A DNA stretch of 36,750 nucleotides from an uncultured Methanobrevibacter sp. (GTDB taxonomy: Archaea > Methanobacteriota > Methanobacteria > Methanobacteriales > Methanobacteriaceae): positions 1 to 36,750 of the forward strand of contig NZ_CADAJR010000027.1 in NCBI RefSeq assembly GCF_902788255.1, in the 5' to 3' direction. Both the position numbers and the translations under genes were made by a program. Below the pieces are notes generated by a model. The model saw only the letters and a list, made by a program, of their open reading frames with translations. It did no database searches and was not told where the DNA came from. Shown one piece after another: positions 1-36,750 of this stretch. Numbering within the stretch: the first letter of the stretch is position 1; each line of letters begins with the position of its first letter.

Positions 1-47
1 TGCGAAAGCACATCCATCAAAAACCAATTAAAACTCGAAGTAACAAT

Positions 48-92
48 ATTTTAAAAAAAATAACAAAATCTGCCAAAATCTAATTTTGGCGG
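48..92 (-). terminator. Terminator of the eha run
   Basis: Read on the minus strand, an 8-bp inverted repeat with a 3-nt loop (GCCAAAAT / ATTTTGGC, plus positions 72-90) is followed by a T-rich tract that includes eight T (plus-strand A at 53-60). This fits the end of the long minus-strand transcript. Two more hairpins lie between here and the last gene. Confidence 0.6.
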
Positions 93-120
93 ACACCCTA
101 ATTAATTAAAAAAAGAGAAT

Positions 121-160
121 ATGGAAAAAATTTTCCATAATGCAATAATCAAATGATTAT
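121..160 (-). repeat. Two inverted repeats after the CBS gene
   Basis: Positions 121-138 form an inverted repeat with 8-bp arms (ATGGAAAA / TTTTCCAT). Positions 145-160 form another with 7-bp arms (ATAATCA / TGATTAT). Both lie between the CBS-domain gene and the T-tract hairpin, so they probably form 3' UTR structure or auxiliary termination sites. Bases 1-47 show nothing I can identify. Confidence 0.45.
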
Positions 161-170
161 CACTAAAATA

Positions 171-806
171 TTATTTTTTAGCTCTGCCTACTCTACGAGC
201 AACTACCATTTCCCCAACAGAAATTAAACCTGCAAAGAATTTTTCAAGTCCACCAGTAGCCCAAATGGCTTCACCAAATGTTGAATCCATAATGTTAGCT
301 TCATATTCTTCAGCTGAAATCTTTTTACCAGTGGTCTTTTTGGATACCAATGCTGAAGCGGACATCAATTCTTCCCATGTTACACCTTTAAGCTGGTTTT
401 GCATAGCCTTGTATAAACTTTCAACTTTAATGTCATACAAATCAGATAAAAGCTCAACAATATCACATGCACGAACCATACCTATGACCTGATTGTCATC
501 ATTGACAACCGGTACGGTAACGAATTTATTGTTAGCAGTCAATATTACCGCTTTTCTTGCGGGATCGTTTTCATGGACAGTTGAAACCTCCTGACAACTA
601 CTCATTATTTCAGAAATCTTATCATTACCTTCTCTTAGACCTTTTGTAATATCAAATGCAGTTACCCATCCAATTAATTGTTTTTTCTCATTTACAACTG
701 GACATGTAAAACGTCTGACATCTTCCATAGCTTTTGAAGCGTCAACCACTGTATCATCAGCATTTAAATATACAAAATCCTTATCCATCAATTCTTTTGC
801 TCTCAT
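171..806 (-). CDS. CBS-domain protein, last gene of the eha run
   Basis: A 211-residue soluble protein. Two CBS motifs occupy about residues 7-60 and 68-125, each with the usual pattern of a hydrophobic strand, VV(N/D)xxxxxIGxV, and a D-I/V-x-x-G/L helix. The C-terminal 80 residues are not a recognised domain. CBS pairs usually bind adenosyl nucleotides such as AMP, ATP or SAM and act as regulatory switches; which ligand is bound here cannot be read from the sequence. It lies 14 bp after the polyferredoxin gene, behind a GGGGGC ribosome binding site. Its position as the last gene after the Eha complex suggests energy-state sensing linked to that complex, which is inference. Confidence 0.85.
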   Translation of the reverse strand: MRAKELMDKDFVYLNADDTVVDASKAMEDVRRFTCPVVNEKKQLIGWVTAFDITKGLREGNDKISEIMSSCQEVSTVHENDPARKAVILTANNKFVTVPVVNDDNQVIGMVRACDIVELLSDLYDIKVESLYKAMQNQLKGVTWEELMSASALVSKKTTGKKISAEEYEANIMDSTFGEAIWATGGLEKFFAGLISVGEMVVARRVGRAKK

Positions 807-820
807 AAACAGCCCCCATT

Positions 821-1651
821 TTATTCAATTTCAACTCTTTTTAGTGCTCCTACAGGACAATGATTTGTACATTCAATACATCTGATGCATTTGTCATTGT
901 CAAGAACTACTTCACCATCAACCAACTCAATTGCTCCTGTCGGACAATTTTCTTCACATAAAAAACAATTTACACATGCCTCATGATTAATGTCAATCAA
1001 ACGTGTGTGACGAATTGGTCCAATATACCTATCCAATTCAATTGCAAAGTCATTTAGAGATATTTCCCTACATGCCCCACATCCAATACACATTTTTTCC
1101 TTGATGTGAGGATATAATTCGTCATCAATCAAATTTATTCCCAAATCAATGCCTTTTTCTTCAAAGAACTCCCTGAATTCAAGGGTGAATGCATTGGTTG
1201 GACATAGATTTGCACAGTCATCCCAATTGTTATCATCTACAGTATAATCAATTGAAATGCTGTTCATACGAATTACCCTATGGGAACAACTAACATTTGC
1301 CAGGTTATATTCTATAACTTCGCGTTCATCTTCATGATCATAACTTATAGTATTATCAATTAATTTAATGGCTGAAACCGGACAAGTTTGAACACAAATT
1401 TCACATTTAACACACTTATCAGTAATCTTAGCCATCCTAAAAATATTAGCTGGCTCGATTGCATTAACTGGACATTCTCCAACACAGGTATTACACCTTA
1501 CACATCTCGGTGAAACAGCAAATATTTCCTGGTTTGTACTAAAGTTATCCAGTTCAAACTGGAAATCATCACCGTCATCATCCAATTCAACAGATTTTAA
1601 AAGAACTTCACGTTCCAAGTTTTTTATCTGTTTAATAAAAGACACATTCAT
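821..1651 (-). CDS. Polyferredoxin with four complete and one or two incomplete cluster motifs
   Basis: A 276-residue iron-sulfur electron carrier. Complete CxxCxxCxxxCP motifs begin at Cys50, Cys80, Cys226 and Cys255. A fifth motif at Cys188/191/194 lacks its fourth cysteine (CREISL in place of CxxxCP). An isolated Cys122 and a CxxxCP remnant at Cys146/150 sit in between. The six leftover cysteines could complete one cluster from distant parts of the chain or may be decayed. The protein has no signal peptide or membrane segment, so it is cytoplasmic. It lies in the same minus-strand run as the Eha hydrogenase and probably exchanges electrons with it; the direct partner is unknown. Confidence 0.85.
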   Translation of the reverse strand: MNVSFIKQIKNLEREVLLKSVELDDDGDDFQFELDNFSTNQEIFAVSPRCVRCNTCVGECPVNAIEPANIFRMAKITDKCVKCEICVQTCPVSAIKLIDNTISYDHEDEREVIEYNLANVSCSHRVIRMNSISIDYTVDDNNWDDCANLCPTNAFTLEFREFFEEKGIDLGINLIDDELYPHIKEKMCIGCGACREISLNDFAIELDRYIGPIRHTRLIDINHEACVNCFLCEENCPTGAIELVDGEVVLDNDKCIRCIECTNHCPVGALKRVEIE

Positions 1652-1671
1652 TTTAATACCAACTAAATAAT

Positions 1672-2610
1672 TTATTTATTAAAAAAATCCTCCAAATCTT
1701 TTAGATTAGGAAATTTCTCCATACCAAATCCTTCAATAGATTTGCTGGCCACCCAATTTCCGATTTTACAGGATTTTTCAAGATCATAACCTTTTAAAAA
1801 GGAATATAAAAATCCGCTATTGAAACTGTCCCCTGCACCGGTAGTGTCCACAACTTCACATTCGAATGCTTCAACTTCACATTCTTCATTATTTGAAATG
1901 GCAAATACACCATCAGAACCCTGTTTTACAACAACAGTTTCAATTCCCAAATCCAAAAATCCAACAGCCAATTCCTTTACTGAGGATTTGTCATTATTAC
2001 ATAATAATCTTAATTCTGACTCATTTATCAACAATATATTAGTCCTTTCAAGTATAGGTTTTAGCTCGTCAAAACCCTTTTGGACATATAGCATACCAGG
2101 ATCAAAGCTCAATAAACATTCATCACTAAGTTTTTCCAACAATTCGATTTGAGTCTTGAATGAATCGCCAACAAATGATGTGTAATGCATTATCTTACAT
2201 CTCATAATGTTTAATGGATTGATCTCATCAATTTTGATTTCATCGTTGACCCCCGGATCAATATATAAGCATCTCTCACCGTTTGAATCTACAAATCCCA
2301 AACATTTTCCGGTAGAGCCGGTTTCTGAATAAATCAAATTATTAGAGTAAACGCCATTTATTGCCAAATGGTATTCAATTAAATCCCCATCTTCATCCTC
2401 TGCAATTTTTCCAATGATTGAAGTGGAACATCCAAGTCTGGACAATCCAACAATTGTATTAGCTGCAGATCCTCCAGGAGTATCGGTCTCATCTTTGATA
2501 AAACTTTCCTCATCTTTGGAAACTATATTTTCAACTGAATAGAGCTTGTCAACATTCAATGCTCCGAATCCAATTACTTCAGCATTTAAATCACTATCAA
2601 ATATTTCCAT
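1672..2610 (-). CDS. PfkB/ribokinase-family carbohydrate kinase
   Basis: A 312-residue PfkB-family sugar or nucleoside kinase. The N-terminal signature GGSAANTIVGLSRLG is at about residues 46-60 and the C-terminal signature DTTGAGDSFNSGF, which supplies the catalytic Asp and anion hole, is at about 254-266. Length is normal for the family. The substrate cannot be told from sequence; adenosine, ribose and other sugars are all used by relatives. It starts behind AAGGTTTT and is 9 bp from the Ftr paralog upstream, inside the eha run. A kinase of this type is linked to eha in Methanothermobacter as I recall, but no hydrogenase role is established. Confidence 0.85.
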   Translation of the reverse strand: MEIFDSDLNAEVIGFGALNVDKLYSVENIVSKDEESFIKDETDTPGGSAANTIVGLSRLGCSTSIIGKIAEDEDGDLIEYHLAINGVYSNNLIYSETGSTGKCLGFVDSNGERCLYIDPGVNDEIKIDEINPLNIMRCKIMHYTSFVGDSFKTQIELLEKLSDECLLSFDPGMLYVQKGFDELKPILERTNILLINESELRLLCNNDKSSVKELAVGFLDLGIETVVVKQGSDGVFAISNNEECEVEAFECEVVDTTGAGDSFNSGFLYSFLKGYDLEKSCKIGNWVASKSIEGFGMEKFPNLKDLEDFFNK

Positions 2611-2619
2611 TTTAAAACC

Positions 2620-3510
2620 TTACTTTAAGATATCTAATAAATTTATATTCTTGTCACCTAGTTTACCATCAAAATTACCTGCAGATATTCCAATTACTCC
2701 ATCAAATTGTAAAGCGGCGTCAATACCTGCCTTAACTGCTTCGTTCATTGATTTTTCATCGATTGCATTAATTACAACTTCAGGAATATAGTTGACACCT
2801 TCAGGAACTTTAGACTCATCACCCAAGGTTTCCTTTAGTGAAGGGCAGTAAAAGTGATTTGTAGTCGGTCCGATTTCAGGGAAATTGGTTTCCGGTTTTG
2901 AAGCGGCTGAACAAATATCAAATGGTGCAGTTGCACCTTCAACATTCATTATGGCATCAATAATAGCTTCTCCTGCATCAATAACCGCTTCAGGAGTTTC
3001 ACAAAGATACCAGAAGTTACCTCCCATTGTTCCATCGTTTATTTTGAACTTTTCTTCAATTTGGAAATCCGGCACTGCAATAGGAACGTTAATCATTTTT
3101 CTTCCATATTCCTCTACAATCCATTCAAATCCGTCTCCGCAGTGACCTACAATATCCATCATTTCAATATATTCTTCACTTTCCTTATCTGAGTAATCAA
3201 AAATACGTGTGAACGGTTTAACCAGCACATCTTGCCTTAATCTGTAGGACAGTTCAAATGCAAATTTTTCAACATCATCCCCTCCTAGCCAGTATTGGAC
3301 AATAGCTCCAAACCTGCCGTCGGGAGTTTGTGATTCATCCAAAAAGCCTTCAACTCCACCTTCAACTCTTCCGATTACCGCACTAGGGGTTGAAGTTGAA
3401 TCATATGCTGCCCTTTTTACAATGGACTCATTTGGTCCGGTAATTAATGCCCTTACATATTTTCCTTGGAAAGCTTCAAAGAATGTATCTTCCACTTTAT
3501 CATAATTCAT
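2620..3510 (-). CDS. Formylmethanofuran:H4MPT formyltransferase paralog (Ftr-like)
   Basis: A 296-residue protein with overall Ftr character (N-terminal TFFEAFQGKYVRALITG, later GRFGAIVQYW and TMGGNFWYLC) and about the length of true Ftr. Ftr moves the formyl group from formylmethanofuran to tetrahydromethanopterin, the second step of CO2 reduction to methane. The gene sits in the eha run rather than with other methanogenesis genes, and a second Ftr gene in the eha operon is known from Methanothermobacter. Whether this copy is catalytic or a structural or regulatory partner of the hydrogenase is not settled by the sequence. Ribosome binding site AGGTGT lies just before the ATG. Confidence 0.85.
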   Translation of the reverse strand: MNYDKVEDTFFEAFQGKYVRALITGPNESIVKRAAYDSTSTPSAVIGRVEGGVEGFLDESQTPDGRFGAIVQYWLGGDDVEKFAFELSYRLRQDVLVKPFTRIFDYSDKESEEYIEMMDIVGHCGDGFEWIVEEYGRKMINVPIAVPDFQIEEKFKINDGTMGGNFWYLCETPEAVIDAGEAIIDAIMNVEGATAPFDICSAASKPETNFPEIGPTTNHFYCPSLKETLGDESKVPEGVNYIPEVVINAIDEKSMNEAVKAGIDAALQFDGVIGISAGNFDGKLGDKNINLLDILK

Positions 3511-3519
3511 TTTTACACC

Positions 3520-4563
3520 TTAACCTAATTCACCTATATTCTGACCACGAATATTGTTTCTCATTTCCTTACTGACCTTAAGTATTTTTTCATAGTTTTC
3601 ATCTGTTACTGTTTGAATTAATGGATATTCGTCAGCAAATACTTCAAAAAATTTATTTTTTATATCTTCATCAATATTGTAGTCATCAAATATTTTTTCC
3701 AAATCTTCTGAATCATTATAATCTTTAATAAATTCTAAAACATAATTTTTATCATTTTCCGCATAAACGTTTGCTATCACTGCAGTAGCTACAGCACTTG
3801 GAGATACAATAGCAATTTCCGCCACTTTTAAAGGATATTCGTTACCGTTAAATGATACGCTTATTCCATTGTTCTTATGGGCAAAAGCCAAAGGCTCCAC
3901 ATCAGTTATGCTGTCTCCGATGTAAAAGATTTGGTCCTGATTGATATCATCCCTTCTGATGATTTCATCTATTGCCAATTTCTTACCTTCCCCACCGACA
4001 ACTTCAATGTCCCCGATTTTCTCATATATGCCCATTTTTGAAATTTGATTGAAGAAAATATCATCAAATAATTCGTAATCATCAGGATTTTTCAAAATCA
4101 AATCCTTAAATTCAATGATCTTTTTAATTTCTTCATCATTTAACTTCAAGGAATCTATATCCACTTTAGTATAAAATGTATTTTCAAATGGCAATTGCAT
4201 ATAATTAGACACAGCTTCAATATATTGGCCATAGCTGGTACTAACTATATAAGTATTCATAGCATTCTTCAAGTAATTTAATAGGAATTTTGAATCCCTC
4301 ACAGCATAAATGTTATCTTTTGAAAAATCAATGAAATCCTGATTTGTAAGATTTTCAACTACAAAGAACGGCAGGATTAACTTTAGGGTATTGCCTGCCT
4401 TATAATTCTCTTTTTTAACTATATCTACAATATAGTCATCATACAAACTAAGAATCTTAAATAATTCCCCGCCATTTTCGATAAACTTGTCTGCCATCTC
4501 ATAGGCATTATCATTCAGGGTCAATGGCCCTTCACAGTCCGTAATATATGATTTTTCAAACAT
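3520..4563 (-). CDS. ehaR: Eha accessory HAD-like protein EhaR
   Basis: A 347-residue soluble protein with haloacid dehalogenase features. The N-terminal TDCEGPLT at about residues 8-15 stands where HAD enzymes have DxDGT, and the late YIGDSITDVEPL at about 215-226 is the metal-binding motif IV. The second acidic residue of the first motif is shifted (DCE), so phosphatase activity is plausible but not certain. The gene is 3 bp downstream of ehaQ and has a good AGGTGAA ribosome binding site. Its substrate is unknown. The name follows the position of ehaR at the end of the conserved eha set and is the least certain of the eha names. Confidence 0.75.
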   Translation of the reverse strand: MFEKSYITDCEGPLTLNDNAYEMADKFIENGGELFKILSLYDDYIVDIVKKENYKAGNTLKLILPFFVVENLTNQDFIDFSKDNIYAVRDSKFLLNYLKNAMNTYIVSTSYGQYIEAVSNYMQLPFENTFYTKVDIDSLKLNDEEIKKIIEFKDLILKNPDDYELFDDIFFNQISKMGIYEKIGDIEVVGGEGKKLAIDEIIRRDDINQDQIFYIGDSITDVEPLAFAHKNNGISVSFNGNEYPLKVAEIAIVSPSAVATAVIANVYAENDKNYVLEFIKDYNDSEDLEKIFDDYNIDEDIKNKFFEVFADEYPLIQTVTDENYEKILKVSKEMRNNIRGQNIGELG

Positions 4564-4566
4564 GAT

Positions 4567-5925
4567 TCACCTGAAATTAACAATTCTGATTGCATCCAAC
4601 GGACAAATAGCTTCACAGTTTCTGCAATAAATACACTTTTCACCATCAAATTCAATCTTGTCATCATTCAATGTTAAAGCGTCAACAGGACAGTTTTTAA
4701 CACAAATCGCACATGCCTGACACTTGTCATCTGAAAGTGAGAAGTCACCTTCCCTCTGCTTGTAGAGATAGGATCTGGCATAATATAAATCCTGGTCTTT
4801 ACTGTAGAAGTAATCGTCATAGGCACCGATTGCATCAAACTGACAGACTTCAACACATTTTCCACAGTATATACAGTCATCACTGATGGAAATAGGATTT
4901 GGTCCATTTACCTTAATTGCGCCTACAGGACAGACATTGAAACATTCACCACATGCAATACACTTGTTGTCATAAACCTCAATGTTTCTGTCCATCAGAT
5001 ATGACCCGACAAGTTTTGTGAACTTATCAACTTCAATACTGGTGTCAAGACTGATTTTGAGTTCACGTTCCATCATGTCATTTACTTTATACTCGATGAA
5101 ATGCTCGAATCTTTGGTCATTGAACTCTAAAGCAATGGCATTTCCGACTTTTTGTAAAACTTTATTTAAACTGATTAAATCAAGAGACAATCTTTTGACA
5201 TCATGATCAATGATACTGGAAACGATATCATAGGATTTAATCTCACTATACATCTTATAGGCTTTTTTACGTGATGAATATCTGATTGCTGTTGAAGGAC
5301 ATGAATGCATACATTCCTCACATCTTGCACAGTATCCTGGATTGATGTAAGGCAGCTTATTGGTTCTTCCAACATTAATCGCACCCATTGAAGGACATAC
5401 TCTGGTACAGGTCATACAGCCGATACACTGCTTTTGATTAACAACAATGGCCTTACCTCCCTTAACGGTTTTTGGAAGCAATTCACCATACTTGATAGCA
5501 TCGGTCGGACATACCCTGAAACAATATCCGCATCTTACGCATGTGTCCTTATCTATCTGACTGTGAGGTTCTTCATTTCCATTTGCTACAATATGAATTG
5601 AACCGTTTTTACATGCCTGAACACATGCTCCACATGCCTTACACAATTTTACATTGATGTTTGGAACATTTTCCTTTAATGGAGGATCCATTTTAACATC
5701 AAGAGATATTGCATCTTCAGGACAAGCATTACGACATAATACACATCCAAAGCAAGTGGTTTTCAATTTAACAAGACCGTCACTTTCATCCATATAAATG
5801 GCATCAATAGGACAAGAGTCAAGACAAGGCTTGTCGCTACATTTAGCGCACCTAGTCTGGTCGATAACATAATCCACATCAACATGCCTTAATGGCCTTG
5901 GTGTTTTGGTAAAACTATCAATCAT
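4567..5925 (-). CDS. ehaQ: Eha polyferredoxin with ten 4Fe-4S motifs
   Basis: A 452-residue polyferredoxin. Ten tetra-cysteine motifs are visible: the first is the variant CxxCxxxxCxxxCP near the N-terminus, then nine CxxCxxCxxxC motifs, the last near the C-terminus. They come in two blocks (six, then four) separated by a charged cluster-free stretch at about residues 225-320. It has no membrane segment. The ten clusters match the large polyferredoxin of the Methanothermobacter eha operon and should wire electrons from the [NiFe] site to ferredoxin users. I chose ATG 5925 over GTG 5934 because GGAGTGA is well spaced before the ATG and nothing precedes the GTG. Confidence 0.9.
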   Translation of the reverse strand: MIDSFTKTPRPLRHVDVDYVIDQTRCAKCSDKPCLDSCPIDAIYMDESDGLVKLKTTCFGCVLCRNACPEDAISLDVKMDPPLKENVPNINVKLCKACGACVQACKNGSIHIVANGNEEPHSQIDKDTCVRCGYCFRVCPTDAIKYGELLPKTVKGGKAIVVNQKQCIGCMTCTRVCPSMGAINVGRTNKLPYINPGYCARCEECMHSCPSTAIRYSSRKKAYKMYSEIKSYDIVSSIIDHDVKRLSLDLISLNKVLQKVGNAIALEFNDQRFEHFIEYKVNDMMERELKISLDTSIEVDKFTKLVGSYLMDRNIEVYDNKCIACGECFNVCPVGAIKVNGPNPISISDDCIYCGKCVEVCQFDAIGAYDDYFYSKDQDLYYARSYLYKQREGDFSLSDDKCQACAICVKNCPVDALTLNDDKIEFDGEKCIYCRNCEAICPLDAIRIVNFR

Positions 5926-5930
5926 AACTC

Positions 5931-6959
5931 TCACTCCATTAACAAATCATCATTCAGGTTGGATGATTTTACTGTAATATGAATATTTTCACCGTCATCT
6001 ATTGAGAACTTGGATATGAAGTATTTGATTACTGAGAACGGACATGTCTGGTAACAAATACTACAGCGTAAACATTTATCCTTATCCCTTACGATTGTAT
6101 CTGCATTTTCATCAAAGGAAATACATCCGGTCGGACAATCAGGAATACACAACTGACATTTTTTACATTTATCCTTATCCCAATCAATAATTCTTACTTT
6201 CAGCCTGTTTACGGCATTGGTCATAATCTCCAATGCAATCTCATCATCAGGAATAATCTTCAATGCCTTGTCCCATATTGCTGAGATTGGCACATCATAC
6301 TGCAGGAGTCCGTCTTTTTCAAGTGACCTTAAATCCTCCTCTTTTGAATTGACGTATTCTTCAAGATAATCGACACATAAAAGTATCAGGTCTTTTTGGT
6401 CCTGTAGATTGTCCACAAACACTGCCTTCATAGCCCCATTTACAGGACAGACATCTACACACTCCCCACAACTGATACACTTAAGCTGGTCAACTACAAC
6501 CTTTCCATCAATTTCACTGATTGCCTCAACAGGACATTTCTTCAGACATTTCTTACATTTAATACATAAATAATCGTCAACAATATACTGTCTTTTTGAA
6601 GGAATAATATTGAATTCAGGCAATATCAAATGATTTTGACCACATTCCAATGTTTTAGGATCAGTAGGACATACTTCAGCACAGAATCCGCAACGGATAC
6701 ATGCTCCCGGCTTGATTACCGGATATGTCATGCCCACTCCTTCTTCTGTGTCCTCATCACGAACCAGTTTGATTGCATTCGGTGAAGGGCATGAAACAGT
6801 ACATGCGCCGCATCCGATACAATATTCCTTGTTAACTTTTGGAAAATCCCTGAAACGTTCCGGCTTTTCAGATATTTCAGGTTCATTCTTAGCATTTAAA
6901 AATGTATCTGCCCATGCTTTTCTTGCAAAATCATAAATGTACCACATCAAAGATGACAC
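5931..6959 (-). CDS. ehaP: Eha polyferredoxin with six 4Fe-4S motifs
   Basis: A 342-residue polyferredoxin with six CxxCxxCxxxC motifs: CIGCGACTVSC, CIRCGFCAEVC, CIKCKKCLKKC, CISCGECVDVC, CKKCQLCIPDC and CLRCSICYQTC. Four lie in the N-terminal half, then comes an acidic helical linker, then two. Six clusters match the second polyferredoxin of the known eha operon. It is probably a peripheral cytoplasmic electron conduit on the hydrogenase. The start is GTG at 6959, supported by GAGGTGAT placed 4 nt upstream inside the end of ehaO; the next methionine (codon 5) is farther from that site. Confidence 0.9.
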   Translation of the reverse strand: MSSLMWYIYDFARKAWADTFLNAKNEPEISEKPERFRDFPKVNKEYCIGCGACTVSCPSPNAIKLVRDEDTEEGVGMTYPVIKPGACIRCGFCAEVCPTDPKTLECGQNHLILPEFNIIPSKRQYIVDDYLCIKCKKCLKKCPVEAISEIDGKVVVDQLKCISCGECVDVCPVNGAMKAVFVDNLQDQKDLILLCVDYLEEYVNSKEEDLRSLEKDGLLQYDVPISAIWDKALKIIPDDEIALEIMTNAVNRLKVRIIDWDKDKCKKCQLCIPDCPTGCISFDENADTIVRDKDKCLRCSICYQTCPFSVIKYFISKFSIDDGENIHITVKSSNLNDDLLME

Positions 6960-8084
6960 TTATATCACCTCATCAATTTTTTTGATTGTGGTTTTGCCTG
7001 CCTCGTTGGTTATTGCAACCCTTTCGGCACATGCAACACATGGGTCACTGGTTGCATAGGTGGCCACCGCATCCGCAACGGTCGGAACATCACGAATCAT
7101 GTATCTTGCACATGAATCCATATTAGCTATACTTGGAGTTCTAATGGAAATATTCTTGATTAGACTGCCGTTGGTTTCAATCATGTAGGTAACCTCACCA
7201 CGAGGAGCTTCGTTCTGACGCATTGCATAACCAGATTTCAAATCTACAGGAGTACGTACTTCACCTTTCGGTATATTTTCAATTGCCTGCCTCAATATGC
7301 TAATTGATTCAGGTATTTCATCAAATCTAGTTAATGTTCTTGCGTAATTATCCCCTTCCTTACGTGTAATCACCTTAAAGTCAAAATAATCATCATAAGT
7401 ATAATGGCCATTACGGAAATCCTTTGTAATTCCTGATGCCCTTCCAATAGGACCGACAGCTCTTCCCTTAATAGCTTCTTTTTTGGTCATGACCCCAATG
7501 CCCTTACATCTTAAAGCTAAGGCAGGACCTTCAGCAAACAACTGCCTGGTTCTCTCAAAGCCCTCTTCAATAATTTCCAAGTTTTTAAGAATTTGCTCAA
7601 AGTGGCGCTCATCTGCATCCATCCTAACACCACCGACAACATTCCAACCCATGTTAACCCTGTTTCCGGTTAAAAGTTCAATGGAATCCATTGCATATTC
7701 CCTCAATTCCAAAACATGCATGAATAAGGTTTCATGATCCATTGATTTGAAGAATGTTGAATTTCCAAGCAAATGACTTTGAATCCTATCGAGCTCATTC
7801 GCAATGGTTCTTAAAAATTGAGCCCTTACAGGCACATCAACATCGGAGATTTTCTCAATAGTCTCTGCAAAGGTTTGTGTGTGTTCATATGAACATATAC
7901 CACAGACTCTTTCAGATAGATATATTCCTTTCTGCCAGGTTTTTCCTTCAATTATCTTTTCAATTCCCCTATGAACATAACCATATTCAATTTCCGCTTT
8001 GACAACCCTTTCTCCTTCAGTCTGAAGTTTTAATCTGATAGGTTCCTTTAAAGCAGGGTGAATTGGACCAATAGGCACTATCAT
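6960..8084 (-). CDS. ehaO: [NiFe]-hydrogenase large subunit EhaO
   Basis: The catalytic large subunit of the membrane-bound energy-converting hydrogenase, 374 residues. Both nickel-binding motifs are present: [10 protein letters not shown] near residues 59-68 and DPCVACAER near 347-355. The short tail after the second motif (about 20 residues) lacks the usual CxxC-H maturation site, as is normal where no C-terminal protease processing occurs or the tail differs. It shares the NuoD fold and oxidises H2 while reducing ferredoxin through EhaN. Start ATG at 8084 overlaps the end of ehaN by 4 bp behind GGGAGGGAAC. Confidence 0.95.
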
Positions 8085-8530
8085 TGTTGTTCCCTCCCCC
8101 TATCAGCAATAGCTTGAGGTCCAACTGCAAGAATAGCTTCTAGAATTTCACTAGGTCTTGGAGGACATCCTGGAATTTCTGCAGCAACAGGGATGAAATT
8201 TGATGCAGGGGCATTTACATGACCCCCTTCCTGTGCAAACACATCACCTGATATAGGGCAGTTTCCAACAGCTACGGCTATTTTTGGTTCAGGAGCTTTA
8301 TCATAAATTCTTTTTAAATTGTCTTTCCATTGTTCGGTTACTGCACCGGTTAACAATAGAACATCAGCTTCACGAGGATTATTGTGAACATAAATACCAA
8401 ACTGCTCTAAGTCGTATCTTGGAGATAACAGTGCAACACATTCAACATCGCAACCATTACATCCGCCACAATTTACAATACAGACATGGATAGAGCTTTT
8501 TCTCACAACATCCCTAATAGCATCTAACAT
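8081..8530 (-). CDS. ehaN: [NiFe]-hydrogenase small subunit EhaN
   Basis: The small subunit, 149 residues, carries the proximal 4Fe-4S cluster next to the nickel site. Visible ligand motifs are CGGCNGC at residues 21-27, GNCPISG in the middle and PGCPPRP toward the end, the NuoB-like pattern of group 4 hydrogenases. It has no Tat signal, as expected for a cytoplasm-facing energy-converting enzyme. It is 34 bp from ehaM, one of the larger gaps in the operon, and has its own strong GAGGGAGT ribosome binding site, which fits a need for high translation with ehaO. Confidence 0.95.
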
Positions 8531-8564
8531 TGTACTCCCTCATAATTTAATAAATTTATAAACA

Positions 8565-8957
8565 TTAATATTCTGATTTTTCTTTTAATAATTCAAATAA
8601 TTCAATTTGGCCTTCCTTTAAGGCATCTTCATAACTTTTTCCGGATTTGACCTCGGCAACTAATTTTTCTTTTAATACATCACCCTCTTCAGGAGTGATT
8701 ATCTCCAAAGTGCCGATATACCAGCATAATCGTAAATCCGCATGGAATTTCTTGGCAAGACAGATGTCCTGTGCTATGTCCAATGTTCCATGAGTTGCCT
8801 CCAAAGTAGACATGTCGAAGAGTTTAAAGAATACTTCCTTCAATTCTTCAGGTGTGCAGTCATAATCCTTTGAAAGCGGATCTATAATATCTCTCTGCCA
8901 TGCATAACTTCCAAGTATTCTTTCCTTCATCAAATTCATTTTAGATTCATCATCCAT
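8565..8957 (-). CDS. ehaM: Eha soluble subunit EhaM
   Basis: A 130-residue charged, helical, soluble protein without cysteine motifs for clusters or membrane segments. It is assigned as EhaM by its place between the membrane subunit EhaL and the catalytic pair EhaN/EhaO. Its function is unknown; a peripheral stabilising role is a guess. I chose ATG 8957 because GGTGAT sits about 5 nt ahead. An in-frame GTG at 8966 overlaps that site and is unlikely. Confidence 0.85.
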   Translation of the reverse strand: MDDESKMNLMKERILGSYAWQRDIIDPLSKDYDCTPEELKEVFFKLFDMSTLEATHGTLDIAQDICLAKKFHADLRLCWYIGTLEIITPEEGDVLKEKLVAEVKSGKSYEDALKEGQIELFELLKEKSEY

Positions 8958-8966
8958 GCAAATCAC

Positions 8967-9266
8967 CTAAATTATCGGCATAGCCAGGTACACAATCACT
9001 GATATAATCAATCCAATTGCAGTTTCCTTTCTTCCATAACCTGGTCTTTCTCCCATTACAAATCCTGCGAGGAGAAAACCGATAGCTGATAAAATAACGT
9101 TTCCTGCATTGAATGCCAAAAACCATCCGACAATTGCAAGAACCAATGCAACAGTGTTGATATTAGTTACTGCAACAAACGGTTCACCATGCTGTTTGTA
9201 ACTGTAAAGCAATCCCAGAATGGATCCTACAACAAATGCAAGTATGTAAATCATATAATCTAACAT
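8967..9266 (-). CDS. ehaL: Eha membrane subunit EhaL
   Basis: A 99-residue integral membrane protein with about three hydrophobic segments: residues 3-22, about 33-68 as one or two helices, and 80-99. A short polar loop with GERPGYGRKE sits before the last helix. It is assigned by operon order. The subunit belongs to the membrane arm that couples ion movement to the hydrogenase reaction. Its start is supported by AGGAGAT 5 nt before ATG, and it lies 8 bp after ehaK. Confidence 0.85.
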   Translation of the reverse strand: MLDYMIYILAFVVGSILGLLYSYKQHGEPFVAVTNINTVALVLAIVGWFLAFNAGNVILSAIGFLLAGFVMGERPGYGRKETAIGLIISVIVYLAMPII

Positions 9267-9274
9267 AATATCTC

Positions 9275-9529
9275 CTACATAGGCTTATAAAGCAATATAA
9301 ATGAGCATATAATTGCTATAAATGTTATTATAAAACACAATTTCTCTATACTTTCTATCTTATGGGAAAAATTACCCTTGGACAGCAATAGGAATATTGC
9401 CAATATCAATCCTATTGCGACGATTGGAGCAATAAGAACAGAATGCAACAGGGTTGTCAGTAAACCTACAATTATCACGCCAACGGCAACCAATGCGGTA
9501 AAATAAACAATCACATTTTCACTATTCAT
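9275..9529 (-). CDS. ehaK: Eha membrane subunit EhaK
   Basis: An 84-residue protein that is almost wholly hydrophobic: segments at about residues 6-25, 27-48 and 60-82, with a short lysine-containing loop ([14 protein letters not shown]) between the second and third. It starts with ATG overlapping the ehaJ stop by 4 bp (ATGA), behind GGAGTGG, so the two are probably translationally coupled. No catalytic residues can be named. Assigned as EhaK by position. Confidence 0.85.
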
Positions 9530-10398
9530 GCTACCACTCCGCTAAATAACATTATAATTGTTCCAAAGAAACAGATAGCTCCGATTGTAATCTGGGTCAT
9601 GACGGAATGATTCGGACTGAAAATCGGTGTTGTAGCGTTGATAAAACCGGTAATGAAAGTTATAATAATCATTCCAACCAAATATCCTACGGCAGTTAGA
9701 GGACCAAAGAATATTGTTAAAAATACCCATAACATCACATACCAAGCAATAGACTCGGAAAAGTGCATAAACCCTCTTAAAAGTCCATAGTGCTCAGTTT
9801 CAAATCCTGAAATTAAAGCCTTATCCTTGGTTATTGCAAATGGAGAATAAGGGGATTTTGTAATAATCAGCATGAAAAACATCAAAGCAGCAAGAGGAAC
9901 TGTGAATATCAAAGGACCATGAACAGACTGGTATGCAATGATTTCACCAATGTTCATTGTACCGGTCACAAGATAAACAAATACAATTGATGCGAACAAT
10001 GGAAGTTCTGTTGCCGCTGAAAGAACAGCCCTTACACAACTTAATTTACCATACGGTGAACCTGAACTTGATCCTGAATTGTGTTCCACAATCTTATAGA
10101 CTGCATAAACACCGAACAGTATAAGCAATGAATCATGTGCTACAGGACCTACGATTACACCAACAATCCAAATTAAAGCAAGTATGAATGTTATACCAAT
10201 ATAAAATGGTTTTGAAACTGTTTTTGGAAAACCTGTTTCCTTAAAGAAAAATTTCAATGAATGTAACAAGTGCTGTATAATAGGTGGTCCCGGACGTCTT
10301 TGGACACGTGCCATGATTTTTCTATGCAATCCCAAAAGCAGGCTTCCCGCCAGAAATGCAATAATTACCTGAATTAAAATATTTGCCATTAAATTCAC
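9526..10398 (-). CDS. ehaJ: Eha membrane subunit EhaJ (NuoH/EchB-like)
   Basis: A 290-residue membrane protein with about eight hydrophobic helices. The N-terminal [15 protein letters not shown] at about residues 25-39 is the conserved cytoplasmic loop of the NuoH/EchB/HycD family, which forms the junction between the hydrogenase module and the ion-translocating arm. An acidic loop with [18 protein letters not shown] follows near residue 200, also typical of the family. The start is GTG at 10398 behind GGGTGG; an ATG 9 bp further in is possible but poorly spaced. Confidence 0.92.
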
Positions 10399-10407
10399 AA
10401 TACCACC

Positions 10408-10623
10408 CTAATATCCAGTAAATGGTTCTTTTAACCTTCCTTCAACATCTTCAGGTTTTGGTTTAGCCATTGTTAGCAAACCTAAAGATAAAATCCAAGC
10501 TGGAATACCGAAAATAGCAATTGTATAGACTATCCATACTGCAAAGTCTATAACCAAGCATGCAAGGATTGCTATTGTTGATAATACCAATACTATAATA
10601 CTTATGAGTTTTTGACTATCCAT
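10408..10623 (-). CDS. ehaI: Eha membrane subunit EhaI
   Basis: A 71-residue protein with two membrane helices, about residues 6-30 and 32-51, and a polar tail rich in proline, lysine and glutamate. I prefer ATG 10623, about 9 bp after the ehaH stop; an in-frame GTG at 10632 would extend it by three residues. Its function within the membrane arm is unknown. Assigned by order between ehaH and ehaJ. Confidence 0.83.
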   Translation of the reverse strand: MDSQKLISIIVLVLSTIAILACLVIDFAVWIVYTIAIFGIPAWILSLGLLTMAKPKPEDVEGRLKEPFTGY

Positions 10624-10632
10624 TTTAACCAC

Positions 10633-11307
10633 TTACCACAATACCAATAATAAAATTTCAACAGCCCTTACGATAATAAATAATGAACTTAAGTGAATTA
10701 TAACAATGAATGGAGAACCTGGAGTTCTAAACATCTCCGCCTTACTTGCAAAGAATGGTGCCACACCACTTTCACCTAAAATTCCCAGTAACATCAATAC
10801 TGCACCAAAAACCACCATTGGATTTGCAGGCATCTGTGACAATACTTGAAGTGACAATGTACCTGTTGATGCAAGAATTATAGCTGCACCTCCGAATAGC
10901 GGCAAACTGCACATCATGGCAATCAAACCATAATTGAATGCAGAATTCAAAACACTAGTCTGTTTTACTGCAGATACAATACCTATATTTAAAATACCCA
11001 CCAAAGCCATGAATAATGTGAAGTTGAACAAATCTCCAGTTATCATTGCTCCAGCAGATGCAATACCACAGATTATTGATAAAAATCTTCTTTGTCTAAA
11101 TTCCTTTTCATCAACTTTAACCTCAGCAATGCCAAGAGTATTAAATTTAGCCGCCTCAATTTGTGTTTCAGGTTTACTTACAGCAATCAATGCAGTAAAA
11201 CCAAGCAACACTGCAAAAAGGAACAAATTAAATGGATTTAAATATAGTACAATGTCTCCAAGTGGAATTGTTCCAAGCAAATTTCCTCCAAGTGTAACGA
11301 AATCCAT
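10633..11307 (-). CDS. ehaH: Eha membrane subunit EhaH
   Basis: A 224-residue membrane protein with about six hydrophobic helices. Helical segments around residues 75-95 and 160-200, with [22 protein letters not shown]-like loop residues, resemble a shortened antiporter-type (NuoL/M/N, MrpD) subunit, and an ion-translocating role is therefore plausible. The resemblance is weak by eye. The start has one of the best ribosome binding sites in the operon (AAGGAGT) and lies 5 bp from ehaG. Confidence 0.87.
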
Positions 11308-11312
11308 ATTAT

Positions 11313-11993
11313 CTACTCCTTATCAATATCCTCTCTCATAAGCAGGCCTATCAAACCCACTTTGGAAGCTACTTTTAATAATAATCCACATGCTGCCAGG
11401 AATAAACTCAATAGCCAGTATTGTGGAGTTACAAAGAACAGTAAGAAACCTACTATCCATAAACACCATGCAATACCTGAAACTCCTGCAACACCATCCA
11501 ATATCAATACTGGAAGTCCTCTTGCTTTTTTGGAAATGGCATACAATACTATTCCTCCACCAGCTACTGCTCCACCAGTAAAACCAGTTAAAAATATACC
11601 ATATCCAATCAGTACCAATGCGATGAAATTAGGTGCGGTAGTCATAATCTCCATATCCAGGGAGAATGCCTGAGGAAACATTGAAGAGGATTTAGACAGA
11701 TTTGCTCTTGGATCCTGTTCAATTTTACGCATTTCCCTTGTAATCAGAATTTCTGAAATGGCCAATGTCTCAGCCAGTTCAACTACCAGACCAGGTAAAA
11801 TTAATGCTTCAGCAAGGTCTGTTCCAACCGCTGAAACAACGAATATCATAGCAAGACCTACAAGGTCGGTCAATATGAGAATGTGCAATTCTCTTCTTTT
11901 CATTGCTATTGCCATGGTTGCAATAAAACCGACAATCAATCCCGCATATATTGCAGGAAGATACATGCTAATAAATGCCTGAGGAACAAACAT
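11313..11993 (-). CDS. ehaG: Eha membrane subunit EhaG
   Basis: A 226-residue membrane protein with about seven hydrophobic helices. A cytoplasmic loop ([20 protein letters not shown], about residues 79-98) separates an N-terminal set of three helices from a glycine-rich C-terminal set. The first helices and the early acidic residues resemble NuoK/MrpC-type subunits fused to further helices, but I cannot confirm this by eye. Its ATG shares one base with the ehaF stop, behind GGAGGGAT, which implies translational coupling. Confidence 0.86.
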
Positions 11994-12586
11994 CAGTTAT
12001 CCCTCCTCAATTGCTTTGATCTTGCCTTAATGTCATTAGCTTTAACTTCTTTTGCCACATGTGCTGAATCATTTATGGCCTTTTTGAAATCCTTTTTGAT
12101 TTCGTTTTCATCATTTTTCCTGTTCATTGTATAATTGATAGATAACCATGAAGCGATGATAAATGACATCATCAGTATGCTTGATTCCAAAATTGTATCG
12201 AAACCTCTTGTATAATACAGAATTTCATCTATAAGTCCTCCTGGGGATGAATATATTGAAGTTCCGAAGTAAGGTGAAATTGATGATATCCACTGCGCCA
12301 GAGGTGACATATAACCTGTAATCATTCCCAAACTCTCAGCATTTTCCGGATACTGAGGATCAATTTCTCCAGGTTGGGTTAACGGTTGTCCTCCCCTATC
12401 ATATGGTGCTATTGCCAAACCTTCATCTATTTGCTCCTGTGGAGCGGGCCTGACATACAACTGGTCAGGATTCAAAGCCAAAGGCACAATCAATCCAACG
12501 ATTAAAATAATTCCAAGGCTGAATGCAAAAAGACGTGGAATATTCTTAGGGTCTGCCAGTTTATTCCATAAAACTCCAATCCTCAT
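11993..12586 (-). CDS. ehaF: Eha membrane subunit EhaF
   Basis: A 197-residue protein with two membrane helices, about residues 18-38 and 135-152. A long proline-rich loop of about 95 residues lies between them and probably faces outside the cell. The lysine-rich C-terminal tail of about 45 residues should be cytoplasmic. This resembles the MbhF/MnhB-like layout of ion-translocating modules but is not proof of homology. It overlaps ehaE by 4 bp and ehaG by 1 bp. Confidence 0.86.
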
Positions 12587-12843
12587 ACATCTGCCCCCAT
12601 CTCTTCCAAACGAATGATTGCTCTAAATAAAATCAAACTGATAATAACAGTAGTTGCAAGCAATGTCAACAATGCCAATACATGATTGTAGCATAGCAAT
12701 ACCAGACAGACTCCAATGGATGCGACTTCAGTATTGAATGTCCTTACAATCGGATCGTTAACTCCCGGACCCCATGCGGTGGCAAGGCTTCCGACAATCG
12801 CTAAAAAGATACCGAAATAAAAGAATAAATTAACATCAATCAT
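12583..12843 (-). CDS. ehaE: Eha membrane subunit EhaE
   Basis: An 86-residue protein with two long hydrophobic stretches (about residues 5-25 and 40-75) and a [15 protein letters not shown] loop. The loop recalls MnhG/MnhF-like small antiporter subunits, only weakly. It starts in a 4-bp overlap (ATGA) with ehaD behind GGTGAG and ends in a 4-bp overlap with ehaF. Assigned by order. Confidence 0.85.
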
Positions 12844-13106
12844 TGAATCTCACCACTTGCAAGTTTATTTTGTCTAATCTCTTTTATTTTAACTATTGAT
12901 AAGATAAATACTAATGTGGATAGCGGACCTGCCAGCGCTGCAAACATTGCAACATCCAAATACCTAAACAAAGCAATAACCAAAACAAATCCCACATCCA
13001 ATATTGAAAACATTATGACCTTATCCAAAGGTTTTTTCAGAAATATTATGCCAAATGAACCTATAAGCATTAAAGCCATTGCAATTATTGAAACTAGAAA
13101 CTCCAT
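12840..13106 (-). CDS. ehaD: Eha membrane subunit EhaD
   Basis: An 88-residue protein with three hydrophobic segments and a short basic tail. The loop [17 protein letters not shown] (about residues 22-40) and the [12 protein letters not shown] segment resemble MnhB/MbhD-type subunits. The start at 13106 is chosen because GGAGTGAT precedes this ATG by about 4 nt and it falls 4 nt after the ehaC stop; a longer frame exists upstream but would overlap ehaC without a ribosome binding site. Confidence 0.85.
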
Positions 13107-13110
13107 AATA

Positions 13111-13359
13111 TCACTCCAACAATATCTCATCATCTAGTCTTTTTAAAGTATATGCAATAGCATTAGCACTAATAGTTGAACAAATAAAGAACGCTGCAGC
13201 AACAACAAGAGCAAACGGTGTGTTAATCAATAATGCAATAATTGCAGAAACACCAAAACCGATAACATTTAAATATAATAGTCTTTCAGCCCTGTTTTGT
13301 GTTACTAAAGCCCTTAATGCTACGAATATGACTATAATTCCAATAATTTCAACATACAT
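13111..13359 (-). CDS. ehaC: Eha membrane subunit EhaC
   Basis: An 82-residue protein with three hydrophobic helices (about 3-16, 30-45 and 47-68) and an acidic C-terminus. The ATG at 13359 is preceded by GAGTGAT and lies 4 nt after the ehaB stop; an ATG 18 bp upstream lies inside ehaB and has no good site. The alternation of small hydrophobic subunits with overlapping ends is typical of Mrp-like membrane modules. Confidence 0.83.
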   Translation of the reverse strand: MYVEIIGIIVIFVALRALVTQNRAERLLYLNVIGFGVSAIIALLINTPFALVVAAAFFICSTISANAIAYTLKRLDDEILLE

Positions 13360-13363
13360 ATAA

Positions 13364-13861
13364 TCACTCTCTAGCATGCCTATTGAATTTTTCAGCGATT
13401 TTTCCCAATACTACAGACATTCTTGCTTGGTCTATTCCCATTATTGTGAAAATGGCTATAACCATACCTACAATAAACATTTCAGGAGTTAAACCGATGA
13501 ATGAAGTTAAAAATATTATTACAGTAGCTGTTAAAGAACCTGTAGTTCCTGCATATCCCGGATCAGCACATAACCTATTTCCAATAAAAATAAGGAATGC
13601 TGCAATAATCCCTCCAGGAATTCCTAAAAGCATATATCCAATAGAAGCCATTAAAGTACCAGCAGACGCATCAGGAGAACATAAAATGTTTCCTTGGAAG
13701 AATCCACCAGCGATATCTCCCCCTCTTTTTTCTACATCTTTTCCAATAATCCTGGCTCCTCTTACACCAGGCTGCTCGGGAAGTCCGAAATATGTATCCA
13801 CAATTACAAAATTCAACCAACAAAGAATTGCGGCAATTATTATTCCAATTACCTCATTCAT
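13364..13861 (-). CDS. ehaB: Eha membrane subunit EhaB
   Basis: A 165-residue membrane protein. One helix at residues 3-20 is followed by a polar loop with [19 protein letters not shown] and a glycine-rich stretch, then about three helices (70-93, 105-125, 130-147) and a basic C-terminus. The conserved-looking polar loop is unusual among the small Eha subunits and may contact neighbouring subunits. It overlaps the end of ehaA by 8 bp behind GAGAGGAT. Confidence 0.86.
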
Positions 13862-14243
13862 TTATATCCTCTCCCGTATTATCATTCAGAGGTTTTGGAA
13901 ATACAAAATCAAACAAATATTTCACAAATAATGCTGATAAAACACCTATAATAGCTGCCAAAACCAAACCATTATACATGAAAGTATAATTTAAAACTAA
14001 AAATATTGAAAAAATCCCAATAGCTATTATTGGAGTCGGATATAATGCACTTACATCAAAAGAATACCTATATGGTTTGCTAGGAAGTAACGGTAACCTT
14101 AAAACTAAAGCTACAATAATGGAACATAAGATTGTTAGAATATAAGCTAATATAACATCAAATAAAGATATGCTTACACTGCCTAGCCCATAAAAATTAC
14201 TATACGAAGCAAAATATATGGTATCAAACACTAAATCAAACAT
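13854..14243 (-). CDS. ehaA: Eha membrane subunit EhaA, first gene of the operon
   Basis: A 129-residue membrane protein with three or four hydrophobic segments (about 23-50, 68-88, 90-115) and an acidic tail. It is the promoter-proximal gene of a run of 22 minus-strand genes. A TATA box lies at 14285-14292 and AAGAGGAG is placed before the ATG. Its role is unknown beyond membership of the membrane arm of the energy-converting hydrogenase. Confidence 0.85.
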
Positions 14244-14274
14244 ATTATTAGACTCCTCTTATTAAAATAATATA

Positions 14275-14314
14275 CATATAAAAATATATAAACATTGTTA
14301 CTTAAAAATAGTAA
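14275..14314 (-). promoter_or_regulatory. eha operon promoter in the divergent ehaA/epimerase gap
   Basis: On the minus strand a TATA box (TTTATATA, plus 14285-14292) lies about 42 bp from the ehaA start and predicts a leader of about 20 nt. Just upstream, plus 14298-14314 reads TTACT-N7-AGTAA, a small inverted repeat that could be an operator for either divergent gene. The 112-bp gap holds nothing else I recognise. Confidence 0.5.
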
Positions 14315-14355
14315 TAGATGCTTAATTATAATTTAAATTAATTAATGGTGGCTTA

Positions 14356-15288
14356 ATGAAAAATAAAAAGATATTAATTACCGGTGGAGCAGGATTTATA
14401 GGTTCTCATATCGCTAATGAATTAATAAACGATAATGAGATTACAATTATTGATAATCTATCCACAGGAAACATTAAAAATTTAAACGACCCTGAACACG
14501 ATAATCTGGAATTTATCCACGAAGATCTGTGTAAAACTAATTTGGATGACATTACTTCCAGAACAGATTATATTTTTCATATGGCAGCCATGGCAAGTGT
14601 GCCGTTGAGTGTTGAAAAACCAGTAGAATGCAATGAAATAAATGTCAATACTACCGTTAAGCTTTTAAAATCAGCAGTTGACAATGATGTTAAAAAAATC
14701 GTCTTTTCATCCTCATCCGCCGTCTATGGCCAGAACACAAACATGCCCCTTAAAGAAACAGAACCGTTCATGCCTACTTCCCCCTATGCAGCTTCAAAGG
14801 CAAACTGTGAAGTTTACTTAAAGTCATTTTATGAAAGTTACGGACTAAACTACACTGCATTAAGATACTTCAACGTCTTTGGACCAAAACAGGACAAGAA
14901 TTCACATTATGCGGCAGTGATGCCAAACTTCATCAGTTCACTTCTTGAAGGAAAACCTGCGAAAATATACGGAGACGGTGAACAGACCCGTGATTTTGTC
15001 TATGTCGAAGATGTCGTTAAGGCAAACATCAACGCATGCAAATCAAACTACAATGGAGCGGTGAATGTTGCATCAGGTAAAAAGATAACAATAAACAGAT
15101 TATATGAGATAATCAGGGACACCCTGGGAAGCGAACTGGAACCTAAATATCTTCCAGAACGCTTAGGAGATGTCAGGCATTCCCTTGCAGATGTAAGCAA
15201 CATGGAAAAAATCAATTTAAAGATTGATTCATCCAATTTCGAATCACAACTTCAGGAAACTGTCAACTGGTTTAGAACAATCTTATAG
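14356..15288 (+). CDS. NAD-dependent UDP-sugar epimerase/dehydratase
   Basis: A 310-residue extended SDR protein, the size of GalE- and WbpP-type epimerases. The Rossmann motif GGAGFIGSH is at residues 9-17. The catalytic region shows SSSAVYG and the YAASK (YxxxK) pair near residues 145-149, and later GDGEQTRDFVYVEDV marks the sugar-nucleotide end. It probably converts UDP-glucose, UDP-GlcNAc or their uronic acids for surface polysaccharide or pseudomurein synthesis. The exact sugar cannot be decided. It is transcribed away from ehaA and lies 8 bp before the CPBP protease gene. Confidence 0.88.
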   Translation: MKNKKILITGGAGFIGSHIANELINDNEITIIDNLSTGNIKNLNDPEHDNLEFIHEDLCKTNLDDITSRTDYIFHMAAMASVPLSVEKPVECNEINVNTTVKLLKSAVDNDVKKIVFSSSSAVYGQNTNMPLKETEPFMPTSPYAASKANCEVYLKSFYESYGLNYTALRYFNVFGPKQDKNSHYAAVMPNFISSLLEGKPAKIYGDGEQTRDFVYVEDVVKANINACKSNYNGAVNVASGKKITINRLYEIIRDTLGSELEPKYLPERLGDVRHSLADVSNMEKINLKIDSSNFESQLQETVNWFRTIL

Positions 15289-15296
15289 GTGACTTT

Positions 15297-16106
15297 ATGG
15301 ATAAAAGTGTAACCGATTTCAATGTTCGTCTAAGAACAATTCAAATCAGGGATTTGATTGTCGGAATAATCATAACCGTGATATTGAGCGGAATAGCCGT
15401 AGCCATTTTTCCGGAAATTTACGAATCCAACGAATTGTTCTTTATCGTATTCTTTTTGATAGGTGCAATATTGTTTATCTGGGCACTTCGAGGCACACGA
15501 GGTCTTGACAGAAACATTGAAAATCTGTTTGAAGACAGCAATAAAAAAGAGATCTTGTACGTATTTTTAATCAACTTACTGTTTGCATCACTATTCATGC
15601 TTCTGATATCCACAGCAGACATAATAAGCGGATTCAATGATCCGAACTGGATATCAATGTGGGACATTGAAACCATAAATGTCGATGCAGGCGTAATTAT
15701 CCTTGAAGCCATCGGATCTATAATTTTTGCACCGATTGTGGAGGAACTTGTATTTAGAGGAGTCCTATTCAATAGGCTTAAAATCAGAACAGGAATCATA
15801 CCTGCAATGCTAATCTCATCATTTCTCTTTGCAATCGGACATGACTTCGGAGGAATGACAAGCGCATTCCTGTTTGGAATCTGCATGTGCATACTATACC
15901 TAAAAACAGACAATATCCTGATTCCGATGAGCGTTCATTTCATAAATAATCTTGTGGCAACAATACTTGAAACTACACAGATAGACATTTTCCTGGCACA
16001 ATTCCCGCTAGTCATACCATCATTAATCATATCAATAATCGGGTCAGTACTGTTAATAATTTACATTATAAAAGAAGCCAAAAAGCTCAAAAATGAGTAT
16101 ATCTAA
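15297..16106 (+). CDS. CPBP-family membrane metalloprotease (Abi/CAAX-like)
   Basis: A 269-residue protein with about seven or eight membrane helices. The family motifs are clear: EELVFRGVLF (EExxxR, about residues 149-158), FAIGH about 30 residues later, and a final HFINN. Relatives include the Rce1 CAAX protease and bacterial bacteriocin-immunity proteins. A role in processing a membrane substrate is expected but the substrate is unknown. Its AGGTGACT ribosome binding site falls right after the epimerase stop, so the two genes are probably co-transcribed. Confidence 0.88.
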   Translation: MDKSVTDFNVRLRTIQIRDLIVGIIITVILSGIAVAIFPEIYESNELFFIVFFLIGAILFIWALRGTRGLDRNIENLFEDSNKKEILYVFLINLLFASLFMLLISTADIISGFNDPNWISMWDIETINVDAGVIILEAIGSIIFAPIVEELVFRGVLFNRLKIRTGIIPAMLISSFLFAIGHDFGGMTSAFLFGICMCILYLKTDNILIPMSVHFINNLVATILETTQIDIFLAQFPLVIPSLIISIIGSVLLIIYIIKEAKKLKNEYI

Positions 16107-16118
16107 AAAAAGTTAAAG

Positions 16119-16490
16119 TTAGTGGAATCCGCATCCACTACAAGTTTCACATTTTTCTTCTTCTAAAGGATCATACTGTTTATCTTCTTGTACTGTAGCT
16201 GAGATAAAGTATTGGTCTAATTCATCTTTATTTTTAAGAACTGGTGATAATCCTTTAAAGTCACATTTGATGTCACCGGTTCCACCAATATCGACCATTA
16301 TTGGCTCACCTAATTTAAATTTTTTAAAGTATGCTTCAATTTCATCCTTTAAAGCTCCCGGTACTCTGAAATTAATAGACAATATGTTATTCTCCTTCAT
16401 TTTTAAACCGACGTATTTTTGATCAATTTCGTAGTTTAAACCTAATTGTTTTTTGAATATTACATTAGTACCAATATCATTAGATGACAT
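16119..16490 (-). CDS. Small protein with a C-terminal CxxCxxCxxH tail, function unknown
   Basis: A 123-residue soluble protein I do not recognise. The first 105 residues look like a compact alpha/beta fold with alternating strands. The chain then ends with an acidic linker (DPLEEEK) and CETCSGCGFH, a CxxCxxCxxH motif at the extreme C-terminus that could bind zinc, iron or a cluster. It is convergent with the CPBP gene (12 bp apart) and divergent from the XRE-cupin operon. It has its own TATA box (plus 16537-16544) and AGGGAGT ribosome binding site. Confidence 0.8.
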   Translation of the reverse strand: MSSNDIGTNVIFKKQLGLNYEIDQKYVGLKMKENNILSINFRVPGALKDEIEAYFKKFKLGEPIMVDIGGTGDIKCDFKGLSPVLKNKDELDQYFISATVQEDKQYDPLEEEKCETCSGCGFH

Positions 16491-16536
16491 TTTTATATAC
16501 TCCCTAATTTTATTAAATTAAAATTATTGTTTGAAA

Positions 16537-16544
16537 TATATAAA
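16537..16544 (-). promoter_or_regulatory. TATA box of the small Cys-tail protein
   Basis: Minus-strand TTTATATA lies about 47 bp from the start codon at 16490, the distance expected for an archaeal promoter with a leader of about 20-25 nt. Confidence 0.5.
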
Positions 16545-16629
16545 ACTTTCTAAAAATGTAACATCATTTACCAATTAAAAATTTTTTGTTCAACTGATTT
16601 ACAATAAATTCCAACGATTCTTAACAAGG

Positions 16630-16682
16630 TTTATATAATTCGAAAATTAAAACATATAATATTATAATATATATTATAATAT
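16630..16682 (+). promoter_or_regulatory. Promoter and palindromic operator of the XRE-acs-vor operon
   Basis: A TATA box TTTATATAA lies at about 16630-16638. A 24-bp perfect palindrome (16659-16682, half-site ATATTATAATAT) covers the expected transcription start. An operator at this position could let the XRE-type product encoded just downstream repress its own operon; that link is inference. Confidence 0.5.
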
Positions 16683-16719
16683 ACTTATAAAATCAATTAG
16701 AAAAATAGGTGTTTAAAAA

Positions 16720-17271
16720 ATGAATGAATACAACAAAGATATTGGAAATAGAATTAGAGAATTGAGAGAATTGTCCGACATTACTATTAAAGAAATTGCA
16801 GATGACTTGAACATTACCCAAGAAACCTACATCCAATATGAAAACGCTGAAGTAGACATTCCAGCAAGCTTCTTATACGAACTTGCACAGATTTTCAAAG
16901 TTGATTTAGGATTATTATTAACAGGTGAAGAAAGCAGAATGAGCATCTTCGATGTTACCCGTGCAGACAAGGGAGTTTCAGTCGACAGAAGAAAGGAATA
17001 CACACATCAAAACCTATGTTCTAATTTCATTCACAAAAAGGCTGAAACCTTTATCGTGGTGGTAGACCCTGAAAAGAACCCTGTGCCTTCACTTAACTCC
17101 CACCCAGGACAGGAATTCAACTATGTCCTAGAAGGTTCCTTAAAAATATATATCCACAACAACGAAATCGTGCTCAATGAAGGAGATTCAATATTCTTCG
17201 ATTCAGCACACAGACACGCGATGGTAGCGCTTAACGACAAACCCGCTAAATTCTTAGCAGTAATAATATAA
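16720..17271 (+). CDS. XRE-family regulator with C-terminal cupin domain
   Basis: A 183-residue two-domain regulator. An XRE helix-turn-helix occupies about residues 7-65 ([20 protein letters not shown], then [10 protein letters not shown]). A cupin_2 domain occupies about 105-183 ([18 protein letters not shown], then [16 protein letters not shown]). Cupins of this type bind small effectors. The gene is 20 bp ahead of an acyl-CoA synthetase and followed by vorCBA, so it probably senses an acid, acyl or 2-oxoacid signal and controls the operon. A large AT palindrome lies in its own promoter region. Confidence 0.9.
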
Positions 17272-17291
17272 TATTTATAGGAGATAATTTA

Positions 17292-18956
17292 ATGACTTCA
17301 GTTATAGGAGATTTTGTAGAAAGAGTTGATTTCAACTCTTATGAAGACTTTTACGAAAATTTTAAGCTTAAATATGAAGATGATTACAATTTCGGATTTG
17401 ATGTAGTAGACAAATACGCCGAAATCGATCCTGAAAAAATCGCACTTATCTGGGTAAACGACCATGATGAGGAGCATACCTTCACATTCAAAGACATGAA
17501 GGAATACTCCAACAGAACTGCAAACCTATTCAAAAGATTAGGAATCAAAAAAGGTGACTGTGTAATGCTCACCCTTAAAAACAGATACGAATGGTGGTTC
17601 TGTATGGTTGCACTACATAAAATCGGTGCAATACCAATTCCTGGAACACACATGCTCAAGCTTCATGACCTTGACTTCAGGTTAAAAGAGGCAAATGTGA
17701 AAATGGTAGTCTCAATTGAAGAGGACACATTACTTCCAGATTATGAAGAAGCAGAAAAATCTCTGGGCATTGACATACCTAAATTAGTTATCGAAACCGA
17801 AAGGGACGGTTGGATAAACTTCAATGAGGCAATAAAAGAGGAAAGTCCGGTATTTGAAAGACCTACCGGAGAAGACAAAACCTATGCAGAAGAAATCTTT
17901 TTAATCTACTTTACCTCCGGAACCAGCGGACTTCCAAAAATGGTATCACATAAACATACCTACTCATTAGGACACATTCCAACTGCAAAATATTGGCATA
18001 ACGTTGTAGAGGATGGAATTCACCATACCGCTGCCGATACCGGTTGGGGAAAAGCAGTATGGGGAAACCTTTACGGTCAATGGATTGCAGGAACCTCAAT
18101 ATTCATTTACGATTACGACAGATTCAATGGAATAAAATTATTGGAGAATGTTATAAAATACAAGGTGAACACTTTCTGTGCACCACCAACAGTCTACAGA
18201 TTCCTGATTAAGGAAAATATCCAAGGATATGACTTTTCAAACATGACATATGTAACCACTGCAGGAGAACCACTTCCTCCGGAGGTTTCAGAAAGATTCT
18301 ATGACATCTCAGGTTTGAGAATTAAGGAAGGATTCGGTCAGACAGAAACCACATTATCAATTGGAACATTCATATGGTTGGATGCAAAAGTGGGATCCAT
18401 CGGAAAACCTTCCCCATTGTTTGATTTGAGACTGCTTGATGAAAATCATGAAAGCGTGGAAATCGGTGACGAAGGAGAACTTTGTTTCAAATTAGAAGAC
18501 GGTCCTAATCCAGGACTGTTTAAGGATTACGTCAATGATGATGAAAAATACAAAAAGCAGATCCATCACGGATACTACCACTGCGGAGACACCGCATGGA
18601 TAGATGAGGACGGATACGTCCACTTTGTTGGAAGAAACGACGACATAATCAAGTCTTCAGGTTACCGTATCGGACCGTACGAAGTTGAAAGTGCAGTATT
18701 ATCACACGAAGCAGTCCAAAACTGTGCAATTACCGCTTATCCTGATGAAGTGAGAGGCCAAATCGTAAAGGCAACAATCATATTGCAGCCTGGCTTTGAA
18801 CCATCAGATTCACTTACAAAAGACATTCAAAATCATGTTAAAAGAGTTACAGCTCCTTATAAATACCCAAGAATGATTGAATACACAGATGAAATTCCAG
18901 AAACAATCAGTGGTAAAATAAGAAGAGTTGAAATAAGAGAAAACGATAATCAATGA
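17292..18956 (+). CDS. AMP-forming acyl-CoA synthetase
   Basis: A 554-residue adenylate-forming enzyme that makes acyl-CoA from a free acid, ATP and CoA. Motifs are in the usual order: IYFTSGTSGLPKMVSH (ATP binding, about residue 203), GFGQTET (about 344), YHCGDTAW, the hinge GRNDDIIKSSGYRIGPYEVE and the catalytic lysine in SGKIRR near the C-terminus. The length is shorter than classical acetyl-CoA synthetase (about 650) and closer to medium- or branched-chain acyl-CoA synthetases. It lies between the cupin regulator and vorCBA, which points to isobutyrate, isovalerate or 2-methylbutyrate as possible substrates. That choice is inference. Confidence 0.9.
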   Translation: MTSVIGDFVERVDFNSYEDFYENFKLKYEDDYNFGFDVVDKYAEIDPEKIALIWVNDHDEEHTFTFKDMKEYSNRTANLFKRLGIKKGDCVMLTLKNRYEWWFCMVALHKIGAIPIPGTHMLKLHDLDFRLKEANVKMVVSIEEDTLLPDYEEAEKSLGIDIPKLVIETERDGWINFNEAIKEESPVFERPTGEDKTYAEEIFLIYFTSGTSGLPKMVSHKHTYSLGHIPTAKYWHNVVEDGIHHTAADTGWGKAVWGNLYGQWIAGTSIFIYDYDRFNGIKLLENVIKYKVNTFCAPPTVYRFLIKENIQGYDFSNMTYVTTAGEPLPPEVSERFYDISGLRIKEGFGQTETTLSIGTFIWLDAKVGSIGKPSPLFDLRLLDENHESVEIGDEGELCFKLEDGPNPGLFKDYVNDDEKYKKQIHHGYYHCGDTAWIDEDGYVHFVGRNDDIIKSSGYRIGPYEVESAVLSHEAVQNCAITAYPDEVRGQIVKATIILQPGFEPSDSLTKDIQNHVKRVTAPYKYPRMIEYTDEIPETISGKIRRVEIRENDNQ

Positions 18957-18969
18957 GTTAGATGATATA

Positions 18970-19254
18970 ATGATAGAGGAAATATCTTATCCAGTTATAA
19001 ATAAGGAAATTTGTAAAGGATGTATGAGATGCATCACAGGATGTCCTCAAAACGCAATATTACTTTCAGAAGATATGAACGACGCAGGATATCAATATGC
19101 TTATTACAGCGGCAATGGTTGTACCGGATGTAAAGACTGTTACTTTACATGCCCTGAACCATTAGGACTTGAAGTACATCAAATAAAAAATATTGTCAAC
19201 GACAGTGTTGCAAAAATGATTAAGGCCAAAGTGGCCAATAAAGGAGGAAACTAA
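18970..19254 (+). CDS. vorC: Ketoisovalerate oxidoreductase ferredoxin-like subunit
   Basis: A 94-residue ferredoxin-type subunit with two cluster motifs, [12 protein letters not shown] and [14 protein letters not shown]. It passes electrons between the TPP site of the oxidoreductase and free ferredoxin. It starts 13 bp after the acyl-CoA synthetase and ends 1 bp before vorB, whose AAAGGAGG ribosome binding site lies inside its last codons. The name follows the three-subunit Vor layout (small ferredoxin, about 350-370-residue subunit, about 480-residue fused subunit) known in Methanothermobacter; a Kor-type ferredoxin is the alternative. Confidence 0.8.
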
Positions 19255-19255
19255 A

Positions 19256-20368
19256 ATGAGCAATCAAATGGTAAAAGGAAACACCGCAGTTGTCATTGGT
19301 GCAATGTATGCCGGTTGTGACTGTTTCTTTGGATACCCAATTACTCCTGCAAGTGAAATTTTACATGAAGCTTCAAAATACTTCCCTATGGTTGGAAGAA
19401 ACTTTGTACAGGCTGAAAGTGAAGAGGCATCCATCAACATGGTTTATGGTGCATCAGGAACCGGCCACAGAGTAATGACCTCATCTTCAGGACCAGGTAT
19501 TAGTTTGATGCAGGAAGGTTTCACTTTCCTGGCAGGTGCTGAACTGCCTGCAGTCATCGTTGACATCATGAGAGCAGGACCTGGACTTGGAAACATCGGA
19601 CCGGAACAGGGAGACTACAATCAGATTGTTCATGGTGGAGGCCATGGAAACTATAAAAACATAGTTTTAGCTCCAAACAGCGTTCAGGAAATGTGTGACT
19701 TGACCATGAAGGCATTTGAACTTGCAGACAAATGGAGAAACCCAGTTGTTGTTTTAGCAGATGGAACATTAGGTCAAATGGCTGAACCATTAGTTTTCCC
19801 TGAAAAGGCAATTGAACCTGCAAATGACAAGCCTTGGGCAGTAAAAGGAAATGCAGAAACAATGGATAATCTCATTACCTCCATTTTCAATGATTTCAAT
19901 GAGCTAGAGGATTTCAACTACAAACTTCAGGAAAAATACGCTAAAATCGATGCTGAAGAAGTCATTGTTGATGAATATCAAGTGGAAGATGCGGAAATCG
20001 TTTTGGTATCATATGGTATAAGCAGCCGTATTGCAAGATCAGCTGTTGATAAAGCACGTGAAAAAGGCGTTAAAGTTGGACTTTTAAGGCCTATAACATT
20101 AAGCCCATTCCCAATTGATAGAATTAAGGAATTATCTGATAAAGGAGTTAGTTTTATCTCAGTTGAGATGAGTAACGGCCAACTGTTAAGAGATGTTCAA
20201 TATGCTGCACTCAGAAGAGAAGACACATATCTTGTTAACAGAATGGGTGGAAACCTCATTGAACTTAAACATGTGCTCGCTAAGATTTATGAAATCGCAG
20301 GACTCGATGAAGAAATTGACACTTCAAAAAGAAGTGAAGAGAAAGCTAGTCCAAATATTATAGATTAA
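19256..20368 (+). CDS. vorB: Ketoisovalerate oxidoreductase subunit VorB (alpha-type)
   Basis: A 370-residue subunit of the 2-oxoacid:ferredoxin oxidoreductase superfamily. The N-terminal pyrimidine-binding region shows [10 protein letters not shown] (about residues 23-32) and later [14 protein letters not shown]. The last 130 residues form the transketolase C-terminal-like domain ([19 protein letters not shown] region). Enzymes of this group interconvert branched 2-oxoacids with acyl-CoA plus CO2 using ferredoxin. In methanogens they mainly run toward carboxylation. It is co-transcribed with vorC and vorA. Confidence 0.87.
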
Positions 20369-20380
20369 GGATGTGGAAAA

Positions 20381-21826
20381 ATGAGTGAACAAGAATTTAA
20401 TGACAAAGATTATGAATTACAAATCCGTAGAAATCCACAATCCCTTTTAGAAGAGTATCCTAGAAAAGGAACCAACATTAAATCTACTCACTACTGTGCT
20501 GGTTGTGGACACGGTATCTTACATAAATTAATAGCAGAATGTATGGATGAACTTGGAATACAGGAAAGATGCGTTATGATTTCCCCAGTTGGATGTTCCG
20601 TATATGCTTATTTCTACTTCAACTGCGGTAACTTCCAGACCGCTCACGGAAGAGCACCTGCAGTAGCTACAGGAATTTCAAGAGCTGAAGACAATGCGAT
20701 TGTCATGAGTTATCAGGGAGATGGAGACCTTGCATCAATCGGTTTGAATGAAACATTACAGGCTGCAAACCGTGGAGAAAAAATTGCAGTATTCTTCGTA
20801 AACAACACCGTTTACGGTATGACAGGTGGACAAATGGCTCCAACCACATTGATTGGTGAAAAAACAGTTACATGTCAAACCGGAAGAGATCCTGATTATG
20901 CAGGACACCCTACACATATGTGTGAGTTAATCAACACTCTTAAAGCACCTGTATTTATCGAAAGGGTTTCACTTGCTAATCCTTTAAAAATCAGACTTGC
21001 AAAATATGCAATCAAACAGGCATTGACCGTTCAAAAAGAAGGAAAAGGTTATTCATTCGTTGAAGTTCTGTCACCTTGCCCAACCAACTTAAAACAGGAT
21101 GTTGTAAGTGCACAGAAATTCATTGAAGAACAAATGGAAAAAGAATTCCCTGTTAAAAACTTCAGAAATAATCTATATACTAAACAACCTGTTCAAAGGC
21201 CTGCAAGTGATTTCTCAACTGAATCATTGGATAAAATCTTTAATGTTAATAGAGGCGATGATGTAGGATATGTCGATGAGGATATTGAACCTGTCAGCAT
21301 CAAGGTTTCCGGATTCGGAGGTCAGGGCGTATTGAGTGCAGGTTTAACAATAGCTCAAGCGGCATGTGCTGAAGGAAAGCATGTTTCATGGTATCCAAGC
21401 TACGGACCTGAACAAAGGGGAGGAAAATCCAACTGTTCAGTGGTTATCTCAAATGAAACCATCGGTACACCTGTTGTTGATGACATTGACATTCTTATCG
21501 CTTTAAACAAACCTTCACTTGAACAGTTCTCACAGGACGTCAAGGAAGGAGGAGTTATACTATACGACGCTAAAATCGGCGATTTTGAAACAGATCGTGA
21601 CGTGAAGGTTATTGCAATGCCTTGTGTTGACATAGCAGAAGAACACGGAAATGCCAGAACCGCTAACACAGCACTTTTAGGAGCTTTAACTGAATTAGGC
21701 GATGTTTTAAAACGTGAATCCTATGAAAATGCTATTCGTGAAATGTTTGCATCCAAACCAAAAGTCATTGACGTAAACATTGACGTATTGAAAGCAGGAG
21801 CAGAATGGATTAAAAACAATTCATAG
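20381..21826 (+). CDS. vorA: Ketoisovalerate oxidoreductase VorA, a beta-gamma fusion
   Basis: A 481-residue fusion. Residues 1-290 form the beta subunit with [16 protein letters not shown] and the TPP-magnesium motif [20 protein letters not shown], followed by [16 protein letters not shown]. Residues about 305-481 form the gamma domain, starting with [13 protein letters not shown] and containing [12 protein letters not shown]. In Kor and Por these are separate genes. A single chain of about 480 residues matches VorA of Methanothermobacter, and this is the main reason for calling the operon Vor rather than Kor. AAGGATGTGG precedes the start. Confidence 0.87.
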
Positions 21827-21835
21827 TGTGATTTA

Positions 21836-23146
21836 ATGACATATAAGGAAAATAGTGAAAAATATATTGAAAATTACGGTTTAAGTATAGGAGATACCAT
21901 CAAAGTGCATAAAGAGGATATCACCTATACCGGTATCCTACTTGACAGGCCTGAAGACGCCGATGACGGATACCTTGTAATCAAACTGTCAAGCGGATAC
22001 AATATTGGTGTAGCTATCGAAGGTACTACCGCTGAGCTTATAGAAAAAGGAGAAAAACCGAAAATCGGTTATGATGAGACTGAAATTCCCCATGACGATT
22101 CAAAACAGAACATTTCAATCGTGTCAACCGGAGGAACCGTATCATCAGTTATCGATTACCGTACCGGTGCGGTGCACCCTAAATTTACTGCATCCGACCT
22201 TGTAAAGGCAAATCCTGAACTTTTGGATTATGCCAACTACAATGTAAAGGCATTATACAATATCCTAAGTGAAAACATGAAGCCTGAATACTGGGCAAAG
22301 GCTGCAGAAGAGGTGGCCAATGACATTTCAGATGGTGCCGACGGTATTGTGATAGCTCACGGTACAGACACAATGCACTATACCTCAGCGGCATTGAGTT
22401 TTATGTTGAAAACCCCTGTTCCAGTTATTGTTACAGGTGCTCAGAGAAGTTCAGACAGACCTTCAAGTGATGCAAACATCAACCTGATCGATTCAGTGAT
22501 AGCTGCAAAATCAGACATTGCAGAGGTTTGCGTCTGTATGCATGGAAGTTTAAACGACAAATACACCTACCTCCATAAGGGAACAAAGGTAAGGAAAATG
22601 CATACTTCAAGAAGGGACACCTTCAGAAGCATCAATGCTCAGCCAATAGCTAAAATCGAAGACAAGAAGGTAAACATCAATCCTGAATACTCATACACCA
22701 AACGTGGCGAAAACGAACTGGAATTAAACACCGCTTTCGAGGAAAAAGTCGGATTGATCAAAAGTTTTCCTGGAATATCTGAGGAATACATTGAATATCA
22801 CATTGACAAAGGCTACAAAGGTCTTGTAATTGAAGGAACCGGTCTTGGACATGTTCCAAACAACCTTATTGACTCATTTAAAAGAGCACAAGATGAAAAC
22901 ATTCCTGTCATCATGACTTCACAGTGCCTTTACGGAAGGGTCAACATGAACGTTTACTCAACCGGACGTGAAATACTGGATGCTGGAGTGATATCCGGTT
23001 TGGACATGACTCCTGAAACCACATATGTCAAATTATGCTGGGCATTAGGTCAAAGTGACGATTACGCAGAAGTTAAAGAGATTATGCAAACAGACATAGC
23101 AGGTGAAATTTCACAAAAATCCTCAATCAGGGATTTCTTAAACTAA
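21836..23146 (+). CDS. gatD: Glu-tRNA(Gln) amidotransferase subunit D
   Basis: A 436-residue asparaginase-like subunit that releases ammonia from glutamine or asparagine for the archaeal route to Gln-tRNA(Gln). An N-terminal GatD domain (about 1-80, with [20 protein letters not shown]) precedes the amidohydrolase domain. Active-site threonine regions are STGGTVSS (about residue 100) and [10 protein letters not shown] (about 175). It is 9 bp after vorA with only a weak GTGTGATT site, and 9 bp before gatE. GatDE is specific to archaea. Confidence 0.95.
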
Positions 23147-23155
23147 GGTGATAGC

Positions 23156-25027
23156 ATGGATTATGATTATGAAAAATTAGGATTGAAAATGGGACTTGAA
23201 ATTCACCAACAGTTAAACAGTCAACATAAACTGTTCTGTCACTGTAAAACAGAACTTGTTGACGATGATTTTGACGAGCTCGTTCAAAGAAAACTCAGGC
23301 CAACCCAATCAGAACTTGGTGAAATCGACCGTGCTGCACTTCAGGAATCACTTAGGGGACTGAATTTCAAATATGAAAACTTTGAAAAGCATACTTGTCT
23401 TGTTGAAAACGATGATGAGCCACCTCACAGTCTAAATGAAGAGGCTCTTGACATCTGTATAACAATAGCATGCCTAATGAACATGCACATCGTTGATGAA
23501 TTCCATACCATGCGTAAACAGGTAATCGACGGAAGTAACACCGGAGGGTTCCAGAGAACCGGTATGGTTGCAACCGACGGATATCTTGACACACCATACG
23601 GTAAGGTAATCATTGAAAGCCTTGGTCTTGAAGAGGACGCTGCAAGAAGAGTTGAAACAAAAGACGGATTTACAGAATTCAGACTTGACCGTTTAGGAAT
23701 ACCATTGGCTGAAATCACAACAGACCCTTCAATGCACCATCCTGACCAGGTAAGGGAAGTTGCATATATGCTTGGTCAAATCCTAAGAAGTACCAATGTT
23801 AAAAGAGGATTAGGTACCATCAGACAGGATTTGAACATTTCCATTGCAGAAGGTGCACGTGTTGAAATCAAGGGTGTTCAGGACCTTGACCTGATGGCTG
23901 AAATCGTGAACCGTGAAGTCCAAAGACAATTGGAATTAATCGATATCAAAAAACAGCTTGAAGCAAGAAACGCTGAAGTGCTGGAAGAAATCCATGACTT
24001 GGATGAACTGTTTGAGGATACTGAGTCCAAAATATTGAAATCCGCCGAAACCATTAAGGCAGTTGTATTGAAAGGTTTTGACGGACAAATCGGCCGTGAA
24101 GTACAGCCAGGCAGAAGATTCGGTACTGAAATTGCAAGTTATGCTAAAAAACGTGGAGTTTCAGGAATTTTCCACTCAGACGAATTGCCTGCATACGGCA
24201 TAACCCAAGAGGAAGTCGACAAGGTAAGCGAATTCTTAAACATCGGTGAAGATGATGCATTCATCATTGTTGCACATGATGAGGACATTGCCATTTCCGC
24301 ACTTGAAGAAGTTAAAAGAAGGGCAAATCTCGGTCTTGAAGGTGTTGTTGAAGAAACCCGTAAGGCACTTGAAGACGGTAACACCGAATACATGAGACCA
24401 CTTCCTACAGCAAACAGGATGTATCTTGAAACCGATATTCCATTATTCAAAATCACCCCTGACAGGGTTGAGCCAATAGCTAACGATTTACCGGAACTTC
24501 CTGATGTAAAACAGGCAAGAATCATTGAGGAATACAAGTTAAGTGAAGACTTGGCTAGCCAGCTTGTCAAAAGACAGGAAGCAGACATGTTTGAAGCAAT
24601 TTTAGCAGATGTTGATGTTGATGCAACACCGGTCGCTTCACTTTTAGCTTACGATTTACGTGAAATCAAAAGGGAAGGCCATGACATCAGCATATTGACT
24701 CTTGATCACTTCAAGGGAATTTTCACATTACTTGGCGAAGGTAAAATTGCAAAGGACAGCGTTCGTAAATTGGCTGTTGAAACCATTAAAGCTCCTGATA
24801 TGGACATATCTGAAATTGCTGAGAAAAACAACCTGACCATGCTCAGCGATGATGACGTTGTAAGCATCATTTCCGAAATTGTTGCAAACAATGAGGCAAT
24901 GGTTAAAGAACGTCAGATGGGTGCCATGGGTCCTTTGATGGGAATGTGCATGAAACAACTTAAAGGAAAAGCCGATGGAAAATTGGTTAACCAGGTTGTT
25001 CGTGAAGAAATTCAAAAATTAATCTAG
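23156..25027 (+). CDS. gatE: Glu-tRNA(Gln) amidotransferase subunit E
   Basis: A 623-residue GatB-related kinase and tRNA-binding subunit, full length for GatE. The start [13 protein letters not shown] is the GatB/E catalytic cradle signature. Central residues about 280-410 form the AspRS-like insertion domain that distinguishes GatE from GatB, and the last 120 residues form the YqeY-like tail. It phosphorylates Glu on tRNA(Gln) and amidates it with ammonia tunnelled from GatD. Its ribosome binding site is AAGGTGAT, and a hairpin terminator follows directly after the stop. Confidence 0.96.
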
Positions 25028-25065
25028 GGAAACTCAATTGAGTTTCCAAAAAACTCTTTTTTAAA
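25028..25065 (+). terminator. Terminator after gatE
   Basis: A perfect 20-bp palindrome (GGAAACTCAA / TTGAGTTTCC, 25028-25047) is followed by an A tract and six T at 25057-25062. It begins directly after the gatE stop. The remaining 160 bp to the next promoter are AT-rich and hold nothing I recognise. Confidence 0.7.
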
Positions 25066-25230
25066 TTTTATATTAGTATTTCTATTTAATATCAGATATT
25101 AACTCATTTTTCCAGAATATTAATTTCAAATCTATATTTTGTACATTTTTAAATGATGTTTTTAAGAAAATTTAATCAAAAAAGGATTTTAAAAATTTTT
25201 AATATAAAATATTCATATTTTAAGGAAATA

Positions 25231-25269
25231 TTATATATCACAGATATCAGATTATAAGATGGTGATAAT
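25231..25269 (+). promoter_or_regulatory. Promoter and ribosome binding site of thi4
   Basis: A TATA-like TTATATAT lies at 25231-25238 and GGTGAT at 25261-25266, just before the GTG start at 25270. The spacing gives a leader of only about 10-15 nt, too short for a riboswitch. Confidence 0.45.
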
Positions 25270-26058
25270 GTGGAAAAATTAGATGACATTATTGTTTCAA
25301 GAGCAATCATAGAAGAGTTTATGAACGACTTTCTCGACTACACAGACATTGATGTAGCCATTGGTGGCGGAGGCCCCTCCGGAATTACTGCAGGTTATTA
25401 TCTTGCAAAAGCAGGATATAAAGTTGCACTGTTTGAAAGAAAACTCTCCATAGGCGGAGGAATGTGGGGAGGTGGAATGATGTTCAACAAAGTTGTAGTC
25501 CAGGAGGAAGGAAGAAGAATTCTTGATGAATTCGGAATCAACTACAAAAAATATCAGGACAACTACTATGTGGTGGACTCCATAGAGTGCACCTCAACAC
25601 TTACATCTAAAGCCACTCAAGCTGGTCTTAAAGTGTTTAATCTCATGTCAATTGAGGATTTAATGGTACGTGAAAACGGAATAAACGGAGTGGTGCTCAA
25701 CTGGAGTTCAGTTGAAATGAGTGGTCTACATATAGACCCACTAACAGTAAGATCCCGTGCAGTTATTGATGCAACAGGACACCCATTGGAAATTATCAAA
25801 ATTGTACAGGAAAAAATGGAGGAACCCCTCAACACACAGACCGGAAAGATCATGGGTGAAAAATCCATGTGGGCAGACAGGGCCGAAGGCAAAATACTCG
25901 ACAATGTAAATGAAGTGTATCCAGGATTATACGTTACCGGAATGGCTGCAAATGCAGTTCACGGATCACAGCGTATGGGACCAATTTTTGGAGGAATGCT
26001 ACTTTCAGGAGAGTATGTTGCCAAAAAGGTTGCTGAAGATCTGGAAAACAGAAAATAA
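25270..26058 (+). CDS. thi4: Sulfide-dependent ADP-thiazole synthase, Thi4 family
   Basis: A 262-residue flavoprotein-fold enzyme that makes the thiazole half of thiamine from NAD, glycine and sulfur. The dinucleotide motif GGGGPSG is at residues 32-38, with [15 protein letters not shown] at about 56-70 and [13 protein letters not shown] at about 232-244. The position of the sacrificial cysteine in yeast Thi4 is occupied here by His154 (SGLHIDPL), the hallmark of archaeal enzymes that are catalytic with iron and use free sulfide. The start is GTG, fixed by GGTGAT 4 nt ahead. It is monocistronic, followed by a palindrome-flanked promoter. Confidence 0.92.
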
Positions 26059-26081
26059 TTTTACCAAAAAACCATCACCAA

Positions 26082-26167
26082 TTTTTAGGTATGCCTAAAA
26101 AAATAGAAAGCTTTATATACTATCACGACAAAGTAATAAGTAGAGATGAAATTTAGGTTTACCTAAA
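26082..26167 (+). promoter_or_regulatory. Promoter flanked by two TTTAGG-N4-CCTAAA palindromes
   Basis: Palindrome 1 (26082-26101, arms TTTTTAGG / CCTAAAAA around TATG) lies upstream of a TATA box (TTTATATA, 26112-26119). Palindrome 2 (26152-26167, TTTAGGT-TT-ACCTAAA) lies near the expected start site. The half-site TTAGG resembles DtxR/IdeR-type metal-regulator operators; regulator identity is inference. No gene with a ribosome binding site follows directly. Confidence 0.6.
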
Positions 26168-26410
26168 ACACTCTAATCATTAGTCAAATAATGAAAACTC
26201 TCCAAAATTGGAATCTATTGAATTATATTTTCACAATTTTACTGGTCCAATATGTTCAACATAATACACAACATATAATGCTTAACTGCCAAAAGCATTA
26301 TAAATTCGTTAAATACAAGTCGTTGGAAAATTTAAAATCTGCCAAAATATAATTTTCCTCAAAAGGGTGTTTAAGCTAGTCACTTAAACACCAAACTACT
26401 CTCTTTTTTG
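26140..26410 (+). ncRNA. Candidate regulated structured RNA (about 270 nt)
   Basis: Downstream of the palindrome-flanked promoter there is no convincing coding gene. The stretch holds three inverted repeats: 26274-26302 (10-bp stem, 9-nt loop), 26325-26358 (8-bp stem, 18-nt loop) and 26366-26392 (10-bp stem, 7-nt loop). The last is followed by a T-rich tract (26404-26409) like a terminator. The 5' end is estimated from the TATA box. A 53-codon open frame at 26191-26352 lacks a ribosome binding site; it is the main alternative explanation. Confidence 0.4.
26366..26409 (+). terminator. Terminator of the candidate RNA
   Basis: Arms GGTGTTTAAG / CTTAAACACC (26366-26375 and 26383-26392) with a 7-nt loop, then six T at 26404-26409. 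The stretch from 26411 to 26550 is AT-rich without recognised features. Confidence 0.6.
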
Positions 26411-26551
26411 AAAAAACTTTAAATTTTATAGAATTCCAATTATCTTTTTAATATTATTAAACAATATAGAATCATCTGATTTTAAATATAAGAACTATTA
26501 ATAATTTATTTTTAATTTTACAATGCAAATAGGCACTTACAGTCGAAAAAC

Positions 26552-26612
26552 TTTATATAAATCCCCAATATATAAATTAACAAGTGCAAGGAACATGAAT
26601 GATAATTTGCAC
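26552..26612 (+). promoter_or_regulatory. Promoter and leader repeat of the 60-residue gene
   Basis: TATA box TTTATATAA lies at 26552-26560. The leader holds an inverted repeat GTGCAA (26584-26589) / TTGCAC (26607-26612), which could form a hairpin or an operator near the start of transcription. Confidence 0.45.
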
Positions 26613-26634
26613 ATGATGATTATAAGGTGATACT

Positions 26635-26817
26635 ATGAGTTTCATTGAGTCAAGCATTAACATGGTAAATTCTTCCGATGACGGTTTTAAAAAACAAAAA
26701 ATGTTTCAAGAAAAATATTGTGAAAAGAAATCATATGATATGAAAATCCAAGATATTAAACATGAAGTCAACTGGAGCAGAGATTTTTTCGGCTTCAAAA
26801 ACATTAAAGTATTCTGA
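26635..26817 (+). CDS. Orphan 60-residue protein of unknown function
   Basis: A 60-residue, lysine-rich soluble protein with no motif I recognise; it has one cysteine (YCEKK) and an aromatic end (WSRDFFGF). It is probably real because it has a TATA box and a very good ribosome binding site (AAGGTGAT, 5 nt before ATG). The stop codon ends 4 bp before the left terminal repeat of a decayed insertion sequence, so the original 3' end could have been altered by the insertion. Confidence 0.6.
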   Translation: MSFIESSINMVNSSDDGFKKQKMFQEKYCEKKSYDMKIQDIKHEVNWSRDFFGFKNIKVF

Positions 26818-26821
26818 TTAA

Positions 26822-26844
26822 TTTGAGTCGGTAAAATTTTATAG
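26822..26844 (+). repeat. Left terminal inverted repeat of the IS
   Basis: 23 bp, pairing with 28177-28199 with one mismatch. It overlaps the stop codon of the transposase remnant at 26839-26841. Confidence 0.75.
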
Positions 26845-28057
26845 ATTTATTTGATTTTTTAAATATTTTTGTGTCCAATTTTGCATTTGGAAGTCTAAAA
26901 ATGTCAGAATTCCTTTTTTTAGTTTTGCATAATTTCTTTATTACTTCTGGATTGGTTTGTCTGTAGTAATTTTCTACTTTATTTGATGTTTTTTCTATAT
27001 TTTCATCATCTAAGTGTTCTACATAGCTGTGGAAGTAATTTATGATATATTTTCTTATGAAATCTTTAAATTCTACTGGAATGGCACTGTAATTCTGTAA
27101 ATATTGTTTAAATTGCTCGATTGCTTCTTGTTTTGAATTTTTTCTGAAGCAATTTTTTAATTCTTGCGCATTTTCGTAATATAATCTCTTTTTTTTACAA
27201 TTTATCTTATTTCACCGACAATACACTTTAATTTGTGATTAATTGTTTGAAATATGTGAAATGTACATAATTGATGTTTTACTCCTATTTTATCTGCTAC
27301 ATTACGATACATTGAGAATAAATCTGTTGTTAAGCAAATAAATGGTTTATTTGCAGTTGAATCTAGGATAAATTTTTCGTGTTTTTTGGCATTCTGCGAT
27401 GTACAATTCTTTCTGAGGCTGAAATATTGAGTATTGCATCATATAATGTTTATCTGTAGTGTCTAACTCCATTGAGTCTTAAAATTGCTCATCATATAAA
27501 TAGTAGCCAGAATATTCGAATTTCTTGTTGGTGATTGTTTCTTCGTGATTTTGGTTTCGGATTGTTTGGTGAGATATTTGTATTCTAAGGAATAATTGGA
27601 AGTATTTGCTTATTTTACGAAGTGATTGATATCCAATTCCCATTATTTCAGGTATTTTATCAATTATTTCTTGCAAATATTGTTTATATTTTTTTATTAG
27701 TGGATTGTTGTTTATTCCGAATTTTTTTGTTAGATTTTTTGCATTGATATTGCTGTTCTCTGAATTCTGTGATGTTTCCATTGACATTTTGTTTATTTTT
27801 TGTTATTGTACCTTTTTTGATTATTTTATAGCTTCCACAACTTAACAAATTGAATTATCGTATCTAAATATGTTATTTTTCATATAAAATAATTTTTGAT
27901 TTGTATTTTTAATTTTTGGGTTTTTATTTAGTGTTTCTGAAATGATTTTTTCATGATCAATTTTTTTGTCAGAAAAATCAAAAAGTTTAAGTTTTATAAA
28001 GTCTATATTACTATTGAGAAATTTAAAATTTGTTTGGTCATAAATTATTATTTGTCC
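26839..28057 (-). pseudogene. Transposase pseudogene with several frameshifts and stops
   Basis: Pieces of one transposase can be followed through changing frames. An N-terminal part ends in a zinc-ribbon remnant (CGSYKIIKKG, then QQYQCKK). A middle part has EYSGYYLYDEQF, and after a one-base loss FLRLNGVRHYR, a TAA at 27450-27452, then TLYDAILNIS. Next come TTDLFSMYRNVADKIG and LCTFHIFQTINHKL, another TAA at 27202-27204, and finally NKVENYYRQTNPEV. The Asp of YDEQ, the Asp of TTD and the Glu of KVEN are plausible DDE residues. A further shift in an A tract near 26915 precedes the C-terminus. At least five lesions make it inactive. It fills the element between the terminal repeats. Confidence 0.8.
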
Positions 28058-28176
28058 TCATTTATTTAAGTAATTAACTATTTTTTAACCATTTGTTTTT
28101 AAATTTAAGAAAAATTAAAACGAATTTTTATCGAAGTGAAATTTCAATTGTAAAAAAAATAAGATTTGAAAGAAAC

Positions 28177-28199
28177 CTATAAAATTTTACAGACTCAAA
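28177..28199 (-). repeat. Right terminal inverted repeat of the IS
   Basis: 23 bp, reverse complement of 26822-26844 with one mismatch. The 70 bp between it and the peroxidase promoter are AT-rich and unremarkable. Confidence 0.75.
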
Positions 28200-28271
28200 A
28201 AAATTGAAATATGATAGTCAAAATGGTCAGAAATATATTACCCAGAAATGAATGATTATATTACATTGATT

Positions 28272-28355
28272 TAAAGGTACAAATACCTTTATATACTTAA
28301 TAGGATAGATATTGAAACAATAAATTTAGGTATGCCGAAATTTTTAGGCATGCCG
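28272..28355 (+). promoter_or_regulatory. Peroxidase promoter with three palindromic sites
   Basis: An inverted repeat with 8-bp arms (TAAAGGTA / TACCTTTA, 28272-28291) overlaps the TATA box TTTATATA (28288-28295). Two tandem TTTAGG-YATG-CC sites follow at 28325-28340 and 28343-28354 near the expected transcription start. These match the palindromes at 26082 and 26152. AAGGAG precedes the start codon. Confidence 0.6.
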
Positions 28356-28380
28356 CTTAAACAAAAAAGGAGAACAGAAA

Positions 28381-28920
28381 ATGTCAGTATATGATTTTGA
28401 AGTAAAAGACAGTGACGGAAACATGGTTTCCCTCTCTGAATTTAAAGACAAAGTATTATTGATCGTAAATTCAGCAACCAAATGCGGATTCACACCACAA
28501 TACACAGAACTGAACGAAATCTACAATGAATTCAAGGATGAAGGTTTTGAAATACTCGATTTCCCATGCAACCAATTCGGTGCACAGGCACCTGGAAGCA
28601 CAGAAGAAATTGCAGAGGTATGCCGCAACAAATGGCTGGTACCATACCAAATCTTTGATAAAATCGATGTGAACGGTGAAAATGCAGATCCTTTATTTGA
28701 ATACATTAAAAACGAACAGCCTTTCACAGACATCAAGGGAAAAGGCGCAACCGCATTGAAACTGATGTTAAAAGCAAAAGACAGACACTACAAAGACAAC
28801 AACGACATCAAATGGAACTTCACCAAGTTCCTAGTTGACCGCCAAGGAAATGTTGTTCGCAGATTCGAGCCAACAGAAGACTTAGGCGACGTTAAAAACG
28901 CAGTTAAGGATTTATTATAA
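28381..28920 (+). CDS. Glutathione peroxidase-family thiol peroxidase
   Basis: A 179-residue Gpx-family enzyme that reduces hydroperoxides. The catalytic residue is Cys35 (SATKCGFTPQY), not selenocysteine. Gln65 (CNQFG) and Trp145 (KWNF) complete the usual triad, with Asn146 next to it. Methanogens lack glutathione, so thioredoxin is the likely reductant; a thioredoxin reductase gene follows 74 bp downstream, which supports this. Cys63 and Cys81 are candidates for a resolving cysteine. Its promoter carries palindromes shared with the upstream regulated promoter. It was probably acquired from bacteria, given the family's distribution. Confidence 0.92.
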   Translation: MSVYDFEVKDSDGNMVSLSEFKDKVLLIVNSATKCGFTPQYTELNEIYNEFKDEGFEILDFPCNQFGAQAPGSTEEIAEVCRNKWLVPYQIFDKIDVNGENADPLFEYIKNEQPFTDIKGKGATALKLMLKAKDRHYKDNNDIKWNFTKFLVDRQGNVVRRFEPTEDLGDVKNAVKDLL

Positions 28921-28938
28921 TCCTTAAAAAACTTTTTT
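28904..28938 (+). terminator. Terminator overlapping the peroxidase stop codon
   Basis: Arms TTAAGGATT / AATCCTTAA (28904-28912, 28919-28927) with a 6-nt loop, then six T at 28933-28938. It would separate the peroxidase transcript from trxB at least in part. Confidence 0.6.
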
Positions 28939-28994
28939 ATTTTACCACTATTTTTTAACCAATACCATCAAATAATAATATTGAGGTTAACAAA

Positions 28995-29906
28995 ATGGAA
29001 AAATATGACATTATCATTATTGGAGCAGGACCCGGTGGGCTAACCGCCGGAATTTATGCAGGCCGCCAGGGAACAAAAAACCTGATTATCGACCGTGACC
29101 TTGCAGGAGGGCTTGGCCGTGAAGTTCCGGAAATGGAAAACTATCCAGGTTTTGAAAACATTTCAGGTTTGGAACTGATTGAAAAGATGAAGGCCCAGGC
29201 GATTAAAAACTGTGAGCTGCACGAAATGGAAGAGGTAACAGAAATAATCAAAAATGATGATGAATACCGCTTCACAGTCAAAACAAACAAGGACGAATAT
29301 CTCTCAAAAACAATAATTCTTGCAACAGGAAGTTCACACAGACACCTTGAAGCCAAAGGAGAAGAGGAATTCAAGGGAAAGGGCGTCAGCTACTGTGCAA
29401 CATGTGACGGATTTTTCTTCCAGGGCCGTGACATCGTCATGGTGGGTGGAGGAAACAGTGCACTTCAGGAGGCATTATACCTGAACAATTTAGGTGCAAA
29501 CGTTACCCTAATCCACAGAAGGGACGAATTCCGTGCACAAAGAGAATTGCAAAACCAAATCAAAGAAGCCGGAATCAACACAATTCTCAACGCTACCGTT
29601 GAAGAAATCAAAGGCAAAATGCTTGTTGAATCAGTAATATTGAAAGACACAAAAACAGGTGAACTTTCAGAACTTCCGATAAACGGAGTGTTCATCAGCG
29701 TAGGTTACATTCCGCACACCGAACTTGCAAAACAGCTGGGTGTAGAACTGGATCCGTCCGGACACATTATCATTGACACTGAACAGAAAACCAATGTGGA
29801 TTATGTTTATGCAATAGGTGATGTTTGTGTTGGTCTAAAACAGTGGATTGTTGCATGTGGCGAAGGTGCAGTGGCTGCAACTTCAGCATACCACGACTTA
29901 AGCTAG
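28995..29906 (+). CDS. trxB: Thioredoxin reductase
   Basis: A 303-residue FAD-dependent disulfide reductase, full length. The FAD motif GAGPGG is at residues 10-15, the redox-active pair CATC at 134-137, the NAD(P)H motif GGGNSA at about 151-156, and the C-terminal FAD signature YVYAIGDVC near residue 270. It reduces thioredoxin-like proteins with NADPH or, in some methanogens, F420H2-linked donors; which donor cannot be told here. GAGGTTAAC precedes the ATG. Its last 4 bp overlap a small minus-strand gene. Confidence 0.93.
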   Translation: MEKYDIIIIGAGPGGLTAGIYAGRQGTKNLIIDRDLAGGLGREVPEMENYPGFENISGLELIEKMKAQAIKNCELHEMEEVTEIIKNDDEYRFTVKTNKDEYLSKTIILATGSSHRHLEAKGEEEFKGKGVSYCATCDGFFFQGRDIVMVGGGNSALQEALYLNNLGANVTLIHRRDEFRAQRELQNQIKEAGINTILNATVEEIKGKMLVESVILKDTKTGELSELPINGVFISVGYIPHTELAKQLGVELDPSGHIIIDTEQKTNVDYVYAIGDVCVGLKQWIVACGEGAVAATSAYHDLS

Positions 29907-30046
29907 TAACGTTCTTGCAAGAACATGTAAATAAAGAATGCAATAACCAATACAACAATTACAGGCAGTAACCACATGAATATTTTCAATAAGGCCACTG
30001 CTATCAATATAGCGACAATTACAAATATCAAATCTTGAAGTTCCAT
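29903..30046 (-). CDS. 47-residue two-helix membrane protein
   Basis: A short gene for a 47-residue, very hydrophobic protein: helix at about residues 6-23, a KIFMWLLP turn, a second helix to about residue 43, and a polar end (QERY). A TATA box on the minus strand (plus 30071-30078) lies about 25 bp upstream of the ATG with no ribosome binding site, so it would be translated from a nearly leaderless transcript. It ends by overlapping the trxB stop by 4 bp. Function unknown; the clean hydrophobic design and promoter argue it is real. Confidence 0.6.
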   Translation of the reverse strand: MELQDLIFVIVAILIAVALLKIFMWLLPVIVVLVIAFFIYMFLQERY

Positions 30047-30070
30047 GTAATTCAAATATATTAATCTTAA

Positions 30071-30112
30071 TATATAAATTTGTGGTGCTTCTCTTTTTTT
30101 AATATATATATA
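30071..30112. promoter_or_regulatory. Divergent promoters of two small membrane-protein genes
   Basis: TATATAAA at 30071-30078 reads as a TATA box to the left, and a run of TA repeats around 30102-30112 can serve as a TATA box to the right. Both transcripts would be leaderless or nearly so. Confidence 0.45.
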
Positions 30113-30136
30113 CTATTTTTTACAATACATTAATAT

Positions 30137-30631
30137 ATGAAAAAAAAGAATAGGAATACACTGATTTTAATTTTTATAATTGCAGTTTTGATTGCAATCG
30201 GATTTGGATTGAACAATCAAAAAGAAACAGTTAATTTTAAGGAGTTTTCAGTTGAAGTTCCTGCGGGAACTAAATTTATGGACCTTGATCTGGACGACCC
30301 CACAATCAAGGAGGGTCACAGAAGCAGAAGTGATGATTTGACAATCACCTCATTCAACAAGCAATACATCGAAAACGAATACTATTCACAAAATGGCGAA
30401 AAGATAGACTTCACCAAATCTTCAATAGAAAACATGACCCAAGATAAGGCAAATAATGTGACCAAGCTCTCAGACAAGCTGACAAGATGCATCAATACAC
30501 AAGTGATTGACGGTGCCAATGACACTGATGTTGCAGTGATATATCATGACGACACACACTACATTATTGTTGAGGGAGGAGATGTGGAATTCATCACACA
30601 AATTGCACAATCTATAAAAATTATAGAATAA
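30137..30631 (+). CDS. Membrane-anchored extracytoplasmic protein, function unknown
   Basis: A 164-residue protein with a basic N-terminus (MKKKNRN) and one hydrophobic helix at about 8-25, then a soluble acidic domain that should face outside the cell. No lipobox is seen, so the helix is an anchor or an uncleaved signal. The soluble part (VNFKEFSVEVPAGTKF and following) resembles small archaeal surface proteins of unknown role that I cannot name. No ribosome binding site is present; a TA-rich promoter about 25 bp upstream implies a leaderless mRNA. Confidence 0.75.
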   Translation: MKKKNRNTLILIFIIAVLIAIGFGLNNQKETVNFKEFSVEVPAGTKFMDLDLDDPTIKEGHRSRSDDLTITSFNKQYIENEYYSQNGEKIDFTKSSIENMTQDKANNVTKLSDKLTRCINTQVIDGANDTDVAVIYHDDTHYIIVEGGDVEFITQIAQSIKIIE

Positions 30632-30685
30632 TATTTAATTATTATAAAAATCAAAAATAATATCATTATATTTTAATGGAGTATA

Positions 30686-31246
30686 ATGATGACAATATTA
30701 GTAATTAATAACAAGGGACAATACAATCACAGAATACAAAGAAGTTTGCAATACCTCAATATTCCGTCCGAACTCGTTTCAAACACTCTTACAATAGAGG
30801 AAATTGAAGCTAAAAATCCGATCGGACTTATTTTAGGTGGAGGACCATCCCTTGAGGGTGCAGGTAACAGTGAAGAGTACATCAAACATTTTGATATTCC
30901 GATTCTTGGAATTTGTCTCGGACACCAATTGATTGCTAAGGCCTACGGTGGAGAGGTTACCACATCCGACACTGAAAGTTATGCTCAAGTTAAAATAAAT
31001 ATAAATAAAGATGAAAACTTATTTGAAGGGCTGGCCCCTGAAATGGATGTTTGGTCTTCACACAAGGATGAAGTGAAAACAATTCCTGAAGAATTCGAAA
31101 TACTTGCCAGTTCCACTTTATGTGACGTTGAGTCATTCAAGCATAAAGACAAAGACGTATATGGAATACAATTCCATCCTGAAGTTCATCACACTCCAAA
31201 AGGAGAAATAATATTTAAAAATTTCTATAAGATATGTCAAGAATAG
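30686..31246 (+). CDS. guaAA: GMP synthase glutamine amidotransferase subunit
   Basis: A 186-residue class I glutaminase subunit. The nucleophile is the Cys in [10 protein letters not shown] (about residues 74-83), with the His-Glu pair in IQFHPEVHH near residue 165. It supplies ammonia to GuaAB for XMP to GMP conversion. In archaea the two activities are on separate chains, as here. Two adjacent ATG codons (30686, 30689) are both compatible with the GGAG site upstream. A small gene lies between it and guaAB. Confidence 0.93.
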
Positions 31247-31254
31247 GTGTAACA

Positions 31255-31515
31255 ATGATTGATAACGCTGACGATTTAAGAGACAAGGCAAATGAATTTA
31301 AAACCGGATTAAAAAGACAATTCATCAATATCCCTATCGGAGATGAAGAGTATGGATTTAAAATCGCAGGTATTGGAGCAAAATCTGTAAAACTCGAAAA
31401 ATACGTTAAGTTTGACGATATTTTTGAAGCAATCGAATCCGGTAACGATAACGGTTTAGAAGCAATGATAAAACAACTCATTGAAGATTACGAAGAAGAA
31501 GATGAAGAGGAATAA
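31255..31515 (+). CDS. Small acidic protein between the GMP synthase subunits
   Basis: An 86-residue soluble protein I do not recognise. The first 60 residues look folded ([20 protein letters not shown]), and the end is a strongly acidic tail ([10 protein letters not shown]). The start ATG 31255 is set by AGGTGT 5 nt ahead; an earlier ATG in frame lies inside guaAA without a site. It is 8 bp after guaAA and 1 bp before guaAB, so it is co-translated with both and may assist or regulate GMP synthase. That role is inference. Confidence 0.8.
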
Positions 31516-31516
31516 A

Positions 31517-32443
31517 ATGTTAAGTCCTAAAGAATTTATTGAAGATGCAGTTAAAAAAATCAAGGATCAAATCGGTGATGAAAAAGCAATAATCGCTTTA
31601 TCAGGTGGAGTTGACAGTTCAGTATGTTCCGTACTTGTACAGGAAGCTATCGGCGATAACTTAACTGCAATTTTTGTTGACCACGGTCTTTTAAGAGCAG
31701 GTGAAGTTGAACAGGTAACCAACACCTTCAAAGACAGACTGAACTTCAAGTTTGTCGATGCATCCGACGAGTTTATGGATGCGCTTGCTGGTGTGGAAGA
31801 CCCTGAAGAAAAACGTAAAATCATTGGAAAAATATTCATAGACGTATTCGAAAGAGAAGCAGAAAAAGTCGATGCAAAATACCTTGTTCAAGGTACAATC
31901 GCACCTGATTGGATTGAAACCAAAGGTGAAATCAAATCCCACCACAACCTTGCACTTCCAAACGGTATGGTTCTGGAATTATGTGAACCTATCCGTGACT
32001 TATACAAGGATGAAGTAAGGGAAATCGGTGATGAACTTGATTTGCCTGCAACAACAGTATACAGACAACCATTCCCAGGACCTGGACTCGGTGTACGTGT
32101 TGTTGGAGCATTGACCAGAGAAAACGTTGAAATCTGTAGAAAAGCAAATAAGATTGTTTGCGATGAAATTGAAGCTGCAGGTATCGATAAAGAGGTATGG
32201 CAATATTTCGCTGTTTTAACCGACACCAAAGTTACTGGAGTTAAAGGAGACCAAAGGGACTTCGGTTATCTGGTAGTTGTCAGAGTAGTGAACTCAATTG
32301 ATGCCATGACCGCATCAGTTGCTGAACTTCCTTGGGAAGTCGTACAGACCATCTCAAAAAGAATCACCTCTGAAATTTCAGAAGTTACTCATGTCGCATT
32401 ATCAGTTAGTGACAAACCACCTGCAACCATCGAATTCTGCTAA
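31517..32443 (+). CDS. guaAB: GMP synthase ATP-pyrophosphatase subunit
   Basis: A 308-residue subunit that adenylates XMP and aminates it to GMP. The PP-loop motif [10 protein letters not shown] is at about residues 27-36, [13 protein letters not shown] near 118-130, and the C-terminal dimerisation domain ends in the conserved KPPATIEFC. The length is that of archaeal GuaAB. ATG 31517, with GAGGAAT upstream, gives this normal length; an in-frame ATG at 31481 overlaps the preceding gene. A hairpin terminator follows immediately. Confidence 0.95.
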
Positions 32444-32483
32444 ATACTATTCTAACCAATAGTATTTACTTTTACTTTTTTTT
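32442..32483 (+). terminator. Terminator between guaAB and nre
   Basis: Perfect 10-bp arms AAATACTATT / AATAGTATTT (32442-32451, 32458-32467) around a 6-nt loop, then a T-rich tract ending in eight T at 32476-32483. It ends only 8 bp before the next start codon. Confidence 0.7.
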
Positions 32484-32491
32484 AAAGAATT

Positions 32492-33673
32492 ATGAAAACC
32501 ACAAAAAATGCATATTTAGCCAAACTGACAGAACAGATACAGATGAAGTCTGTCAAGGTCGGGAAGAATCTCGAAGGAACAACCCCTCCATCAGTCTTTA
32601 TCGGCAGATGGTCCTATCCTAAAGTATATGCCGGACCGATGATGAGTTCACAGATGGGTGACACATCAATAATGGATTCACCGGAATCATGGATTGGACA
32701 GAACAAGACACAGGATGAAATCATAAACTACCGTATGAATCTTGTGCGCGGAAAACAGCTGATAAAAATTGATGACTTGGAAAATCCATTTGTGGAAAAA
32801 CTCCAGGACATATCCCTTGCATCCAAATCAATCGACAGCGAGGCAACATTCGGAAAGCGTCCGAGGGGATCACTTCTAACCGAAGACAGCATGCCCCACG
32901 GTCCAAGTGCAGTCATTGAAAAGTTTGACATTGATGCGGTTAGATGGGACAAACAGCTGGAAAAGACATTCTATGACACAGACCTGAATGCAAGAGATGC
33001 GGTTTTAAACCTGCACAACAAGGATGTTCCGTTTACGGCTATGCAGAAGGCATTTTCAGTGGGTGCCATCGGAACCAAAAACCGAAGAAAACTGGTTCCA
33101 ACACGCTGGTCAATTACAGCATGCGATTCAACGCTGGCAGACCAGTTCTTAAAGGAAGTGCGCAAGTTTGAAAATCTGGATACATACAGGGTTTTTGAAT
33201 TCGGTGCATTGAACAATTATTATGTAATCATTTTAACCCCAACCGAATGGCAATATGAATGGTATGAGGCATTCATCCAACTTATGAAAAATGAAGAGTT
33301 GATCTTTTCAGACTATGAAACCAACGGCGGCAAAAAGGAATACTCCATTGTCGGAGGATGCTACTACACCGCAAAGATGGCAGTTCTTGATTATCTGCTT
33401 AAAATCAAAAAACAGTCCGGTCTGATAATTTTAAGGGAAGCGTATGACGGATATGTGCCACTGGGCGTTTTCAACGTAAGGGAAAACATCAAAGAAGCAA
33501 TGATGAGACCCTACCTTGAATTTGAAACATTGGAGAAATGTCTGGAATATGCCGGAACCAAATTAAAGATACCTATCAGCAGATACGTCAAACAGGGAAC
33601 ACTGCTGAATGAAATGCTTCACACAAAACAGACCACATTGGATATGTACTTTAAAAGTGAGAAGAATGTTTAA
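32492..33673 (+). CDS. Nre-family archaeal DNA repair protein with PCNA-binding tail
   Basis: A 393-residue Nre protein. Recognisable parts are [19 protein letters not shown] at about residues 32-50 and [19 protein letters not shown] at about 122-140. The C-terminus has QTTLDMYF, a PCNA-interacting (PIP) box, at about residues 379-386. Nre acts in DNA damage tolerance through PCNA. Many homologs begin with a four-cysteine zinc motif, which is absent here; the chain starts at a shorter N-terminus. No ribosome binding site precedes the ATG, and the terminator of guaAB ends 8 bp before it, so how it is expressed is unclear. Confidence 0.85.
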
Positions 33674-34619
33674 GTTTAAAACCCCAAGCAGCGAAACTTT
33701 GGAAATCATGTCTGAAGTTGCAAAAGGAAATATTGAAAAGGACTATGAAAAGAGTTGTATCGAACAGATCAGGGATTTGACCGATAAGGAATATGCGAAG
33801 GTCACATCCAGCGGAAACAACAGCATTTTCATTGCGCTTTCAGCTGTTGAAGGAGACGTCATAATCCCCGACCAGGGAGGATGGCACGGATTTAAACAGA
33901 TTGCCAGGTTCTTAAACAAAAACATCATAACCATAAAAACCGATTCAGGACTGATCAATACCGATTACCTGGACGAGTTGGAAATCCCAGACTCATCAGC
34001 GCTAATTTTTACAAGCTTTGCAGGATATTGCGGCGAGCAGGATATCAAAGCAATCACCAAATACTGCAAAAGTAATGATATTCTAACCATTGAGGATGCA
34101 TCGGCGGGTGTCGGTGATAAAAAGGACTTGCTGGGCAGACATTCAGACATCATTCTTGCATCAACCGGATCTCCAAAAATCATCAATGTCGGAGAGGGAG
34201 GATTCATCTCCACAGACGATGAGGAAATATTCAAGAAAACATCATTGCCACAAAAACTAAGCAAAACATCACAGATTGTATGTAGTGGTATAGATAATGA
34301 AATTCAAAATGTTAAAAATAATCTGGAACTTACATTAAATGCAACAGACTATGTAAAAAAACATATACCTAACACATTACATGCAAATAAAAGAGGCATA
34401 AATGTAATTATTCCACACGATAATGCAAAAGCAATATGTTGGGATTTGAAAAAGACACTGACCACCCAAAAAAGCGGCTTCATAACCACCTGTCCAAATT
34501 ACAACAGGGTAAAACAGAAGGCAATATGCATAGAGATAAAAAACCTTGACTATGCCTGCCTTAGAAAAGAAAAATTAGACATGATAATTGAAGAGGTCAG
34601 TAGTCAACTGCAAGTTTAG
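33666..34619 (+). CDS. DegT/DnrJ/EryC1/StrS-type PLP-dependent enzyme
   Basis: A 317-residue fold-type I PLP enzyme related to sugar aminotransferases. Visible elements are [14 protein letters not shown] near residues 47-60, a mid-protein IEDASAG that should hold the PLP-contacting Asp, and the lysine in [15 protein letters not shown] (about residues 170-185) as the Schiff-base lysine. It is shorter than typical family members (about 370-400). The start ATG 33666 overlaps nre by 8 bp behind AGTGAGA, so the two are coupled; a role with Nre is unexplained. The substrate is unknown. Its last 23 bp overlap the convergent cgi121 gene. Confidence 0.82.
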
Positions 34620-35088
34620 TTATTCTGTCAATGATGATTTCTTCAACTGACATGTTTTCAAGCTCTACCTCACCTATATTATAAACCTTAATCAGATTTT
34701 CATCATCAGGTGTCAGCACACTCTCATCCAAAGTAAAAAGACCGGACAACTCATCTGAATAATCATCACAATTAATTAAAACGGCACATAAATTCATTTC
34801 CCCCTCATGTAACCCCAACAGATTAAATGCCTTTGAAATCTGTCTTTGAGCAGAACACCTCAAAACGATTTCAACACTGATATCCTTGGCCAGGTTTTCA
34901 CCCCTTTCAAATGCAAGGAAAGCCTGGTTAACACCATGGATTATATGATTTTTACTGACTATGGAATCCGCATTCAGAAGTTGGATAATCTCACCATCCC
35001 TCTTAATGGAATTAATCCTATCAAGAGTATCTCCAACAGAATCTATGTTTGCCCTAAAACCTAAAATTTTTATGTTATCCATATCCAT
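34597..35088 (-). CDS. KEOPS complex subunit Cgi121
   Basis: A 163-residue Cgi121-family protein. Recognisable segments are IQLLNADSIVSKNHIIHGVNQA at about residues 35-56 (FERGEN follows) and VLRCSAQRQISKAFNLLG at about 74-92. KEOPS makes the universal t6A modification at position 37 of ANN-decoding tRNAs; Cgi121 binds the tRNA CCA end and Bud32. It begins 1 bp after the cimA stop and is probably co-transcribed with it. Start at Met1 or Met3 is equally possible. Confidence 0.9.
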   Translation of the reverse strand: MDMDNIKILGFRANIDSVGDTLDRINSIKRDGEIIQLLNADSIVSKNHIIHGVNQAFLAFERGENLAKDISVEIVLRCSAQRQISKAFNLLGLHEGEMNLCAVLINCDDYSDELSGLFTLDESVLTPDDENLIKVYNIGEVELENMSVEEIIIDRITKLAVDY

Positions 35089-35089
35089 G

Positions 35090-36559
35090 TTAATCCCTTA
35101 AAAGTCTATTTACACCAGCAATATACGCCTTCACACTGGCATTGATAATATCGGCCTCAGTACCTCTTGCAGAAACAACCTTATCTTCCTTTTGAAGTTT
35201 GATTATCACATCAATGAAAGCGTCAGTACCTCCGGTGAGTGAATCTACGTGATATTCTATCAAATCAATATCGTTAAATATGTCCAAATCCTTTAAAGCA
35301 TTGATTGCAGCGTCAACAGGACCTAACCCTACACCGGAATTTATAATTTCATCATCATCCACTGTGATTTTAACGGATGCGGTAGGCATTACCTTATTTC
35401 CTGAAACTATTGTAACTTGATCAAGTTTGATAAGATCCTCCTGATTGATTTGCAAAACATTGTCTGCTATGATGTGCAAATCTACATCGGTTACTGTCTT
35501 TCCCTTATCGGCCAAATCTTTAATATCACTGCAAATCTGCTCAAGTTGAGTCTGATTAACATTAAATCCCAATTCATTTAACCTGTTGTTCAAACCATGA
35601 GTTCCCATATGCTTTCCTAAAATGAACTTACGTTTACGTCCAACAAGTTCAGGAGTCATAGGCTCATAGGTAGCAGAATTTTTAATAATTCCATCGGCAT
35701 GAATACCAGATTCATGAGCAAATGCATTTTCACCAACAATTGCCTTATTGGGTTGAATATATACACCGGTGGATCTTGCAACAAGTTTGGAAAGGTGATA
35801 AATCTGATTGATTTTAACGTTGGTTGAAAACTCTGGAAGTAACCTGTCTATACTGACGACACACTCTTCAAAAGAGGTATTTCCTGCCCTCTCACCAATA
35901 CCATTGATGGTGGTATGGATTTCTGTCGCACCGCCCTTAATGGCAGATAATGTATTTGCAACGGCAAGACCGAAATCGTTATGACAGTGACAAGCAATTG
36001 GAACTGACAAATCATTCAATTTAGAAAACAATTCAAATGAAGAGTCCGGAGTTAAAATACCTACAGTGTCACATACGCAAATTCTGTCCGCACCATGATT
36101 AATGGCATGGACATATACTTCCCTTAAAAAATCAACATCACTTCTTGAAGCATCCTCTGCTGACAATTCCACAACCAAACCATGATCCTTACAGTAATCT
36201 ACTGCATTATTGGATAATTCTATAAGCTTATCAGAAGTAGTGTTTAATTTATCATGAATATGCAATTCAGAAGTTGGAACCACAAGATTGACACCATCCA
36301 CATCACAGTCCAAACAGTAATCTATATCCAGTGTTAAAGGTCTGGCAAAACTTAAAATTTCCGCATTGAAATCCTGTTTTGTGATTTCTTTAATGGATTC
36401 TCGTTCACCATCAGAAGTAATTGCAGAACCGGCCTCAATAAATTCAACTCCTATTTCATCAAGTTTAGAAGCGATTCTTAGTTTTTCTAAAGATGTCAAT
36501 GAAACACCAGGAGTTTGTTCCCCATCACGCAATGTGGTATCTAAAACTTTAATATTCAT
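35090..36559 (-). CDS. cimA: (R)-citramalate synthase
   Basis: A 489-residue member of the isopropylmalate/homocitrate/citramalate synthase family. The catalytic DTTLRDGEQTPGVSL is at residues 7-21, followed by IEAGSAITSDGE, VELSAEDASRSD, HCHNDFG (metal His pair) and NGIGERAGN. The last 120 residues form the LeuA-type allosteric domain. EAGSAITS and the overall length fit CimA of Methanocaldococcus better than LeuA or AksA by my recollection. It condenses acetyl-CoA and pyruvate toward 2-oxobutyrate and isoleucine. GGTGAT precedes ATG 36559. Confidence 0.87.
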   Translation of the reverse strand: MNIKVLDTTLRDGEQTPGVSLTSLEKLRIASKLDEIGVEFIEAGSAITSDGERESIKEITKQDFNAEILSFARPLTLDIDYCLDCDVDGVNLVVPTSELHIHDKLNTTSDKLIELSNNAVDYCKDHGLVVELSAEDASRSDVDFLREVYVHAINHGADRICVCDTVGILTPDSSFELFSKLNDLSVPIACHCHNDFGLAVANTLSAIKGGATEIHTTINGIGERAGNTSFEECVVSIDRLLPEFSTNVKINQIYHLSKLVARSTGVYIQPNKAIVGENAFAHESGIHADGIIKNSATYEPMTPELVGRKRKFILGKHMGTHGLNNRLNELGFNVNQTQLEQICSDIKDLADKGKTVTDVDLHIIADNVLQINQEDLIKLDQVTIVSGNKVMPTASVKITVDDDEIINSGVGLGPVDAAINALKDLDIFNDIDLIEYHVDSLTGGTDAFIDVIIKLQKEDKVVSARGTEADIINASVKAYIAGVNRLLRD

Positions 36560-36603
36560 GAAAAATCACCAAAAATTATGCAATAACACCATTAAGTAAT
36601 ATT

Positions 36604-36623
36604 AAAAAAACAGTTAAAAAAAT
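36604..36623 (-). terminator. T-tract terminator after 5S rRNA
   Basis: On the minus strand two seven-T tracts (plus-strand A at 36604-36610 and 36616-36622) follow the 5S rRNA 3' end, the usual form of archaeal termination. No hairpin is evident. The gap between here and cimA shows no clear separate TATA box. Confidence 0.55.
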
Positions 36624-36650
36624 AGTAGTGAATAATAATTGTAATAGAGA

Positions 36651-36750
36651 AAGCTTGCAGCGAAATGAAATTCCCATAGAAAACCATAGTACACAAACAA
36701 AACGCAAAAGGACTTCACTACTGGGATCGAAACGAGTCCAGGTATAACCC
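36651..36750 (-). rRNA. 5S ribosomal RNA, 3' part, cut by the window edge
   Basis: The reverse complement of the last 100 bases reads as the body and 3' end of archaeal 5S rRNA. It contains GGACTCGTTTCGATCCCAG followed by AGTGAAGTCC, the universal loop B/helix III region. Further on come GTGTACTATGG, CTATGGGAA and TTCGCTGC, the helices IV-V and terminal region. The first 20-25 nt lie beyond the window, and the exact 3' end is estimated. An rRNA operon ending in this 5S gene may lie just to the right on the minus strand. Confidence 0.88.

Follow-up and report, generated by a model that had tools for sequence, protein, structure and literature searches.

The window, a 36,750-nt stretch of DNA from an uncultured Methanobrevibacter, carries a member of a conserved RNA gene family that lies under an iron operator. 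We consider it likely (probability about 0.7) that this locus encodes an iron-repressed, trans-acting, base-pairing small RNA, which would spare iron by acting at the starts of iron-protein mRNAs. Very probably such an RNA would shut off the translation of iron-using proteins, e.g., formate dehydrogenase, when iron is scarce.

According to the mechanism we propose, an iron-loaded DtxR-family repressor would close the promoter by occupying two palindromes placed around the TATA box and the start. As iron falls, the repressor would leave, allowing synthesis of an RNA of about 210–270 nt up to an intrinsic terminator. A duplex of about 10 bp could then form between its unpaired UCUCCAAAA seed and UUUUGGAGA at the ribosome-binding sites of the mRNAs for FdhA, HypC and a NifU-like Fe-S scaffold, and probably of flavoprotein and polyferredoxin genes, blocking translation and sparing iron.

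The RNA gene family and the copy in the window

When 341 bases spanning the locus were searched against relatives, each examined genome of the genus matched, in most cases strongly and often at several places. We collected 55 promoter-anchored units, 42 of which were of the window's type (type I) with a terminator. With a covariance model (R1) built from 35 sequences of relatives, 62 of the 67 genomes in the genus proved to carry the RNA, in one to five copies each; the 16 further genera of the family that were sampled yielded none. In Rfam the window was without a match and L117 had only chance-level matches. RyhB, PrrF, FsrA, IsrR or another Rfam family was rejected as the identity of the locus (no covariance model match), as was a tRNA, none being found.

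The aligned body consists of a variable first hairpin, an unpaired (A/C)UCUCCAAAA, a stem with a CACAA loop, a stem with a UCUGCC loop and a terminator hairpin, GGUGUUUAA/UUAAACACC, followed by a T tract. Both loops are near-invariant across copies. Over 27 pairs in 35 sequences, 94.6% of the cells were paired, compared with at most 52% when slid, and compensatory (two-sided) changes were found at 13 pairs, a figure reached by none of 500 shuffles. The terminator stem is among those that covary (GGCGUUU/AAACGCC in relatives). Thus the covariance search in other Methanobrevibacter genomes, proposed along with the original prediction, came out in favour of a structured RNA. The window sequence itself agrees: the folding energy of 26140–26412 is -53.2 kcal/mol (z = -4.8), and none of 200 dinucleotide shuffles was equally good. 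Three strong inverted repeats, the last with a T tract, had been described there. The last one stands as described; the count does not, as the family body has four stems and the second is broken in the window.

Features of the locus are listed in the table. With its own promoter and terminator, recognisable both in sequence anatomy and in conservation, it is a separate non-coding gene with a predicted transcript, the start of which is placed near 26140 from the TATA box and the end from the terminator.

Table. Features of the RNA locus (window coordinates)
Feature	Position	Strand	Remarks
Iron operator 1, TTTAGGTATGCCTAAA	26084..26099	.	5' of TATA box; same box upstream of feoB in relatives
TATA box of RNA promoter, TTTATATA	26112..26119	+	kept between both boxes in copies
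Small RNA gene, presumed transcript	26140..26409	+	R1 match 26197-26408, 59.3 bits, E 2.4e-08; fold
Iron operator 2, TTTAGGTTTACCTAAA	26152..26167	.	~12 nt downstream of presumed start
Stem-loop H1, CAUUAGUCAAAUAAUG	26178..26193	+	variable among relatives
53-codon ATG frame	26191..26352	+	judged no gene, unconserved
Seed, ACUCUCCAAAAUU	26197..26209	+	conserved; single-stranded in relatives; complement of UUUUGGAGA at Shine-Dalgarno sites
Extra segment	26238..26311, approximate	+	of window copy, by comparison with relatives; additional hairpin, loop repeats CUGCCAAAA
Stem-loop H3, GGAAAAUU..AUCUGCCAAAA..AAUUUUCC	26325..26358	+	near-invariant UCUGCC loop
Terminator hairpin H4, GGUGUUUAAG/CUUAAACACC	26366..26392 (arms 26366-26375 / 26383-26392)	+	alignment, covariation
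T tract after H4	26404-26409	+	

The copy in the window is, by its sequence, a diverged paralogue. Its own genome holds three more copies (C9:30632, C12:27278 and C12:35136), which score 100–112 bits with R1 compared with 59 bits for the window copy; typical copies of the family score 100–120 bits. About 60 nt of extra sequence, through which the 53-codon frame passes, breaks the canonical second stem (H2) and adds a hairpin repeating the loop CUGCCAAAA (at 26286; the regular one is at 26339). The loop UCUGCCAAA found at these two places is conserved nearly as well as the seed and is also doubled in a G022 copy. In the window copy, part of the seed can fold back into a small hairpin of 4 bp (CCAA/UUGG).

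A second RNA type (type II) has the same promoter layout and a different body: ACUCCGAUUGUUAUUAAAUUAG and CUACUCUC, then a AAUUAAAUAUG hairpin. It was seen at L113, L116, L131, L132, L136, L138, L022 and L156 (from 1503 on), often directly 3' of a type I copy, and several of these loci have a small Cys-rich frame immediately downstream of it. A tandem array next to feoB in G010 (L113:5979-7200) comprises three type I copies and one of type II; two near-identical copies in it suggest a recent duplication.

The operator, its linkage to feoB and the candidate regulator

That two near-identical palindromes bracket a TATA box was correctly seen from the start. In the window they read TTTAGG-N4-CCTAAA and lie 68 nt apart; the spacing between the two boxes is 67–72 nt in all 42 type I copies. 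The window's own genome, of 2.2 Mb, contains this pattern 14 times (two for the reversed control pattern), and seven of the 14 belong to loci of the RNA gene. Background was estimated from pattern searches, a 400 kb sample of the same genome and the window; boxes with at most one mismatch numbered four in the 400 kb sample (0.01 per kb).

The palindrome can be taken for an iron operator because the same box is located upstream of feoB across the order. An automatic count found it within 450 nt upstream in 24 of 30 feoB loci; L170, which was not scored automatically, has it as well, giving at least 25 of 30 against about 0.14 expected. At L165–L168 the box is located further upstream. As feoB boxes are also present in families lacking the RNA, the operator must be older than the RNA. 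The original prediction of metal or redox control of a structured RNA is therefore supported on the metal side, the metal being most likely iron; the candidate targets of the RNA were beyond what the window by itself could reveal.

The RNA gene itself is linked to feoB. Nine of the 13 genomes compared within the genus have a copy oriented divergently from feoB and at most about 1.5 kb upstream of it; mapping the loci directly gave the same picture. Of the two neighbours initially noted for the window, thi4 is not a general one, another recurrent site being the divergent intergenic region of feoB, and the peroxidase gene is outside the RNA locus, though it does have a near-perfect operator of its own. 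This one-mismatch iron operator (TTTAGGTATGCCGAAA, 28325–28340), followed by a second half-like box, sits between a TATA box and the start (28381) of the glutathione-peroxidase-like gene, which may thus share a regulon with the RNA. In G000, the window's own genome, two successive feoB genes (C12:36597 and 38816, L111) are located near a type I copy, and several relatives likewise carry two feoB genes.

A DtxR-family protein is encoded in 19 of 21 genomes (11 of 13 in the genus and all eight others sampled). It resembles the solved chains of IdeR, DtxR and ScaR, repressors of iron and manganese; with NCBIfam it comes close to MntR as well as DtxR while staying under all cut-offs. A search with PF02742, the DtxR C-terminal domain, was negative for the window's own genome and for G006. 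A palindrome at iron uptake genes, combined with such a regulator in the genomes, is what one expects of a DtxR-family operator. Judging from the feoB linkage, we take this protein to be what binds the box, presumably with iron and not manganese as the sensed metal.

The seed and candidate target mRNAs

The seed UCUCCAAAA is conserved and unpaired, contains an anti-Shine-Dalgarno sequence and is accessible in those copies of relatives that were folded. Its complement, TTTGGAGA, placed 2–11 nt before an ATG, has 41 matches in the window's own genome and eight for the control. Most of the 41 are chance sites within genes, and about nine are real gene starts: those of FdhA, a polyferredoxin, HypC, a NifU-like scaffold (just under the Pfam cut-off), two FMN_red flavoproteins, one having a cysteine cluster, a C_GCAxxG_C_C protein, a carboxymuconolactone decarboxylase-like protein and one unknown. 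Among 436 sampled genes, TTTGGAGA was located upstream of one and TTGGAG upstream of four. A strict Fe-S cysteine motif was found in 19 proteins of the sample, and the seed duplex energy, computed for all sampled genes, did not separate these from the others, so any targeting would be selective rather than general to Fe-S genes.

The leaders of three separate genes show the same pattern of co-occurrence with the RNA. In the fdhA leader, all nine genomes inside the genus, but none of 17 outside it, have (A/T)TTTGGAGATTATAAAATG or nearly this sequence; the closest genus has mainly TTATGGAGATTATAAAATG, i.e., the same Shine-Dalgarno sequence and spacer without the seed extension. The hypC leader has the extension in seven of nine genomes in the genus compared with none of 21 outside, and the scaffold leader has TTGGAG in six of six (four reading TTTTGGAG) compared with one of 13. 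For fdhA and hypC, the form TTTTGGAG of the RNA-bearing genus corresponds to TTATGGAG in the sister genus. Thus in all three genes the RNA-bearing genus has an extra TT before GGAG, which is almost never found in sister genera, although these keep the Shine-Dalgarno sequence. The genomes being related and not independent, a Fisher test on these counts is optimistic. Within the genus, the conserved unpaired seed is complementary to the start regions of the iron genes fdhA, hypC and scaffold. The polyferredoxin gene was rejected as a co-evolved target: its site is part of the coding sequence upstream and is also present beyond the genus.

Iron proteins are not generally enriched among the predicted targets: the enrichment is strong in G000 and weak in G010, where fdhA and polyferredoxin are the only iron proteins among about nine real starts with the pattern. 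The two near-identical copies in the G010 feoB array read AACUCCAAAA, for which the fixed seed pattern is not ideal. A possible second seed, the loop UCUGCCAAA, was examined against TTTGGCAG near starts; TTTGGCAG-ATG gave 38 matches with 23 for the control, which is not clearly above it. At L234 (~1495–1520) an exact fdhA-like leader, TTTTGGAGATTATAAAATG, is followed by only three codons and is perhaps a relic of an fdhA copy.

Known iron-sparing RNAs and alternative readings

The enterobacterial RyhB and the Pseudomonas PrrF1/PrrF2 share the iron-sparing logic proposed for the methanogen RNA, and PrrF1/2 are likewise duplicated in tandem. They differ from it in being Hfq-dependent and Fur-controlled, and no sequence relation to them was found. 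IsrR of Staphylococcus, an iron-repressed sRNA with two Fur boxes at its promoter and an intrinsic terminator, uses C-rich single-stranded regions to pair at Shine-Dalgarno sequences, has Fe-S enzyme targets including fdhA and is conserved over one genus (PMC9410917). Two operator boxes, an unpaired C-rich region suited to Shine-Dalgarno pairing, fdhA as a predicted target, the range of a single genus and the intrinsic terminator all recur in the RNA described here, and IsrR can be regarded as its nearest functional parallel. Unlike IsrR, our RNA has a DtxR-type palindrome instead of a Fur box, an archaeal host and several copies, and shows no sequence relation (no Rfam match). FsrA of Bacillus subtilis also pairs a C-rich motif with Shine-Dalgarno sequences and has iron-sparing targets (PMC9410917), but it is Fur-controlled and works with the FbpA/B/C chaperones; again, no sequence relation was found. 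In methanogens, sRNA162 and similar sRNAs of Methanosarcina mazei act on mRNAs in trans, as we propose here, but with other signals and targets and, as far as described, not in iron sparing (PMC3510493); they too showed no sequence relation.

A full-text literature search, with most subscription papers outside its reach, returned only bacterial iron-sparing sRNAs and unrelated archaeal ones. As far as we have checked, the class is known while an archaeal member with such control is new. The family most probably consists of iron-sparing sRNAs. On balance, we also favour the fuller reading of an independently arisen archaeal one, multi-copy, with a DtxR-type operator and recurrently located beside feoB in one methanogen genus, where fdhA and other iron-protein mRNAs would have gained matching nucleotides just upstream of the Shine-Dalgarno sequence. 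Iron-sparing sRNAs are found in several bacterial lineages without common ancestry; the archaeal case, if true, would be the same solution evolved in another domain, sharing even the IsrR target fdhA. Archaeal sRNAs for which both signal and targets are known are few. As the genus includes dominant gut and rumen methanogens, the RNA would tie formate-dependent methane formation to the supply of iron, and sister genera with and without it offer a natural comparison of the same mRNA leaders.

Other readings of the locus account for parts of these data. A structured iron-controlled RNA could bind or titrate a protein through its conserved loops without pairing to mRNA; the near-invariant UCUGCC and CACAA loops, which have no evident mRNA partner (see the TTTGGCAG-ATG counts above), and the duplication of the UGCC loop in the window copy and one G022 copy would fit. 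We consider this unlikely, as it leaves unexplained both the conserved unpaired anti-Shine-Dalgarno seed and the genus-specific TTTTGGAG at fdhA, hypC and scaffold. The related type II RNA, which immediately precedes small Cys-rich frames in the vicinity of feo genes, could suggest an iron-controlled leader or riboswitch of an adjoining gene. This is very unlikely for type I copies, which have their own terminator and differ from one another in the sequence beyond it. In the window, the next frame with a ribosome-binding site (AAGGTGATACTATG) has its own TATA box; this 60-codon frame (26545–26817) had no match in an NCBIfam search.

A copy number of one to five per genome, with some tandem copies, might also be expected of a dispersed repeat or mobile element carrying an iron promoter by chance. 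This is highly improbable, because the copies keep their place divergent from feoB across much of the genus, have a conserved seed and terminators and show compensatory base changes; neither a transposase nor terminal repeats were seen to belong to the unit. Finally, the locus almost certainly does not encode a short conserved protein. The leaderless 53-codon ATG frame, which the original prediction offered as the alternative to an RNA, does exist in the window, but it was rejected as unconserved over the 42 copies: the longest frames of the individual copies have a median length of 14.5 codons, and after the window's 53 the next has 39. The length changes between stems and the paired changes fit an RNA.
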